From NCBI RefSeq assembly GCF_008729015.1, contig NZ_RKSM01000001.1, forward strand, positions 2,666,001-2,730,000: a stretch of DNA of 64,000 nucleotides. The letters are read 5' to 3'. Source of the DNA: Haloarcula sp. CBA1129 (lineage in GTDB: Archaea; Halobacteriota; Halobacteria; Halobacteriales; Haloarculaceae). Under the pieces are notes generated by a model, which had not been told where the DNA came from, made no database searches, and saw nothing but the letters and a program-made list of their open reading frames with translations. Every line of letters begins with the position of its first letter. Positions within the stretch are counted from its first letter, which is position 1. This document shows, piece by piece, positions 1-64,000 of this stretch. The position numbers and the translations under genes are program-made.

Positions 1-474
1 ATGAAGGCTGCGAAAGGCACCGTACTGGAACTGCTGAAAGACGCCTACCAAGCCCGCGACGAGGTGGCGTTCGTCACCTTCGCCGGCGAGGGCGCAGATG
101 TGGTCCTCCCGCCGACTGACAGCGTCTCGCTGGCGGCCCGGCACCTGAAGGACCTCCCGACAGGCGACCGGACGCCACTGCCGGACGGCCTGACCGCTGC
201 CCGTGACGTGCTCGACCGAGCCGACCCGGACGCCGGCGTCGTCATCGTCGTGACCGACGGGCGGGCGAACACCGCCGACGGGAGTCCGGTCGAAGAGACC
301 GGAACCGCGGCCAAGGCGCTCGGTGAGGCGGCCGACCGAACCATTGTCGTGGATGCCGGCGACGGGAGCCGTGCCGGCCTGCTGGATGTCGTGGCCGAGG
401 AAACGAGCGCCTCGGTGGTGCCACTCGATGCGCTGACCGCGGAGCGAGTGGACGCCGTCGCTGGCGAACGATAA
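1..474 (+). CDS. ChlD/BchD-like metal-chelatase subunit, C-terminal part of VWA domain (5' truncated)
   Basis: This is the end of a chelatase AAA/VWA subunit that starts before the window. The visible 157 residues are the later two thirds of a von Willebrand A domain. They include an AAKG...LLKDAYQARDEVAFV segment, the family-typical GEGADVVLPPTDSV and LPTGDRTPLPDGL blocks, and a VVTDGRAN strand. The DxSxS metal-site motif would lie just upstream, so the first Met here is probably internal. Such subunits work with an ATPase and a CobN/ChlH-type large subunit to insert Co or Mg into a tetrapyrrole. With cobalt-uptake genes directly downstream, a cobaltochelatase partner is more likely than a magnesium one. 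That substrate is inferred from context. Confidence 0.8.
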   Translation: MKAAKGTVLELLKDAYQARDEVAFVTFAGEGADVVLPPTDSVSLAARHLKDLPTGDRTPLPDGLTAARDVLDRADPDAGVVIVVTDGRANTADGSPVEETGTAAKALGEAADRTIVVDAGDGSRAGLLDVVAEETSASVVPLDALTAERVDAVAGER

Positions 475-543
475 CCCCCCGGTGGAGCTGTATCAGGCGG
501 AAGTTTTACAATCTTACTTGTTCTTAAGACAAACGAGATTTCA

Positions 544-750
544 ATGCAGGATGACACTGACACCGCACGCGCCACGGACAGCGTGTACGACCGCATCGAA
601 CGCGCCAAAGGGGCACTGACCGGCCCACAGGTCGCCATTGCCGTTGCACTGGTGGCGGCGCTCGGCTTCACGCTACTGTTCGTGCAGGACCCGATGCTGC
701 ACGACTCACTGCACAACTTCCGACACAGCGCCGGGATCACCTGCCACTGA
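544..750 (+). CDS. cbtB: CbtB, small subunit of proposed cobalt transporter
   Basis: This 68-residue membrane protein has an acidic cytoplasmic N-terminus, a single hydrophobic helix (about residues 29-48, QVAIAVALVAALGFTLLFV) and a His-rich tail, HDSLHNFRHSAGITCH. That tail is the signature of CbtB, where the His residues are thought to bind cobalt. The stop codon overlaps the start of cbtA by one base (TGATG), so the two are translationally coupled. Cobalt uptake fits the surrounding corrin-ring genes. The gene starts 69 bp after the chelatase gene, and an AT-rich stretch (aagttttacaatcttac) could carry its own promoter. Confidence 0.85.
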   Translation: MQDDTDTARATDSVYDRIERAKGALTGPQVAIAVALVAALGFTLLFVQDPMLHDSLHNFRHSAGITCH

Positions 751-1460
751 TGGCGACTGACTACCTCGAACGCGGCGCGGTGGCCGGCGTGGCAGGTGGG
801 CTGGTCTACGGCCTCTTCGTTGCGACGGTCGGGAACAGCTTCACTGCCGGACTGGAGACGTTCGAACACAGCCACGGCGGGGGCGGTCCCGTCGTCTCGG
901 AACTCACGACGACCGTCGCGAGCATCGGCGGCGGCGTCCTCTGGGGAATCCTCTTCGGCGTCGCAGTGTTCGGGATGGCGTACTTCTTCCTCGAACCGGC
1001 GATTCCCGGCTCCGGTGCGACGAAGCGACTGGCGCTTGCGGGGGCTGGCTTCCTCACCGTCTCCGGTGCGCCGTGGCTCGTCCTCCCGCCACAGCCGCCG
1101 GGCGTCGAGCAGGCGCTTGGAACGGAGACGCGACTCGCTTGGTACGCCGGCCTGATGGCGCTGGGCGCACTGGTCGCGGTACTCGCCGGGCTCGCATACC
1201 GGCGGACGGAGCGTCGCCACACCGCAGTCAGACTCGGGGCCGCGGCGCTGCCGCTCGCACTGCTTGCAGTTCCTGTCGTACTCGCACCAGCGAACCCGGT
1301 CCACGGCGACGTGCCCGCCGCGTTGGTCGCAGCCTATCGCTGGACGGTCGTGTTCGGCCAGTTGCTGCTGTGGGCCACGATTGCTGGTGTTCACGCATGG
1401 CTCGGAGACGGCGATACCCCAGCCATGGACGACTTGGACTATCCCGCGACGGCAGACTGA
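750..1460 (+). CDS. cbtA: CbtA, multi-pass subunit of proposed cobalt transporter
   Basis: This 236-residue polytopic protein has about five to six hydrophobic segments (roughly residues 9-30, 55-78, 90-108, 125-146, 160-180 and 193-215). It has a histidine-containing loop HSHGGGG near residue 41, and the PWLVLPPQPPG motif between helices is characteristic of CbtA. Together with CbtB it is proposed to move Co2+ for cobalamin synthesis, an assignment that rests on genomic association in the family. It overlaps cbtB by one base. Its stop lies 12 bp from the stop of the convergent coiled-coil gene, so transcription from the two strands meets here. Confidence 0.85.
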   Translation: MATDYLERGAVAGVAGGLVYGLFVATVGNSFTAGLETFEHSHGGGGPVVSELTTTVASIGGGVLWGILFGVAVFGMAYFFLEPAIPGSGATKRLALAGAGFLTVSGAPWLVLPPQPPGVEQALGTETRLAWYAGLMALGALVAVLAGLAYRRTERRHTAVRLGAAALPLALLAVPVVLAPANPVHGDVPAALVAAYRWTVVFGQLLLWATIAGVHAWLGDGDTPAMDDLDYPATAD

Positions 1461-1472
1461 CGACGACGCGAC

Positions 1473-2159
1473 TCAGATTTTTCCGGCAACCGTCCCGAGG
1501 TTCAGTGCCAGCCCGACGATAGCGACGACGGCGGCAATAGCGAGGTCCGCCGTCGTCCCGCCGACACTAAACGGGGCTGTGCCGGCCGATACCAGCGCGC
1601 TGAACCCGATGCCAGCGACGACGAGCGCCACGCCGGCCAGTCCGACGAGCATCGTCCCGGTCGGACCGAACTGACCGGCCGACCGGGTCGCCTCGTACCG
1701 GTCCAGTGCGTTGTGCATCGTCTCCGTGACCGACTCCTCTACGTCCGCCATCTGCCCCGAAAGGTAGGTGTTCAGCGTCTCCTCGTGCTCGTCGAGCTCC
1801 GCGGCGCGCTCGGACAATTGGGCATCGTACTCCGTCAGTTCGGCCTCGCGCTCGTCGAGATCGGTCTCCCGGTCGTCGAGGGCGGCTTCGCGTTCGTCGA
1901 GTTGGTACTCCCGCTCGTCCAGTTCCGTCTCTCGCCGGTTCAGTTCCTCCTCCCGAGCGTCGACCTTCTCTTCACGCCGGTCGAGTTCCGCACTCCGCTG
2001 GTCGAGACCCATCTCCCGCTCGTTGAGCCGACGCTGCATCTGCGCGAACTCCCGCTCGCGCTCGGTTGGGTGGTCATCGGTAGCGGCGCTGTCGTCGTCG
2101 ACATCGGCGTCCGCATCGGCCGGTGCATCTTCGTGGTCCGCGTCTGTGTCATTAGCCAT
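1473..2159 (-). CDS. Coiled-coil membrane protein with Glu/Arg-rich heptad repeats
   Basis: The function is unknown. The 228 residues divide into an acidic, disordered N-terminus (1-33), a long Leu/Arg/Glu heptad array (about 36-135, repeating units such as ELDEREAALDDRE), a short amphipathic stretch, and two C-terminal hydrophobic helices (about 168-188 and 200-224). The architecture suggests a membrane-anchored rod or scaffold facing the cytoplasm. It lies at the end of the cobalamin region on the same strand as the cbi genes, but 148 bp separate it from the beta-propeller gene downstream, so operon membership is uncertain. The highly regular repeats may have expanded by slippage. Confidence 0.75.
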   Translation of the reverse strand: MANDTDADHEDAPADADADVDDDSAATDDHPTEREREFAQMQRRLNEREMGLDQRSAELDRREEKVDAREEELNRRETELDEREYQLDEREAALDDRETDLDEREAELTEYDAQLSERAAELDEHEETLNTYLSGQMADVEESVTETMHNALDRYEATRSAGQFGPTGTMLVGLAGVALVVAGIGFSALVSAGTAPFSVGGTTADLAIAAVVAIVGLALNLGTVAGKI

Positions 2160-2307
2160 GGTCGGCTCCCATGTCGAGGCACTACGGCTAGCAAACGGTT
2201 AGTTTGATACCACATAACACAGTAACCGCAGCCAAACCGACGAAATCACGTCCGAGAGAGGATCAGCAGAACAGGCAGCTATTGGGCCAGATCGCTGTGG
2301 CAACGCG

Positions 2308-3579
2308 TCAACAGCGCGGCTGGGCCATCTCGTTCTCGATTCCGACTCGATGCAACCGGTACGTGCCGCGCTCGCGGCCCTCGTCGTGGTAGACGACCGG
2401 TTCCTCGACGGCGACGGCAGTACCGTCCGCGACTGCGGCCGCTGTCACGACGCCGTCGGTGTCGAGCGTACCGACAGGGCCGTCGACGACATCGAACAAC
2501 CGCAGGGCGTGGTCGTCGGCGTCGCGGTCCCGGAAGTTCTGTGCGCCGGGAACGGCCAGCAGCGAGCCGTCGGTCCCCAGCCCGCTGGCGAAGCCGCCGA
2601 CGGGCGCGTCCCAGCGGCGGTCGCCGTCGGGCGAGACGCCAGTTGCGGTGTGTTCCCGGGGATGACGAGCCTCAGTCTCGCGGCCCTCCTCGGGGTAGGT
2701 GTTGCCGGTGACGAACACCGCGCCCTCGGCCGTCGCGTGGACGTGATTGGGGTAGGCATAGACGGTGTCCCCGCCCACGTCGGTCGGCGTCGCAAGCGGG
2801 ACGCGCCAGCGCTCCCGGCCGCCGCTGTCGAGCCGGTAGCCACAGTAGTCGCCGTGGCTGGAGACGACAACGCCGTCGGCAAGCAGGGCCACATCGCCGA
2901 CGCGGCGCTGGCCGTCGGTCCCGGGGTCCCACATCCAGCGCGGGTCGCCGTCGTTGGCGTCGAGGACGACGAGGCCGTGCTGGTGGTCGCCGGGGCAGCG
3001 GTTGTACGCGACGGCGACGCGACCGTCGTCGGCGTCGAGCGATATCGGTGAGCCGTCGGTCCGGTAGGTCCACTCGACGGTTCCATCGGGCGTGAACGCG
3101 TACACGACGCTCTCGAAGTGGCGCTGGTCGGTCCCGTTGTCGTCGGTCCGGCGCTCGTACCGTCGGGCGGCAGCGTACAGGCGGTCGCCGTCAGTGGCGA
3201 GACTCGCGACGAAGGGGAGCAGGAAGCGGGTGTTTTGCTGTGGCTCGCCGAGGTCCGCCCTGCTTTCGTACCGCCAGCGCAGGCCCCCGTCAGCGTCGTG
3301 ACAACGGATCTCGCCGCGTGCGCTGCGTTCGCCGACAACGAAGCCGCCGTCGAACGGCACTGCCCCGACGACGCTGGGGTCGCCATCCGTGTCGTATTGC
3401 CATCGATGACGTTGCGGGTCGGCGTCCGTCGATACGTCGAACGCCCGAAGATTCCCATCAGCGGTCCCGACGACTGCCAGCCCGTCGGTCAGCGTCACTG
3501 CGGAGCGGCGGCCCTGATGACGCGAGCGGGCCGGGGGTATCTCACCGAGCGACGCGGTCCATCCGCGCTGGCTACTCAT
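2308..3579 (-). CDS. PQQ/BamB-type beta-propeller protein, last gene of cbi operon
   Basis: This 423-residue protein is built from repeated beta-propeller blades. Short strands end in DG or W motifs such as GLAVVGTADGNLRAFD, GTVEWTYRTDG and GLVVLDANDGDPRWMWD. There is no visible signal peptide, so it is probably cytoplasmic. The ATG at 3579 is chosen because it overlaps the end of the DUF3209 gene by 8 bases, and the in-frame extension further upstream is shadow coding. It is the last gene of the cbiH1-to-propeller operon. No enzymatic residues can be assigned. A scaffold or sensor role in corrin synthesis is only inferred from linkage. Confidence 0.75.
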   Translation of the reverse strand: MSSQRGWTASLGEIPPARSRHQGRRSAVTLTDGLAVVGTADGNLRAFDVSTDADPQRHRWQYDTDGDPSVVGAVPFDGGFVVGERSARGEIRCHDADGGLRWRYESRADLGEPQQNTRFLLPFVASLATDGDRLYAAARRYERRTDDNGTDQRHFESVVYAFTPDGTVEWTYRTDGSPISLDADDGRVAVAYNRCPGDHQHGLVVLDANDGDPRWMWDPGTDGQRRVGDVALLADGVVVSSHGDYCGYRLDSGGRERWRVPLATPTDVGGDTVYAYPNHVHATAEGAVFVTGNTYPEEGRETEARHPREHTATGVSPDGDRRWDAPVGGFASGLGTDGSLLAVPGAQNFRDRDADDHALRLFDVVDGPVGTLDTDGVVTAAAVADGTAVAVEEPVVYHDEGRERGTYRLHRVGIENEMAQPRC

Positions 3580-3943
3580 CGACAGGGAACGCCTCGTGGA
3601 GGACGTCGTGGGCCTCACCGAGACCACTGAGAACGTCCTCGCCCTGCATGGTGATGCGCGACACCGCCCGCTCGGCGTCGCGGACTGCAACAAGTCGGCC
3701 CCGGAGGTAGTCGTACTCGGGGTCGTCCTCGTCGGTCGCGGCGATTTCCTCTTCGAGGTCTACGAGCGCCGCGTCGAGGTGGCGCTCGATCCCGGCGAGC
3801 GTCTCCGCGCCGGCAAGGGCCTCTATCGGGCCGGTCATGTGGCCCTCCAGCTCCTGTTCCGCGTGCTGGCGCGCGTGGTCGTCTTCGGTACCGAGAACGT
3901 TCATGAGGCCCAGTCGAAGGGCCTCGATTTCGTAGCAGCTCAT
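3572..3943 (-). CDS. DUF3209 family protein of the cobalamin operon
   Basis: This 123-residue acidic helical protein begins MSCYEIEALRLGLMNVLG, which I recognise as the DUF3209 family seen in cobalamin clusters. The single Cys at position 3 and the conserved EIEALRLGLMNVLG helix are the notable features. The rest is predicted helical bundle with many Asp and Glu. It lies 30 bp after cbiX and overlaps the propeller gene by 8 bases, so it is co-transcribed with corrin genes. The biochemical role is unknown. Confidence 0.75.
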   Translation of the reverse strand: MSCYEIEALRLGLMNVLGTEDDHARQHAEQELEGHMTGPIEALAGAETLAGIERHLDAALVDLEEEIAATDEDDPEYDYLRGRLVAVRDAERAVSRITMQGEDVLSGLGEAHDVLHEAFPVDE

Positions 3944-3973
3944 TGTGTGTCGTAGTGTTGTAGGGGTGTATTC

Positions 3974-5197
3974 TCAAAGGGTCTGGTCGACGAGTTCGCT
4001 CACGATGCGGTCCCGATCCAAGTGCGAGGACACAATCTCGTCAGCATCCTCGTCTTCGACGCCGCCGTACCAGACGCCGTCGGGGTAGACGGCGACCATC
4101 GGCCCCTCGCCACAGCGACCGAGACACGACGACCGTGTGATGCGGGCGTCGCACTGGTCGCTATCGCGGGCGGCCTGACGCAGTCGTTCGAGGACCGCCG
4201 GCGCGCCGTCCTGTGCACAGGTCTGGTTCGTGCAGACGGCGACGTGTTTCTCGGGGGCGTCGTGGACGTGCGGGTCGTCGTCGACGTTCTCGCGGTCGGC
4301 GTGTTCGGCCTGATGGGTCAGCGCCCGCAGCATCGCGCGAGCGCCGCCCTGATCCTCCTCGTAGCCGTCGAGTTCGACCTTGTACTTGCAGGTGTCACAG
4401 GACATCTCGACGCTCCCGGTGCGGGCTTCCTGCCAGCGGTCGCCGAGCACGTCGAGCAGACGGGTGTCAGTCCCGAGCGGCTCGCCCGGCGCGGCGTCGA
4501 CGTATGGGTATTCCTCGTCAAACTCGCGTGCGCCGTCCTTGATGCGGCCGGTCAGCACGCCGTCGCCGAGCATGTACGGAATCACGACGACGGCATCGGG
4601 TCGGGTCTTCGCGATGTCGTGGAGCGTATCGTCCAGCAGTGGCTCGGTGACGCCGATGAATGAAGCCTCCACGCGGTCGAACTCGCGGCCCTCGTACAGG
4701 AGCCGGGCAAGCTTGTGGACATCGGCGTTGGCGTCCGGGTCGCTGGAGCCGCGGGCACAGACGACGGCGGCCACCTCGTCCTCTTCGCGGTCGACGCCCA
4801 GTTCGGCCTCGACAGCGGCCGCGCGGTCGTCCAGCAGGTCGAGCAGTGCCGGGTGGACGCCCAGATGTGCGCCGTTGTTGATCGTCAGCTCGGGGTGGGC
4901 CTCGCGGGCCTGCTCGACGGCCAGCGGCACGTCGTTTTTCACGTGGCTGGCGGCGAACAGCGAAAGGTGGACCACCGACACTTCCGAGACTGCCCCGGCC
5001 AGCCCCGCGATGGCCTCGTCGATGGCCGGCTCTGCGAGTTCGAGGAAGGCGGCATCAACGGGAATCCCCAGCCGTCCCTCAAGCTCGACTGCGAGCTCGC
5101 GGACCTGTTCGTTGGACTTCTCGCGGCGGGAGCCGTGGCCAGCCAGCAACACTGCTTCGTCGTTGAGTGTCTTCGGAGCAGTGGTAGCTTCGCTCAT
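3974..5197 (-). CDS. cbiX: CbiX sirohydrochlorin cobaltochelatase, two chelatase domains fused to a [2Fe-2S] domain
   Basis: The predicted activity is insertion of Co2+ into sirohydrochlorin or factor II in the early-cobalt cobalamin route. Of 407 residues, 13-125 form the first chelatase domain, with LLAGHGSR and the putative metal-ligand His21. Residues 142-258 form a second, more diverged chelatase domain starting AAVVCARGSS. A CxxC pair (C267, C270) follows. Residues 318-400 resemble a thioredoxin-like [2Fe-2S] ferredoxin with C322, C327, C358 and C362 (CX4C...CX3C). The start overlaps the stop of the preceding gene by 4 bases (ATGA). Internal duplication plus the redox domain differs from the short archaeal CbiX of about 130 residues. 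Confidence 0.9.
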   Translation of the reverse strand: MSEATTAPKTLNDEAVLLAGHGSRREKSNEQVRELAVELEGRLGIPVDAAFLELAEPAIDEAIAGLAGAVSEVSVVHLSLFAASHVKNDVPLAVEQAREAHPELTINNGAHLGVHPALLDLLDDRAAAVEAELGVDREEDEVAAVVCARGSSDPDANADVHKLARLLYEGREFDRVEASFIGVTEPLLDDTLHDIAKTRPDAVVVIPYMLGDGVLTGRIKDGAREFDEEYPYVDAAPGEPLGTDTRLLDVLGDRWQEARTGSVEMSCDTCKYKVELDGYEEDQGGARAMLRALTHQAEHADRENVDDDPHVHDAPEKHVAVCTNQTCAQDGAPAVLERLRQAARDSDQCDARITRSSCLGRCGEGPMVAVYPDGVWYGGVEDEDADEIVSSHLDRDRIVSELVDQTL

Positions 5198-5859
5198 CGT
5201 TCTCGGACTCGTTCGACGCTTTTCCGGAGCTTGCGCCGCCGGCTCGGCGCGAACAGCCCCGTCTCCTCGCTGCCCTCGTACAGCCAGTCGCCGAGGGCAG
5301 GTGCCGCGTCGTCGTCGACGCCGAACCAGTAGCCCGACGAGGTCTCCGAGAGGTCGTCGTAGGGCGCCTCGACCGGACAGCGGTCCAGCAGCGTCTGCAC
5401 CGTCCGAAGCAGGCGCTCGTCTTCGTGGACGAATGAGATGCCGACCGCGTTGTCGTCGGACTTGAAACAGACGGTGCCACAGCCTTCGAGCAAGCCCCGG
5501 AGGAGCTGGCGGTCGTAGTCGGCCAGCGCGTCGAAGCGATAGCCGCCCGAGTCGCCGTCGAACGGCAGGCCAAGCGCTGCACTGGCGCGGTCGGCGAGGC
5601 CACCGACGACCTGCACCGTGAACTCCTCCTCTTGGCGGGTAATCGAAGTGTCGTGAGCGTAGGCCCGCTCGACGATGCGGCGGTCGGCCCGCTCGGCCCC
5701 GGCAACGGACGCGAGCCGCCGAGCAGCCGTCTCATCATTGGTACGGACGGTGACACAGCCGTCCTCGCACTCGCCGTCGCCGGCGACTCGCCCCCAGAAA
5801 TACGCCGTCTCGGGATGGGCGGCGAGCATGTCGTTCGGCGCGCCGGTTTCGACGCTCAT
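5194..5859 (-). CDS. LAGLIDADG homing-endonuclease-derived protein in cbi operon, probably catalytically dead
   Basis: The 221 residues show a two-repeat LAGLIDADG fold. Helix 1 is YFWGRVAGDGE (20-30), with acidic D28 retained. Helix 2 is LLRGLLEGCGTV (119-130), where C127 stands at the normal catalytic Asp. After each helix come beta strands (CVTVRTNDETAARRL; CFKSDDNAVGISF). The C-terminus LGDWLYEGSEETGL...RRRKLRK matches the WLY...RK tail typical of these endonucleases. No intein splice motifs flank it. It overlaps both neighbours by 4 bases, so it is an integral operon member rather than a mobile gene. The role in cobalamin synthesis is unknown. The fold assignment comes from motif reading, not a profile search. 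Confidence 0.75.
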   Translation of the reverse strand: MSVETGAPNDMLAAHPETAYFWGRVAGDGECEDGCVTVRTNDETAARRLASVAGAERADRRIVERAYAHDTSITRQEEEFTVQVVGGLADRASAALGLPFDGDSGGYRFDALADYDRQLLRGLLEGCGTVCFKSDDNAVGISFVHEDERLLRTVQTLLDRCPVEAPYDDLSETSSGYWFGVDDDAAPALGDWLYEGSEETGLFAPSRRRKLRKSVERVRER

Positions 5860-6152
5860 GGCTGGACCTCCTCTGTATCGCCACCGGAGGCGGCATCTGC
5901 CGCCACGTCCTCCTCAACGGATTCCACGTGAATCGCGTCCAGCGGACAGGCTGCAGCGGCCTGCTCGGCGTCGTCACGGCGGTCGTCGTCGAACCTCGCC
6001 GCAACGGTGTGGGCGTCGTCGACCTCCAGTTCGGTCGGCCCGTCAGTGTCGAGGGTCGCCAGCCCCTCACCGTCCTCGGCGAAGCGCCCGTCGCGGACGA
6101 GACAGGCGAACACGCCGTCGCAGGCGTCGCGGTCGATGGTGATTCGGTACAT
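5856..6152 (-). CDS. Small ferredoxin, probably [3Fe-4S]
   Basis: The 98 residues show a ferredoxin-like pattern with only three cysteines, C11 and C17 (CX5C) plus C69 in the ACPLDAI motif. This is the ligand set expected for a [3Fe-4S] cluster. The C-terminal tail is acidic. It overlaps cbiH2 by one base and the LAGLIDADG-like gene by four, so it is tightly coupled to corrin enzymes. It may donate electrons for ring contraction at C-20/C-17 or for a cobalt or precorrin-6 reduction step. That partner assignment is inference from gene order. Confidence 0.8.
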   Translation of the reverse strand: MYRITIDRDACDGVFACLVRDGRFAEDGEGLATLDTDGPTELEVDDAHTVAARFDDDRRDDAEQAAAACPLDAIHVESVEEDVAADAASGGDTEEVQP

Positions 6153-7255
6153 TAGTAGTCGTACTTGGTCTCGTAGCCCCGCGGCGTCACCATCCGGTCG
6201 TCCCAGACGTAGGTGTCCTCGTTGCCCACGAGCAGGGTGGTAGTCATGTCGACGAGGTCGGTTTCGCCCAGTTCGGGCAGGTCGCCGAGTTCGACGATTT
6301 CGACCTGTTCGTCCTCGCGGCCGGCGGCGTGGACGACACCGACCGGCGTCTCGGGGTCGCGGTGTTCCAAGAGGATTTCACAGCACTTCTCGTAGTTGTC
6401 CCGGCGCTTGCGGCTCCATGGGTTGTAGATGGTGATAGTGAACCCCTCCTTGGCGGCGGCGTGGAGCCGCGACTCGATGGTCGGCATATCCGTGAGGTGG
6501 TCCGACAGCGAGATGGAGACGGTGTCGTTGACCAGCGGCGCGCCCACGCGGGCCGCACAGGACTGGGCGGCCGGAACGCCCGGCACCACGTCGAAGTCCA
6601 GCATCGTCGCCGTCGCGCCCTTCGATTCGATGATCTCCAGTGCGAGGCCGGCCAGCGCGTACACGTTCGGGTCGCCGCTGCCGATGATGGCCACGTCGTT
6701 GCCCGCCAGCGCGCGGTCGATGGCCTCCTCGGTTCGGGACACCTCGCCACACATCGGCGTGTTGTAGATGTCCTCGGCGGCGTCGGTCACTTCGTCGGGC
6801 AGCAGTTCGACGTAGGTCGTGTAGCCGACGATATGCTCGGCGTCCAGCAGCGCGGAGCGGGCGCGGGCGGTCATCCCCTCTGGCTGGCCGGGGCCAAGAC
6901 CCACGGCGATGAGCTGGCCCGGCTCGGCATCGAAGTCGTCGACAGTCGCACCGACTTCCTCCTCGTCGTCCGATTCGCTGGACGATGAGGACGCACCGCA
7001 GGAACTGCTGCTGGATGACGACGAGGAGTCGGACGAGGACGCCCCACACTTCGACGCCGTATCGTCGCCTGTGTCCGGCGTCGTTTCTGTGGACGAGCTT
7101 GCCGAGCTTGCGCCGCATTTGGAGCCGGTGTCGGGCCCCGCTTCCGCTTCGCTCGCGGCGTTGCCGCTCGCGCTTTCCGAGGCGCTTCGCGCCTCGCTTG
7201 CGCCGCATTTCGATTCCGTCTCTGTACTCGCGTCGGTGGTGTTGTCAGTGCTCAT
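6152..7255 (-). CDS. cbiH2: CbiH2, precorrin-3B/cobalt-factor III C17-methyltransferase with Cys-Ser-rich N-terminal extension
   Basis: This is a SAM-dependent methyltransferase of the tetrapyrrole family. Residues about 113-360 carry VGLGPGQPEGMT (SAM loop), GSGDPNVYALAG, VVPGVPAAQSCAA, ISLSDHLTDM and IYNPWSRKRRDNY, the CbiH/CobJ signatures for C17 methylation and ring contraction. Residues 1-110 form an unusual low-complexity extension with KCGAS at 16-20, 46-50 and 69-73 and SCGAS at 85-89, separated by Ser/Thr/Asp. The four spaced cysteines could bind iron-sulfur or cobalt. It starts 2 bp after the cbiH1 stop codon and overlaps the ferredoxin gene by one base. It is a paralogue of cbiH1 next door. 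Confidence 0.9.
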   Translation of the reverse strand: MSTDNTTDASTETESKCGASEARSASESASGNAASEAEAGPDTGSKCGASSASSSTETTPDTGDDTASKCGASSSDSSSSSSSSSCGASSSSSESDDEEEVGATVDDFDAEPGQLIAVGLGPGQPEGMTARARSALLDAEHIVGYTTYVELLPDEVTDAAEDIYNTPMCGEVSRTEEAIDRALAGNDVAIIGSGDPNVYALAGLALEIIESKGATATMLDFDVVPGVPAAQSCAARVGAPLVNDTVSISLSDHLTDMPTIESRLHAAAKEGFTITIYNPWSRKRRDNYEKCCEILLEHRDPETPVGVVHAAGREDEQVEIVELGDLPELGETDLVDMTTTLLVGNEDTYVWDDRMVTPRGYETKYDY

Positions 7256-7257
7256 TA

Positions 7258-8184
7258 TTAGAAATCGTCGACGTCACGCCCGCCGCGCGGGGTGACGAGG
7301 AACTCCTGGTAGTCGTTGCGCCAGACTTCAGTCTCGTGGGTGCCGACGACGATGGACGAGCCCATGCCGCCGACCTTGTCGTCGTGCTCGGTCAGTTCGC
7401 CGAGCGTCGTAATCGTCTCCGTCTCGTCGTCGAGGTTGCGGCCGGCCTCGCCGCGGCCGGAGTCGTTGACGATAGCGGCGGGCACGTCGTCCGCTCGTTC
7501 CTCTCGCAACACGTCGACGGCCCGCTCGTAGTCGCGCCAGCAGTTGTAGAGAACAACGACGAAGCCGCTGATCGCGGCTGCCCGGAGCTTCTCCTCGATT
7601 TCCTCCCAGCCGCGCCACTTGTCGGACAGCGAGATGGTACAGAAATCGTTCGACAGCGGTGCGCCGAGGTTCGCCGCCCCCGACAGCGCCGCGGTCACGC
7701 CGGGGACGATTTCGATTGGCACGTCGTCGGCGTCGTCGGCGTCGGCCATCGTAAACAGCAGGTCGGACTTCCCGTAGACGTTCGGGTCGCCGCCGGAGAC
7801 GTGGGCGATGTCCTCGCCGGCACGGACCCGCTCGAACGCTTCGCGGGCGAGTTCGACCTGCTTGCCCATCGACGACCGAATGAGCGTCTGCCGGCTGCCG
7901 TCGGGCCGTTCCAGCACGGCCCCTTCCTCATCGGCGATTTCGCCGTCGTCGGTTTCGCCGTCGAGTTCGGCAGACTGGGGCGGAAGCGTCCCGTCTTTCC
8001 GCAGGAACTCCTGATAGAGGTTCGAGGCGATGATGCAGTCGGCGGTCTGGATGACGTCTTTCGCCCGCTGGGTCATGTCGTGGGGCAGCCCCGGGCCGAT
8101 ACCGACAACGTACAGCGTTCCGTAGTCAGCGGGGCGCGTCGCCTCGGTCGCGGCCGCTGCCGACTGGCGTCCGTCGCTGCTCAT
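7258..8184 (-). CDS. cbiH1: CbiH1, precorrin-3B/cobalt-factor III C17-methyltransferase
   Basis: This 308-residue tetrapyrrole methyltransferase has VVGIGPGLPHDMT, VSGGDPNVYGKSDL, IVPGVTAALSGAANLGAPL, ISLSDKWRGWEEIE and VLYNCWRDYERA, typical of the CbiH/CobJ family. An acidic insert (about 66-90) separates the first two motifs. The start at 8184 is chosen because the ATGA overlaps the stop of a 16-codon upstream ORF. An in-frame extension further upstream would run through the TATA-like box. It heads the operon continuing to the beta-propeller gene. Two CbiH paralogues in tandem may divide methylation and ring contraction, which is inference. Confidence 0.9.
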   Translation of the reverse strand: MSSDGRQSAAAATEATRPADYGTLYVVGIGPGLPHDMTQRAKDVIQTADCIIASNLYQEFLRKDGTLPPQSAELDGETDDGEIADEEGAVLERPDGSRQTLIRSSMGKQVELAREAFERVRAGEDIAHVSGGDPNVYGKSDLLFTMADADDADDVPIEIVPGVTAALSGAANLGAPLSNDFCTISLSDKWRGWEEIEEKLRAAAISGFVVVLYNCWRDYERAVDVLREERADDVPAAIVNDSGRGEAGRNLDDETETITTLGELTEHDDKVGGMGSSIVVGTHETEVWRNDYQEFLVTPRGGRDVDDF

Positions 8185-8231
8185 CCTAGCGCTCCGAGAA
8201 CCGACGGTCGAATCTCGATACTGTGGCGCAT
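8181..8231 (-). CDS. 16-codon leaderless upstream ORF coupled to cbiH1
   Basis: ATG at 8231 opens a frame reading MRHSIEIRPSVLGALG and ends at TGA (8183-8181), which overlaps the cbiH1 start in ATGA. The ATG lies about 26 bases after the TATA-like TTTTAT box, the spacing of a leaderless transcript. It occupies the place of the cbiT start codon relative to the matching promoter element (7 versus 8 bases from the element). Translation is therefore likely to begin here and re-initiate at cbiH1. The peptide shows no obvious metal-binding or repeated residue. Confidence 0.6.
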   Translation of the reverse strand: MRHSIEIRPSVLGALG

Positions 8232-8237
8232 GGTGAG

Positions 8238-8301
8238 TACAACGCCGCTTTCGCATAAAACAATTGTGCTTGTATTAGTTCAAGCAGAGGTGTTAGCAGG
8301 G
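8238..8301 (-). promoter_or_regulatory. Cobalamin promoter element, copy 1 (cbiH1 operon)
   Basis: This 64-bp block matches the one at 12555-12618 without gaps. Read on the minus strand, shared parts are CCCTGCTA, ACTAATACAA, AATTGTTTTA followed by a GCG, and GTTGTA next to the start. TTTTAT (8255-8260) is the likely TATA box, and ACTAATACAA immediately upstream is in the BRE or operator position. The conserved CCCTGCTA lies about 20 bases further upstream. The same block before both cbi operons indicates a shared regulator, presumably responding to cobalamin or cobalt. Confidence 0.75.
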
Positions 8302-8397
8302 AAAGTCAGCTTGTCACGAGGGCCGGAATCTGATCGAGAAAACACGGAGCTTCGACCGGTTGTGTCCGCAGTCGCGCGCGAAAACCGCGACAACTGA

Positions 8398-9162
8398 TCA
8401 GGTGTTGCTCAGTCCCCCATCGACGACAAGACTCTCGCCGTTGACGTAGGAGGCCATGTCGCTGGCGAGGAACGTCGCCGCGTCGGCGATCTCTTCGGGT
8501 TCGCCGAAGCGTCCGGAAGGGATGAGTTCCTTCAGCATCATTTTGGTCGTGTCGTCGATCCGCTCGTCCTCGAACATCTGGGTCTTGCTGTAGCCCGGAT
8601 GGATGGCGTTAACTCTGATATCGTAGTTGCTCAGGCGGTCCGCGAGCGCGTAGGTGAACAGTCGAACCGCACCCTTGGAAGTGCAGTAGTTGACCAGCAG
8701 CCCGGTACCGCGGATACCGCCCGAACTGGACATATTGATGACGGTCCCGCCGCCGTTCTCCCGCATCGCCTCCGTTGCGATCTTCGCACCGAAGAACACG
8801 CCCTTCGTGTTTACGTCCATGAGCCGGTCGTAATCTTCCTCCGTCGTTTCGTAGAAGTCCGCGATCTCGGAGATCCCGGCGTTGTTGACCATGATATCGA
8901 TACCGCCCAGTTCTTCGGCCGCGGCGACGGCCACTTCCAGATCGTCGGGATTGGTCACGTCACACTCGACGAAGTGTGCGTCTCGGTCGGTCTCGGCTTC
9001 GACTAGTTCGTGGGTCGGTTGACCGCCCTCACGGGGCTCCTCCTGCTGGTCTGCGACAATCACGTCAGCACCGTGCTCCGCGTATCGTCGGCAGATCGCC
9101 CGGCCGAACCCGCTCGCGCCACCCGTGACGACTGCCGCCTTGTCTTCGAGCAGTGTTGTCAT
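8398..9162 (-). CDS. Short-chain dehydrogenase/reductase (SDR), NAD-type
   Basis: This is a 254-residue classical SDR. The cofactor loop TGGASGFG is at 13-20, with Asp ending the second strand (VIVADQQ), which favours NAD(H). NNAG follows the fourth strand, the Ser of NMSSSGG and YCTSK provide the catalytic Ser-Tyr-Lys, and VDGG lies near the C-terminus. The start at 9162 follows a TATA-like AACTTATTTACC (about 9191-9203). It lies between the two cbi operons on the same strand but has its own promoter. The substrate is unknown, and sugar or 3-hydroxyacyl alcohols are common in the family. It may not belong to cobalamin synthesis. Confidence 0.85.
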   Translation of the reverse strand: MTTLLEDKAAVVTGGASGFGRAICRRYAEHGADVIVADQQEEPREGGQPTHELVEAETDRDAHFVECDVTNPDDLEVAVAAAEELGGIDIMVNNAGISEIADFYETTEEDYDRLMDVNTKGVFFGAKIATEAMRENGGGTVINMSSSGGIRGTGLLVNYCTSKGAVRLFTYALADRLSNYDIRVNAIHPGYSKTQMFEDERIDDTTKMMLKELIPSGRFGEPEEIADAATFLASDMASYVNGESLVVDGGLSNT

Positions 9163-9308
9163 ACAACACCTGTCACCACAGCCGCACATGGTAAATAAGT
9201 TTAGAGTTGTAGCGCGGTGCACCAGTTGCAGCGCCACAAGAGCGTACAGCGACCGCTCGCATGGCAAGAAATCCGGACTGAGCGGTAGCGGTCAAGAAGG
9301 CGTCGGAA

Positions 9309-10274
9309 TTACTGCCCGATAGCGACGGTAACGGCCTCGTCGTAGCGGGTCTTTTCGGCCAGCAGGTCGTGCTCGCTGCCGGCGGCGATGGCCGACGCCT
9401 CGGCGATGCCCGGCCAGCCGATGAGTTCCTTCGAGCGCGAGGGGGTCGGACCCTCGAACTCCTCTAAGGTCCCCTTCTCGAAGGCGACGACACCCAGCCC
9501 CCACTCCTCGGCGGCGGCGAGCATCCCCTCCTCGTCGGCTTTCCGCGTCCCGGTAGCGACGAACTCCACGTCCGAGCGGTCGAGGTCGGCCTCGTTCAGC
9601 GCCTGCTCCCAAGCTGCGTGGAACTGCTCGACAGCCGCACCGGCGACGCTGCCACAGCCCAGCACGACACCGTCGTCTTTGTTGCGTTTGAGCACCGTCA
9701 CGTCGTCGTCGACCAGCACGGCCTTGGGCCCGTCGAGGCGCTCGATGGGGCCGAGTTCGTCGTCGAGCACGGCGAGGTTCGTCGCGACCGTCGAGTCGCC
9801 GTTAACGACGTGGGCGTCAAGCGCCTTGGCCTGCTTCTCGACGCCCTGTTTGTCTGCGGCCTCACTTGCGGTCGTCATCGCCGGCACCGCGCCCATCGAC
9901 GCGAGGTCGTCGGCGACTTGGTTCGCGCCGTGGTGGCCGCCGGTGATGGGGATGGCCCACGTCAGTTCCTCGTCGACGACACAGATGGCGGGGTCGTCCC
10001 ACTTGTCGTCGAGCAGGTGGGCCGTCTTGCGCATCGCGATACCGCTGGCCATCAGGCCGATGAAGCAGTCGTACTCGCCCCAGTACTCCTCGAACACGTC
10101 GCCGTGGTATTCGAGGATGTCGATGGACTCGTAGCGGTCGCCGATGCCGTCGACGATGTCTTCGGCGGTGTCCATCTTCCGCTCGAAGGCGACGATAGCG
10201 ATGTTCTCGGCTACCTCGCCGTCGGAGTCGGGTGCTTTGCAACTGTTCGAACCGGAGTCGTTGTCAGTGCTCAT
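9309..10274 (-). CDS. cbiG: CbiG, cobalt-precorrin-5A hydrolase
   Basis: This enzyme opens the delta-lactone of cobalt-precorrin-5A and releases acetaldehyde. The 321 residues contain the CbiG N-terminal domain with GLMASGIAMRKTAHLLDDKWDDPAICVVDE and ITGGHHGANQVA, a linker, and the C-terminal domain with VVLGCGSVAGAAVEQ, FVATGTRKADEEGMLAAAE and TPSRSKELIG. The N-terminus carries a short hydrophilic tail including one Cys. It is the last gene of cbiTLFG and overlaps cbiF by one base (TGATG). Confidence 0.92.
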   Translation of the reverse strand: MSTDNDSGSNSCKAPDSDGEVAENIAIVAFERKMDTAEDIVDGIGDRYESIDILEYHGDVFEEYWGEYDCFIGLMASGIAMRKTAHLLDDKWDDPAICVVDEELTWAIPITGGHHGANQVADDLASMGAVPAMTTASEAADKQGVEKQAKALDAHVVNGDSTVATNLAVLDDELGPIERLDGPKAVLVDDDVTVLKRNKDDGVVLGCGSVAGAAVEQFHAAWEQALNEADLDRSDVEFVATGTRKADEEGMLAAAEEWGLGVVAFEKGTLEEFEGPTPSRSKELIGWPGIAEASAIAAGSEHDLLAEKTRYDEAVTVAIGQ

Positions 10275-11152
10275 CAGTCGTCAGCCTCCTGTGAATCCGC
10301 GTCGCTCCCCCGGTTGGCCCAGTCGCCATAGAGGAAGGAGCGTTCGTAGTCCTCGCCGCCGACGGCGTCGCCGATGACGACCATCGCAGACGCCCGATAC
10401 CCGGCGTCCTCCAGTTTCTCGCCGATGGTCGCAATCGTCCCCTCGATAACGTCCTCATCAGGCCAAGATGCGTGGTAGATGGCCGCCACCGGAGTTTCAG
10501 GGTCGTGCCCGTCTTCGAGCAGCCGCTCCATCGTCTCGCTGACGGCGTGGGTGCCCAGATAGATGCAGGTCGTCACGTCACCCATGCCGACGAACTCGGA
10601 GATGTGGTCCTCGTCCTCGTCGAGGGTCTTGCCCTGCGGGCGCGTGAAGGCGACGTGGTTGGCGACCTCGTTGAGCGTCAGCTGGGTCCGCATGGTCGCG
10701 CTGGCGGCAAAGGCTGAGGTGACGCCGGGGACGATGTAGGTCGGCACGCCCTCGTGTTCGAGTGCGTCCATCTGCTCCAGTGCTGCACCGTAAATGGCGG
10801 GGTCGCCGCTGTGAAGCCGGACGACGGTGTCGCCGGCCTCGTAGGCGTCCCGCATCAGCGGAATCAGCTCTTCGAGGTCCTTGCCGATGGAGGACACCGT
10901 TTCAGCGTCGGCGCAGTACTCCTCCAGCAGTTCGCTGTTGACCAGCGAGCCAGCGTGGACTACGAGGTCGGCGTCGGCCAGCAGCTCGCGGCCGGCGACA
11001 GTCAGCAGCCGGGGGTTGCCCGGGCCGGCCCCGACGAAGGGGATGCCCTCCTGCTCGTCGCCGGCGCTGTGCTCGTAGACACGGTCGTCGCGGTTCCCGG
11101 CGACGGAGTCGATTGCCGTCTGCGGGTCCGTCTCGCCAGTCTCGTCAGTCAT
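10274..11152 (-). CDS. cbiF: CbiF, cobalt-precorrin-4 C11-methyltransferase
   Basis: This 292-residue SAM-dependent methyltransferase acts at C-11 of cobalt-precorrin-4. Visible motifs are PFVGAGPGNPRLLTVAG, VVHAGSLVN, LHSGDPAIYGAALEQM, VPGVTSAFAASATM and TIYLG-like CIYLGTHAV, all characteristic of the CbiF/CobM branch. The first 35 residues are an acidic extension. Its start overlaps cbiL by 8 bases and its end overlaps cbiG by one, so translation is coupled through the operon. Confidence 0.93.
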   Translation of the reverse strand: MTDETGETDPQTAIDSVAGNRDDRVYEHSAGDEQEGIPFVGAGPGNPRLLTVAGRELLADADLVVHAGSLVNSELLEEYCADAETVSSIGKDLEELIPLMRDAYEAGDTVVRLHSGDPAIYGAALEQMDALEHEGVPTYIVPGVTSAFAASATMRTQLTLNEVANHVAFTRPQGKTLDEDEDHISEFVGMGDVTTCIYLGTHAVSETMERLLEDGHDPETPVAAIYHASWPDEDVIEGTIATIGEKLEDAGYRASAMVVIGDAVGGEDYERSFLYGDWANRGSDADSQEADD

Positions 11153-11942
11153 GTTTCACCTCGTCGCCACAGAGGGCGGCTTCGGAGCGCTCCTGTCTGG
11201 CGAGGTCACCGATTGATTGCTCGCCGCCGTCGGTCACGACACCGCTCTCGTCGGCCGCTTCGAGGAAGGCGTCGGTCGCCTGCTCGACGCGCGTCTCGGG
11301 CTTCTCGGCGTAGGCCAGCGTGTAGTAGTCTCGCTCGTCGATCTCGCTCGGGTCGTCCGTGACAACTGTCTCGCCCTGCTCCATGAACAGCCGACGGCCG
11401 TACACCACGTCGTAGCCGGCCTCGACCAGTCCCTCGTGGGTGGCCGGCGCGTCTGTCACCTTGAACAGAATCATCCGGTCGGGGCCGGTCGGCGACGCGC
11501 CGCGGTCGGCCTCCCTGAGAGCGAGGCTCGACCCGGCGGTGATTTCGACGCCCAGCGCCGTCGCAAACGCCGACATGGCGCTGACGCCGGGCACCACTTC
11601 GAGGTCGACCTCGGGATGGAAGGCGGCGAGGGTCCGCCGGAGATGGCCGAAGGTCGAGTAGACGTTCGGGTCACCGAGCGTGACGAAGGCGGCGTCGCCC
11701 TCGCGGGCCGTCGGCGCGATTTCCGCAGCGGCCTCTTTCCACGCCGACCGGAGCTTTTCCTCGTCGCGGGTCATCGGGAAATCGAGGTCGCCGATGCGCT
11801 CCTCGGGGACGTGCTCGGTCGCGACCGACCGCGAGAGTCGGCCCGGGGAGTACACCACGTCGGCGGATTCGAGGGCACGCTTGCCCCGCACCGTCACCAG
11901 ATCGGGCTGACCGGGGCCGAGGCCGATGCCGTAGAGGGTCAT
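11145..11942 (-). CDS. cbiL: CbiL, (cobalt-)precorrin-2 C20-methyltransferase
   Basis: This 265-residue SAM-dependent enzyme methylates C-20 of cobalt-factor II or precorrin-2. It begins MTLYGIGLGPGQPDLVTVRG, followed by VVYSPGR, FVTLGDPNVYSTFGHLRR and VVPGVSAMSAFATALG, the CbiL/CobI pattern. The C-terminal 40 residues are a polar tail. It overlaps cbiT by 4 bases (ATGA) and cbiF by 8. It acts directly after the CbiX chelatase encoded in the other operon. Confidence 0.93.
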   Translation of the reverse strand: MTLYGIGLGPGQPDLVTVRGKRALESADVVYSPGRLSRSVATEHVPEERIGDLDFPMTRDEEKLRSAWKEAAAEIAPTAREGDAAFVTLGDPNVYSTFGHLRRTLAAFHPEVDLEVVPGVSAMSAFATALGVEITAGSSLALREADRGASPTGPDRMILFKVTDAPATHEGLVEAGYDVVYGRRLFMEQGETVVTDDPSEIDERDYYTLAYAEKPETRVEQATDAFLEAADESGVVTDGGEQSIGDLARQERSEAALCGDEVKHD

Positions 11943-12547
11943 CGCTTGCCTCCGCTTGCGGCATCGGCGTCACTCGGCCCGCCAGCGCCGTCGGCGGCAA
12001 CGTCTTCGCTGGCGCTGCCGACGAGCATGTACACTGGATTCTCCGAATTGAAGCTCGTCGCGCCGGCGAGTTCGTAGCCGTGGCTCACCTGAAACTGGAC
12101 GACCTCCTCCAGAATGTCGCGGTCGCGGAAGGCCTCGGTCGCTGCGCCGGCGACTTCGAGCCGTGAGACGTTCATCACGATACGGTCGACGCCGGTCTCG
12201 ACAGCGTGGTCGAGGACCGCCTCGTAGTTGCGCGACCCGCCGAGGAAGAGGGCGTCGGCGTCGTCCGGCAATCCCTCAGGGGCCTCGGCCTCGCGTAGTT
12301 CGACATCGGCGTCGATGTCGTTGGCCGCGAGGTTCTTGCGGGTCACGTCGAGTCGGTTCGGCTTGCGTTCGAGCGCAGTGACCCGCCCGGCCCGGCGCGC
12401 CGCCGTGATGGTGACAGCACCGGTACAGGACCCGACCTCCGCGAAGTGGTCGGACCCGGTGAGAGCGAGTTTGCTTGCGAGGACGGCCCGGACCTCCGGC
12501 TTGGTGGGACCGGCCTTCGCATCGTGTGGGAGCGAGACGCGGGACAT
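11939..12547 (-). CDS. cbiT: CbiT, cobalt-precorrin-6B C15-methyltransferase/decarboxylase
   Basis: The 202 residues form a Rossmann methyltransferase, with the SAM motif HFAEVGSCTGAVTITAARRAG (about 35-55), ALERKPNRLDVTRKN and ADALFLGGSRN. This is the stand-alone CbiT that decarboxylates the C-12 acetate and methylates C-15. Its usual partner CbiE is not encoded in the window. The ATG at 12547 sits about 26-30 bases after TTTTAC, so the mRNA is probably leaderless. This start is also supported by alignment of the promoter element with the cbiH1 copy. The longer upstream frame is rejected because it crosses the promoter. Confidence 0.9.
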   Translation of the reverse strand: MSRVSLPHDAKAGPTKPEVRAVLASKLALTGSDHFAEVGSCTGAVTITAARRAGRVTALERKPNRLDVTRKNLAANDIDADVELREAEAPEGLPDDADALFLGGSRNYEAVLDHAVETGVDRIVMNVSRLEVAGAATEAFRDRDILEEVVQFQVSHGYELAGATSFNSENPVYMLVGSASEDVAADGAGGPSDADAASGGKR

Positions 12548-12554
12548 CACGCTA

Positions 12555-12618
12555 TACAACTGCAGTAGCGCGTAAAACAATTTTGGTTGTATTAGTCCAA
12601 CTGCGGATGATAGCAGGG
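12555..12618 (-). promoter_or_regulatory. Cobalamin promoter element, copy 2 (cbiTLFG operon)
   Basis: Near-identical to 8238-8301 over 64 bp without gaps. On the minus strand it carries CCCTGCTA, ACTAATACAA, then AATTTTGTTTTA-like sequence ending in GCG (read precisely, AATTGTTTTACGCG). TTTTAC at about 12573-12578 would be the TATA box for a transcript beginning at the cbiT ATG. It lies 30 bp beyond the end of the histidine kinase gene. Confidence 0.75.
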
Positions 12619-12647
12619 TCCGGCGAACGACGCCGGGCACAGATGGG

Positions 12648-14198
12648 TCACAGTGCCCAGACACGGCAACCGTAGCGGTAGAGCGCGGCAAGGGAACCAC
12701 CCCAGAGGAGATGGGCCAACAGCGCCACCGCGCTGAGGTTCGGGAGGCTCGCCTCGATACCGACCAGTGAGAGCCACAGCGGCATGATGAGCCCAGCGGC
12801 AACAAGCCAGAGCACGAGCGACCAGCCGAGTGCGACCCCGACGTACCGGAGGCGGTCGGAGAAGTGGCCCGGTACGGTCTGGACCAGCGCGGCGTACACC
12901 AGTCCGAAGACGACGCTGTGGAAGCCGTGGGTTATCCATCCGACCAGAGCGTTCTGGACGCCGTACAGCGCCCCGATGACCGGGACGCTCCCGGAGAGTA
13001 GCTGCATCGGGACACCCATCACGACGGCAGCGACGAGGGACGTGCCGACAGCGAGGCCCAAGCGGCGCGGCGGAAGTCCCAGCACGTCGTTGGACTGGGT
13101 CGTCGCGACGCCGCCGTCGGCCGAGACGTGCGGCAGTATCAGCGTTATCGTCGTCCCCTCGTCGGTGACGGTGGCCGCCGTCCGTCCGCCGTAGCTCCGG
13201 ACGAGCAGGCGAACGAGGTCCAGCCCGAAACCGGTCGAACGGTCCTCGTAGGAGCCGATTTCGCCGCGGTCTAACAGGTCGCGTTGTCGCTCGGGCAACC
13301 CCGGCCCGTTGTCGCTAACGCTGATGGTCACGGTGTCTTCGGTGTCGGTGACCGCAACCTCGACGCGTGGGCTGTCGCTGTCGTTGTAGACGACCCCGTT
13401 CTCGACCAGATGCGCGACGAGATTGTCGAGCATCGTATTGGCCCGCACTTGGAGGTCCGCGGGCACGTCGGTCCGCAGGTCGTAGTCGGCCGACGGGTGC
13501 GTCTCCCGGACTGTGTCGACGCCGGACTCGACACACGGGACCACGGGCACGGCGTCTAGGGTCAGTTCAGACCCGCCGTGGGTGATGTGTTTCATGTTCT
13601 CGACGACCTGCTGGACGCCGGCCGAGCGGTCGTCGACGACCGACAGGAGATCGGCCGTGCCGACACCGTCCCGCGACTCCGCGATCTCTACCCGGCCCCG
13701 GATGACCGTCAGCGCGTTCAGCACCCTGTCGCGGAGGATGCGGTTGACCAGGTCCAGCCTGGCGGCCTGCTGTTCGAGTTCGTGTTGCTGGCGGTTCGAC
13801 CGTCCGGCGTAGACGCCGGTGAGCGCCCCGCCGACGCCGCCGCCGATGAGGAAGTTCGACAGATACGCGCGACTCCCTCCGGCAGACAGCGGCCCCATAC
13901 CGCCGTTTCCGACCAGCGTTACCAGAACGAGGACAAGCATCGCACCGGTCCCGGCGAGACACCACAACGTGACTGTCCGGACGAACCTGCGTTCGAACTC
14001 ACCGACGACGAGGACGACACCGAACGCCGACAGCCCTAGCCCTAGTACCAGCGGTAACACCCCGCCAAAGACGAACGCCGTCAGTCCGTCGTTGACTGCC
14101 AGCGTGACTGTGAACCGGGTAAGAAAGAAGCCGAGACCGGCGACAATGAGTCCAGTCGGTGAGAAGCCACGGCCCAAGGAACGAACGTACTCAAACAT
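12648..14198 (-). CDS. Membrane sensor histidine kinase-like protein lacking phosphoacceptor His
   Basis: The 516 residues comprise four N-terminal membrane helices (about 14-132), a coiled linker, a dimerisation helix pair, a complete HATPase_c domain (about 250-358) and a second membrane block of four helices (about 378-510). The ATPase has the N-box LVAHLVENGVVYND, G1 box DNGPGLP and G2 box GFGLDLV. In the dimerisation helix the haloarchaeal consensus LRHDVLNALTVI reads LRDRVLNALTVI, so residue 157 is Asp instead of the phosphorylated His. It may signal by ATP-dependent conformation or act with a partner. No response regulator gene is adjacent. Confidence 0.8.
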   Translation of the reverse strand: MFEYVRSLGRGFSPTGLIVAGLGFFLTRFTVTLAVNDGLTAFVFGGVLPLVLGLGLSAFGVVLVVGEFERRFVRTVTLWCLAGTGAMLVLVLVTLVGNGGMGPLSAGGSRAYLSNFLIGGGVGGALTGVYAGRSNRQQHELEQQAARLDLVNRILRDRVLNALTVIRGRVEIAESRDGVGTADLLSVVDDRSAGVQQVVENMKHITHGGSELTLDAVPVVPCVESGVDTVRETHPSADYDLRTDVPADLQVRANTMLDNLVAHLVENGVVYNDSDSPRVEVAVTDTEDTVTISVSDNGPGLPERQRDLLDRGEIGSYEDRSTGFGLDLVRLLVRSYGGRTAATVTDEGTTITLILPHVSADGGVATTQSNDVLGLPPRRLGLAVGTSLVAAVVMGVPMQLLSGSVPVIGALYGVQNALVGWITHGFHSVVFGLVYAALVQTVPGHFSDRLRYVGVALGWSLVLWLVAAGLIMPLWLSLVGIEASLPNLSAVALLAHLLWGGSLAALYRYGCRVWAL

Positions 14199-14245
14199 AG
14201 TCTGGCCCCGACAGAGTGACTATCGAGATACGTACCATTTCGCGT

Positions 14246-14260
14246 CAGGATATAAATCGG
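14246..14260 (-). promoter_or_regulatory. TATA-like promoter of the kinase gene
   Basis: On the minus strand CGATTTATATCC lies about 50 bases before the ATG at 14198, giving a predicted start near 14225 and a short leader of about 27 bases. Confidence 0.55.
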
Positions 14261-14297
14261 TTATCCGGGACTCACGTCAGCCAGACGAACCGAGCAG

Positions 14298-16358
<2,061 letters not shown>

Positions 16359-16402
16359 TACCCATACGTCGGGCTGGACGGACTTGAGCCGCGTGGTTCG
16401 CG

Positions 16403-17014
16403 TTAGCAGACCGGCTTCGGGTTCACGCCGAGGTCCTCAAGCGTCTCGAAATACTCGTCGTAGGCCGTCGAAATGACGTCGATAGCAGCCGCCTCCGCGG
16501 CGTCCCAGTCGTCGTCGCTCTCACAGACAGCGTCGAGCAGTTCCGTGGCGTCCTCTCTGAGGTCCACCACGTCGCTCCCGGCGCTGCGGAACGTACTCGC
16601 CGTCTGTGGGTCCGCCTGCCCAGTGAAAAAGCCCGTGTACTGCTCCTTGACCTTCTTGTCGACGAGTGCCCAGCCGACGAAGCCGCCGAGGCGTTCGACG
16701 GTCCCGTCGAAGTCATCAAGCACGTCGTGCATCGCCGGCGTCCGGTCGACTGGGTCGGCGTCGATGCTGTCGCGTCGCTCGGCTGTCTCGGTCGCCGCGT
16801 CGGCAAACAGCGCCGCCGCGTCGTCGTGGTCGTCGCCGGTCCACGCGTCGAAGGTGTCGTGGGCCGCCCCCTCGCGGGCGGCCGCCGCCGCCAATACTAC
16901 GTCCGGTTCCATCTCGCCGCGGGTGTCGGCGTACAGCGTCTTCGAGGAGCCCAGTCGGGAGAGTTCCGTCTGCTGGTCGTCGCGAACGGCGTCGAGAAGA
17001 TCTGCTGCGGTCAT
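16403..17014 (-). CDS. Conserved helical protein of unknown function
   Basis: I do not recognise a firm function. The 203 residues are almost all helical and acidic, starting [35 protein letters not shown] and ending with two cysteines-poor helices and a final Cys. The [10 protein letters not shown] and [12 protein letters not shown] segments could belong to a ferritin-like helical bundle, but clear ExxH pairs are missing. The start at 17014 is preferred over an upstream ATG at 17113 because the latter lies inside the RNase P RNA gene. It immediately follows rnpB and precedes uvrB. Confidence 0.75.
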
Positions 17015-17069
17015 ACTCTGGCCTGCGGCCGGCGCGGGCTTGTAACCATCGAACCCATCGCTACCAAAG

Positions 17070-17556
17070 GAAGTGGCTGCGGGGAGTAAGCCCCCTTCTG
17101 TTCGGGCCAGCATTCGGCTGAGCGGCCACGTCCAGCGCTTGCGCGCAGCGTCGGACTACCTGTCGACGCGGCCTTGCACCGGTGAGGTTTCGCCGTTCCA
17201 TCGGTCCGTCGCCGGGAGCGTGGAGCACATTTGTGGTCCACGGATTGCGTGGGGCGTCTCAGACGGCCCACGCGTGGGGCGCGTCAGCGGCCCACGAACG
17301 CGCGTCCCGGAGTCACCGGGTCGCGACTGCCCTCGGTGGGTTAACTCTCCCTCGCTTTGGCGGCGTGCTGCACCGTCTGGTGGAGCACGGGTCGCCTCGC
17401 TCGGGATTCGCACACCTCATCGGTCCGGCGACGACGTGTCGTTGCTGTTCCAGAGCCGACGGTCTCCCGCCCCGGGCTTGCGCCCGGTCACCTGTCCGAC
17501 AGGTGGGGGGACTTTCCTCATGGCTTGCGCCACGGGAGCCGGCCTCCCGCTGCCAG
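17070..17556 (-). ncRNA. rnpB: RNase P RNA
   Basis: This is the catalytic RNA that trims tRNA 5' ends. Read on the minus strand, conserved region I GAGGAAAGTCC is at 17519-17509 and region V ACAGAAGGGGGCTTAC is at 17101-17086. The 5' segment GGCAGCGGGAG and 3' segment CTCCCCGCAGCC pair to form P1, which sets both ends. Internal helices are plausible, for example CCTGTCGGACAGG and CCGGGCGCAAGCCCGG. The length of about 485 nt is reasonable for a haloarchaeal type A RNA. End positions are good to perhaps 5-10 bases. Confidence 0.9.
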
Positions 17557-17574
17557 ATACTGCTACGCCAGTGC

Positions 17575-17590
17575 GGCGAATAAGGCTTAC
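17575..17590 (-). promoter_or_regulatory. TATA-like box of rnpB
   Basis: AAGCCTTATTCG on the minus strand lies about 26 bases before the deduced 5' end of the RNase P RNA, correct spacing for an archaeal promoter. Confidence 0.5.
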
Positions 17591-17597
17591 CAACCAC

Positions 17598-17656
17598 CTT
17601 TTTTCACCGGGGCTTCGCGCTCGCCGTCGGCGAGCGCTCAACCCCGGCCAAAAAAC
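17598..17656. repeat. Large GC hairpin flanked by A/T runs
   Basis: The plus strand contains GCGCTCGCCGTCGGCGAGCGC as a near-perfect hairpin (about 17618-17638), embedded in an outer CCGGGG...CCCCGG pairing. There is a T run on the left (cctttttt) and an A run on the right (ccaaaaaacg). Symmetry would allow termination in either direction. It sits between the rnpB promoter and the IS630 element. Confidence 0.45.
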
Positions 17657-17670
17657 GTGGGCGAAAAAAG

Positions 17671-18846
17671 CGCGAATCGCGTAGTACCTAGCGTAACTTT
17701 TGAAGATAACTGCCGAGATGATTGTCGATCCAAGAGGCCGCGAAACTCAGCTGAGCTGTGAGCTTCTCAAAGAGTTCGGTGAGGAGAGCGCGGTATTCTG
17801 CCGCGTTCTCCACAATCAACGGTGACGCTTCCCATTTCAGACTCTTCCAGACCTGCTCGATTGGGTTGAGATCCGGTGAGCCAACGGGGAGAAACACGAG
17901 GTCAATCCCGAGTTGATGGGCTCGCTTGCGTGTATACTCGCACACGTGTGAAGAGAAGTTATCCAAAACGAGCAGAATCCGAGCCAGCGGATTCTGCTCG
18001 CGGATCCCCTCGAGACACTCGCAAATTCGCTCTTTCTCCTGAGTGGTTGGAAACTGAAGTACACTCTCACCAGAGAGTGCATAGAACCCGACCGCTGGTT
18101 CGTCTAACTTCACCAGCGGTCGGGTGATGTGAGGGTCGTCGACGGTGTAGAGTCGCTATGAGTTGTCCCACGGTTGCGGATGCGATGTGTCGAGGAATCC
18201 AAGTACAGTTCCACCGTCCGTACGGATCTCTTCGTCAACGACCCAGCCTTCCTCGTCGTCTCCATCGCGTTTGTTGTGGGGCTCATCAGACCCCTCGTCG
18301 AACACGTCGCTGACGCGTTCGTCGAGGATCTCTTCGGCATTCTCTGGCCGTGATGGACGCTTAGTCCGTGGAATTGCGTAGGAGAGGCCGAGCTTTTCGA
18401 GGAATGTAGTGAGGTGGGCTGGGTGAAATTCAACGTCGAACTCCTCGTTGATGAGGTGCTGTATCTCCTGTTTCTTCCAGGGTTGGCCCTCACGGAGCAG
18501 GTCCAGGAGGCGTTCTCGTTGGGCTGGGCCGAGCTTCGGGGGCCTGCCGCCCCCGAAGTTCGGCATCAAAAGTCCGAGACCACCCTTGTTCCACCGACGA
18601 GCCCAGCGTGTTCCTGTTGCGGAGGACCTGCCGACGTCGTCGGCAGCGTCCTCCAGGGTCGCCCCCTTGTACAGCCGCTTAATGAAGATCAGCCGCTCAG
18701 TGAGTTTCTCATCCGTAGACTCTGTGAGGAGTCGATCGAGATCGTCCTCACTGAGGTGACGAACGATCTCTTTGCGGCGATCTCCAGACATACTCATACA
18801 TCATATTCCACCTTCATAACTTCCACTAGCCACTACGCGATTCGCG
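17671..18846 (-). mobile_element. IS630-type insertion sequence with 35-bp imperfect terminal repeats
   Basis: The element is about 1176 bp. The left end CGCGAATCGCGTAGT (17671-17685) is matched exactly in inverse at the right end (18832-18846), and similarity continues to 35 bp (17671-17705 against 18812-18846, ending TGAAG). It encodes one DDE transposase interrupted by an in-frame stop. IS630 elements duplicate TA. A TA occurs at the same place in both repeats, so the exact outer boundary could be at that TA instead. Confidence 0.8.
17688..18797 (-). pseudogene. IS630-family transposase interrupted by one in-frame TAG
   Basis: The N-terminal part (213 codons from 18797) has paired HTH domains (KGATLEDAADDVGRSSATGTRW; PAQRERLLDLLREG) and the first catalytic Asp in WVVDEEIRT (D188). 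Codon 214 is TAG (18158-18156) after QPWDNS. Reading continues in the same frame as RLYTVDDPHITRPLVKLDEP through LVLDNFSSH (second Asp) and SPDLNPIEQVWKSLK (catalytic Glu) to a stop at 17688. A single C-to-T change of CAG (Gln) would explain the stop. The full protein would be about 369 residues. Without readthrough it cannot transpose. Confidence 0.85.
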
Positions 18847-19094
18847 TGAAACCGCTCGCTTCGCTCGCGGTATGCTCGACAGCAGCAGTACTGTATTTGT
18901 GTCCCGTTTGCAGGCAAGCCTGCCCTTCCCCGTCTTCGTGAGCGAAGCGAACGAAGGCTCGTCAGAGCAGCGCTCTGACGGAGGGTCGCGCGACGGAGCG
19001 CGCTCCCGGCCACGGCAGAGAAGAGAAGTAATCAAAACGCGGGCAGCCACGCGAGTCAGCGACAATCGAACCGAGAGTGCCCAGTAGCGTGGAC
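18847..19094. other. Intergenic, hairpin-rich, no gene seen
   Basis: This holds several short inverted repeats (GCAGGCAAGCCTGC; GTCAGAGCAGCGCTCTGAC; GCGCGACGGAGCGCGC) and purine-rich stretches repeating GAGCGAAGCGAACGAA. It lies downstream of nitrite reductase, so some hairpins may terminate that transcript. No coding sequence is convincing. Confidence 0.5.
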
Positions 19095-20858
19095 TTAGTC
19101 GTCGGACGGCAGCGGCTCGCCGGAGCCGTCGGTCGGCGCGGGCGAGGACTGCATGTCGTCGTCCTCTGCGTAGGGATACCACGTCATCTTCGTGTTGTGC
19201 ATGTACGGGTCGTCGTAGTCCGTCTCTTCGGGTTCGACCATCTCGGCCAGCGTCTCCTCGTCGCGGTCCTCAACGAAGTCACGGAAGGTCTCGCCGCCCT
19301 CGCGGGCGTCCTCGAAGTTGTTGACGAGGTTCTTGATCGCGCCGGGGACTTCGTCGGCCGGGACACGCATCTCCACCCAGTCGGCGAAGCGCGGGTCGTC
19401 GCCGAGGCCGCCGCCGAGACCGATGTCGAGCGCCTCGACCGGCTCGCCGTCCTTGCGGGTCTTCATCCCACGCAGGGACACGTCGGCGATCTGGGGCTGG
19501 GCACAGGAGGCCGTACAGCCCGAGAGGTGGATGTGGAAGTCCTTGTGGTCTTCGGGCAGTTCGACGTTGTCCTTGAGCCAGCGGGCGTAGCGGACCTGCC
19601 GGTTCTTCGTCTCGACGATAGAGAGCGAACAGTACTCCGTGCCCGTGCAGGCGATGGAGCCACGCATGAACGGCGACGGGTCCGGGGAGTAGTTCTCCAG
19701 CAGGGGTTCGCTGGTGAACGCGTCGAGGTTCTCCTCGGGAACGTCGGTGACGATGATGTTCTGGCGCTGAGTCAGTCGGACCTCGCCGGAACCGTACTCG
19801 TCGGCGAGTTCCGCGAGTTCGATAACGTCGTCGGCACCCATCCGGCCGACCAGCACGTTCAGGCCGACGTAGTAGTTGCCGTCCTTCTGCTCGTGGATCC
19901 CGACGTGGTCGTTGTGCCCGTCCTGAGACCCAGTGTTGTAGCTGTACTGGTCGCGCATGTCCTCGCCTGCGGTCGGCAGTTCGAAGTCGACGTACTCCTC
20001 CTGCAGGACAGAGCGCATCTTCTCCGGTCCCCATTCGTCCATGAGGAACTTGATACGGGCGTTGAAGCGGTCCTCGCGGTCACCGTGCTCGCGGAAGAGC
20101 GTGGACATACCGTGGGCCACGTCGGCGGCCTGCTCCGGCGGCACCCACACGTCGATATCACGGGCGAGGCGCGGTTCCTTACGGGAGAGGCCGCCGCCGA
20201 TACGGACATTGAAGCCGAGTTCGCCGTCCTTCTCGGCCGGTTCGAAGGCGAGGTCGTTGATGTCGCCCTGCCCACAGCCCTCGTCACAGCCGGCGATGGC
20301 GACCTTCCACTTCCGCGGGAGGTTCGAGTAGTCGTCGTTGCCCTTGAACGTCTCGTGAAGGTCCTCGGCGACGGGCCAAGCATCGACGTGCTCGTGCTTG
20401 TCCTTACCAGCGACCGGACAGCCGACGATGTTCCGCCAAGAGTCGCCACAGGCCTGTTGCGTTCCCAGACCGACGGCTTCGAGCTTCTCGAAGATCTCCG
20501 GGATGTCCTCCAGCTTGATCCAGTGAAGCTGGATGCTCTGGCGAGTCGTCCAGTCACAGTAGGCGTCGCCGAACTCGGGGTTGTCGGCAGGCCCGCTGGC
20601 GTACTCCTTGGCGACCTCACCGATGACTTCGAGCTGGCCGGGCTTGATGACGCCGTTTGGCGTCCCGATGCGCATCATGAAATAGGACTCCTGACCGGAG
20701 CGCTGGTGGTACAGCCCCCACCACTTGAAGCGCTCGAACCAAGCGTCGTGTTCGTCCTCCGGGATGGCGTCCCAGCCTTTCTCCGCGAACTCCATCAAAT
20801 GCTCCCGGATCTCGTTACCGTAAACCTCGTCCTTCCATTTCTCGACTTTACTGGGCAT
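19095..20858 (-). CDS. nirA: Ferredoxin-dependent assimilatory nitrite reductase (NirA/NasD type)
   Basis: The 587 residues form the siroheme/[4Fe-4S] nitrite/sulfite reductase family with two ferredoxin-like repeats. Cluster cysteines are C404 and C410 (CTGTEYC) plus C448 and C452 (SGCTASC), and siroheme-side arginines lie in TRQSIQLHW and TQRQNIIV. Nitrite reductase is preferred over sulfite reductase because of the overall similarity to haloarchaeal NasD, though motif reading alone cannot fully separate them. It reduces nitrite to ammonia with six electrons. The start at 20858 follows a TATA box and palindrome. No nitrate reductase or transporter is adjacent. Confidence 0.88.
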   Translation of the reverse strand: MPSKVEKWKDEVYGNEIREHLMEFAEKGWDAIPEDEHDAWFERFKWWGLYHQRSGQESYFMMRIGTPNGVIKPGQLEVIGEVAKEYASGPADNPEFGDAYCDWTTRQSIQLHWIKLEDIPEIFEKLEAVGLGTQQACGDSWRNIVGCPVAGKDKHEHVDAWPVAEDLHETFKGNDDYSNLPRKWKVAIAGCDEGCGQGDINDLAFEPAEKDGELGFNVRIGGGLSRKEPRLARDIDVWVPPEQAADVAHGMSTLFREHGDREDRFNARIKFLMDEWGPEKMRSVLQEEYVDFELPTAGEDMRDQYSYNTGSQDGHNDHVGIHEQKDGNYYVGLNVLVGRMGADDVIELAELADEYGSGEVRLTQRQNIIVTDVPEENLDAFTSEPLLENYSPDPSPFMRGSIACTGTEYCSLSIVETKNRQVRYARWLKDNVELPEDHKDFHIHLSGCTASCAQPQIADVSLRGMKTRKDGEPVEALDIGLGGGLGDDPRFADWVEMRVPADEVPGAIKNLVNNFEDAREGGETFRDFVEDRDEETLAEMVEPEETDYDDPYMHNTKMTWYPYAEDDDMQSSPAPTDGSGEPLPSDD

Positions 20859-20877
20859 AGCTAATGTGTTCTTCCAC

Positions 20878-20905
20878 AAGTCTCACAGACTTATACAACA
20901 CACTT
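20878..20905 (-). promoter_or_regulatory. nirA promoter with perfect 15-bp palindrome at the start region
   Basis: AAGTCTCACAGACTT (20878-20892, arms AAGTCT/AGACTT) lies between the TATA-like TTGTATAAG (about 20891-20900) and the ATG at 20858. A protein bound there would block the predicted transcription start, so it is a good candidate for a nitrogen or nitrite-responsive repressor site. Confidence 0.6.
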
Positions 20906-20950
20906 TGCCGTCAACCGTCTCCCCCACTCCCCGAAACAAGACATTCTTGC

Positions 20951-21292
20951 CTATTCTACGGGGTGGGCAAGCCGGGTTCGCTTCTCCGGAAAATGGACGC
21001 TCTGGTGGACAACACCGTAGAACTCGCCGGAGTCGGGGTCTACGACGCGGCCGACCGTCAGCCAGTCGGTAACACCGCTTTCACCGCAGGCGATACATTG
21101 TCCGGCTATGCGTGCCTGAATGTCCGGGTAATCGATGCCCACCTTCACGAACCCTTCGGCGAGGAAATCCGTCGTCTCACACCCACAGAAGTCGCTTCGC
21201 GCCAACAACCACAGGTCCGAGACGTTCACTTCCCGCGAGTCATTGACGGAGATCCAAGCCCCATCATCGAGTTGGTGAACGTCAGTCGTCAT
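20951..21292 (-). CDS. Small conserved protein with two Cys pairs
   Basis: The function is unknown. Of 113 residues, DFCGCETTDFL (about 35-45) and GQCIACGESG (about 64-73) supply CxC and CxxC pairs that could form a zinc ribbon. The rest is predicted beta-rich (WISVNDSREVNVSDLWLLARSD; DWLTVGRVVDPDSGEFYGVVH). It precedes nirA by 92 bp on the same strand, but nirA has its own promoter and operator, so co-transcription is uncertain. A role linked to nitrite reduction is only suggested by position. Confidence 0.65.
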   Translation of the reverse strand: MTTDVHQLDDGAWISVNDSREVNVSDLWLLARSDFCGCETTDFLAEGFVKVGIDYPDIQARIAGQCIACGESGVTDWLTVGRVVDPDSGEFYGVVHQSVHFPEKRTRLAHPVE

Positions 21293-21563
21293 TACATCTC
21301 ATTAGATTCCCGAGGCACCTGAGGGCATCGGCGGTCGCAAGTATCACCGGGTCGAGTCGAATCCGGCGCAGTCATGCGGTGAGTGCATCAGTGGATAATA
21401 ACCCACTATTTGTTGGGCAGTGTACGAGATACGCACAGATATTGCCTGTAAGTCGCAGTGCGGGCCAAGCTTACAGGAGAGTCCGTGTTTAAGATAATGG
21501 GGGCATTATGATGGATTACGACACCACATGGCGGCCACGCAGGTCGCCGCTGTGACAGAAACG

Positions 21564-21710
21564 ATGACGAACGCACAACAGACTCACGACGACGACGCCG
21601 AACGCGAAGAGCCGACCACAGACCACCTCGACAATGTCGAGGATGGTTGCGGCTGCACAGAAATCTGGGAGCACATGAGCGAAGAGCGCGAAAGCGCCTC
21701 TGACGACTGA
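21564..21710 (+). CDS. Very small acidic Cys-containing protein
   Basis: The 48 residues from MTNAQQTH are dominated by Asp and Glu, with the conserved-looking end VEDGCGCTEIWEHMSEERE. The CGC motif and the WEH segment look like a haloarchaeal micro-protein family, and I do not know a function. An upstream in-frame ATG at 21528 would add 12 residues. A TATA-like TTTAAGATA lies near 21488-21497. Confidence 0.6.
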   Translation: MTNAQQTHDDDAEREEPTTDHLDNVEDGCGCTEIWEHMSEERESASDD

Positions 21711-21839
21711 TACAGACTGTTGTGACTACGTACTGATTGCGCCGACGCCGGGTCGGCGACATCCGGGAATGACTTACAATGGCCTGTATGACACCCCCGT
21801 ACGGGATACTTTTGTGCGGCGCTCCCCAAGCACGTAGCG

Positions 21840-22517
21840 ATGCCTGAGGGGCCCGACAACTACGTTCCATCGACCGACCGTGAATCACCGGTCGGTAAAC
21901 CGGTCATCCGCGGGGACCCGGCGCTCACTGGCCAGCGACCCGAGGAAGCCATCGAGTTCGATCCCAACGACTCCGAGAGCCTCGAGCTCGCCGCCAGAAC
22001 AGTCGAGAAATTCTCCGAGAACACCGCCGGCGCTGACGACAACGTGTTCATTCTGCGCGGCGCAGCCGCGTGCGCTGCCTTGGTCCGCGGTGAAGGGTCC
22101 TACAAGGCCGCTGCCGGGCGGGCCGGCGGCGAAGCGTCGGTCTCGTTCATTCGCAAGTGGTCCCGCGTACACGACCTTCCACGATCCGTCCGCATTCACG
22201 TTGCCAAGGGAGAGATCGCGCCGACGGCGGCCAAACACATCGCCAGAGTCTCCGGCGAGTCCCGCCTGCTGCTGGCGTGGGCCGCCCTCGACCACGACCT
22301 CACCGTCCGCCAGATCCGGTCGGTCGCCAGCAGTGTCAACGACGGGGCGTCCGTCGACGCGGCGCTCGCCAGAAACGGGTACGCGCTGGGTGAATTACGA
22401 ACACAGCTCGGCCGCGACGCTTACTGCCGACTCCGCCGTCAGGCCGCACTTGATGGGGTGTCTCCGGGGGAAGTCATCAGTGAGGCTATCGAGTCGTACT
22501 TCGACGACGGACCGTAA
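21840..22517 (+). CDS. ParB/KorB-like HTH protein (DUF7119-like)
   Basis: The 225 residues have a disordered N-terminus (1-45), a helical core resembling the ParB DNA-binding HTH (SYKAAAGRAGGEASVSFIRKWSRVHDLPRSVRIHVAKGEIAPTAAKHIARV, about 88-140) and a short C-terminal segment similar to ribbon-helix-helix proteins (YCRLRRQAALDGVSPGEVISEAIESYF). The ParB N-terminal nuclease-like domain is absent. A TATA-like GATACTTTT at about 21805-21813 puts the transcript start next to the ATG. It lies directly upstream of tRNA-Lys. The targets are unknown, and my DUF number is from memory. Confidence 0.7.
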   Translation: MPEGPDNYVPSTDRESPVGKPVIRGDPALTGQRPEEAIEFDPNDSESLELAARTVEKFSENTAGADDNVFILRGAAACAALVRGEGSYKAAAGRAGGEASVSFIRKWSRVHDLPRSVRIHVAKGEIAPTAAKHIARVSGESRLLLAWAALDHDLTVRQIRSVASSVNDGASVDAALARNGYALGELRTQLGRDAYCRLRRQAALDGVSPGEVISEAIESYFDDGP

Positions 22518-22551
22518 GGTCTTAATCGCCGCTCCCCCGAGCGAATAGCGA

Positions 22552-22625
22552 GGGCCGGTAGCTCAGTTAGGCAGAGCGTCTGGCTTTTAACCAGATGGTC
22601 GGGGGTTCAACTCCCTCCCGGCCCG
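22552..22625 (+). tRNA. tRNA-Lys (anticodon UUU)
   Basis: The acceptor GGGCCGG pairs with CCGGCCC, the D arm is GCTCAGTTAGGCAGAGC, the anticodon stem-loop is TCTGG-CTTTTAA-CCAGA (anticodon TTT), and the T arm is GGGGGTTCAACTCCC. The discriminator is G and CCA is not encoded. Confidence 0.95.
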
Positions 22626-22717
22626 CTTCTACGACGAACGGATGTGAGGAGTGAAGCGGCTATGGAGAGCGTTGAACCCTGCCAGTCGCGCGCAGCGGAG
22701 CGAGCACGTCTGGCTCC

Positions 22718-22739
22718 GGTTCAACCCTCCCGGCCCGCT
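22718..22739 (+). repeat. Partial copy of the tRNA-Lys 3' end (att-like)
   Basis: GGTTCAACCCTCCCGGCCCGCT repeats the T-arm and acceptor end of the tRNA at 22604-22627 with a 2-base deletion, 114 bp downstream. Such 3' fragments are left by integration into tRNA genes. Confidence 0.6.
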
Positions 22740-22819
22740 GTTCTGTGTACAAGAAGCGGCGCGACAGTGCACAGTTCGAGACCGGTTCATTTACCACCGA
22801 GACAGCGAATGTCACCAGT

Positions 22820-23047
22820 ATGGATGGAACTACCGGTACGGTTCAGCGCGTACTCACGCAGCCGTTGCGCCCGCTAGGTGTCACTGTCGGCGTCTTGCTC
22901 GTCGTCGCCACGCTCGCAGCGGTTGCCGGGACACCATGGCAGACGCAGGCGTCGATGGGCGCGGTGATTGTACAGATGGTCGCGGCAGTCCTGATGGGTG
23001 TAATCGGTATCGGACTGGCGTACATCAGCTGGGCAGCCGACGCGTAA
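22820..23047 (+). CDS. Small two-helix membrane protein
   Basis: The 75 residues start at MDGTTGTVQRVL (ATG at 22820), with hydrophobic helices at about 20-37 (VTVGVLLVVATLAAVAG) and 45-70 (GAVIVQMVAAVLMGVIGIGLAYI). No known domain is recognised. It converges with the 23084-23953 gene, with stops 37 bp apart. The ATG inside GTATGG lies after a weakly AT-rich stretch. An extended frame from 22745 would cross the duplicated tRNA segment region and is not favoured. Confidence 0.65.
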   Translation: MDGTTGTVQRVLTQPLRPLGVTVGVLLVVATLAAVAGTPWQTQASMGAVIVQMVAAVLMGVIGIGLAYISWAADA

Positions 23048-23083
23048 GTCAGTCACAAAAAAGGTCGAAAACGGACGTCGGTG

Positions 23084-23953
23084 TTATCCGCGGACAGGCA
23101 TATACGCCATCGAAAGCATCAGCACGGCCGCAATGCCCGAGAGTATCGAGACGCCCCAGAAACCGTTCTTGCGCTCGTGGAAGTAGTCCTGCTGGTCGAG
23201 CGTCGTCTGATACTGATCGTACTGCTGAATCGGGACGATCTGGACGGTGCTATGGTCGGGGAAGTGCGTGAAGAACCGCTGCTCGCTCAGCGTGACGTTC
23301 CCACCCTCCGAAAGCTCGACGGTATTTTCCCGTGGGGCGAACCATTCGAGCGTCGCGCCGCTATCGGACACCGCTGAGATGGTGGTCTCCTGAGTGCCGC
23401 TATCGGTCGCGTACGGGTAGGTATCGCCGGTGGTAAACGTCACCGTCTCCGGTTCCGGGAGCCACTCGTTCAGCGGGACCTGCGTATTGTTCGACTGGTA
23501 GACAACGTACTGCGTCCCGTTCTGGGTCGCCAGCGTGTTCTGGACCGAGGAATCCGCGGCGAGGAGCGCGCTGACGTTGAGATCCTCTTCAAGCGTCACC
23601 GTGCTCTCGTTGCTGTCGGTGTGGACGCGATAGGTGTCGTTCTGGTAGGTCGTCGTGGCGTTGTGCTCTAATGTTGCAGTATACCGTGACGATTCGTTCG
23701 TCCACGAGAGGTCAGCTGCCATACTGCCGCCGCCACCGCCGCCGTGGCCGCCACCGCCGCCACCGGACATGTGGATGTTCGTGGCTGTGTATTCCGTTCC
23801 GTCGACAGTGAACGTACTCTCGTTGGTCAGTTCGGCGTCAGCGTCGAGCGACACCGCCGGCCGCTGACTCTCCGCGACGCCGATGTAGGCGTACGCAGCA
23901 ACACTGATAACGAGGAAGAACGCGAAGTACGCCGCCGCGGCTCGTCGTTGCAT
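23084..23953 (-). CDS. Membrane-anchored extracellular protein with Gly/His-rich loop
   Basis: The 289 residues have an N-terminal helix (about 8-25), an extracellular domain rich in N-x-S/T glycosylation sites (NES, NESS, NATTT, NDT, NVS, NGT, NNT) and a C-terminal helix (about 265-285). A glycine-rich segment, HMSGGGGGGHGGGGGG, starts near residue 61 and contains spaced histidines that might bind metal. The sequence resembles no enzyme I recognise. It is probably a surface protein of the haloarchaeal envelope. Confidence 0.7.
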   Translation of the reverse strand: MQRRAAAAYFAFFLVISVAAYAYIGVAESQRPAVSLDADAELTNESTFTVDGTEYTATNIHMSGGGGGGHGGGGGGSMAADLSWTNESSRYTATLEHNATTTYQNDTYRVHTDSNESTVTLEEDLNVSALLAADSSVQNTLATQNGTQYVVYQSNNTQVPLNEWLPEPETVTFTTGDTYPYATDSGTQETTISAVSDSGATLEWFAPRENTVELSEGGNVTLSEQRFFTHFPDHSTVQIVPIQQYDQYQTTLDQQDYFHERKNGFWGVSILSGIAAVLMLSMAYMPVRG

Positions 23954-24062
23954 ATCAGGAGGGTCAGTCGCCGCGCCGTTTAATGATTACTTTTCGAGCG
24001 CACCGGTACGCGGGTGGCAAGAGCGTTTCACCCCAGAACGGCGGTGTCGATGTATCCACCAG

Positions 24063-24395
24063 TCAGGGTGTCTCAGACTCGCCAGCGAGAACGTCGTAGC
24101 TGTCGAGCGTCCCTGCCATCGACGGGGCATCCGGATCGTCTTTGCGCTGTGTCCCGTAGTCCATCCACACGCCGCTCGTGTAACTGTACATTTCGAAGGC
24201 GGCGTCGGTCTCGACGACGACATCGATGACTGCGTCTTCGGGGGCATCATCGAGAACGACAGCCGACCGAATGTCGTTGTCGTGGTGCATCACCCAGACT
24301 GCGACAGCACCGTCGATGTCGTCCAGCAGGGCACTGGCTTCCGCCAGCGAGAGCGGGCGGTGAGGCCAGTTGTCGGCGGGTTCTGGTTCGTCCAT
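24063..24395 (-). CDS. Small acidic protein of unknown function
   Basis: The 110 residues include a predicted alpha-beta core (SLAEASALLDDIDGAVAVWVMHHDNDIRSAVVLDD; AVIDVVVETDAAFEMYSY) typical of soluble haloarchaeal proteins. There are no cysteines, membrane segments or catalytic motifs. Neighbours on the same strand are other small unknown genes with their own spacing, so there is no operon inference. Confidence 0.6.
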   Translation of the reverse strand: MDEPEPADNWPHRPLSLAEASALLDDIDGAVAVWVMHHDNDIRSAVVLDDAPEDAVIDVVVETDAAFEMYSYTSGVWMDYGTQRKDDPDAPSMAGTLDSYDVLAGESETP

Positions 24396-24454
24396 ACCAG
24401 TAAAATGGGCCGGAACAGCATCGGTGTTCCCCCGTTGCCGGAGTCGCCCGACCG

Positions 24455-24634
24455 TCAGTCGGCGAAGTAGCTGGTGAAAAAGCCGGACAGGAACGACGAG
24501 ATAGCGACGGCCATGGCCATGTCAGTCAGGCTCCACGGCGCGTCTTCGTCGTCGGCCAACCAGACAGTGATAGCGACGCTGACGACCAGTGAGACGATGC
24601 CATTGAGGAGGTGCTTGTTCTTGAACAGGCTCAT
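24455..24634 (-). CDS. 59-residue membrane protein
   Basis: The start at 24634 (MSLFKNKHLLNGIVSL) gives two hydrophobic segments (about 11-26, 38-56) separated by a short acidic WLADDEDAPW loop. No family is recognised. The acidic loop and C-terminal SYFAD are the only distinctive points. Confidence 0.55.
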   Translation of the reverse strand: MSLFKNKHLLNGIVSLVVSVAITVWLADDEDAPWSLTDMAMAVAISSFLSGFFTSYFAD

Positions 24635-24745
24635 ACGCCTGTTCGTTGGTGCGGGGTTCGTATAGAGATTACCCACAAGCGATGTGTCGCTGACTGAAAC
24701 GTGGCCACTGAATTCGCTTAATGTGAGGCCCTGTCGCTGGGACAG

Positions 24746-25054
24746 TTAGCCGTCACAGCAAACCGTGTATCGAACGTCGGAGTGGACCAGCGATTCGACC
24801 CGCTCGACAACGCTATCGATAGTCTCGAACTGCCCGAACTTGCTCACGACCGCATCGTCCGCGCGGACCACGACTGTCCACCGGTGACCGTCTGGACCAT
24901 CGTTCCGCTCGAACGCGAACTCGCGGTCTGGCAGCCGAGCGACGACTGGGCCGTCGGTGGTGACCGCCCACGACACGCTACCGGCGAGTGTGCGGTCCAG
25001 TGCCGTTTCGAGTCGTCGGGCGAGTCTGGCCATCGGTTCGTCCTGTGCGTCCAT
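24746..25054 (-). CDS. Small conserved protein, divergent from 25089 gene
   Basis: The 102 residues from MDAQDEPMARLARRL have a helical N-terminus, then beta strands (SWAVTTDGPVVARLPDREFAFERND; HRWTVVVRADDAVVSKFG) and a C-terminal CC pair (YTVCCDG). The function is unknown. The 34 bp to the divergent gene at 25089 must hold both promoters, which suggests joint regulation. Confidence 0.6.
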   Translation of the reverse strand: MDAQDEPMARLARRLETALDRTLAGSVSWAVTTDGPVVARLPDREFAFERNDGPDGHRWTVVVRADDAVVSKFGQFETIDSVVERVESLVHSDVRYTVCCDG

Positions 25055-25088
25055 AGGGAAGCGTTGGGGTCCAGAAGCATAAGCCGTT

Positions 25089-25547
25089 GTGACACTACAC
25101 AACGTTCAAACGGCCGAAACCCGTACAGAGGATGTGACTCAGTCGCTTCTCGTCTACGACGGCAGTACTGACCTGTTCCGGCGCGCTGCCGAGACGGTAA
25201 CTCGCTGTGCCACGGACATCACGCCCGTCCCTTGGGAATCCGATGCGATTCAGGCGTTTCTCCGAGCGCAGTTCGACGACTCACCGTTCGCGTTCATTCT
25301 GATCGAAGGGGAGTCCGTCCACGTCGGCGAAGCGGCTGTGAAGGAAGCGCTGGAAGGACTTGATGTCGCATCCCCTGTCGCCCGGTTGGCCGAACAGGTG
25401 TATCCCACCGCTGCTGCGCCGTTCGGGCGCGTCGTCCACGGACAGGCCCCGTCCGATATCCACGGGACCTTTCCACTGGACGAGACGGCGAAAAGCCACA
25501 TCGAACCGCTTCGGAAGGTCCACACGATCCCTGTCGAAACAGAGTAA
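25089..25547 (+). CDS. Unknown soluble protein, thioredoxin-fold-like
   Basis: The 152 residues contain LLVYDGSTDLFRRAAETVTR and VPWESDAIQAFLRAQFDDSPFAFILIEGESVHVGEAAVKEALE. This layout resembles the DCC thioredoxin-like family, but the catalytic CC pair is missing (DGSTDLF in place of DGxCxxC). It is probably a redox-inactive relative, if the relationship is real. It is divergently arranged with the 24746-25054 gene. Confidence 0.55.
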   Translation: MTLHNVQTAETRTEDVTQSLLVYDGSTDLFRRAAETVTRCATDITPVPWESDAIQAFLRAQFDDSPFAFILIEGESVHVGEAAVKEALEGLDVASPVARLAEQVYPTAAAPFGRVVHGQAPSDIHGTFPLDETAKSHIEPLRKVHTIPVETE

Positions 25548-25685
25548 GTGGGTGAGCAGTGACATAGCCGATCGAAACTGGCCCGTTGCGCGATAGAGTG
25601 GCCTGCGAGCACAACAGTTGCCGTTGGCGACGAGTCTGGACGATGCACCGCCACGTACGCCACGCTACATTGAGCAGTCGCATCG

Positions 25686-26828
25686 TCACAGCAGTCGACG
25701 CTTTAATCGGAGGGACAGTGAAATGTCCCGGTCGGTGTCACGGACACGTCGCTTGCTTGTCCCGAGCAACCCGATGACGAATGCCAGTACAGCCACAGTG
25801 AGCGCCGCATTAATCACGCCCAGTGCCACCAGTGGGTGAATATCATGCATTGCGATAATGACAGTCGGTGGCAGCAAAACGATGTATCGGTACTCAGAGA
25901 CGGTCACTACCTTCTGCTCGCCCCGTGGCGGTGCGGGCGTATACAGCGATGTTGAGGTCGTTTCTCCGCCGGGGACATCGAGCCACCGGTTCTCGATTGT
26001 CGTCTGACCGGACGCGTTAAACACGACGAGCATTGTCACCAGCGCGTCTTCGTTGTTGGCTACAAGCGTGGCTTCGACCGGCTCACCGGCGGGAATATTG
26101 TTTCCGGTTGCGATCTCACCGGCCGGGATCTGGTGGGTTGAGCTCGGGGCCACCATTGCGATGTTGGCCGGCACAATGATGATTGCGGTCAGAAAGAGCG
26201 CGGCGTACCGCGGATCAAAGGTATCCTGTCCGCGCGAACGTGCTCGTTCGCGTGAGGAGCCATTCACGATCCCACTGCCGATGCTTATTGCAAACAGTAT
26301 CACGCCGGAGACTAGCATCACAGAGCCCGCCTGCCAAGACTCGGCTGCCTGCTCTACTCCGAGGACCGTCGTAACCGCAGTCAGTATGTTCGTGACAACG
26401 ACACGGCCGGCGAGGATGGCCGTGCCGAGGTTCGGGATTGTCACCACCTGTCCGCCGGGCTGCCAAGCGACTGCGACGATCTGGCTGTCGGTCACTGGGG
26501 GTTCAGCCCCGTCCTGATCTGTGAACGGGTTTGCATCCCCCCGCGTAATGTATCCCCGCTCGGTTTCGCCGACGACGCGGTGTGTCGTCAACTCCCCACC
26601 GCGAATCTCCTGTGACTGGAAGACGATGACATCGCCCTGCTCAATGTCGCCTGCGACCTGCTCCGGAATCGCAACGAAGCCATCCCCCTCCTGAATCGTT
26701 GGCGACATACTTCCGGACACGACGAAGCTCAAAAGCACTGGCTGCCCGACCAGTGCGCCCACGATGAGTGTCAGGACCAACACGAATCCGGCGATTGTCA
26801 GCCCCCTCGTCACATATGTTCGGAGCAT
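25686..26828 (-). CDS. S26B signal peptidase (Sec11/SipW type) with C-terminal membrane extension
   Basis: The 380 residues have an N-terminal helix (10-30), then VVSGSMSPTI with nucleophile S40 and ELTTHRVVGE with H83, the Ser/His pair of archaeal-eukaryotic signal peptidases (no general-base Lys). After the catalytic domain come several more helices (about 135-160, 168-190, 210-228, 310-355) with an extracellular beta domain between them. The standard haloarchaeal Sec11 is shorter. It ends the cluster of DUF5305 and LamG genes, so it probably processes the SipW-type precursors nearby. Confidence 0.88.
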   Translation of the reverse strand: MLRTYVTRGLTIAGFVLVLTLIVGALVGQPVLLSFVVSGSMSPTIQEGDGFVAIPEQVAGDIEQGDVIVFQSQEIRGGELTTHRVVGETERGYITRGDANPFTDQDGAEPPVTDSQIVAVAWQPGGQVVTIPNLGTAILAGRVVVTNILTAVTTVLGVEQAAESWQAGSVMLVSGVILFAISIGSGIVNGSSRERARSRGQDTFDPRYAALFLTAIIIVPANIAMVAPSSTHQIPAGEIATGNNIPAGEPVEATLVANNEDALVTMLVVFNASGQTTIENRWLDVPGGETTSTSLYTPAPPRGEQKVVTVSEYRYIVLLPPTVIIAMHDIHPLVALGVINAALTVAVLAFVIGLLGTSKRRVRDTDRDISLSLRLKRRLL

Positions 26829-26863
26829 CCAGTGTATCGCTACGCGATGTAGACCAGCAGAAT

Positions 26864-26879
26864 ATAAATCGGTGTTGCT
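26864..26879 (-). promoter_or_regulatory. TATA-like promoter of the signal peptidase gene
   Basis: CCGATTTATATTCTGC on the minus strand, about 40-50 bases before the ATG at 26828, fits a short leader of about 15 bases. Confidence 0.5.
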
Positions 26880-26927
26880 CAGTCAAGCAGAGCGATCAGC
26901 AATTACAGGACGTGCTGGTCGATGGTG

Positions 26928-28160
26928 TCACCTGTCGTTCGAGTCGCGTGTGTCGCTTTCATCGGGATGTGTCCCACCAGCGCTCTCGGTCGAGTCACTG
27001 AACAGCAGGCTGGAAAGCGACGCTGTCCCTTGTTCTGTGTCTTCCGCGACAGGGTCTGTGTCGCCAGTCGCCGGTGACGCAAGCGGGTCGACGGCTGGCG
27101 GAGCCGTGTACGTATAGATTTCGCTGTCGACGAGGACGGCGTACCGCTCTCCGTCTTCGAGGACGCGCCTGTCGCTGTCGATAGCGATGTCGACGAGGTC
27201 GACCAGCGAGTCCGTCGGCACGGGCGTCCGGTCGTCGGCGTCCGGGATCCGTGCCGTCGAGATCCACTCGTCGAAATCGTCACGCGCACGCTCGAACTCG
27301 TTGCGCGCTCGCTCGCGGTCGGTGACTGCAAGCCAGCCACGCCACCGTGCCGTCCCGAGGAAAGCCATGGAGAGCAGTCCGAGCGCACAGAGTCCGGGCC
27401 CGCCGTACAGTTCCAGCCGTGTCGGCTCGATAGTCCGGGTCACCTGCTCGGTCGCCTCGTAGGAACTCGCGTCCTGCGTCGTCGTGCTAACGCGATAGAC
27501 ACTCCGGCCGGGCACGATCTCGATGCGGTCGGTGCGGGTGTCGGTGAACGTCTCCCCGTCGACCGACGACTCGACGGTCGTGTCGGCGACGAGCAACACC
27601 TCGGTCTGTCCGGGGGCAGCCCCGAGGTCGTTCTGTATCGCCTCTGTGCGGTTGAGAATCATCGGAATGTCGACATTGACGGTCGTTGCGGTCGCCCCGC
27701 CGTCCTCGGTTTCGACGCTCTCAATCGTCTCAAGCGAGTCGCGTGTCTCCCAGTGGACCACCTGATTCCCGTTCCGCTCCTCGACCGCACGGATGACCAG
27801 CGACAGGTCCGTCGAGGTGACTGCCGGGTTCCCGTCGGTGTTGTCGTGTGAGACCGTGTACGTGCCCTCAAGCTCGGGCGACGCCGTCGTGAAATACAGC
27901 GACCGGTTGGTGAGTTCCTCGCCCGCGCTGAACACCTCTGTGTCACGCGTCACTGTCGCGCCGTGTTCGAACTCGCTTTCCACCGTCCACGTCCCAGTCG
28001 TTTGCTGTTCGACGACCGTTTCCGCGCCGTCGACGTGGCTGTCGTACGTGACGTAGCCGCCAGCGAGCGCTAATCCAAGTGCAACGAGTAGTACGAGTAC
28101 AAACCAGCGGTTGAGAGCGGAGCGGACAGACACTGAAAGTAGATTATTCATTTTCACCAT
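26928..28160 (-). CDS. DUF5305 membrane protein
   Basis: The 410 residues from MVKMNNLL start with a transmembrane helix (about 20-40), an extracellular beta domain (QQTTGTWTVESEFEHGATVTRDTEVFSAGEELTNRSLYF, SPELEGTYTVS), a second helix (about 258-278) and a cytoplasmic acidic tail with an EIYTYTAP motif. I recognise the extracellular part as DUF5305, which recurs beside SipW-type signal peptidases in haloarchaea. The ATG at 28160 is chosen over a TTG at 28181 and an ATG at 28151. It probably assembles or anchors the secreted partners. Confidence 0.8.
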   Translation of the reverse strand: MVKMNNLLSVSVRSALNRWFVLVLLVALGLALAGGYVTYDSHVDGAETVVEQQTTGTWTVESEFEHGATVTRDTEVFSAGEELTNRSLYFTTASPELEGTYTVSHDNTDGNPAVTSTDLSLVIRAVEERNGNQVVHWETRDSLETIESVETEDGGATATTVNVDIPMILNRTEAIQNDLGAAPGQTEVLLVADTTVESSVDGETFTDTRTDRIEIVPGRSVYRVSTTTQDASSYEATEQVTRTIEPTRLELYGGPGLCALGLLSMAFLGTARWRGWLAVTDRERARNEFERARDDFDEWISTARIPDADDRTPVPTDSLVDLVDIAIDSDRRVLEDGERYAVLVDSEIYTYTAPPAVDPLASPATGDTDPVAEDTEQGTASLSSLLFSDSTESAGGTHPDESDTRDSNDR

Positions 28161-28326
28161 CCCCAGTAATCTGCGATACAATGTGCCACTAACACTATCG
28201 AGACCGTCACACCAGCGTTTTTTGCTTCATTTGGTTCGCTGTTGGCCATATTGTTCGTTGCACGCGCCACGTCAAGATGTGGAGCAGATACCGCTGTGGT
28301 TTTTCCGATAGGCACAGTCACAGAAT

Positions 28327-29619
28327 TCACCCACCGATGCTACCGCCATCGCCGTCTTTACTTGTCTCGTAGAGACTTTTCACCTGCTCGGTGGTGAGCG
28401 CAGTGTCGTAGGCTTTTGGCTCGTCCATGAGGCCATTGAACGGAAAAATGAGGTTGTCATCATCGTCGATCCCGTTGCCGATCCGGAGTGGTTCATCGGA
28501 TCCAATCGGATCACCCAGTTCGTTCTTGTACCTTCTCCTTTCAGTCCCATTGAGATACACTCTATCTTCCACTTCGTCATTTTCTGATCTGTGGGTCCAG
28601 ACAACATGGGACCACTGATTTGAGGCCACCGAGACGTCCGTAGTTATGTATTTCCCAGTCTGCTTCGCAGTTTCTATCCCGAGGTTATCGCTTCCTGTGA
28701 GAAAGAACTGGTACCCCTTTTCGGTACCAGAATCCCATTTACTGAACAGTCGTGCGAAGTTATTCTGCCCTGTTGAATATATCCAAACCGAAAGTGAGAA
28801 GCCACCAGTAAAGTCCAGTTGGTCAGAGTCGCCTGCAGTGAGAACACTAGTATTAGAGCTGTACTCGCCTCCAAAACCGAGGACTGAGCCACGCGTTTCA
28901 TCTGTTTCCTTGATAGGTTCATAGTCGTAGTCTCGGCGGAATTCGAACTTCCGGCGGCAGAAAACAAACCCTGAGAAGTCCCGCTCTCTGTAAACATTAT
29001 TCCCACTCCATATATCCGTGGTAAGAGTTCCGTCGTCGGCGTTATCGTCACACGGACTTGGGTTTCGAACCGTAGCGAAGTCCCAGTACGAAAGCCGCGG
29101 GTCGTCGTAGGTAACGGTAGATGCCCGTTCGAGCGTTACTTTTTGATTGTCGTTTTTGGTAGCAACGGAGACATCCAGAGTGACGTCGTACGTGCTGTTG
29201 TCAGAGTCGGCAGGCGCTGACGAGAGCGTGTCAAGGGTTGCTTTGATACTCTCGGTAGATTCTGTCGCGATCGTATCTGGGATGTCGAGAATATTGTTGG
29301 GACCTCCTTTGAACAGCGTGTCGGGCTGAACGATGTTCCCATTACTATCTTTAATCTCAACATTCGCCGATACGTCGTTGATATTTACGCCCAAGTTGTT
29401 TGTCAGTTCGATCAGTGACACTGTCTCCCCGGGTCCTCCGCTGGAAGTTTTTGTCTCAACTCCGACAAGGGGACCACTGGAACTGTCGTCAGCCGTCGTG
29501 TCGATGTTTACCTGACGGTCAGCAGTCACGTCTGTGAACCCGCCAGTCCCCCACGTAAGGAGCCCGGCGCCGCTACCCATAAGCGCGAGTGCACTCCGGC
29601 GAGTCCACTCCTTGCTCAT
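28327..29619 (-). CDS. Secreted LamG/concanavalin-like domain protein with SipW-type N-terminus
   Basis: The 430 residues start with TRRSALALMGSGAGLLTWGTGGFTDVTADRQVNI. This has the same R-R, Gly-rich, G-F-x-x-V-x-A-x-R pattern as the DUF1102-like proteins nearby and is probably cleaved by the local signal peptidase. Residues 45-165 form an Ig-like beta domain. About 230-420 is a LamG/pentraxin-type lectin sandwich (GFSLSVWIYSTGQNNFARLFSKWDSG, WSHVVWTHR, VYLNG, LMDEPKAYDTALT). Codon and base composition is visibly more AT-rich than its neighbours. It overlaps the upstream regulator gene by 4 bases (ATGA). Confidence 0.8.
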   Translation of the reverse strand: MSKEWTRRSALALMGSGAGLLTWGTGGFTDVTADRQVNIDTTADDSSSGPLVGVETKTSSGGPGETVSLIELTNNLGVNINDVSANVEIKDSNGNIVQPDTLFKGGPNNILDIPDTIATESTESIKATLDTLSSAPADSDNSTYDVTLDVSVATKNDNQKVTLERASTVTYDDPRLSYWDFATVRNPSPCDDNADDGTLTTDIWSGNNVYRERDFSGFVFCRRKFEFRRDYDYEPIKETDETRGSVLGFGGEYSSNTSVLTAGDSDQLDFTGGFSLSVWIYSTGQNNFARLFSKWDSGTEKGYQFFLTGSDNLGIETAKQTGKYITTDVSVASNQWSHVVWTHRSENDEVEDRVYLNGTERRRYKNELGDPIGSDEPLRIGNGIDDDDNLIFPFNGLMDEPKAYDTALTTEQVKSLYETSKDGDGGSIGG

Positions 29620-30185
29620 GTTTCAACGTCCGGTGGCTTCCTGCCGGCTCCCAGACGGAGCTGCCGACTCTGCCAGACGTGATACAGCCCGGAGCAGAGG
29701 AACAGCGCGACGACGAGGGCCGCCCACGCGAGGTCGGGCACGCTTGCCGGAAACACGCCCAGCCCGGCCGCGCCGACGACAGCACCTGAGAGGACTGCCA
29801 GCCCGAGGTAGTACTGTCCCCACGGGATGGAGTCCTCCGGCACGACATCCATGTACACGTCGAGATCCGCCGCCTGCTCGGTCAGCGTAACCGTGCCGTT
29901 GTCGTAGTCGATTACGCCCGCGCGGTCCATCGCGGGCAAGTGCGTCTGTTGCATCGACGTGTACACGCGATGGCGCTCGTCGGACGTAATCTCACTCTGC
30001 GCTTTCCCGTTTTCCCACGCCGCCACCTGCTCTGCGATATCCGACAACTCAGACGCACCGTCCGTCTGCTTCGCTACGTGGAGCGCGTATCGCCGGCGGT
30101 GATTACTGAGTAATTCAAACACCTTGTCCCGCGTAATCGCGTTACCAGCCCCTGTCTGGTCGCTTTGCTTCCCACCCACAGCCAT
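29616..30185 (-). CDS. Membrane-bound winged-helix regulator (DUF7344-like)
   Basis: The 189 residues have an N-terminal winged helix, ITRDKVFELLSNHRRRYALHVAKQTDGASELSDIAEQVA and DERHRVYTSMQQTHLPAMDRAGVIDYD, common in haloarchaeal regulators. Two C-terminal helices follow (about 127-145, 150-168). It begins the operon with the LamG gene, overlapping it in ATGA. A TATA-like CTTTTTATACTATAA (30215-30201) puts the transcript start at the ATG, a leaderless mRNA. It is likely to control the secretion locus, by inference. Confidence 0.8.
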   Translation of the reverse strand: MAVGGKQSDQTGAGNAITRDKVFELLSNHRRRYALHVAKQTDGASELSDIAEQVAAWENGKAQSEITSDERHRVYTSMQQTHLPAMDRAGVIDYDNGTVTLTEQAADLDVYMDVVPEDSIPWGQYYLGLAVLSGAVVGAAGLGVFPASVPDLAWAALVVALFLCSGLYHVWQSRQLRLGAGRKPPDVET

Positions 30186-30199
30186 TAGCTATTGGTTTG

Positions 30200-30216
30200 T
30201 TTATAGTATAAAAAGT
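30200..30216 (-). promoter_or_regulatory. TATA box of the regulator-LamG operon
   Basis: CTTTTTATACTATAA centred about 24 bases before the ATG at 30185. The 297-bp region 30186-30482 holds this promoter and otherwise AT-rich sequence with no gene seen. Confidence 0.6.
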
Positions 30217-30482
30217 CTTCTGGAGTGTCACTGGTAACAAAGCTGTATGTATGCTGGAAAGCTAGCAGATAGGGTCTGCCATTGAATGCTTCAAACATGG
30301 TGTTTACAGACTGCTATTTAGAGCTATACTGGGGGAACAATAGATTGATCGGCGTTTCATCGCGCTCTGCCAGCGATTACCCCGTAAAGCTACGCCACGG
30401 TGTGCCAGTCACAGCGGGCACAAGGATCTAACTGCTTGCCCGTGCTGTCGGGTCCAGTCCGCCAAGCACGTGTTACATTCGA

Positions 30483-31148
30483 TTACTGTTCTGCAATGCG
30501 AATATCGAGGTCTTCGCTCTTACCCGAACTTTCTGTCGCAACTTCGGCATCACTCGAAGTGCTGCTTTGGGAGACCGAGACGGTTGCGCCGTTGCTAACC
30601 GATTCTCCACCGACTTTGGTAAGCACATCGCCGCCATTGCTTTCCCCGAACGTAACCTCGAACGTGCTGCCGTTACTGTTTGCCACAAATTCAAAGAGCC
30701 CGTTGTATCCGAGCGTCGAGTTCGGCGGGAGACCGTTCTCTTCGCCAAAGACGATCGTTACGTCGTTGGCGACAAGGCTCACGTACTCGTGGCTCACGTT
30801 GTCGTATGTTCCATCCGTACCAGGGTTCGCTCCGTCCGAAGCCCCCGGATTAGCGGGAAACAGGCTGGTCGCCTCAGCAGAGTTGCCCTCGGGCCCCTTG
30901 ACTGAGACATCAGCTGACGACGTGTCAACGAGTACGTCGACAGCGTTGTCGGTGATCGTCGCCGCAATCTCGTCTTCGGTAGATTGGTCTGCACCTTCTA
31001 CGAGGCCGTTTGTACCACTATCTGCACCGAAAACATTCACCTCTACTGAACGTGTCGCGCTAACGCTCGTAAATGCGCCCGACCCAAAGAGCGCCCCACC
31101 ACTGATTGCCAGTCCACCGAGTCCCGTAAGTACGTTTCTGCGATTCAT
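30483..31148 (-). CDS. Secreted DUF1102-like protein with SipW-type signal
   Basis: The 221 residues start MNRRNVLTGLGGLAISGGALFGSGAFTSVSATRSVEVNV, matching the SipW-associated signal pattern (RR near the start, GSGAF..V.A.R after the hydrophobic stretch). The mature part is acidic and Ser/Gly/Asn-rich, predicted as beta strands (DVLVDTSSADVSVKG; YVSLVANDVTIVFG; FEFVANSNGSTFEVTFG). It could be a TasA-like fibre subunit. It is divergently paired with the related gene at 31326 across a palindromic region. Confidence 0.8.
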   Translation of the reverse strand: MNRRNVLTGLGGLAISGGALFGSGAFTSVSATRSVEVNVFGADSGTNGLVEGADQSTEDEIAATITDNAVDVLVDTSSADVSVKGPEGNSAEATSLFPANPGASDGANPGTDGTYDNVSHEYVSLVANDVTIVFGEENGLPPNSTLGYNGLFEFVANSNGSTFEVTFGESNGGDVLTKVGGESVSNGATVSVSQSSTSSDAEVATESSGKSEDLDIRIAEQ

Positions 31149-31220
31149 AGTTGTAGTTAGTCAGCACGTTATGGCCGTGCCGTACCACCTACAACATCTT
31201 CCGGGGACTTACTATTGGGC

Positions 31221-31284
31221 TGCTTGAGGCCCGTTATAGCCGTGCTTGAGGCGTTAATGGACTGCATTAACCACGCTCAGGCAC
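31221..31284. promoter_or_regulatory. Direct repeats and imperfect palindrome in divergent promoter
   Basis: TGCTTGAGGCCCGTTA (31221-31236) is repeated as TGCTTGAGGCGTTA (31243-31256), 22 bp apart. The second copy forms the left arm of an inverted repeat, GTGCTTGAGGCGTTAATG (31242-31259) against CATTAACCACGCTCAGGCAC (31265-31284). It lies between two divergent secreted-protein genes. Confidence 0.55.
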
Positions 31285-31325
31285 GTCAATAGTAACTGGT
31301 GGACTAGCGTTGTGTAACACAACAG

Positions 31326-31913
31326 ATGAGACTAAACCGACGAAGTGTCCTGCTTGGGCTCGGGACAATCAGTGCGACTGTCGGCGGCGCGTTTGGCTCT
31401 GGCGCGTTCTCCTCAGTCGAAGCGACGCGGACAGTTGACCTCAATACTTCTGATGATTCAGATGCGCTTCTGGGCTTCGAACCAAACACCTCGAACGGGG
31501 ACCCGAACAACATAATTAACACAGAAGATACAGCTGATGATACAGCAACTGATGGCGGTGACTCTGTAATCAAACTTCAACAGAAGGACCTCAATCAGAA
31601 CGCGACAACCAAGTTTAACGACGCTCTAAAGGTGGTCAACAGGGGAGACAAGGATGTCGGTGTCTCGGTAGACAATACGGATAATACGAGTCTCATTGGG
31701 GATGGAAAGCTTCTGGATATACGGCACGATGGAAGCTCTATCGTCGGTAACGGTGATCCCGCACGCGGATACGCTGCGGACCTTGCGTCCGGAGAAAACA
31801 ATCCCAGCATCGCCCTCACGATTGTTATCGATTTACAGGACAACGCTGACGAAAACATAGACAACGTTAGTGAGGTCGTTTTCGCGGCCCGGCAGAAGGA
31901 TTACAACGCATAA
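31326..31913 (+). CDS. Secreted DUF1102-like protein with SipW-type signal
   Basis: The 195 residues begin MRLNRRSVLLGLGTISATVGGAFGSGAFSSVEATRTVDLNT, nearly the same signal as the divergent gene. The mature part is Asp/Asn-rich with alternating strands (IKLQQKDLNQNATTKFNDALKVVNRGDKDVGVSV; PSIALTIVIDL). Predicted to be extracellular and cleaved before a beta-sandwich, as in TasA/camelysin-type proteins. It is followed after 80 bp by a related membrane protein gene on the same strand. Confidence 0.8.
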   Translation: MRLNRRSVLLGLGTISATVGGAFGSGAFSSVEATRTVDLNTSDDSDALLGFEPNTSNGDPNNIINTEDTADDTATDGGDSVIKLQQKDLNQNATTKFNDALKVVNRGDKDVGVSVDNTDNTSLIGDGKLLDIRHDGSSIVGNGDPARGYAADLASGENNPSIALTIVIDLQDNADENIDNVSEVVFAARQKDYNA

Positions 31914-31993
31914 CCGCTCCGATAATGATCGCTATACTGGAACAGGGTATCACTAGCCGACAACACTCTGGCTGAATTTCTCCAAGCTACGAC

Positions 31994-33202
31994 ATGAAGT
32001 GGTACTTCGCCCTTGGGCTCGCGTTCATCGTCTGCGGGACAGTCATGTCCACGGGCGCGGCCCCGCTTTCCGAGCCAGTCGACGACCTCGCCCCGGAGGC
32101 GGACACCGGAGTTGCGCTGGCCCCGGCTGACACGCCCAACGGCGACCGCTACGCGTCGTTCGACAGTAACGGCGAGCTTGTCATCTCTATTGACGTTATT
32201 TCCAGCACCAAGACGATATTCGACGACGTGTTCGTCGTCGGTTTTTCCGGCGTCACCGGAAGCGACGAGGCGGCGACGCTCCGGATCGAACACGATAGCG
32301 AGTGGCTAGACATATACAGGAATACTGATGCAGGCTCACGCGAGTCGGTCGATGAGGCGAGTAACACGCTTACACTTGACCCGGGCGAGCAAGCAACGCT
32401 CGGGTTCACTGTGACGACAGACGCGAACAGTCCGCCATCCCTCTCCGAAACAGTGACCTACACGATGGAGGTTCCGGATGGTGAGTCAACCACTGGAGGG
32501 GGTAGCGGCGGTGGAAGCAGTGGAGGCGGTAGTGTGGGCGGTGGTGGCGCTGGTGGCGGCGACGACACCAATGCAAGCGATGGAAATGGTACTGACGGCG
32601 GGGGCGGCGTTAGCCCAGAGACAGTGACACCGGCTGACGAGCCGACCGAAACGCCCGCTAGTGAAGGAGGTAGTGGCAGTGGTGCTAACGTCGAGACATC
32701 GACCGACGAACAGACTGAGTCGTCTACCGACAGCGAAGAAGAAACCGAAACAGTGGCCGGCGGCGGGGCCGAACCCGCGCCACCAGCACCCGAAGGCCAG
32801 CAGTCGACCGAGCCGAGCGGATTTATATTCGAGTTCGGCCCGGCGTTCGGCATCGGCTGGGGACCGTGGGCGCTCATCACTGGCCTGCTCGCCGTAGTGA
32901 CGAACTACTTCGTGCAGACGCGATATCATGATGTCCTCCCGGTGCTCCAGACGCAACCGAGCGATCGCCGTCGCCGGTTCCGCCGTGTCGCTGTCCGCGA
33001 AGCGACAATCGGCCTTGCCGGAACCGTACTCACGGTGCTTGTCGTGCCGGTGGCTTCAAGCGCTGGCTTCGGCCCAGTCTCGCAGCTGGCTACGGCACTA
33101 GCGTTCTCTGCTGCAGTCGGCACGGTAACCGGGTACCGGCTGGTCCCAGAACTCGATACGACGTCCAAATCACATGCCACTGACCGCGGCACCGAAGAGT
33201 AG
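31994..33202 (+). CDS. DUF1102-type domain protein with Gly/Ser linker and two membrane helices
   Basis: The 402 residues have a signal peptide (1-22), a beta domain (about 45-165, with GELVISIDVISSTKTIFDDVFVVG and LDPGEQATLGFTVTTDA), and a long Gly/Ser and then Thr/Glu-rich disordered spacer (about 170-270). Two to three C-terminal hydrophobic helices follow (about 283-305, 338-355, 360-378). It could hold the secreted fibre to the membrane through a flexible spacer spanning the S-layer gap. That is inference from architecture and neighbours. Confidence 0.78.
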   Translation: MKWYFALGLAFIVCGTVMSTGAAPLSEPVDDLAPEADTGVALAPADTPNGDRYASFDSNGELVISIDVISSTKTIFDDVFVVGFSGVTGSDEAATLRIEHDSEWLDIYRNTDAGSRESVDEASNTLTLDPGEQATLGFTVTTDANSPPSLSETVTYTMEVPDGESTTGGGSGGGSSGGGSVGGGGAGGGDDTNASDGNGTDGGGGVSPETVTPADEPTETPASEGGSGSGANVETSTDEQTESSTDSEEETETVAGGGAEPAPPAPEGQQSTEPSGFIFEFGPAFGIGWGPWALITGLLAVVTNYFVQTRYHDVLPVLQTQPSDRRRRFRRVAVREATIGLAGTVLTVLVVPVASSAGFGPVSQLATALAFSAAVGTVTGYRLVPELDTTSKSHATDRGTEE

Positions 33203-33498
33203 TAAAACACCATGGTCAGTCGGTATCTTATACTGTCTGCTGTTCCTTCACCACGATATTCGCTACGCTAGTGACACGTTCATCCATTTCGGATTCGGAC
33301 ACTGATTACGAATGTTGGATTGTCCGCCCTTACGACCCAACACTATATCTTCTGAGTGTGCTGAGCGGTCGTCGCAGCAGTTCCGGATGTTTGTCTTCAC
33401 GGCCTTCCTTACACGTTTCCTCCCGTTCTTTCGTACCGAATCTCGCAATTGCTAGGCCCTCTGTAACGTTCGGTTCATCCGGCGTTATTATGGTTTGT
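33203..33498. other. AT-richer intergenic before the insertion sequence
   Basis: No gene or RNA is recognised in these 296 bp. A short minus-strand frame rich in Arg, Cys and Asn is not convincing as protein. The composition is lower in GC than the surroundings, in keeping with an accessory junction. Confidence 0.5.
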
Positions 33499-34568
33499 CG
33501 AGGGTGTCATAGAACGAGTAGCACACCAAAGAGCAGGGTGAACGCTGAGGTGGATGAGTCCAGCGACCCTGCAAGATGATCCTTCGGTAGAGTCGTTCTT
33601 CAATGTCGTGGAGACGGAAACGTTAGCGTTGTTTGAGCACCTCTCCTTCGAGTTTCTCGAAGGGTTCGACGTGTTCGCCCCGGCAAAGACGGGGCGAACA
33701 CGAGACCACGAACCACCAGAGCTGATGCGTGGCTTTCTCCACTGCTACTACAAGGACATTTACGGCATTCGTCCGGTTGAGCGGGAGCTTCGGAACACGG
33801 TTGTTTGGCTGAGCTGTGGCTTCGATCGACCGCCGTCGAGAGACGCGGTCGATCGCTTTCTCACCGACCTCGAACACGTCGTCAACGAGGTCTTTGACCG
33901 ACTCGTCGAGCAGGCCGCCCGACGCGGCCTGCTCGACTTGACCTACTGTATCGATTCAACCGACGTGAGGGCGATGCCCACCGATCCAGACGCGTCGAAG
34001 TGCTACGATCCAACCGACGACGAGTACTACTACGGCTACGGTTGCACGATCGTCTCGACCGGGCAAAAGATCCCGATTGCAGCCGAGTTCACCGAGAGCA
34101 AACAAGCACCGGAAGAGACGGCGATGCGCGTCACACGTGACGCGCTCGCCGTTGAGCAACCAATCTGGATGGTTGGTGACAGCGCCTACGACACGCTCGA
34201 CTGGCACGACCACCTGCTGACCGCAGGGGTCGTGCCAGTCGCTCCGTACAACGCGCGAAACACTGATGACCCGAAAGACATCGAGTACAGGATCGAAGAC
34301 CGCATCGAGGAACACAGTGAGGGCGTCCAGCTGAAGCAATCAATCCTAGACGAGACGTACAACCGCCGTACTGGCGTCGAACGAACCAACGAATCAGTGA
34401 AGGACTGCGGCCTCGGGCGAACGCACGCCCGAGGCCGCGTCCACGCACGATCGCAGGTGTTTCTTGCTCTGTGCCTTCGCCTCGTCGTCGCTATCACCAA
34501 CTACGAACGCGGAGACAATCCGGGAAGCACGATCATCACGGTGTGACAAGAGTTCTATGACACCCTCG
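33499..34568 (+). mobile_element. Intact insertion sequence with 17-bp terminal repeats and 5-bp target duplication
   Basis: CGAGGGTGTCATAGAAC (33499-33515) is perfectly inverted at 34552-34568. TTTGT directly flanks both ends (33494-33498 and 34569-34573), a 5-bp target duplication. One uninterrupted DDE transposase gene fills the 1070-bp element. The intact ends and duplication indicate a recent insertion. I cannot name the ISH type. Confidence 0.92.
33554..34546 (+). CDS. IS4/IS5-superfamily DDE transposase
   Basis: The 330 residues carry catalytic residues D134 (LTYCIDSTDVRA), D209 (WMVGDSAYD) and E276 in the YNRRTGVERTNESVKD motif (Y-(2)-R-(3)-E-(6)-K). This marks the IS4/IS5 DDE superfamily. 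The N-terminal region has the helical PVERELRNTVVWLSCGFDRPPSRDAVDRFL segment for end binding. The ATG is at 33554, 38 bp inside the left terminal repeat. The frame is intact, so the element is probably active. Confidence 0.9.
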   Translation: MSPATLQDDPSVESFFNVVETETLALFEHLSFEFLEGFDVFAPAKTGRTRDHEPPELMRGFLHCYYKDIYGIRPVERELRNTVVWLSCGFDRPPSRDAVDRFLTDLEHVVNEVFDRLVEQAARRGLLDLTYCIDSTDVRAMPTDPDASKCYDPTDDEYYYGYGCTIVSTGQKIPIAAEFTESKQAPEETAMRVTRDALAVEQPIWMVGDSAYDTLDWHDHLLTAGVVPVAPYNARNTDDPKDIEYRIEDRIEEHSEGVQLKQSILDETYNRRTGVERTNESVKDCGLGRTHARGRVHARSQVFLALCLRLVVAITNYERGDNPGSTIITV

Positions 34569-34822
34569 TTTGTCGGCTACCTCCCAGTTGCACTGAGCGA
34601 TCACCACAACACAAACATCGATATCGGTCCGGTCAACGTGTTCGCGCCAGCCTTGTTCTTTGCAAGTTTGGACTTATCTCGGTGTTGAGCCCCCAGTCCG
34701 TACTTCTTCAGAACCCAACAGTACTGCTGGGTACCGCTTGGTTTTAGCTACGGTGCCCAGCATTATACAGTCTCTCAGTGTACGAACAGACCGACGAAGC
34801 GCGGACAAAAGTCAGGTGTACA

Positions 34823-35074
34823 ATGCGGGCGAACGGGTACACTGACCTACTATTACTAACTGTTCTGCTACTTTTCGTTGTACCGGTCATCGCATTTCCC
34901 GCTAATCCACAGATCAACGGCGGCGTGCTAAATCCCTATGAGCATTTTCTCGGCTCTGCACTGGGACTCATCACGCCCTATATTACGCAACTGCGGAGAC
35001 TGGACTGGCTAGCGCCTACGAGGGGACTGGAAGCCCCTGTTGCGTTAGTTCGTCCTGTCAAGCTATATCAGTAG
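34823..35074 (+). CDS. Possible small membrane protein
   Basis: The 83 residues from MRANGYTDLLLL contain a hydrophobic helix (about 8-25, LLLLTVLLLFVVPVIAF) and a weaker second one (HFLGSALGLITPYIT). The C-terminal 30 residues look less protein-like. No family is recognised and no neighbour supports it. It may be a real small protein or chance coding between the insertion sequence and the rRNA operon. Confidence 0.35.
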   Translation: MRANGYTDLLLLTVLLLFVVPVIAFPANPQINGGVLNPYEHFLGSALGLITPYITQLRRLDWLAPTRGLEAPVALVRPVKLYQ

Positions 35075-35234
35075 TTCACTATCAAAGCGGATTTTATCGG
35101 CGACGTGCTCATGCCTTGGCACATTGATTGGTATGCCAGTTGGTTTCGAGCAACTTCTGTAACGCCGTCCTCACACTAAAGCGAGGCTGAAATCGAGTTA
35201 CTACCGGAATTTATCGGCGCCTAAGAGACTAAGA

Positions 35235-35310
35235 AGCCAAGGGCCGGATTTGAACCGGCGATGGGCGGCTCTGCAGGCCGCTGCGTTAGGCCAGACTCTG
35301 CCACCTTGGC
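35235..35310 (-). tRNA. tRNA-Cys (anticodon GCA)
   Basis: The acceptor GCCAAGG pairs with CCTTGGC, the anticodon stem-loop is GCGGC-CTGCAGA-GCCGC and the T arm is GCCGGTTCAAATCCGGC. The discriminator is U and CCA is not encoded. It is the distal tRNA of the rRNA region, as usual in haloarchaea. Confidence 0.95.
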
Positions 35311-35356
35311 TCGAATGTAGGTAGTCAACTCGGTCGTTTAAGCGTAGCGGATTCGA

Positions 35357-35614
35357 TCAGCCCTCGCCCTCCGACTGGCCCGGTTCACCAACCCCCTCAA
35401 CCGGAATGGTGCTGTAGATTGACGACTGTGCCTCGTCCGGAGAACTGAACTGCTCGTCGTTGACCCGAGTTAGTAGTGTAGCTAGTGGCTCGGAACCGTC
35501 TGCGTACACAAGCCGTACATCGTCGAACTCCGCTCGAGCCGTTTCGACCGACAGCGGATACGTCGCGGTTTCGAGGAGTGCCGTGAGTTCGTTCAGTTTG
35601 ACTTCTCGAGTCAT
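35357..35614 (-). CDS. DUF5789 family protein
   Basis: The 85 residues from MTREVKLNELTALLETATYPLSVETARAEFDDVRLVYADGSEPLATLLTRV look like the haloarchaeal DUF5789 family. The start at 35614 is preferred because the conserved block begins there. It lies between 5S rRNA and tRNA-Cys on the same strand. The function is unknown. Co-expression with the rRNA operon is possible, but a separate promoter may lie in the 104 bp after 5S. Confidence 0.75.
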   Translation of the reverse strand: MTREVKLNELTALLETATYPLSVETARAEFDDVRLVYADGSEPLATLLTRVNDEQFSSPDEAQSSIYSTIPVEGVGEPGQSEGEG

Positions 35615-35718
35615 ACGGAACGCTCTCAATGCAGTCGGATAGTTACGCACTGCTTAGAAATACAGAAAGCCCACTCCAGAGAGATCCCTCTCCTGAGTGG
35701 GCTATGATAGGTATGAAT

Positions 35719-35840
35719 GGTGGCGGCGAACCGCGTTTCCCAGAGGCTCGCGCACTCCAGTACTCCCCGGAACGCTGGTGGGCTTATCTTCCGTGTTCGG
35801 GATGGGTACGGGAGGCAACCCCACCGCTGTGGCCGCCTAA
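35719..35840 (-). rRNA. rrf: 5S ribosomal RNA
   Basis: The minus strand reads TTAGGCGGCCACAGCGGTGG at the 5' end and closes with GGTTCGCCGCCACC, pairing to form helix I. The internal loop ACCCATCCCGAACACGG is the universal 5S core. The length is about 122 nt. Confidence 0.95.
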
Positions 35841-35891
35841 CGTCGAGTCACGGAATCGAACCGTGAAAGTACCAGTCTCGATCAACGCTCC

Positions 35892-35933
35892 ACCGTGCGT
35901 TCGTGCGATCCAGTTTGCGCCTGGACTCGTTCA
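35892..35933 (-). other. 3' arm of 23S rRNA processing stem
   Basis: ACCGTGCGTTCGTGCG...GCCTGGACTCGTTCA pairs with 38919-38961 upstream of 23S. The conserved pairs flank an unpaired core, as expected for a bulge-helix-bulge precursor site. Confidence 0.75.
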
Positions 35934-35977
35934 GCGACGAGTTAAATCGTCGGTGAATGAGTCACAGTGCGTATGAA

Positions 35978-38899
<2,922 letters not shown>

Positions 38900-38918
38900 G
38901 TCGTTGTGACTCGTTCAA

Positions 38919-38961
38919 CTGAACGAGTCCAGTGGACGCCTGGATCGCACGTACACACGGT
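38919..38961 (-). other. 5' arm of 23S rRNA processing stem
   Basis: TGAACGAGTCCAG and CTGGATCGCACG match, in inverse, the segment at 35892-35933 with a central mismatch (TGGACGC against GCGCAAA). This would be cut by the tRNA-splicing endonuclease. Confidence 0.75.
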
Positions 38962-39105
38962 TTCATATTCGCCCCCAAGGTGGAGATGGTGGGCGAATCG
39001 ACCCTTCCCAAGCGCGGTTTCACCCGGCTTGGTGCATCTGTCGTCGTACCACACCCGAACGCCGTCCCGCACTTAAGGGGCACGGTTCGAGGCTGGCACG
39101 TCGTA

Positions 39106-39177
39106 TGGACCCACTGGGATTTGAACCCAGGGCCTCCGCCTTGCAAAGGCGGCGCTCTCCCGCTGAGCTATGGGCCC
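39106..39177 (-). tRNA. tRNA-Ala (anticodon UGC) in the 16S-23S spacer
   Basis: The acceptor GGGCCCA pairs with TGGGTCC, the anticodon stem-loop is CCGCC-TTTGCAA-GGCGG and the T arm is CTGGGTTCAAATCCCAG. The discriminator is A and CCA is not encoded. This is the standard spacer tRNA of archaeal rRNA operons. Confidence 0.96.
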
Positions 39178-39193
39178 GGCAGATCCGCACGGT

Positions 39194-39245
39194 TGTTAGC
39201 CCTGATAGTTCATAGGTGCCCGGACGACGGGTGTTCTCGAACACC
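39194..39245 (-). other. 3' arm of 16S rRNA processing stem
   Basis: This 52-nt segment is complementary to 40825-40876 over nearly its full length. Pairs TGTTAGCCCTGATAGTT/AACTATCAGGGCTAACA and GGTGTTCTCGAACACC-like ends enclose internal mismatches typical of bulge-helix-bulge cleavage. Confidence 0.85.
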
Positions 39246-39283
39246 GAAAGGTGGGTTGGGGCAAAGCCCCAATCCCGATCAGT

Positions 39284-40755
<1,472 letters not shown>

Positions 40756-40824
40756 GTATCCCGGCGCAAGGCCGGGGGGTTAGGCGGGATCACACCCATA
40801 TAATGGGTGTGGTCGCTATCGAAG

Positions 40825-40876
40825 GGTGTTCGAGGACACCCGTCGACCGAGTGTCACCGAACTATCAGGGCTAACA
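40825..40876 (-). other. 5' arm of 16S rRNA processing stem
   Basis: Inverse complement of 39194-39245 as described there. It lies about 70 bases upstream of mature 16S. Confidence 0.85.
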
Positions 40877-40941
40877 TCAGATTCCATCTTGACGGCGGAC
40901 CGCAGGGGTGGAATCCTCATTTCTTCGGACCTGATTGTTGT

Positions 40942-40967
40942 CTCGAAGCCACCATAAAGGCTTCGAG
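40942..40967 (-). promoter_or_regulatory. Promoter-proximal rrn promoter, TATA inside a perfect inverted repeat
   Basis: CTCGAAGCC (40942-40950) and GGCTTCGAG (40959-40967) form a perfect 9-bp inverted repeat around ACCATAAA, whose complement TTTATGGT is the TATA box. It lies about 190 bases upstream of 16S and differs from the three distal repeats. Confidence 0.6.
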
Positions 40968-41050
40968 TTTCGTTGGCGAGGCGATCCCGCCTGGTCCGTG
41001 TCGGTAGGGTTTGACACCCCGACCGAACGTCGTTCGCGTTCACTCCGAGC

Positions 41051-41076
41051 GCCCTGTTACACTTAAGGGCGTCGGA
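41051..41076 (-). promoter_or_regulatory. rrn promoter repeat 2
   Basis: On the minus strand TCCGACGCCCTTAAGTGTAACAGGGC. TTAAG is the TATA core with the conserved CCGACG upstream, as in other haloarchaeal rRNA promoters. Confidence 0.8.
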
Positions 41077-41130
41077 TTAGGACTTGCGTCGAACCACACG
41101 ACACGAGTGACCTTTGCGTTCATTCCGAAC

Positions 41131-41156
41131 GCCCTGTTACGTTTAAGCGCGTCGGA
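41131..41156 (-). promoter_or_regulatory. rrn promoter repeat 3
   Basis: TCCGACGCGCTTAAACGTAACAGGGC on the minus strand, exactly 80 bp from the next copy. Similarity extends about 20 bases downstream of the TATA core. Confidence 0.8.
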
Positions 41157-41215
41157 ACTGGTTCGTTCGGGGGACATCTCCCCTGACCGTGTTCGCATTA
41201 CATTCCGATGGGTGA

Positions 41216-41236
41216 GCCACACTTAATCCCGTCGAA
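41216..41236 (-). promoter_or_regulatory. rrn promoter repeat 4 (distal)
   Basis: TTCGACGGGATTAAGTGTGGC on the minus strand, 84 bp from repeat 3. It keeps the TTCGACG and TTAAGTGT parts but not the ACAGGGC end. Beyond it, 41237-41417 shows no gene. Confidence 0.7.
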
Positions 41237-41417
41237 GGAAATCACCCGCGAGACAGGATTGCACGAGTGTGAGTGTCCCACATATGTACAGACGAAACGA
41301 CGGGCTATCAGAACAGGTGGGACTGCGACCAATCGGCGCATGGCCTCTCGCGCACACGCGAGCGTAACACAACCGAGAGGGATACGATGTCGTCTCCGAA
41401 AATGTCGGAAATACGGC

Positions 41418-41726
41418 CTAGATCTCGTCTAGGTGTTCAACGCCCTGTTTCGAGACGTTCCCTTTCGTGATGTCACCGGGCATCCAGTCGGGTTTATCGT
41501 CCGGCGCCTCCTCGACCCATGCCCACGCTTCGTAGATGTGGACTTTGTGGGTCCCTTTCTCTCGTAGTCGTATTTCCTCAGGGTCAGCCTGATCTTCACC
41601 GTCGGCCGGCTCGAGTCGACGTGCTGCCTTCAACGCAGCCTGTCGAGGTGTTCCGCCGGAGAAGACGCTCGATTCGTCACCGTCTTCGCGCAGTGCGAAG
41701 TTGCGCTTGTCACTGTCGGGTGCCAT
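41418..41726 (-). CDS. MC1 family chromosomal DNA-binding protein
   Basis: The 102 residues start MAPDSDKRNFALRE and match MC1. The marks are NFALREDGDESSVFSGGTPRQAALKAARRL, LREKGTHKVHIYEAWAWVEEAP, and the DMPGDI-like PDWMPGDITKGNVSKQGVEHL. MC1 is a small monomeric protein that bends DNA and helps compact archaeal chromosomes. The start at 41726 is chosen from the family N-terminus, and the longer frame adds promoter sequence. The TATA-like GTATATTTATG (about 41766-41776) gives a transcript start some 20 bases before the ATG. Confidence 0.92.
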   Translation of the reverse strand: MAPDSDKRNFALREDGDESSVFSGGTPRQAALKAARRLEPADGEDQADPEEIRLREKGTHKVHIYEAWAWVEEAPDDKPDWMPGDITKGNVSKQGVEHLDEI

Positions 41727-41973
41727 GGATTTCACCGCTCCATGCCAATTCAGCACATGCCAGAACATAAATATACCCCCCAATCCGCCCTCCGTCGGGG
41801 GGTGTTTTTATACAGTGGAGACACTACGTGTCGATCCAGACCTGCAAACCGGCTGGTTCAGGCCGGATATGCGGGTCGAAATCGTCACGCGCGCCAGAAA
41901 ACCACCAGCCAGCGGCCGGCGGCACGGTAGACTTAAGTGTATCCTGCGGTGAAGTGCGGAGTAGGATAGCGCG

Positions 41974-42171
41974 ATGGTGCGAAAGAAGAAGCTCAGCCCA
42001 AGTGGCGCCAAAGATGAGGACGGCGAGTACCACAACGTACATATCAACATTCACGAAGACGAGCTAGCCGTCGCCGGGATGGAAATTGGCGACGAGGTGT
42101 TCGTTCGCGTCCGTGACAACAAAATTATTATCCAGAAGGCCGACCCCGAAGAGGTCGAACACGACTTTTAA
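41974..42171 (+). CDS. Small AbrB/SpoVT-like DNA-binding protein
   Basis: The 65 residues MVRKKKLSPSG...VHINIHEDELAVAGMEIGDEVFVRVRDNKIIIQKA have the swapped-hairpin AbrB pattern, with the strand-turn EIGDEVFVRVRDNKIII. The basic N-terminal MVRKKK may contact DNA. It diverges from the MC1 gene across 247 bp. A TATA-like ACTTAAGTG (about 41931-41939) lies 35-40 bases upstream. It may be an abundant chromatin or transcription factor, and its targets are unknown. Confidence 0.8.
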   Translation: MVRKKKLSPSGAKDEDGEYHNVHINIHEDELAVAGMEIGDEVFVRVRDNKIIIQKADPEEVEHDF

Positions 42172-42276
42172 CTCCATATCGACGGTGACACAGTGCCACT
42201 GGGCGGGGCTGTTGGGGCCGATGCCCGGAATCGGTCGTTCACCACCGTTCTTCAAGCCAACCCGACCACCCACACA

Positions 42277-43329
42277 ATGAGACCTTACGATATCGCGAAG
42301 CCATTCCTGTTTGCCCTGCCAGCAGAGACCGCTAACCGAAGCATCCACCGACTGCTGGCGGCAGTCGACGGAACGCAGGTCGCCGACGTGATGGCCGACC
42401 GCTACACCGTCGCTGACGACCGACTCACTGTAGAGGCCTTCGGCCACACCTTCGACAACCCCGTCGGTGTCGCCGCCGGATTCGACAAGAACGCCACCAT
42501 TCCCGGAACGCTGGCATCGCTTGGTTTCGGCTTCGCCGAAGTCGGTGGTGTCACGGCCGAGCCACAGACCGGCAACGCCCGCCCGCGGATGTTCCGGCTC
42601 AAAGAGGACGAGGCCATCATCAACCGGATGGGGCTGAACAACGACGGAGCCACCGTTATCGGCGAGCGATTGAAGAACGTCGACGCACCCTTCCCAGTCG
42701 GCGTCAACATCGCCAAGACGGAACACGTCGGAACAGAGGCCGCCCCTGACGACTACCGGACAACGTACGAACACGTCGCGGAGGGCGGGGACTTCTTCGT
42801 CGTCAACGTCTCCTGTCCCAACTCCGAGGGGTTCGAAGAACTCCAGAACCGGGATGCGATGGAGGCCATCCTCAGCGAGCTACAGGACGCGGGCGCGGCC
42901 CCGCTGCTCGTGAAGCTCTCGCCGGACCTCCCCGAGCCGGCAGTCGAGGATGCGCTGGATCTGGTGACCGAACTGGACCTAGACGGCGTCGTCGCGACTA
43001 ACACGACAACGGAACGGCCCGCCAGCCTGCGCTCGCCGAATGCCGTCGAGACGGGTGGTCTTTCCGGGAAACCAATCGAGAACGAGGCGACTGAGATGGT
43101 CAGGTTCGTCGCCGAGCGCGTCGACGTGCCCGTCGTCGGCGTCGGCGGTGTCTCGACGGCTGAGGGCGCATACCGGAAGGTCCGCGCCGGGGCCTCGCTC
43201 GTCCAGCTGTACACCGGCCTAGTCTATCGCGGCCCGTCCATCGCCCGCGAGATCAACGAGGGGTTGCTTGACCTGCTCGTGGAGGACGGCTTCGACTCGG
43301 TCGAAGACGCCGTCGGCGCGGACCTGTAG
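42277..43329 (+). CDS. pyrD: PyrD, dihydroorotate dehydrogenase, class 2-like with catalytic-site Cys
   Basis: This enzyme oxidises dihydroorotate to orotate in pyrimidine synthesis. The 350 residues include the class 2 N-terminal membrane-association helices (MRPYDIAKPFLFALPAETANRSIHRLL), GVAAGFDKNA, PQTGNARPRMFRL, INRMGLNNDG, VKLSPDL, ATNTTTERP and the FMN phosphate site GVGGVSTAEGAYRKVRAGASLVQLYTGLVYRGP. At the catalytic base NVSCPN has Cys (C180), where quinone-dependent class 2 enzymes usually have Ser (NISSPN). The start at 42277 fits the family N-terminus. Confidence 0.93.
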   Translation: MRPYDIAKPFLFALPAETANRSIHRLLAAVDGTQVADVMADRYTVADDRLTVEAFGHTFDNPVGVAAGFDKNATIPGTLASLGFGFAEVGGVTAEPQTGNARPRMFRLKEDEAIINRMGLNNDGATVIGERLKNVDAPFPVGVNIAKTEHVGTEAAPDDYRTTYEHVAEGGDFFVVNVSCPNSEGFEELQNRDAMEAILSELQDAGAAPLLVKLSPDLPEPAVEDALDLVTELDLDGVVATNTTTERPASLRSPNAVETGGLSGKPIENEATEMVRFVAERVDVPVVGVGGVSTAEGAYRKVRAGASLVQLYTGLVYRGPSIAREINEGLLDLLVEDGFDSVEDAVGADL

Positions 43330-43368
43330 CCGGCGAATGTTGAAGTACAGTTGCGGCGAATCACCAGC

Positions 43369-43848
43369 ATGACCGACAGCCCCCGAACACTGCATATCGC
43401 TTCTTGGGACGACCGATTTCTCGCGTGGCTCCTCGACATCCTGCTCGTTGGTGTCGTCCTCTCTGCGCTGGGCCAAGCCGCAGGTGTATTCTCGCTACTG
43501 ACTGGAGGCCTCTCGCTTACGACCCCCGCCACCGGCCTGAACGGTCTCGGTTTGTTCGTGTACTGGACTGTACTCGAAGGCCGACAGGGTCAGTCAGCCG
43601 GCAAGATAGTCATGAACATCGCCGTCACAGACGAGCGTGGCGATGCCATCGGCTACGGTACGGCAGCCATCGAGAGCTTCGGGAAGGCGTTCCTGCTTCC
43701 CATAGACATCCTCGTGGGCTGGCTTGCCTACGAGGAGGAGGGGTTGCGGCTGTTCAACAAACTCTCCTCGACTATTGTCGTCGAAACCGACGAAGAGGAA
43801 ACAGGAAAACCGAGCGACGTGGAGTACGTCTACCCGAATGACGGGTAG
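43369..43848 (+). CDS. RDD family membrane protein
   Basis: The 159 residues have an RDD-type motif near the start (WDDRFLAWLLDILLVG) and three hydrophobic segments (about 17-40, 45-70, 105-122). The family signature SAGKIVMNIAVTDERGDAIGYGTAAIE is present after the second helix. RDD proteins are membrane proteins, some implicated in ion or metabolite transport, with mostly unknown roles. It follows pyrD by 39 bp on the same strand and may be co-transcribed. The acidic C-terminus is cytoplasmic. Confidence 0.85.
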   Translation: MTDSPRTLHIASWDDRFLAWLLDILLVGVVLSALGQAAGVFSLLTGGLSLTTPATGLNGLGLFVYWTVLEGRQGQSAGKIVMNIAVTDERGDAIGYGTAAIESFGKAFLLPIDILVGWLAYEEEGLRLFNKLSSTIVVETDEEETGKPSDVEYVYPNDG

Positions 43849-43871
43849 CGGTCTGGCTCTCGCAGTCGAAC

Positions 43872-45623
43872 TTATTTCAGCGCGTCCAGTCGGAACTCGA
43901 ACGCGGCGACTGGCAGTTCTAAGTCGTGCTCGACGAGCACCTTCGGGTGGAGTTCACCGATGACGCCGACTACCTCCCCGTCAAGGACGACGTCGGCGAC
44001 GCGGCCGCCGATGAACGACGGATGCGTGGTCGCGGGCGTTTTGAGGTCCTTGTCGAAGGCGTCGGCCAGCGCCTGCAGGCGAGCCTTGGCGTCCTCGTAG
44101 GAGGCGTCTGTGCGCGCGAGCGCGGCGGCAACGGTACGGTGTTCGGCGACACCGGTGTTCTCCGAGTCATCGAGACCCGCCGCCAGCCCAATCTCGGCGA
44201 GGTCCTGCGGGTAGCTCCGGTGGGTGTTGTTCTCAAGCACCATCATGATGGAGGGGAGCGCCCACGTCCGGAGGATGGTGTAGTCCTCGCTGTAGGGTTC
44301 CTGAATGGTGACCGGGTCGGATAGGCCGACGACGCCGTCGGCCTGCTCGTCGGTCCCCGGAACCGACAGCCCCATCCGCTCGAAGTTCTCGGCTTCGTTT
44401 ATCATGTGGAAGTTCAGCAGGTCTTCGAAGCCCAAGCCGACCAGAGCGTCCCGGGCGGCGTCCTCCAGTCTAGACCGCTCGTGGCGGCCGCCGACTGTCG
44501 AGACATCGGGGTAGGTCGGTTCGAGGCTGTTGAACCCGAGCGCCCGCCCGATGTCATCGATGATATCGAGCGGGTGGATGACGTCAACGCGGTAGGGTGG
44601 CACCTCGACGTCGTAGGCCACGCCATCGTCAGATTTCGTCTCGGTCGCATCGAGGCCCGCGCGCTCAGCGTAATCGATGACTTCGCGCTCGTCCAGCGAG
44701 ACACCAAGGATGGACTCGATGCGGTCGTGGGTGACCGTCTTCGTCCGCACGGCGAAATCCGGGCGCTCCAGGGTTTTGCCAGCGTATTCGCCGGGCGCGT
44801 CGTCGGCGTAGGACACGTCGACCTTCTCGACCTGACCGCCGCGGGCGGCAAGCGCGTAGCAGACGATGTTACACATGTGGTCGATGGTCCACTGGTCGGT
44901 CCCGGTCATCTCGATGAACAGGTCCCGTGAGTCGACGCTGACCTCGGTCCGGCGGCCGTTGATGACCGGCGGGAACGAGAACAGCCCGATGGCGTCGTAG
45001 ATGGCCGGCACGCGGTCGAAGTCGGCCACGAGGTCGCCGTATGTCTGGCCGGTCTCGTGAGAAGCCATGACCTCACTGGGGGTCATCTCCGCGTCGGCGT
45101 CCAGCGGGACGAACGTCGCCTCATCGGGGTCGGCGCTGGTGTAGGTGATGGACTTGCCCGTCTCGTCTGTGACCGAATCGCCTTTGAGCATGGTGAGGTC
45201 GTGGACGCCGATAGCGCCTTTCGCCCGCTTGCGCCCCATCGTCGCGTGGAGCTTCTCCTGTAGCTGGATGAGCGACTCCAGCGCGGCCTCGTCCATATCC
45301 AGCCCGCGGACGATAGCGCCGGTGACGTAGGGTCGCTCCTCGGGCTGGTCCTCGACCTCGATGGTCCAGTCAGCGCTATTCGTGTTGGGGATGTCTACCC
45401 CGCGGTCGTCGCCGTAATGATACCGCAGGGAGCGAGCAACACCCTCGACCGAGAGACGGTCCAGTCGGTCCGGTGCGAACTCTAGTTGGAACTCGTCGTC
45501 CTCGGTCCAGCCCTCGAATTCGAGGCCGAGATCGAACAGGTCAGACTTGAGTTCGTCGTCGTCTTTCTCGTCGTGACCGGTCAGATACCGCAGTTCGTCG
45601 GGGTCAACATCGACGACCGGCAT
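43872..45623 (-). CDS. pheT: PheT, phenylalanyl-tRNA synthetase beta subunit (archaeal type)
   Basis: The 583-residue archaeal/eukaryal-type beta subunit has the B1-like N-terminal domain (MPVVDVDPDELRYLTG), B3/B4 editing region with FSFPPVINGRRTEVSVDSRDLFIEMTGTD, B5 domain (YADDAPGEYAGKTLERPDF) and the catalytic-like domain (HPLDIIDDIGRALGFNSLEPTYP, WALPSIMMVLENNTHRSYPQDLAEIG). It forms the alpha2beta2 enzyme that charges tRNA-Phe. It overlaps pheS by 3 bases, so both are translated from one mRNA controlled by the upstream leader. Confidence 0.96.
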   Translation of the reverse strand: MPVVDVDPDELRYLTGHDEKDDDELKSDLFDLGLEFEGWTEDDEFQLEFAPDRLDRLSVEGVARSLRYHYGDDRGVDIPNTNSADWTIEVEDQPEERPYVTGAIVRGLDMDEAALESLIQLQEKLHATMGRKRAKGAIGVHDLTMLKGDSVTDETGKSITYTSADPDEATFVPLDADAEMTPSEVMASHETGQTYGDLVADFDRVPAIYDAIGLFSFPPVINGRRTEVSVDSRDLFIEMTGTDQWTIDHMCNIVCYALAARGGQVEKVDVSYADDAPGEYAGKTLERPDFAVRTKTVTHDRIESILGVSLDEREVIDYAERAGLDATETKSDDGVAYDVEVPPYRVDVIHPLDIIDDIGRALGFNSLEPTYPDVSTVGGRHERSRLEDAARDALVGLGFEDLLNFHMINEAENFERMGLSVPGTDEQADGVVGLSDPVTIQEPYSEDYTILRTWALPSIMMVLENNTHRSYPQDLAEIGLAAGLDDSENTGVAEHRTVAAALARTDASYEDAKARLQALADAFDKDLKTPATTHPSFIGGRVADVVLDGEVVGVIGELHPKVLVEHDLELPVAAFEFRLDALK

Positions 45624-47134
45624 CAGCGCATCACCTCCGTCTCCCGCAGCAGTTCAAGATCACACAGCGTCCCGTGTACGTCGCGGATGTCTTCGAAGCC
45701 GTACATGAGCATGAGTAGTCGTTCGAGCGAGAGACCCCACGCCATCACGTCGCAGTCGACGCCAAGCGGCGTGAGCACCTCGTCGCGGAAGATACCGGAG
45801 TTCCCGACTTCGACGACCTCACCGGTCTTGGGGTGGGTACCGAACAGTTCGAAGCTCGGCTCCGTGTAGGGGTTGTAGTGAGGCTTGAACTCCAGATCAG
45901 TGATGCCGAACTGTTCGTAGAACTCCGTGAACGTCCCCATCAGGTCCCGCACGGAGAGATCTTCGGCCATCACCCAGCCCTCGATCTGGAAGAACTCCAG
46001 CAGGTGTGTCGGGTCGAGCGTGTCGTTGCGGTACACCTTCTCGACGCTGAAGTAGCGTTCGGGCGGGTCGAGTTCGCCGACTTGGTGGCCGGAGAGATAC
46101 CGCATCGACAGCGATGTGGTGTGGCCACGCAAGTCCATCCCGCGAGCAATGTTCTCGGTCCACGGCGAGTGATACCCCTCGCCGTCGGGGCCGACACCCT
46201 CCTTGTGCGCCGAGCGGACCCGCTCGACGAGGTCCGGGGGGAGGTGACCGATCTCCTCTGGTTCCTCCAGCGCGAACTGGTCCCAGTGGGTTCGGGCCGG
46301 GTGGTCCTGTGGCATGAACAGGCAGTCGTTAATCCAGAACTGGGCGTCGGCGTGGGGGCCTTCCATCTCGGAGAAGCCCATCCCGACGAGCGTGTCCTTC
46401 ACGCGGTTGGCCGTCTGGCGGAGGATGTGTTCCTTGCCGTGGCTCACGTCCTCGGCGTCGGCCTCGACATTGTACTCAGTGAAGGCCACGTCCTCCCACT
46501 CGCCGCTGGTGAGCATCTCGGGCGTGAGCTGGTCGACGGTCTCGGCAGCTTCGACGCCCTCCATCAGCGCGGTGACGCCGTCGTCGGTGAGTTTGATCGA
46601 GCGAACAGTCTCCTCGCGGACGTTGAGGAGGCCACGCCGTTCCAGTTGGTCGAGCGCATCCGAGTCGGCATCGTCAACGCGTCCGTCGGCAACGGCCTCA
46701 AGCGCCAGCATCTCGGGATCGGACCCGGGGTCGGCGTCAGCGTTGGCCGTGATCTCGCCGCTGTCGATCTCGCCGTAGGCCTTGCGGGCGTAGTTCGAGA
46801 GCGCGATGTCGACCGCGCCGCCTTCGAGGCCCGAGGCCCCGATAGCCTGTCCCATCTGGACTGGGCCGTCGGCCGCGCCAGCGTCGATAGCTGCCTCGTA
46901 GAGGTCTTGTTCGGGCAAGCTCTCACGGACGTACTGGTCGCCTTCCTCGGTGAGTTCGTAGTGTTCGAGCGTCTCTTCTGTGACGGAGAGCAGTCCATCG
47001 GCTTCGAGTTCGAACGCCGCTCTGGTGACCGCTTCCGGCTTGAGATCGGCTTCTTCGGCCACGTCGTCGATACGCCTGTCTTCCTGTGCGTCGGCGGCCT
47101 GCAGGACAGCCACCTGTGCCTGTGGTCGTTTCAT
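45623..47134 (-). CDS. pheS: PheS, phenylalanyl-tRNA synthetase alpha subunit
   Basis: The 503 residues comprise N-terminal winged-helix domains (IDDVAEEADLKPEAVTRAAFELEADGLLSVTEE and two further similar blocks up to about 200) and the class II core. The core includes motif 2-like YRNDTLDPTHLLEFFQIEGWVMAEDL, a motif 1 region MGFSEMEGPHADAQFWINDCLFMPQDHPAR, and the motif 3 GLSLERLLMLMYGFEDIRD. It supplies the Phe-binding and adenylation site. The ATG at 47134 follows a 190-nt leader that encodes a Phe-rich peptide. It is co-transcribed with pheT. Confidence 0.96.
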   Translation of the reverse strand: MKRPQAQVAVLQAADAQEDRRIDDVAEEADLKPEAVTRAAFELEADGLLSVTEETLEHYELTEEGDQYVRESLPEQDLYEAAIDAGAADGPVQMGQAIGASGLEGGAVDIALSNYARKAYGEIDSGEITANADADPGSDPEMLALEAVADGRVDDADSDALDQLERRGLLNVREETVRSIKLTDDGVTALMEGVEAAETVDQLTPEMLTSGEWEDVAFTEYNVEADAEDVSHGKEHILRQTANRVKDTLVGMGFSEMEGPHADAQFWINDCLFMPQDHPARTHWDQFALEEPEEIGHLPPDLVERVRSAHKEGVGPDGEGYHSPWTENIARGMDLRGHTTSLSMRYLSGHQVGELDPPERYFSVEKVYRNDTLDPTHLLEFFQIEGWVMAEDLSVRDLMGTFTEFYEQFGITDLEFKPHYNPYTEPSFELFGTHPKTGEVVEVGNSGIFRDEVLTPLGVDCDVMAWGLSLERLLMLMYGFEDIRDVHGTLCDLELLRETEVMR

Positions 47135-47207
47135 ACGGGTGTCTCGGTCTTGTGGGATAACCGCGGGTCGCTCAGTTAACGGTTCTCACTTCCTGTTCGC
47201 GGTTTCG

Positions 47208-47235
47208 TCCGACCACGCCTCTCGGCGCCGTCGGA
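47208..47235 (-). terminator. Hairpin with GAGA loop in pheST leader (attenuator candidate)
   Basis: TCCGACGGCGCC-GAGA-GGCGTGGTCGGA forms a 6-bp outer and 5-bp inner stem separated by one G-G mismatch, closed by a GNRA-type loop. It begins 12 bases after the leader peptide stop. No clear U run follows, so a stalled-ribosome or structural switch is as likely as simple termination. Confidence 0.5.
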
Positions 47236-47247
47236 GTCCACACACGA

Positions 47248-47325
47248 TCAGGTGGCGAAAAAGAAGCCGAACCCCGGGCGGTCTGGTGGCTGGCGAGCGA
47301 CACCTGTGTGGGATTCGGATGCCAT
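47248..47325 (-). CDS. Phe-rich leader peptide upstream of pheST
   Basis: The ATG at 47325 starts a 25-codon frame ending at TGA (47250-47248). Its C-terminal part reads RPGFGFFFAT, with four Phe in five codons (TTC GGC TTC TTT TTC). The TATA-like CGTTTATATT lies about 26 bases before the ATG, so the transcript probably starts at or one base before it, leaderless. Bacterial pheST is controlled by a similar peptide (PheM) through attenuation. Here translation through the Phe codons would sense charged tRNA-Phe. Too short for ordinary gene finding, but position, composition and downstream hairpin agree. Confidence 0.7.
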   Translation of the reverse strand: MASESHTGVARQPPDRPGFGFFFAT

Positions 47326-47345
47326 GTCTGAGCGGTTGTGGCTGG

Positions 47346-47358
47346 CAAATATAAACGT
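47346..47358 (-). promoter_or_regulatory. TATA box of pheST leader
   Basis: CAACGTTTATATTTGCC on the minus strand is a strong haloarchaeal TATA element, centred 26-27 bases before the leader ATG at 47325. Confidence 0.7.
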
Positions 47359-47405
47359 TGTGCGTGTGCACGTCTCGGCACGAAGTACCTGTATCGGTCC
47401 GGAAC

Positions 47406-49055
47406 TCAGTCCGCGCTCGTCGGCACGCGGTCAGAGTCGAGGTCGATGTCGAGTTCGTCGAGCTTGTCTTCCCACTCGTCGCGTTTCTCCTGATGGTCTT
47501 CAAGGAACTCGGCCATCAGTTCGGCGGCCTGCTCCTTACAGCCACCACAGAGGCGTTCGCCGCCGACACACTCGTCGTACACCTCCTTGGCGAACTCGTC
47601 GTCGTCGCCAGAGAGCAGGTAGGCATACAGCTCGTACACTGGGCACTCATCGGCTTTCCCGCCTTTTTCGCGCTGTTCCTCGGCCGTGGAGCGGCCGCCA
47701 GTAGTCGCCGATTTCACCTTGTCGTACCCGTCCTCCGGGTCGTCAAGCAAGGAGATGTGCGAGGCTGGAATCGACGACGACATCTTGCCGCCGGTGAGGC
47801 CTGTCATGAAGCGGTGGTAGATGGACGACGGCGGCTGGAAGCCGTAGCCGCCGGTGTCGAGTTCGACCCGCTGGGCCAGTTCCTCGGCCTCGGCGTGGTC
47901 CAGATCGAACGTGTCGATGTGCTCGTCGTACACCCGCTTCTCGCCGTCGATGGCCTCGATGAGCGCCTCGAAGGCCTCGGCAGTCGCGTTGCGGTCGAGG
48001 AACCGAATCCGCGGGCGGAGCGGTTCCTTGCCCGCCTCGTCGAGTTTGGCGACGACGGACTCGCGGGCGTCAGCGGGTGCCGGCTGGTGGTCGCGCAGCC
48101 AGTCGGCGGCCTCGCCACAGCGGGGCCGGTCTGGCTCCTCGGCGTACTCCTCGCGGGCGTCGTAGGCCTGCCGGAGCAGTGTCCGCTCGACGCCGTCAGC
48201 CTCGAAACTGGCGAAGGCTTCCGTCACACCGAAGTACCGCATCCGCGCGGCGAGGTCGCGTGCGAGCCGCATGTGTGGATCTTGGTCCGGGCCAACGGGG
48301 ATGACCGTCGGCTTGGGCTCGTCTAGTTGCGGGTACAGGATATCGGCCATCTGGGTGACGACCGACTGCATGTGAGAGACATCTGTCTCGCCGTCGAAGT
48401 CGTAGATTGCCTGCAGTTCCGAGAAGTTCGCCTCCGCGCCGAGTTCGAACGCGAGGTCCTGCACCTCGCGGTTGTCCGACTGACGGTAGAGCATGCCGTC
48501 CTCAGGGTCGAAGCCGAGCGCGAGCAGCGAGAGGACGTAGTCCGTCGCGTGTTCGTCGATTTCGTCCCAAGAGAGTCCGCGGGCGCTGTGGGCTTCGAGG
48601 TCCGCGATGAGCGCGTGGGCGTCCCCGCCCTGCTGTTGGTGCCAGATGATCTCGTCGAAGACGAGCTTGTGGCCGATGTGGGGGTCGCCGGTCGGCATGA
48701 ACCCCGACAGCGCAGCGAAGGGCTCGTCGTTGCGCATCGCCTCGGCGACCGGCCGGTAGTCGCGGTGACCGAAGATGACGCCCCGGCGCATCAGATAGTG
48801 GGGGTTAGGAACCTCGGAGAGCACCTCGTCGAACTCCTCGATGCCGAACTGCTCGAACAGTTTGCGGTAGTCAGCGATGGTCGAGGAGCCCCACGGGTCG
48901 AGCGTCGCCTCGTCGGCCCCCTCAGCTTCGGTTCCCCCGTCGGGGCGAACCGACTCGCCGCCGGAGCGGGCGTCGGACTCCTGCCACTCTCCGCCCGACT
49001 GGCGGCGGTCCTCGTCGGGCAATGCGTCGTCGTGGTGGGAGTCGTCTGTTGTCAT
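47406..49055 (-). CDS. trpS: TrpS, tryptophanyl-tRNA synthetase
   Basis: The 549-residue class I synthetase has PTGDPHIGH (121-129, HIGH motif), the Trp-binding IYDFDGETDVSHMQS and PVGPDQDPHMRLARDLAARM regions, and the KMSKS-equivalent LTGGKMSSSIPAS. Residues 1-50 form an acidic, disordered extension typical of haloarchaeal proteins. A long insert (EYAEEPDRPRCGEAADWLRDHQPAPADARESVV) precedes the KMSKS loop, making it larger than the roughly 330-residue bacterial enzymes. A short hairpin GGCTC-ACCGC-GAGCC lies just before the ATG at 49055. It sits next to endA, which processes intron-containing tRNA-Trp. Confidence 0.95.
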   Translation of the reverse strand: MTTDDSHHDDALPDEDRRQSGGEWQESDARSGGESVRPDGGTEAEGADEATLDPWGSSTIADYRKLFEQFGIEEFDEVLSEVPNPHYLMRRGVIFGHRDYRPVAEAMRNDEPFAALSGFMPTGDPHIGHKLVFDEIIWHQQQGGDAHALIADLEAHSARGLSWDEIDEHATDYVLSLLALGFDPEDGMLYRQSDNREVQDLAFELGAEANFSELQAIYDFDGETDVSHMQSVVTQMADILYPQLDEPKPTVIPVGPDQDPHMRLARDLAARMRYFGVTEAFASFEADGVERTLLRQAYDAREEYAEEPDRPRCGEAADWLRDHQPAPADARESVVAKLDEAGKEPLRPRIRFLDRNATAEAFEALIEAIDGEKRVYDEHIDTFDLDHAEAEELAQRVELDTGGYGFQPPSSIYHRFMTGLTGGKMSSSIPASHISLLDDPEDGYDKVKSATTGGRSTAEEQREKGGKADECPVYELYAYLLSGDDDEFAKEVYDECVGGERLCGGCKEQAAELMAEFLEDHQEKRDEWEDKLDELDIDLDSDRVPTSAD

Positions 49056-49194
49056 GGATGTGGTCGGCTCGCGGTGAGCCACGTTACAGATGCTTTGGTT
49101 CCGGTCGGCGCAAAAAGGGTTCGTTTCGATGCGCCACACAGAGCGCCATACCAGCAGGCAGTCTGTCGGTTGGTGGACCAGTGCTAGAAGTAAG

Positions 49195-50217
49195 TCAGGG
49201 CGTCAGTCGCTCGACAGCCACCCACTCGATGTCGTCGCTACCGGCACTATCGCCGCCGTCCGCCCTGAGCGCGAACACCATCGTCTTCCGGACGCCGTGG
49301 GCAAGCCGTACGTCCAGCGCGAGGTCCCGCGGCTCGAACCGGTGGTCCGCCGGCAACACCCGAACCAGTAGCTCCGAATGCCCGAGGTTTTCGGCGCTCT
49401 CGACGTCGGCGTAGGTCCGGAAGTCCGCGCCGAATTTGAAGCCGGTCTTCGGGGCGACGCCGCTCCCCCGCAGGGCGGAATAGACGGCAAGCCGCCGGTC
49501 GAATCGGTCGCCCTCGACTTCGCGGCCCCGCTCGACGACCGCATCGGCTCCGCCATCGACCGTGAGCAGCCCTTCCTGTGTGAGATACGCGGCCTCCACG
49601 AGCGAAAGCTGGACCGCGCCATCGTCGCCGAGTTGCTGGCCGTAGAAGGCCTGTTCGTACAGTTCCGTCGGCGGCTCCCAGCAAACCACCCGCTCTCCGA
49701 GCAGTTCACCCTCCGTTGCCGGAACGGCGGCGTCGCTGGTCCCTGCAACGTCGCGCCGGTCGGTGTCGAGATAGGTCACTTCGCTCTCCTCGTCGACGAC
49801 CGCCAGCACACAGTCGCCCAGACCGGTGGCCCCAACCGTGTCGCGCTCACCGACGACCCGGACGCGGTAGGCCACCTCGTTGTCCCACGGTCCCTTGCCG
49901 CGGGGGTAGACCACGAAGTCCGTGCCTGCGGCGTCGTCGACCCATCCCTTGCGGGCCGGCGTGAGGTAGAAGCCGCGGTCCCGCAGATCTTTGTAGACGG
50001 CGAAATCGACCTCAGAGACGGCCGCCGACCCAAGAAACGCCCGGAAGTCCATCCCATCGATGCTCTCGATATCCCCGCGGTAGAGGAGGTGTGCCGCCTC
50101 TACCGGGGCCAGATCGATGTCGCCGTTTCGGACCTTGCCGTAGCCACGCGAGTCGTAGAACCGCTCGCGCGCCTCGTAGCCGGCCCGCACGACATCACCG
50201 TCGAGCGTCAGTTCCAT
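49195..50217 (-). CDS. endA: EndA, tRNA-intron/rRNA-processing endonuclease (fused two-repeat type)
   Basis: The 340 residues contain two tandem EndA repeats, with only the second fully catalytic. The Tyr-His-Lys triad is Y269 (FRTYADVESAENLGHSELL), H280 and K311 (GVRKTMVFAL). This dimeric form cuts bulge-helix-bulge RNA in tRNA introns and rRNA precursors, and such stems flank the 16S and 23S genes in this window. The ATG at 50217 fits the family start MELTLDGDVVRAG. It lies 139 bp upstream of trpS on the same strand. Confidence 0.93.
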   Translation of the reverse strand: MELTLDGDVVRAGYEARERFYDSRGYGKVRNGDIDLAPVEAAHLLYRGDIESIDGMDFRAFLGSAAVSEVDFAVYKDLRDRGFYLTPARKGWVDDAAGTDFVVYPRGKGPWDNEVAYRVRVVGERDTVGATGLGDCVLAVVDEESEVTYLDTDRRDVAGTSDAAVPATEGELLGERVVCWEPPTELYEQAFYGQQLGDDGAVQLSLVEAAYLTQEGLLTVDGGADAVVERGREVEGDRFDRRLAVYSALRGSGVAPKTGFKFGADFRTYADVESAENLGHSELLVRVLPADHRFEPRDLALDVRLAHGVRKTMVFALRADGGDSAGSDDIEWVAVERLTP

Positions 50218-50315
50218 GCTCTGACGTGGCTCCCGCGGCGACAAAGCCCCTGCGGGTCCGAGCCGGTAATGCAATCGTAGCGGTTCCGACGACTGCGGCT
50301 GTGTAGCGCCGGGAC

Positions 50316-51038
50316 TCACCCCAATGCCGCACAGGAACTGTCCAGACAGCGCGTGCCGCCGGCAGTTTCGAACAGCGGCAGGCCACAGTCACAGTCGCCG
50401 ACGACGACGCCGGACGGCATCGAGAAGCCGGTGTCACAGTCCGGGTAGTGTTCACAGCCGGCGAGCAGGCCGCCGCGGCGGAGAATCAACAGGTCGCCGT
50501 CGCAGTTGGGACAGTCCCACTCACGGTCGAAGGCCGCGGTGACAGCGTCGTCCAGCGAGTCACAGTCCCGGTCGAGGCAGAGTTCGAACGCACGCCCGCG
50601 TTCCACCCGAAGTGTGGGGAGGCCGCAGTCGTCACACCGGCCGCCGGTGACCGCGGCATCGCTCGGAATCCCGTAGGCGGCGTCACAGCCGGTACAGGTG
50701 ACCTCGCTTCGGGTTCGGACCAGCGTCCCGACGCAGTCGGGGCAGTCACGTACCGGAACGCCGGCGCTCGAGGCCGGATAGCGGGCACTGCCGTGTTCCT
50801 CGTGGGTGACCACTCGGAGGAGTTCGTCGCCGTCGCGGGCGGTCACCGCTCCGGCGTCGATAGTGACGCTTTCGGCGCGTGTGAGCCACGCGACCGGTTG
50901 ATACCCGTCGGCGTCGTGAACGAGAACGGTGTTGTCCGGTTTGACGACGACGAGCACGTCGCCGCGCTGTTCCCGCTCGCGCGGTCCCTCGAAAACGGTC
51001 GTACACTCGCCGGCCATCACATGGGTTCCGTCGTGCAT
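50316..51038 (-). CDS. NucS N-terminal-like domain fused to C4 zinc fingers
   Basis: The 240 residues open with a NucS-type N-terminal beta domain (TTVFEGPREREQRGDVLVVVKPDNTVLVHDADGYQPVAWLTRAESV). The nuclease domain is absent and replaced by three or more topoisomerase-type C4 zinc-finger modules (CPDCVGTLVRTRSEVTCTGC; CDDCG...CLDRDC; CPNCDGDLLILRRGGLLAGCEHYPDC). It probably binds single-stranded or branched DNA. The start at 51038 is supported by the TATA-like TTTAAATA 26 bases upstream, giving a leaderless mRNA. The exact role in repair is unknown. Confidence 0.8.
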   Translation of the reverse strand: MHDGTHVMAGECTTVFEGPREREQRGDVLVVVKPDNTVLVHDADGYQPVAWLTRAESVTIDAGAVTARDGDELLRVVTHEEHGSARYPASSAGVPVRDCPDCVGTLVRTRSEVTCTGCDAAYGIPSDAAVTGGRCDDCGLPTLRVERGRAFELCLDRDCDSLDDAVTAAFDREWDCPNCDGDLLILRRGGLLAGCEHYPDCDTGFSMPSGVVVGDCDCGLPLFETAGGTRCLDSSCAALG

Positions 51039-51155
51039 GGACCGGTCTGGCCGCGTTCCAGTATTTAAACCATCAGGCGGTGGAGTGGCTTCGCAGAGCA
51101 GTCGCCGCTGCCGAAGTCGGAACAGCCAAAGTTGTCGCCGAGCGACAGCAAGGCA

Positions 51156-51812
51156 ATGAGCGAACCACCGGCGGCGGTCTGTTTCGATATGGACGGCGTG
51201 CTCGTCCAGTCCGAGGATCACTGGGTCCGTGCACAGCGCGAGGATATCCTTCCGACAGTCGCACCGAACGACGACATCCCGCTCTCGGCGATTACCGGCC
51301 GGAACTACCGGGAAGTGTATCCGGATCTAAATAGCGAGTACGACCTCGAAGTCAGCCGCGAGGTGTTCGAGAGACTGTTCGAGGAGCACGGCGAGCGGAT
51401 TTACGGCGAAGAGGCAACCGTCCTCGAAGGGGCGCACGGACTGCTCGACGACCTCCGAGATGCCGGGGTATCACTGGCGCTGACGACATCCGCGCCGTGG
51501 GCATGGATCGACGTGGCCGACGAGCGCTTCGACCTGCTCTCGAAGTTCGACGTTGCGATCAGCGCAAACGACATCGACGGTCCCGGCAAGCCGGAACCGG
51601 ACATCTACGAGCGGGGCGCGGCAGAACTGGGCGTCGCACCCGAGGACTGCTGGGCCGTTGAGGACTCCACCGCGGGCGCACGCGCTGCCGTCGCCGCCGG
51701 GATGACGACTGTCGGGTTCCGCGGTGACGGCGACGAGACGGACCTCTCGATGGTGCACGAAATCGCGGACGACGCGACGACACTACGCGAGGTACTGTTA
51801 GGGGGTGTATAA
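51156..51812 (+). CDS. HAD superfamily phosphatase (phosphoglycolate phosphatase-like)
   Basis: The 218 residues have HAD motif I CFDMDGVLVQ (D11 nucleophile, D13), motif II LTTSAPW, motif III Lys in DGPGKPEPDIY and motif IV WAVEDSTAGARAAVAAG. A helical cap lies at about 20-85. It resembles beta-phosphoglucomutase and phosphoglycolate phosphatase types, and the substrate cannot be read. The ATG at 51156 is chosen over a TTG at 51132. It diverges from the NucS-like gene across 117 bp. Confidence 0.88.
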   Translation: MSEPPAAVCFDMDGVLVQSEDHWVRAQREDILPTVAPNDDIPLSAITGRNYREVYPDLNSEYDLEVSREVFERLFEEHGERIYGEEATVLEGAHGLLDDLRDAGVSLALTTSAPWAWIDVADERFDLLSKFDVAISANDIDGPGKPEPDIYERGAAELGVAPEDCWAVEDSTAGARAAVAAGMTTVGFRGDGDETDLSMVHEIADDATTLREVLLGGV

Positions 51813-51900
51813 CAGCCGAGGAGAGTGTCTTTGAGAGGGGACGGACACAGAAACAGTATGCCAGAACTGCCAGCGTGGAGGGGAGGAAGACCCGGCCAAG

Positions 51901-52140
51901 TCAGGCGGGGTCACCGTATCCTCGGCCCGCGAGAAGGCCGAAGACGTTGAGGGCAACGACACCCACGAAGATGAGGAAGCTCTGACTGTCCAGCCCGCCA
52001 AGCAGCAGCGGTGGGTATGCCAGCGGCGTGACGATAGCCAGCCAGAACGCGATGAATTGCAGGGGACGAGTGAGTGATCGGAGGGCGACGCTACTTGGGG
52101 CGGCTTCCATCGGGGAGCGGAAGGGCGATGCACTGGACAT
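51901..52140 (-). CDS. 79-residue two-helix membrane protein
   Basis: Residues about 24-46 (PLQFIAFWLAIVTPLAYPPLLL) and 51-70 (SQSFLIFVGVVALNVFGLLAG) are hydrophobic. The start at 52140 is chosen because a TATA-like GTTTATATG lies at about 52186-52194, giving a leader near 22 bases. An ATG at 52173 would be too close to that box. The function is unknown. Confidence 0.6.
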   Translation of the reverse strand: MSSASPFRSPMEAAPSSVALRSLTRPLQFIAFWLAIVTPLAYPPLLLGGLDSQSFLIFVGVVALNVFGLLAGRGYGDPA

Positions 52141-52345
52141 TGTGGGCTTCCTCGGTTCTTCGTAAGAACCCATACCCCCATATAAACGCCAGACCCTTGG
52201 GGATAATTCGTGCTCTTTTCGGAATGTTAACCGGATTTCAGTACCTTTCAGCGATGTTTCACGGCCCACAGAAACGCTTCGAGAACGCTTTATAAATTTT
52301 ATCGCGTAATATAGGGCCGTTTCAGAGAAACAGACGAGACGCCGA

Positions 52346-54745
52346 TTACCGGACCAGCACGGACCGGGTTTCGGTGATCGTCGGGAGCGGCAGCGCAGGG
52401 AACGCGACCTCGACAGTGAACGTGAGTTCGTCCGCATCCGCGCCGAAAACGGCTACCGGAAGCGTGGCTTCGCCGAGATACGACGGCTTTGCGGTCATCT
52501 CACGACCGTTCACTGTGACACGCAGGCCCGCGCGGGCGCTGCCGCCGGTGTTCTCGACCGTTACCTCCCGCATATCGTTATCGCCGGGTGCGATTGTCTC
52601 GGGGAAATCGCCCCAGTCGATGGAGACGACAGGGAGGTCCCGCGCGTTCGCAAGCACCTGTTCGGCGACGCCATCGGAGAGTCCAGCACGGACGAGGCCG
52701 TCTTCGCCGGCTTCGACCACGTCGGCGGGAGATGTGAGCCCCGCAGCAGCGAGTTTTCCGGCACGGCCTCTGGCAACGCCGTCGATGGCCGTCAACCCGA
52801 CCGCGTCGGCGCTGATACCGTGTTCGACGCGGGCCTCGACCCGACAGGCGAGGTTTGCGTAGCGAGCTGGCCCCAGCGTGTCGACGAACTCCCGCATCGC
52901 GGCCAGCAGGCGAAGGGCGTTCTGGCGGATGACCCACGCGTCGCTTTTCAGTTCCGTCGGGGTCGTCCCGGTCATGCCAGAGCGGAGGATTGCCAACACC
53001 TTGCGCTGGCCGGCGTCGAGGCTCTCGTCGACGCTGTCACCCAGAACGGCGTGGACGGCGTCCTCCTCGTCGGACCGGGCGCTGACACTGTCGAACTCGG
53101 TCGAACCGGCCACCGCAGTCAGCAGGTCGTCCGCGTCGACAGTCACCCCGGAGTCGGGGTCAGCAGCCTCCTGACAGCGCTCGGCGACATCCGCGAACCG
53201 TCGCGCAGTCGAGAGCCGTAGGTAGAACTTCGACGCCAACTGGCCCAGCCGCGTCGGTTCGACGTTGAGGCCGTCCTGTTCGACGAATCCCTCATCGACG
53301 AGCGCTGAAAGCGTGTCACTGACCCGGCTCCGGAGGTCGCTACCAGCGTCGTACTTGTCGGGGGCCGACTGCGAGCGAGCATAGTAGAAGGTCGTGGCGA
53401 GCCAGTCCATCACGTCGTCCACGTCGTCGATGGTTCCGAGCGCGATCTCGGCGTTCAGGTGGGCGTCGAGTTCCGCCGCGAGCCGGGACTCGATTTCCTT
53501 GCCGTCCCGGAGCAGGCGGCGGTACTTGTCGGCGTCCGAGCGGTCACAGACCACCCAAGCGTAGCCCATGTCGTCGTAGCCGGGCCGGCCCGCGCGGCCG
53601 AGCATCTGGAGCACGTCGAGGGGACTCATGTCGACTTCGCCCTCCAAGGGATCGTGGAGTTTGGTGTCGCGGATGACGACACAGCGGGCGGGGAGGTTCA
53701 CGCCCCATGCCAGTGTCGAGGTTGAAAAGAGAAGCTGTATCTCCCCCTCTTTGAACCACTGCTCAACTTTGTTTTTGTCTTCGCGCGCGAGTCCGGCGTG
53801 GTGGAAGCCGACGCCGTCCAGTACTGACTGGCGGAGCGTGTCGTTCGAGAGGTCGGCAGCGTCGTTGTGGAAATCGTAGTCCCCGCGCGCGCCCATCGGA
53901 ATATCGCGCTCGACGATTTCATCGCGGGCCTTCTTCGCGGCCTGCACCGTGTCCTGACGCGAGGAGACAAACACGAGTGCCTGCCCCTCCTCGCGGATGT
54001 GTGGCTCGGCGAGGTCAAGCGCCCGGTAGAGCCGCCGGTACTTGTCGGCGAAAGCGTTCTCGCCGTGTGAATACGTCTTCACGTCGGCGTTCAGCGGCAC
54101 TGGCCGATACTCCTCGCCGAAGGCGAAGGTGGTCTCGTCAGGGGCGTCGAGCCAGTCAGCCACGTCGTCGATGTTCGGCATCGTCGCCGACAACGCCACC
54201 ACGCGCGGGTCACAGAGCCGGCGGAGTCGCGAGACAGTGACTTCGAGCACCGCCCCCCGTCGGTCTGAGTCAAGCAGGTGGACCTCGTCGATGACACAGC
54301 AGTCCACGTCAGTGATGAATGAGTAGCGGCTGGTCTCGTGTTTCCGGGTAGCCGAGTCAGCTTTTTCCGGCGTCATCACGAGAATATCGGCCCGCTCGGC
54401 GCGGCGAGGGTTCAGGTCCCGCTCGCCGGTGACGACGTACACGGAGTACCCCAGATCTTCGAACCGCTCCCACTCGCTTTCCTTCTCGTTGGTGAGCGCG
54501 CGCAGCGGTGCGAGAAAGAGCGCGGTCCCGTCCTCGGCGAGCGTCTTGCAGATGGCCAGTTCGGCCAGCGCCGTCTTCCCGCTGGCCGTCGGCGCGCTGA
54601 CGACGACGTTGTCGTCGCGGTTCAGCAGGGCCGGCAGGGCCGCCGACTGCATCCGGTTGAACTCCTCGAAGGGAAAGGCATCGGCAAAGTCGGGGAGCAC
54701 CTCCGCGACCGCCACAGTCGGCTCGCTGTCGGTTCGGGATGGCAC
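52346..54745 (-). CDS. Ski2-like superfamily 2 helicase (Hel308-related)
   Basis: The 799 residues have motif I APTASGKT (51-58), Ia APLRALTNEKE, II DEVH (153-156), III LSATMPN, IV ALVFVSSRQDT, V STLAWGVNLPAR and VI QMLGRAGRPGYDDMG, followed by the winged-helix and ratchet-like domains of the Ski2/Hel308 group. The last 100 residues form an extra beta domain (ETIAPGDNDMREVTVENTGG). The GTG at 54745 is chosen because a TATA-like CCTTTGCC sits about 26 bases upstream and no ATG is available nearby. Probable role at stalled forks or in RNA metabolism. Confidence 0.85.
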   Translation of the reverse strand: MPSRTDSEPTVAVAEVLPDFADAFPFEEFNRMQSAALPALLNRDDNVVVSAPTASGKTALAELAICKTLAEDGTALFLAPLRALTNEKESEWERFEDLGYSVYVVTGERDLNPRRAERADILVMTPEKADSATRKHETSRYSFITDVDCCVIDEVHLLDSDRRGAVLEVTVSRLRRLCDPRVVALSATMPNIDDVADWLDAPDETTFAFGEEYRPVPLNADVKTYSHGENAFADKYRRLYRALDLAEPHIREEGQALVFVSSRQDTVQAAKKARDEIVERDIPMGARGDYDFHNDAADLSNDTLRQSVLDGVGFHHAGLAREDKNKVEQWFKEGEIQLLFSTSTLAWGVNLPARCVVIRDTKLHDPLEGEVDMSPLDVLQMLGRAGRPGYDDMGYAWVVCDRSDADKYRRLLRDGKEIESRLAAELDAHLNAEIALGTIDDVDDVMDWLATTFYYARSQSAPDKYDAGSDLRSRVSDTLSALVDEGFVEQDGLNVEPTRLGQLASKFYLRLSTARRFADVAERCQEAADPDSGVTVDADDLLTAVAGSTEFDSVSARSDEEDAVHAVLGDSVDESLDAGQRKVLAILRSGMTGTTPTELKSDAWVIRQNALRLLAAMREFVDTLGPARYANLACRVEARVEHGISADAVGLTAIDGVARGRAGKLAAAGLTSPADVVEAGEDGLVRAGLSDGVAEQVLANARDLPVVSIDWGDFPETIAPGDNDMREVTVENTGGSARAGLRVTVNGREMTAKPSYLGEATLPVAVFGADADELTFTVEVAFPALPLPTITETRSVLVR

Positions 54746-54903
54746 GTCACAGTCGCAGTTCCGCGACGGCAAAGGCGTTTCTATGGGGGAGCGAAAGCGC
54801 GTGAGACGAGGCCGTGTGTTTCAGGTTCACGGCGTGGCTGCTCATTGGGGCTGTCCCACACTCCTGCCCAAAGATTAACTCAGCCGGCTGACAGTGCGCA
54901 AGC

Positions 54904-55737
54904 ATGCCTATCAGCGACCCTGATGACTATTACGACGAGAACAGCCAGAGCGAGTGGGACCGCTTGACAGCCACGCTGCACGGGCAGCTAGAGTGGACGG
55001 GAACCGTTGCACAGCTCGAATCGAACCTCCCCGACACGGGACACGTCCTCGACGTGGGCGGCGGCGCTGGTCGGTACGCCGTCTGGCTGGCCGAACAGGG
55101 GTACGATGTCACGCTCATCGACCCAAGCACGGGCCAGCGAGCTATCGCACAAGAGAAAATCGCCGAACACGGGCACGAGAGGCGGGTGACCGTCGGGGCG
55201 GGCGACGTGCGCGACCTCGGGTTTGACCGGGACGCGTTCGACGCGACGCTGTGTCTGGGTGGGCCGCTCTCGCACGTGCTCGACGCCGGCGAACGGGCGG
55301 CCGCCGTGCGGGAGCTCCGCCGAGTAACAAAAGCAGGGGGTCCGGTGTTCGCGTCCGTTATGGGGCGGCTCAACTGGCTCGTTCTCTCACTTGTCGGGGA
55401 GTCCGAACACCTCACGAATGCGAGTGAACTCGCCCAGACAGGCGATTACGACAGTCAGTTCGTGGCCCAATCCGGGCATGACGCGGCATTCACCGAGACC
55501 CATTTTTTCCGCGCCGCCGAGTTCGAGGCGCTGTTAGAGGCGGGTGGATTGACCATCGAGACGCTGGTCGGACTGGAAGGACTGGCGTCAGTACTCGCCG
55601 CCGCCCCACTCCGGCAGACAGCTGACGAACTATCAGCGGACGAGCGGGCCGGTGTCCGAGCACTCGTTGACGAACTCCGCGAGGATCGGACTGCCGTAGA
55701 CATGTCCGCACATATGCTCGCCGTCTGTCGTGTCTGA
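54904..55737 (+). CDS. Class I SAM-dependent methyltransferase
   Basis: The 277 residues have motif I HVLDVGGGAGRYAVWLAEQG (about 47-66), motif II VTLIDPS, motif III GDVRDLGFDRDAFDATLCLGGPLSHV and the post-motif ELRRVTKAGGPVFAS, the UbiE/small-molecule type. The substrate is unknown. The ATG at 54904 follows shortly after a TGCGCAAGC box. It is divergent from the helicase gene and separated from lipA by 155 bp, so operon links are weak. Confidence 0.85.
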   Translation: MPISDPDDYYDENSQSEWDRLTATLHGQLEWTGTVAQLESNLPDTGHVLDVGGGAGRYAVWLAEQGYDVTLIDPSTGQRAIAQEKIAEHGHERRVTVGAGDVRDLGFDRDAFDATLCLGGPLSHVLDAGERAAAVRELRRVTKAGGPVFASVMGRLNWLVLSLVGESEHLTNASELAQTGDYDSQFVAQSGHDAAFTETHFFRAAEFEALLEAGGLTIETLVGLEGLASVLAAAPLRQTADELSADERAGVRALVDELREDRTAVDMSAHMLAVCRV

Positions 55738-55892
55738 GCTGGCAGTACGGACGGGAGAGTGGGCGCTCGCGAGTACGCGGATGGCCGTCGTTTCGACTCG
55801 GTCGCCGGACCAGTCGGTTACCCGCCCACACGCTATGTGAGAGGCGACGCGACCCCCGCACGTTTTTGACCGGGCGAACCTAACTCCGAGTA

Positions 55893-56822
55893 ATGAGTCG
55901 TTCGCGCAAGCCTGACTGGCTGAAGATGCGGCCACCGTCGGGCGAGCGGTTCACCGACATCAAGCAGTCACTCCGGGATCGGAACCTCAACACGGTCTGT
56001 GAGGAAGCCAACTGCCCCAACCTCGGGGAGTGCTGGAGCGGGCGTGACGGCCCGGGAACAGCGACGTTCATGCTGATGGGCGACCGCTGTTCGCGGGGCT
56101 GTAACTTCTGTGACGTGGAGACGGGCGGGATGGACCCGCTAGACGCCGACGAGCCACAGCAGGTGGCCGACGCCGTCGCGGAGATCGGGCTGGACTACGT
56201 GGTGCTGACCAGCGTCGACCGCGACGACCTGCCCGATCAGGGCGCGGGCCACTTCGCCGAGACGATCCGCGCAATCAAAGAGCGTGACCCGTCAATCCTC
56301 GTCGAGTGTCTCATCCCCGATTTTCAGGGTGAGCCGGACCTCGTACGGAAGATTATCGACGCCGACCCGGACGTTATCGCCCACAACATCGAGACGGTCG
56401 ACCGCCTCCAGTGGCCGGTTCGGGACCGCCGGGCCGGCTACGAGCAGTCCCTCTCGGTGCTCCGGCAGGCCAACCGTGAGGGCGACGGCTACACCAAGAC
56501 CAGTGTGATGCTGGGCGTCGGTGAGTACGCCCACGAAGTGTACCAGACGCTGTCGGACCTCCGGCAAGCCGGCGTCGACGTAGTGACGTTCGGCCAGTAT
56601 CTCCAGCCCTCCCGCTCACATCTGGAGGTTTCGGAGTACGTCCATCCCGACGCCTTCGACACTTGGCAGCGGGTCGCCGAGGAGGAGTTCGACTTCCTGT
56701 ACTGCGCTTCGGGGCCGATGGTCCGGTCGTCCTACCGCGCCGGCGAACTGTTCGTCGAGAGCGTCCTGCGTGAGGGGGAGAGTGCAGACGAGGCGCGGGC
56801 GAAAGTACGCGCGGACAACTGA
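55893..56822 (+). CDS. lipA: LipA, lipoyl synthase
   Basis: This radical-SAM enzyme inserts two sulfurs into octanoyl groups on E2 or H-protein lipoyl domains. Of 309 residues, the auxiliary cluster has C36, C41 and C47 (CEEANCPNLGEC), and the radical SAM cluster has C66, C70 and C73 (CSRGCNFC). The C-terminal MVRSSYRAGE contains the conserved Ser ligand. The start at 55893 is the family start. It lies before the E1-E2-E3 genes and probably matures the E2 lipoyl lysine encoded downstream. Confidence 0.95.
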   Translation: MSRSRKPDWLKMRPPSGERFTDIKQSLRDRNLNTVCEEANCPNLGECWSGRDGPGTATFMLMGDRCSRGCNFCDVETGGMDPLDADEPQQVADAVAEIGLDYVVLTSVDRDDLPDQGAGHFAETIRAIKERDPSILVECLIPDFQGEPDLVRKIIDADPDVIAHNIETVDRLQWPVRDRRAGYEQSLSVLRQANREGDGYTKTSVMLGVGEYAHEVYQTLSDLRQAGVDVVTFGQYLQPSRSHLEVSEYVHPDAFDTWQRVAEEEFDFLYCASGPMVRSSYRAGELFVESVLREGESADEARAKVRADN

Positions 56823-56994
56823 TACATCGGAGTTATCGTTGATAAATTAGGTAGAATTAAAACGTCTATAGAGTGTCTGAAAGACCGATACTGCCAGTAA
56901 TACCCACCTAGGAGAGATTTTTCAGCGCCGCGAAAGCTCTAAACGTAATGCGAGTGAACAGTCGTCGTATGCCACTTCGACGGAGGCGGTTTCT

Positions 56995-58101
56995 ATGAGT
57001 GTCCTCCAGCGCGACCCAACAGATAAGGTACAGATTCTCGATGAAGACGGGACAGTGGTCGACGGCGCAACAGTACCGGACCTTTCTGACGACGAACTGG
57101 TGGAGATGTACCGGCATCTCAAACTCGGCCGGCACTTCGACCAGCGGGCGGTGAGTTTGCAACGCCAAGGTCGGATGGGGACTTACCCCCCAATGTCGGG
57201 ACAGGAGGCCTCGCAAGTCGGCAGCGCCTTGGCCCTGCGAGACGGCGACTGGGCCTTCCCGAGCTACCGGGAACATCTCGCCATGTATGTCAAAGGGTGG
57301 CCGTTGTCCGATGACCTGCTGTACTGGATGGGGTCCGAGTCGGGTAATTCGCCGCCGGAAGACGTACAGGCGTTCTCGTTTGCGGTCCCAATCGCGACAC
57401 AGATTCCGCACGCGACCGGGGCCGCGTGGGCATCGAAGCTCAAAGGCGATGACACCGCTGCACTCGTGTACTTCGGGGACGGTGCGACCTCCGAGGGCGA
57501 CTTTCACGAAGGACTGAACTTCGCGGGTGTGTTCGACGTGCCAGCGGTGTTTTTCTGTAACAACAACCAGTGGGCGATTTCGGTCCCGCGGGAGCGTCAG
57601 ACGGCCAGCGAGACGCTCGCCCAGAAGGCCAACGCCTACGGCTTCGACGGCGTCCAAGTCGATGGGATGGACCCGCTGGCGGTGTATCAGGTGACTCATG
57701 AGGCCGTCGAGAAGGCACACGACCCGCCCGAGGATGGGCTTCGGCCGACGATGATCGAGGCCGTGCAGTACCGCTTCGGCGCGCACACGACTGCTGACGA
57801 CCCGTCGGTGTACCGCGACGACAGCGAGGTCGAACACTGGAAGCAGAAAGACCCCATTCCGCGGATGGAGGCGTTCCTCAGAGACCGAGGCCTGCTCGAC
57901 GACGAGCGCGCTGACGCCATCGACGAATCGGTTCAGGATGAGGTGGCCACAGCCATCGACGAGGCCGAGGCGACCGAGCGACCGAAACCGGAAGAGATGT
58001 TCGCTGACGTGTACGCGGAGATGCCACAGCGACTCGAACAGCAACTGGACTACCTCGAAGAGCTGCGCGAACGACACGGCGACGAGGTGCTACTGGAATG
58101 A
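56995..58101 (+). CDS. pdhA: 2-oxoacid dehydrogenase E1 alpha subunit
   Basis: The 368-residue thiamine-diphosphate E1 alpha has the ThDP-binding [19 protein letters not shown]...[10 protein letters not shown] block, [15 protein letters not shown] and the phosphorylation-loop-like [16 protein letters not shown]. The ATG at 56995 follows a GGAGGCGG ribosome site. It ends in ATGA overlap with the E1 beta gene. The substrate cannot be read, since pyruvate and branched-chain oxoacids are both possible and haloarchaea oxidise pyruvate mainly with ferredoxin enzymes. Confidence 0.92.
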
Positions 58102-59096
58102 GTACACAGGACGCAGACACACAGAGTTTGACGCTCGTACAGGCCGTCCGTGATGGGCTCTACGGCGAGATGGAGCGAAACGAGGACGTTGTCGTGATGG
58201 GTGAAGACGTCGGGAAAAACGGCGGCGTCTTCCGGGCGACGCAAGGACTCCACGAGGAGTTCGGTGACCAGCGCGTCATCGACACACCGCTTGCGGAGGC
58301 CGGCATCGTCGGGACGGCCATCGGCATGGCCGCCTACGGGCTCCGACCAGTGCCGGAGATGCAGTTCTCCGGGTTCATGTACCCCGCGTTCGACCAGATA
58401 GTCAGCCACGCCGCCCGGCTTCGGAACAGGAGCCGCGGCCGGTACAACTGTCCGCTCACCGTTCGCGCGCCCTACGGCGGCGGCATCCGCGCGCCGGAAC
58501 ACCACTCCGAATCCAAGGAGGCGTTCTACGTCCATGAGGCGGGGCTGAAGGTGGTCGTCCCGTCGACGCCAAAGGAGACCAAAGGACTGCTCACGGCGGC
58601 CATCCGTGACCCGGACCCCGTCATCTTCCTCGAACCGAAGCTCATCTACCGGTCGTTCCGTGAGGAGGTCCCCGACGACCCCTACACTGTCGAACTGGGC
58701 ACGGCAAAGACCCGGCGCGAGGGGACTGACGTGTCCGTGTTCACATGGGGCGCGATGGCACAGCCGACAGTCGAGGCCGCCGAGGAACTGGCCGAGGAGG
58801 GCATCGACGCCGAAGTGATCGACCTGCGAACGCTGTCGCCGATGGACACCGACGCCATCGTCGAGTCGTTCAAGAAGACCGGGCGAGCGGCCGTCGTCCA
58901 CGAAGCGCCCAAGACCGGTGGGCTGGCCGGCGAAATCATCGCCACCATTCAGGAGGAGGTCCTGCTGTATCAGGAGGCCCCGATTACGCGGGTGACGGGC
59001 TTCGACGTGCCCTACCCGCTGTACGCCTTAGAGGACTACTACCTCCCCGAACCCGCCCGCATCAAAGACGGTATCAGAGAGGCAGTCGAGTTCTGA
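58098..59096 (+). CDS. pdhB: 2-oxoacid dehydrogenase E1 beta subunit
   Basis: The 332 residues have the conserved [72 protein letters not shown] and HEAPKTGG blocks of E1 beta. It shares the active site with E1 alpha and contacts E2. Gene overlap with pdhA is four bases, and the E2 gene starts 3 bp after the stop, so these form one translation unit. Confidence 0.94.
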
Positions 59097-59099
59097 CAT

Positions 59100-60758
59100 A
59101 TGTTTGAATTTAATCTCCCAGACCTCGGTGAGGGGGTCGCAGAGGGTGAGGTGCTGACTTGGCACGTCTCGCCCGGCGACGCCGTCACCGAGGATCAGGT
59201 CCTCGCAGAGGTGGAGACCGACAAGGCCGCCGTCGACGTGCCGTCGCCGGTCAACGGCGTCGTACAGGAGTTGCACGCCGAAGTCGGCGAGATGGTACAG
59301 ACCGGCGAGGTGCTCATCACCATCGAGGAAGAGGGCGACGCCGAAGCGGCCGACGCAGCGGCAGGCAGTTCGCAGGGTGCCGAATCGGCGGAAGCCGACA
59401 CAGCGCAGACCGACAGCGATGCAGGCGAAACCACAGCGGTCGAGACGTCGGAGCAGTCGGACGCCAGCACGGCCGACGGCCGCGTGTTTGCCTCGCCTAG
59501 TGTGCGTCAGCTTGCCCGTGAGAAAGGGGTCGACATCGCTGCCGTCGACGGGAGCGGGCCGGGCGGCCGCGTCACCCAAGGCGATGTCGAAGCGGCCACG
59601 GCGTCGGGCGGCGAGACGACTTCCGGTGACGACGGCCCGACGTCGGTCGTTTCGAAGGCGTCCGACGACGGGGACAGCCCGACCACAGCGGTTTCACAGG
59701 TCGACGATGCGGGCGACACAGACGACGGAGAGGCTGTCAAGTCAGCCGTGAAAAGTGTCTCCGAGGACGGACAGGCGGCCGCCAGTCGCGACCAAACGCT
59801 GGCGACGCCGGCCACCAGAAAGGCCGCCCGCGAACTCGACGTGAACATCGACGCCGTCCCGACCGACCAGACGCGGGACGGCCAGCCTTACGTCGACGAG
59901 GCGACCGTGCGGACGTACGCGGAGGCACAGCAGGCCGCACAGGCAGCCGATGCCGAAGCCGTCAGCGCCGAAGGTGGCGTGGCGGGAACGGTAGCCGGGG
60001 CCGGTGATTCGGCGGCGACCGGGGGCGCTGGAGCCGAACCGACAGCTGTGGAGACAAGCGAAGGCGAGCGCCGCGAGCCGTACCGCGGCGTCCGTCGGTC
60101 TATCGGCGAACAGATGGCTCGCTCCCGTCGTGAAGTGCCTCACGCGACCCACCACGATCAGGTCGTCGTGTCCGGCCTCGTCGAGGCCCGTGAACGGCTC
60201 GCGCCACTCGCCGAGGAGCGCGATGTCACGCTGACGTACACGCCCTTCGTGGTGAAATGCGTCGCCGCGGCGCTGGAGCAGCACCCGGTGCTCAATACGG
60301 CGCTGGACACCGAAAACGAGGAAATCGTCTACAGGGACGTTCACAACATCGGCGTGGCGGCAGCGACCGACCACGGACTGGTCGTCCCGGTCGTCGACGA
60401 CGTAGACGGGAAGGGGCTGGTCGAACTCGCCGGCGAGATCAACGACCTCGTCGGACGGGCACGCGAGCGGGACATCGAGCGGTCGGAGATGCAGGGTGGG
60501 ACGTTCACCGTCACGAACTTCGGCGTCATCGGCGGCGAGTACGCCAGCCCGATCATCAACGTCCCCGAGACGGCGATTCTCGGCATCGGGGCGCTGAAAG
60601 AGCGCCCGGTTGCCGAAGACGGCGAAGTCGTCGCGAAACCCACGCTCCCGCTCTCGCTTGCAATCGACCACCGCGTCATCGACGGGGCCGACGCCGCGCG
60701 CTTCGTCAACACGCTCAAAGAGTATCTAACGGACCCAACGCGACTCCTGCTGGAGTAG
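59100..60758 (+). CDS. pdhC: Dihydrolipoamide acyltransferase E2 with two subunit-binding-like domains
   Basis: Of 552 residues, 1-75 are the lipoyl domain, with the modified Lys in VETDKAAVDVPSP (K40). After an acidic linker, VFASPSVRQLAREKGVDIAAVDGSGPGGRVTQGDVEAA (about 136-173) is a peripheral subunit-binding domain. A second, diverged copy follows at about 238-278 (LATPATRKAARELDVNIDAVPTD). The catalytic domain ends with DHRVIDGADAARFVN. Such E2 cores carry intermediates between E1 and E3. The doubled binding domain is unusual. Confidence 0.93.
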   Translation: MFEFNLPDLGEGVAEGEVLTWHVSPGDAVTEDQVLAEVETDKAAVDVPSPVNGVVQELHAEVGEMVQTGEVLITIEEEGDAEAADAAAGSSQGAESAEADTAQTDSDAGETTAVETSEQSDASTADGRVFASPSVRQLAREKGVDIAAVDGSGPGGRVTQGDVEAATASGGETTSGDDGPTSVVSKASDDGDSPTTAVSQVDDAGDTDDGEAVKSAVKSVSEDGQAAASRDQTLATPATRKAARELDVNIDAVPTDQTRDGQPYVDEATVRTYAEAQQAAQAADAEAVSAEGGVAGTVAGAGDSAATGGAGAEPTAVETSEGERREPYRGVRRSIGEQMARSRREVPHATHHDQVVVSGLVEARERLAPLAEERDVTLTYTPFVVKCVAAALEQHPVLNTALDTENEEIVYRDVHNIGVAAATDHGLVVPVVDDVDGKGLVELAGEINDLVGRARERDIERSEMQGGTFTVTNFGVIGGEYASPIINVPETAILGIGALKERPVAEDGEVVAKPTLPLSLAIDHRVIDGADAARFVNTLKEYLTDPTRLLLE

Positions 60759-60813
60759 CCGCTTGGGTTCGCAACCGAAACCGAAACAAGTCGCTGGAGC
60801 GACAGGAGAGGTA

Positions 60814-61212
60814 ATGCCCTCCGCGAGAGACAACTGGATTTGGTACGGGTTGGCTGCGCTGCTCGTCCTGTCGCCGGCGTGTGTCGCCATCTCACAGATG
60901 TCAATGCGACTGTTCATTTCGGCCACCGCAACGGGAGAGGTGAATGTCGGCGCGTCCCTCGGCGTGTTTGCGCTGACTGTGCTCACCAGTTGGGCGGCGG
61001 TGCTGTTCAGCGTCCTCCTCACGGTCGGCCTCTTTCTCGATAGTCGGCAGCTCCGGCGGACCGATGCGGACTGGACGCCGACGCCGCTGTATGCGCTCGC
61101 AGGCATCGTCCACGGAGTGGGGTCGACACTGCTCGCAGCGTTTGCGGTGTCGGTACCGGTCATCGGATACTACCTGTATCGGCGGCGCAAGCGAGACACG
61201 ACAGCGAGGTGA
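60814..61212 (+). CDS. Small membrane protein inside the E1-E2-E3 cluster
   Basis: The 132 residues have three hydrophobic segments (about 9-30, 44-68, 87-115) and a basic YLYRRRKR tail. A good ribosome site, GGAGAGG, precedes the ATG at 60814. It lies between E2 and E3 on the same strand. No known family is recognised, and a functional link to the complex is only positional. Confidence 0.65.
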   Translation: MPSARDNWIWYGLAALLVLSPACVAISQMSMRLFISATATGEVNVGASLGVFALTVLTSWAAVLFSVLLTVGLFLDSRQLRRTDADWTPTPLYALAGIVHGVGSTLLAAFAVSVPVIGYYLYRRRKRDTTAR

Positions 61213-61251
61213 AGGGCGATAGCTTTTCACGGACCCGGACGAGGCACCGCT

Positions 61252-62670
61252 ATGGTCGTTGGAGATGTCACTACAGGAACCGAATTGCTTGTTATCGGCG
61301 GCGGACCGGGCGGCTACGTTGCCGCGATCCGGGGCGCACAGCTGGGACTGGACACGACACTCGTCGAGCGGGACGCCTACGGCGGGACCTGCCTGAACCA
61401 CGGCTGTATTCCCTCGAAAGCGCTCATCTCGGCCTCGGACGTGGCCCACGACGCCCGGCAGGCCGAGTCGATGGGCGTGTTCGCGGACCCGGCCGTCGAC
61501 ATGGCCGGGATGACAGAGTGGAAAGACGGCGTCGTCACACGGCTGACACGGGGCGTCGAGTCGCTGTGTAAGAGCGCCGGCGTCAATCTGGTGGAAGGGA
61601 CCGCCGAGTTCGTCAACGACGAGACGGTCCGGGTCGCCCACGGCGGCGAGGGACAGGGTTCGGAGTCGCTGTCGTTCGAGCACGCTGTCGTCGCGACGGG
61701 GAGCCGACCGATGGAAGTGCCGGGCTTCGAGTTCGACGGCGAGCACATCCTCTCCTCGAAGGACGCGCTGGCGCTGGAAGCAGTGCCGGAAGAACTGCTC
61801 GTCGTCGGCGCGGGCTATATCGGGATGGAGCTCTCGACGGTGTTCGCGAAGCTGGGTGCGGAGGTCACAGTCGTCGAGATGCTCGACGACGTGTTGCCGG
61901 GCTACGAGGACGACATCGCGGCGGTCGTCCGCGACCGCGCCGAGGAGCTGGGGATCGATTTCAACTTCGGCGAGGCGGCCGACGACTGGGAGGAGACAGA
62001 CGAGGGCATTCGCGTCCAGACCGTCAACGAAGACGACGGAATCACCGAGTACAACGCCGAGAAATGCTTAGTCGCGGTCGGCCGCGAGCCGGTCACGGAC
62101 ACACTTGCGCTGGAGAACATTGACCTCCAGACGGACGAGAACGGATGCCTCCCGACTGACGACCAGTGCCGAACCGCGTTCGAATCGGTGTTCGCCGTCG
62201 GGGACGTGGCTGGCGAGCCGATGCTTGCCCACAAGGCGATGGCCGAGGGTGAAGTCGCCGCGGAAGCCGCCGCCGGCGAGCCGGCCGCGTTCGACCATCA
62301 GGCGATTCCGGCGGCAGTCTTTACCGACCCCGAAATCGCCACCGTCGGCATGACAGAGGGCGAAGCCGAGGCGGCGGGCTTTGACCCGGTCGTCGGACAG
62401 ATGCCGCTACGGGCCAACGGTCGCGCGCTCACCGTCAACGAAAAGGATGGGTTCGTCCGCGTCGTCGCCGACGCCGACGAGGAGTTCCTGCTCGGGGCCC
62501 AGATCGTCGGCCCGGAGGCGTCGGAACTCATCGCCGAACTCGGGCTGGGCATCGAGATGGGTGCGCGGCTGGAAGACATCGCCGGGACGATTCACACGCA
62601 CCCGACGCTCTCCGAGGCAGTTCACGAGGCGGCCGCGGCCGCTCGTGGCGAGGCCATTCATACGCAGTGA
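61252..62670 (+). CDS. lpd: Dihydrolipoyl dehydrogenase E3
   Basis: The 472-residue FAD disulfide reductase has the FAD motif VIGGGPGGYVAAIRGAQLG, redox pair GGTCLNHGCIPSK, NAD motif VVGAGYIGMELSTVFAKLG and the interface His-Glu HTHPTLSEAVHEAA. It reoxidises dihydrolipoamide on E2. It ends the lipA-E1-E2-E3 cluster. Closely related enzymes may also serve other lipoyl systems. Confidence 0.95.
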   Translation: MVVGDVTTGTELLVIGGGPGGYVAAIRGAQLGLDTTLVERDAYGGTCLNHGCIPSKALISASDVAHDARQAESMGVFADPAVDMAGMTEWKDGVVTRLTRGVESLCKSAGVNLVEGTAEFVNDETVRVAHGGEGQGSESLSFEHAVVATGSRPMEVPGFEFDGEHILSSKDALALEAVPEELLVVGAGYIGMELSTVFAKLGAEVTVVEMLDDVLPGYEDDIAAVVRDRAEELGIDFNFGEAADDWEETDEGIRVQTVNEDDGITEYNAEKCLVAVGREPVTDTLALENIDLQTDENGCLPTDDQCRTAFESVFAVGDVAGEPMLAHKAMAEGEVAAEAAAGEPAAFDHQAIPAAVFTDPEIATVGMTEGEAEAAGFDPVVGQMPLRANGRALTVNEKDGFVRVVADADEEFLLGAQIVGPEASELIAELGLGIEMGARLEDIAGTIHTHPTLSEAVHEAAAAARGEAIHTQ

Positions 62671-62809
62671 GAGCGTTCTAGGACGGTTCGGGAAGGTCGG
62701 TAAACACAACGCAGGTGGTGTTCACAGACAGCGAGTCTGAATCTTGCGCCGTGCAAAAAGGTTATATCGCGGATTGAGTAAACTCCCGGTAGATAGGAAC
62801 CGGTAACAT

Positions 62810-63439
62810 ATGTCTACTGATTCACAGCCCGACGACACCATCGCTCAGGCGATCGTTTCAGGGTCGACCTACGAGCGACTCCGCTACGAACGCCATTCGT
62901 ATCTCAGACAGACTGTCCCGCGGACGCTCGCGCTCCAGAGTGCGCTGCTCGGCGCGCTGGCACTGTTATTACCGATCTACGGTCTGTATCCGGACAGCAC
63001 CGCGGCGTTTCTGCCGGCAGTTGACCCCGCCGCCGCCTCGCCGAAAGTGCTGTTGCTCGGGCTGTTTGGCGGGTTCTTGCAGTTGTTCGGTGCGACGTTG
63101 CTCGTCGGGTCAGTTCTCTACCGGATCCGACTCGCTCCGTTGACTGAGCGACAGGCGCACGCGGCACTCAACGCTGAGGACTTCGCTCGCTACGTCGGTC
63201 TCGGAACCGGCGGACTGGCGATTGCCCTCTCACTTTGCCTGTTCGCTGTGGGTCTGGGTGGCGGCGAGATGGTGTCGTCGTACATCGCAACGATGGGTCG
63301 AAACCCGTTCGTCGACTCCGGGTTCGGTATGTCGGTTGCGACCGTCTCGCTGTTCGCCTTCGTCGCCAGCGTTGCGGTTTTTTACGCCTCGCGGTATCTC
63401 CTCGTTCACCTCGCGCTGTTCCACCGAAACAGCGAGTGA
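62810..63439 (+). CDS. Four-helix membrane protein
   Basis: The 209 residues have helices at about 37-58, 77-103, 128-153 and 172-200. The soluble N-terminus contains ERLRYERHSYLRQTVPRTLALQ. No family is recognised. A TATA-like GGTTATATCGC at about 62759-62769 precedes the ATG by about 42 bases. It is separate from lpd by 139 bp. Confidence 0.65.
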   Translation: MSTDSQPDDTIAQAIVSGSTYERLRYERHSYLRQTVPRTLALQSALLGALALLLPIYGLYPDSTAAFLPAVDPAAASPKVLLLGLFGGFLQLFGATLLVGSVLYRIRLAPLTERQAHAALNAEDFARYVGLGTGGLAIALSLCLFAVGLGGGEMVSSYIATMGRNPFVDSGFGMSVATVSLFAFVASVAVFYASRYLLVHLALFHRNSE

Positions 63440-63497
63440 GGAGGATCGAATCGGGCGTGATACGTCGATAGCGGAATTTTGCACCCGGACAACGCCG

Positions 63498-63830
63498 TTA
63501 ATTGGCCGCAGCGTCGTTGATCCCCGACTGTATCAAGAACCACGAGATGGGACCGAAGACGACAAACAGCAGAAACAGGACCACACCGCTCTGGTCGGTG
63601 ACGGCTTCGGCCGCGTTTGAGATCTGCCAGACCCCGATGATGTTCACGATGGGGATGACCGCTAAGATGGGCGTCAGGTTCTGGTCCGTTCCTGCGTCGA
63701 GTTGCTTGGCGGTCTTGTACAGCCAGTACAGGCCATAGAGTGTGCCGGTCACGACAAACAGAACGACCTGCAAGCCGAGCGACCCGGCTTCAAACGCGGT
63801 TTCATCGGTCACTTGTGGTGACGGTGACAT
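63498..63830 (-). CDS. DUF4234-like membrane protein
   Basis: The 110 residues have the YGLYWLYKTAKQLDAG motif characteristic of DUF4234, with helices at about 18-38, 53-70 and 80-100. The start at 63830 (MSPSPQVTDE) is followed by an acidic N-terminus, and the preceding region has the promoter-like TTAAAAAAAGTG. It converges with the 62810-63439 gene. The function is unknown. Confidence 0.75.
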   Translation of the reverse strand: MSPSPQVTDETAFEAGSLGLQVVLFVVTGTLYGLYWLYKTAKQLDAGTDQNLTPILAVIPIVNIIGVWQISNAAEAVTDQSGVVLFLLFVVFGPISWFLIQSGINDAAAN

Positions 63831-64000
63831 ACAGGAGAGAGTCACCACGCTTGTTAAAAAAAGTGCACCCCAGTTGTGGTCGATGCTCAAACAGCGACAC
63901 CGGTCTGTCTGACGTGTTAGCACGCACTGACTGCAGTCCGAGGAACGTCGCTGCCAGCGCTATCGACCTCACCGCCGAGGAGCTGGGCCAGCTATCCTGC

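Follow-up and report, generated by a model that had tools for sequence, protein, structure and literature searches.

A phenylalanine-rich leader with covarying RNA stems upstream of haloarchaeal pheST, a candidate ribosome-mediated sensor of charged tRNA-Phe

What does a short, phenylalanine-rich open reading frame do immediately upstream of the genes for phenylalanyl-tRNA synthetase (PheRS) in a haloarchaeon? In Escherichia coli, the pheST operon is controlled by ribosome-mediated transcription attenuation through the leader peptide PheM, and the original prediction for the locus of Haloarcula sp. CBA1129, made from a single stretch of 64,000 nucleotides (the window), was that the Phe codons of an upstream ORF (uORF) sense charged tRNA-Phe and thereby shift RNA folding or termination. 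The elements on which it was built, namely a TATA box, an ATG opening 25 codons, the Phe run, a hairpin with a GAGA loop and the pheS ATG, are all present on the minus strand. The 6+5-bp hairpin exists as described, but it was drawn too small, the real structure (H1) having in addition a conserved internal loop and an outer stem that sets in at the uORF stop codon. The leader and the genes behind it comprise the following features.

47134-47360, minus strand: pheST leader region
47348..47360, minus strand: promoter P1, BRE/TATA-like CAACGTTTATATT, recognized from sequence about 30 nt 5' of the uORF ATG, with the TATA-like CGTTTATATT at 47357-47348
47248..47325, minus strand: uORF of 25 codons, MASESHTGVARQPPDRPGFGFFFAT followed by TGA, apparently leaderless; ATG at 47325, TGA at 47250-47248
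47310..47318, minus strand: segment 1, CCGAATCCC, uORF codons 3-6, 5' arm of stem 1:2 (complementarity, covariation)
47267..47275, minus strand: segment 2, GGGGTTCGG, 3' arm of stem 1:2, consisting of the third base of a Pro codon and the Gly-Phe-Gly codons
47257..47271, minus strand: control codons TTC GGC TTC TTT TTC (Phe-Gly-Phe-Phe-Phe)
47198..47246, minus strand: hairpin H1 (covariation, covariance model)
47246-47243 (CGTG) / 47201-47198 (CGCG), minus strand: H1 outer stem as found in the window clade
47240-47236 (TGGAC) / 47207-47203 (CGAAA), minus strand: H1 internal loop
47235-47230 / 47213-47208, minus strand: H1 inner stem, closed by the GAGA apical loop; this hairpin, 47235-47208, lies 12 nt past the uORF stop and 73 nt before the pheS ATG (47134)
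47172..47185, minus strand: GAACCGTTAACTGA, conserved, probable second core promoter P2 near pheS
45623..47134, minus strand: pheS, phenylalanyl-tRNA synthetase alpha subunit, 503 aa, the gene regulated in the proposed mechanism
43872..45623, minus strand: presumably pheT, phenylalanyl-tRNA synthetase beta subunit, 583 aa, overlapping the pheS stop; so named from family knowledge, by position and sequence

The uORF of the window ends in Gly-Phe-Gly-Phe-Phe-Phe, with 4 Phe codons (TTC, TTC, TTT, TTC) falling within 5 codons and a single Gly between them. Upstream of the pheS leader, trpS is encoded on the same strand. An rRNA operon occupies window positions 35718-40755, approximately 5 kb downstream of pheS, and its proximity is probably the reason why many draft genomes of Haloarcula have pheS at 5-7 kb from the end of a contig.

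Comparison of pheS orthologues from the genus (32 genomes), the family (146 genomes) and 80 named haloarchaeal loci yielded 177 distinct leaders. A Phe-rich leaderless uORF, defined by a T/A box at about −31 to −25, a length of 15-50 codons and at least 3 Phe within 7 codons, was detected in 129 of the 177. The same rule returned nothing from 50 trpS, trpB and trpD leaders, from the 177 antisense strands or from three shuffles, and the leaderless Phe-rich uORF upstream of pheS is more than a chance occurrence. Phe-rich frames occupy the same place in Haloferax (MVSEPKRGTRASEPTTDGFGFFFLTA), Natrinema (MAPESHETGVGDQLRRPRSGFGFFFAR) and Halorussus (MPSEPQTDGSVRQPRQQSAGFGFFFAS), among others. Alignment of the orthologous leaders thus bears out the Phe enrichment expected by the original prediction. 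The enrichment is concentrated at the end of the frame, with Phe making up 32% of the final 12 uORF codons versus 0.45% of the remainder. Furthermore, TTT accounts for 22.6% of the Phe codons in the leaders as opposed to 5.8% in the pheS coding sequence; such swaps between TTC and TTT, with TTT enriched, indicate that selection acts on the residue and may also favor slow decoding. Conservation of the GFGFFF tail is good, and its variants (GFGFVFAD, GFGFFCTA, GFGFFVAA and GFFFA) are still Phe-rich. In about one quarter of the examined leaders, no uORF was detected by the rule. In some of these, a variant uORF escapes the rule, examples being a non-ATG start (L024) and DPFFFA tails (L091, L131, L135 and L142); the others appear to be devoid of the uORF.

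When 132 leaders are aligned on the uORF ATG, T is found at −29 to −26 in 85-96% of them and AAC mostly at −34 to −32. This fixed spacing between promoter and ATG fits a transcript that starts at the ATG or within a few bases of it. The dRNA-seq study of Haloferax volcanii tabulates, in its Table 2, 16 uORFs located in 5'-UTRs of 150-250 nt, and entry 13 is a 26-aa uORF (pI 5.9, 2772 Da) before HVO_2948, that is, pheS (PMC4983044). The corresponding uORF of Haloferax prahovense has 26 aa, a pI of 5.94 and a mass of 2850 Da. The H. volcanii study describes a long 5'-UTR for pheS and lists no additional transcription start site (TSS) for this gene (PMC4983044). A start downstream of 47325 would have spoken against a translated leader; the TSS given for H. 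volcanii lies upstream of the uORF.

The leaders contain another promoter-like element. In 110 of the 132 leaders with the uORF and in 31 of the 45 without a detected uORF (background, 5/354), a sequence resembling GAACCGTTAACTGA ends about 33 nt short of pheS, and in the uORF-less genomes this element is the only evident promoter candidate. Judged by sequence, it is probably a second core promoter, P2. No TSS is placed at the P2 position of H. volcanii in the dRNA-seq study (PMC4983044). P2 could bypass the leader and may be a source of basal expression, in which case the leader would be one of two inputs into pheST. In Haloarcula, the upstream flank of P2 may also pair with the Phe codons. 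The possibility that GAACCGTTAACTGA marks a regulon was rejected, the genome containing a single exact copy.

The conserved beginning of the uORF can be understood at the RNA level. The Gly-Phe-Gly codons have their complement in codons 3-6 (CCGAAYCCC), with which they form stem 1:2, and the pairing is preserved more often than expected: of 95 distinct combinations, 86 retain the c5.1-G3 pair, against an expectation of 70.1, and 71 retain the pair between c6.1 and the previous codon, against 49.5. In several leaders, a change in codon 3 is accompanied by one in the second Gly codon, and the stem is retained in 17 leaders of the Haloarcula clade. The first Phe codon, which is paired, is TTC in 128 of 132 leaders, and the later ones are often TTT. 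This RNA pairing accounts for the conserved SES/SEP start of the peptide.

Downstream of the uORF, most leaders contain H1, composed of an outer stem, a YGGAN/NGAAA internal loop and a variable inner stem. Its position is nearly constant: in most leaders, H1 begins 0-4 nt past the uORF stop, the outer stem starting 2-7 nt from the first base of the stop codon, and the start of H1 lies about 11-16 nt from the first base of the last Phe codon. Among 44 diverse sequences, 87.6% of the H1 pair cells are standard pairs (61.7% in shuffles), the covariation score is 0.657 (0.214 in shuffles), and 12 of the 13 pairs change on both sides; sliding the partners against each other destroys the signal, while the shuffles themselves leave shared ancestry in. 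Because pairing had played a part in the choice of positions for this test, a second one was anchored on sequence motifs alone, and it gave 552 pairs versus at most 448 in 1,000 shuffles (53 nonredundant leaders, in which shared ancestry remains). The purine-rich YGGA/GAAA loop is invariant between the variable stems, partly by construction given that GGA and GAAA served as the anchors. According to thermodynamic studies, three sheared G-A pairs are possible where GGA faces AAG; a simple kink-turn reading of the loop was rejected, its strand lengths not fitting. Leaders of the window clade have a shorter outer stem at a shifted position, which relatives within the clade retain with changes.

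Covariance models delimit the distribution of the structure. The H1 model R1 scores 34.6 bits at the window leader, the sole convincing match in the genome; a second match (30.3 bits, L211) is antisense inside an ABC-transporter substrate-binding gene and was dismissed as chance. A model combining the Phe tail with H1 has strong matches (at least 54.8 bits) only inside the order, and the strong matches that were inspected, together with a weaker one of 37.7 bits in the order, all precede pheS; matches outside the order (22-26 bits) were treated as chance. Searches of nine leader loci and the window leader against Rfam gave no family at the gathering score, T-box included. An Rfam match to SNORD49 (22.5 bits against a threshold of 37) was set aside as fortuitous, and the remaining matches were unrelated and below threshold, with E values of up to 5. 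Between H1 and pheS, no T-run of 4 or longer occurs in any of 124 leaders, and the original remark that no clear U tract is seen is correct. A bacterial-type terminator is thus unsupported and the classical output is missing, which leaves transcription attenuation of the E. coli kind, by a terminator hairpin, without its key element.

A comparable leader precedes another synthetase gene. Table 2 of the H. volcanii study lists as entry 12 a 23-aa uORF (pI 5.4) before HVO_A0127, a Trp-tRNA ligase gene (PMC4983044). We collected loci of trpS2, a second TrpRS gene, from the named genomes and from the order (L217-L224 and L246-L275) and found a Trp-rich uORF with WRW upstream of 36 of the 38 genes, for instance, MESTSSANCWRWHASREVDSVSV in Haloferax (23 aa, pI 5.43), MATALEWRWRWQPSSRADSVVLAAGAA in Natrialba and MQSALDCHLWWRWWPHASRADSLAVVAAVA in Halogranum. 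The H. prahovense uORFs match entries 12 and 13 in length and pI. A search for hairpins recovered one of 8-15 bp in 36 of 36 trpS2 uORF leaders, flanking the Trp codons in nearly all of them; changes on one arm are compensated on the other, for instance, CCACTTCCC/GGGAAGTGG in place of CCGCTCTC/GAGAGCGG. The YGGA/GAAA loop was not seen in the trpS2 leader. No trpS2 was found in the window's genome at the threshold used, and no conserved cognate uORF in the trpB and trpD leaders of 13 genomes or in the leaders of archaeal-type leuS, hisS and ileS. The match between residue and enzyme in two unrelated leaders is the strongest argument for the sensing of charged tRNA. As a separate observation, a GCTCACTCGCTTTCT-like stretch is conserved between the uORF and trpS2.

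We consider it quite likely that the pheST leader is a cis-acting, ribosome-mediated, attenuator-like element by which pheST is adjusted to the amount of charged tRNA-Phe available. Of the original prediction, the sensing part is strongly supported by the comparison, namely by the conserved Phe codons, the leaderless spacing, the covarying H1 at a fixed distance from the stop, the published H. volcanii TSS (PMC4983044) and the trpS2 leaders; the terminator hairpin found no support. Slow translation of the leader peptide would probably report phenylalanine shortage, a type of control so far known only from bacteria. From the observed anatomy, conservation, covariation and cognate specificity of the leader, we infer translation of the uORF, ribosome stalling and the direction of the effect. 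Transcription would start at the uORF ATG or within a few bases of it, and a ribosome would translate the 25-codon leader, pausing at Gly-Phe-Gly-Phe-Phe-Phe if Phe-tRNA is scarce and otherwise proceeding to the stop codon. While the leader is untranslated, stem 1:2 would hold the first control codons. A ribosome that has reached the stop codon would mask the 5' strand of the H1 outer stem, and a ribosome stalled at the Phe codons would end slightly before that strand, so that the two positions could lead to different RNA folds, by which pheST expression would be set. With a bacterial-like footprint assumed, starvation would allow H1 to form, and an ample supply would disturb it. The two covarying stems are placed at fixed positions relative to the control codons and the stop; a folding model with assumed footprints gave no clean switch in the window's own leader, and the comparison across haloarchaea revealed no general alternative, mutually exclusive pairing. 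Candidates for the output are premature termination that depends on an archaeal factor (FttA/aCPSF1, for example), translation of pheS, and binding of PheRS or another protein to H1. Transcription and translation are reported to be coupled in haloarchaea (PMC8576121).

The most serious rival concerns this output step only and is accordingly compatible with Phe sensing. Under translational control, the full-length transcript would always be made, and the position of the uORF ribosome would alter pheS translation or mRNA stability. We regard this as possible, if somewhat improbable. Besides the lack of a U-run after H1, it draws on the long 5'-UTR of H. volcanii pheS, for which the dRNA-seq study reports no other TSS (PMC4983044), so that the pheS start must there be reached inside the leadered mRNA. 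Yet the distance from the uORF to pheS is uneven (85-202 nt), opposing simple termination-reinitiation, and the 3' strand of H1 is not clearly more complementary to the start region of pheS than expected by chance (4.54 versus 4.32 nt in shuffled sequences), for which reason sequestration of the pheS start by this strand was rejected. A further option at this step, which we judge unlikely, is that H1 is an operator through which PheRS or another protein exerts feedback, the uORF ribosome merely competing with binding. The invariance of the purine-rich loop exceeds what a terminator or spacer hairpin needs; nevertheless, the invariance owes something to the GGA and GAAA anchors, the loop was not seen in the trpS2 leader, and an operator alone would explain neither the conserved Phe codons nor the Trp-rich uORF of trpS2.

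Two other explanations were weighed. The peptide itself might act, be it by arrest upon recognition in the exit tunnel or in trans as a small protein, as the good conservation of the GFGFFF tail could suggest. The variant tails differ in sequence yet stay Phe-rich, the conservation of the N-terminus is accounted for by RNA pairing, and the trpS2 peptide obeys the cognate rule with no shared sequence, making this explanation very improbable in our estimation. Slightly less probable still is that the leader has little regulatory role, pheST being driven mainly by the P2-like element and the uORF being an unrelated small gene. This would agree with the presence of the GAACCGTTAACTGA-like element about 33 nt before pheS with or without the uORF, but it leaves the cognate Phe codons and the fixed spacing of H1 unexplained, and the H. 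volcanii dRNA-seq study reports no additional pheS TSS (PMC4983044).

Taken as a ribosome-mediated sensor, the haloarchaeal leader shares with the E. coli pheST attenuator a short Phe-rich leader ORF before the same operon and hairpins around and after the control codons, and differs from it in being archaeal, in its leaderless uORF, in the lack of a U-run terminator and in the conserved internal loop of H1. We know of no evident sequence relationship between the two leaders. One feature of trp/pheST-type attenuators, a short leader ORF with several cognate codons, is present before pheS and also before trpS2; the absence of the U-run terminator keeps the leader from being classed as a member of this type. 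Auxiliary TrpRS genes of Streptomyces are likewise preceded by a Trp-rich leader and controlled by ribosome-mediated attenuation; in haloarchaeal trpS2, unlike in this bacterial system, the Trp codons lie in a hairpin loop inside a leaderless uORF. T-box leaders are tRNA-sensing RNAs that control synthetase genes by tRNA charging, which is the point of likeness, whereas the sensor proposed here is a translated ORF. Because a leaderless start removes the Shine-Dalgarno step, the mechanism would have to be either the bacterial logic in an archaeal form or a product of convergence.

According to a 2021 paper, no mechanism of transcription attenuation or antitermination is known in archaea (PMC8448881), and we found no report of leader-peptide attenuation in archaea in the open-access literature. 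The uORF of H. volcanii pheS was already known; in the available part of the source, Table 2 gives the uORFs without cognate residues, RNA structure, conservation or regulation, and the meaning of this one is not discussed (PMC4983044). What appears to be new is its cognate logic, its RNA structure, its conservation and the existence of a Trp counterpart. On the best reading, the pheS and trpS2 leaders are the first candidates for ribosome-mediated sensing of charged tRNA in archaea. A wider proposal, for and against which we see the prospects as evenly balanced, is that haloarchaea have a class of leader-peptide attenuators for the sensing of amino acids, to which at least pheST and trpS2 belong. 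Its members would be based on leaderless uORFs, do without a bacterial-type terminator and act through an archaea-specific output, such as FttA-dependent premature termination set by the position at which the leader ribosome stops. If true, the domain would have its first leader-peptide attenuators, in the form of two independent cognate leader peptides conserved throughout an archaeal order, and these would offer a natural in vivo test of archaeal transcription-translation coupling and factor-dependent termination.

Several lineages depart from the common arrangement. No recognizable uORF or H1 precedes pheS in L077, L080, L092, L095, L097 and L099-L102, a set that includes Natronomonas species; their relatives L073 and L083 retain the leader, a pattern of apparent repeated loss. 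The four leaders with DPFFFA tails (L091, L131, L135 and L142) come from the Haloglomus group and are divergent, with a much longer H1, the apical part of which contains GGAGACGAAAC, a second GGA/GAAA-like motif. Finally, in L054 and L121 (Halobacteriales MAG SW_7_65_23), an inverted-repeat insertion of about 80 nt (TAGTGATTATTGTGACTG ... CAATAATCACTA) lies between the uORF stop and H1, and is lacking in the relative L059, providing a natural disruption of the spacing.
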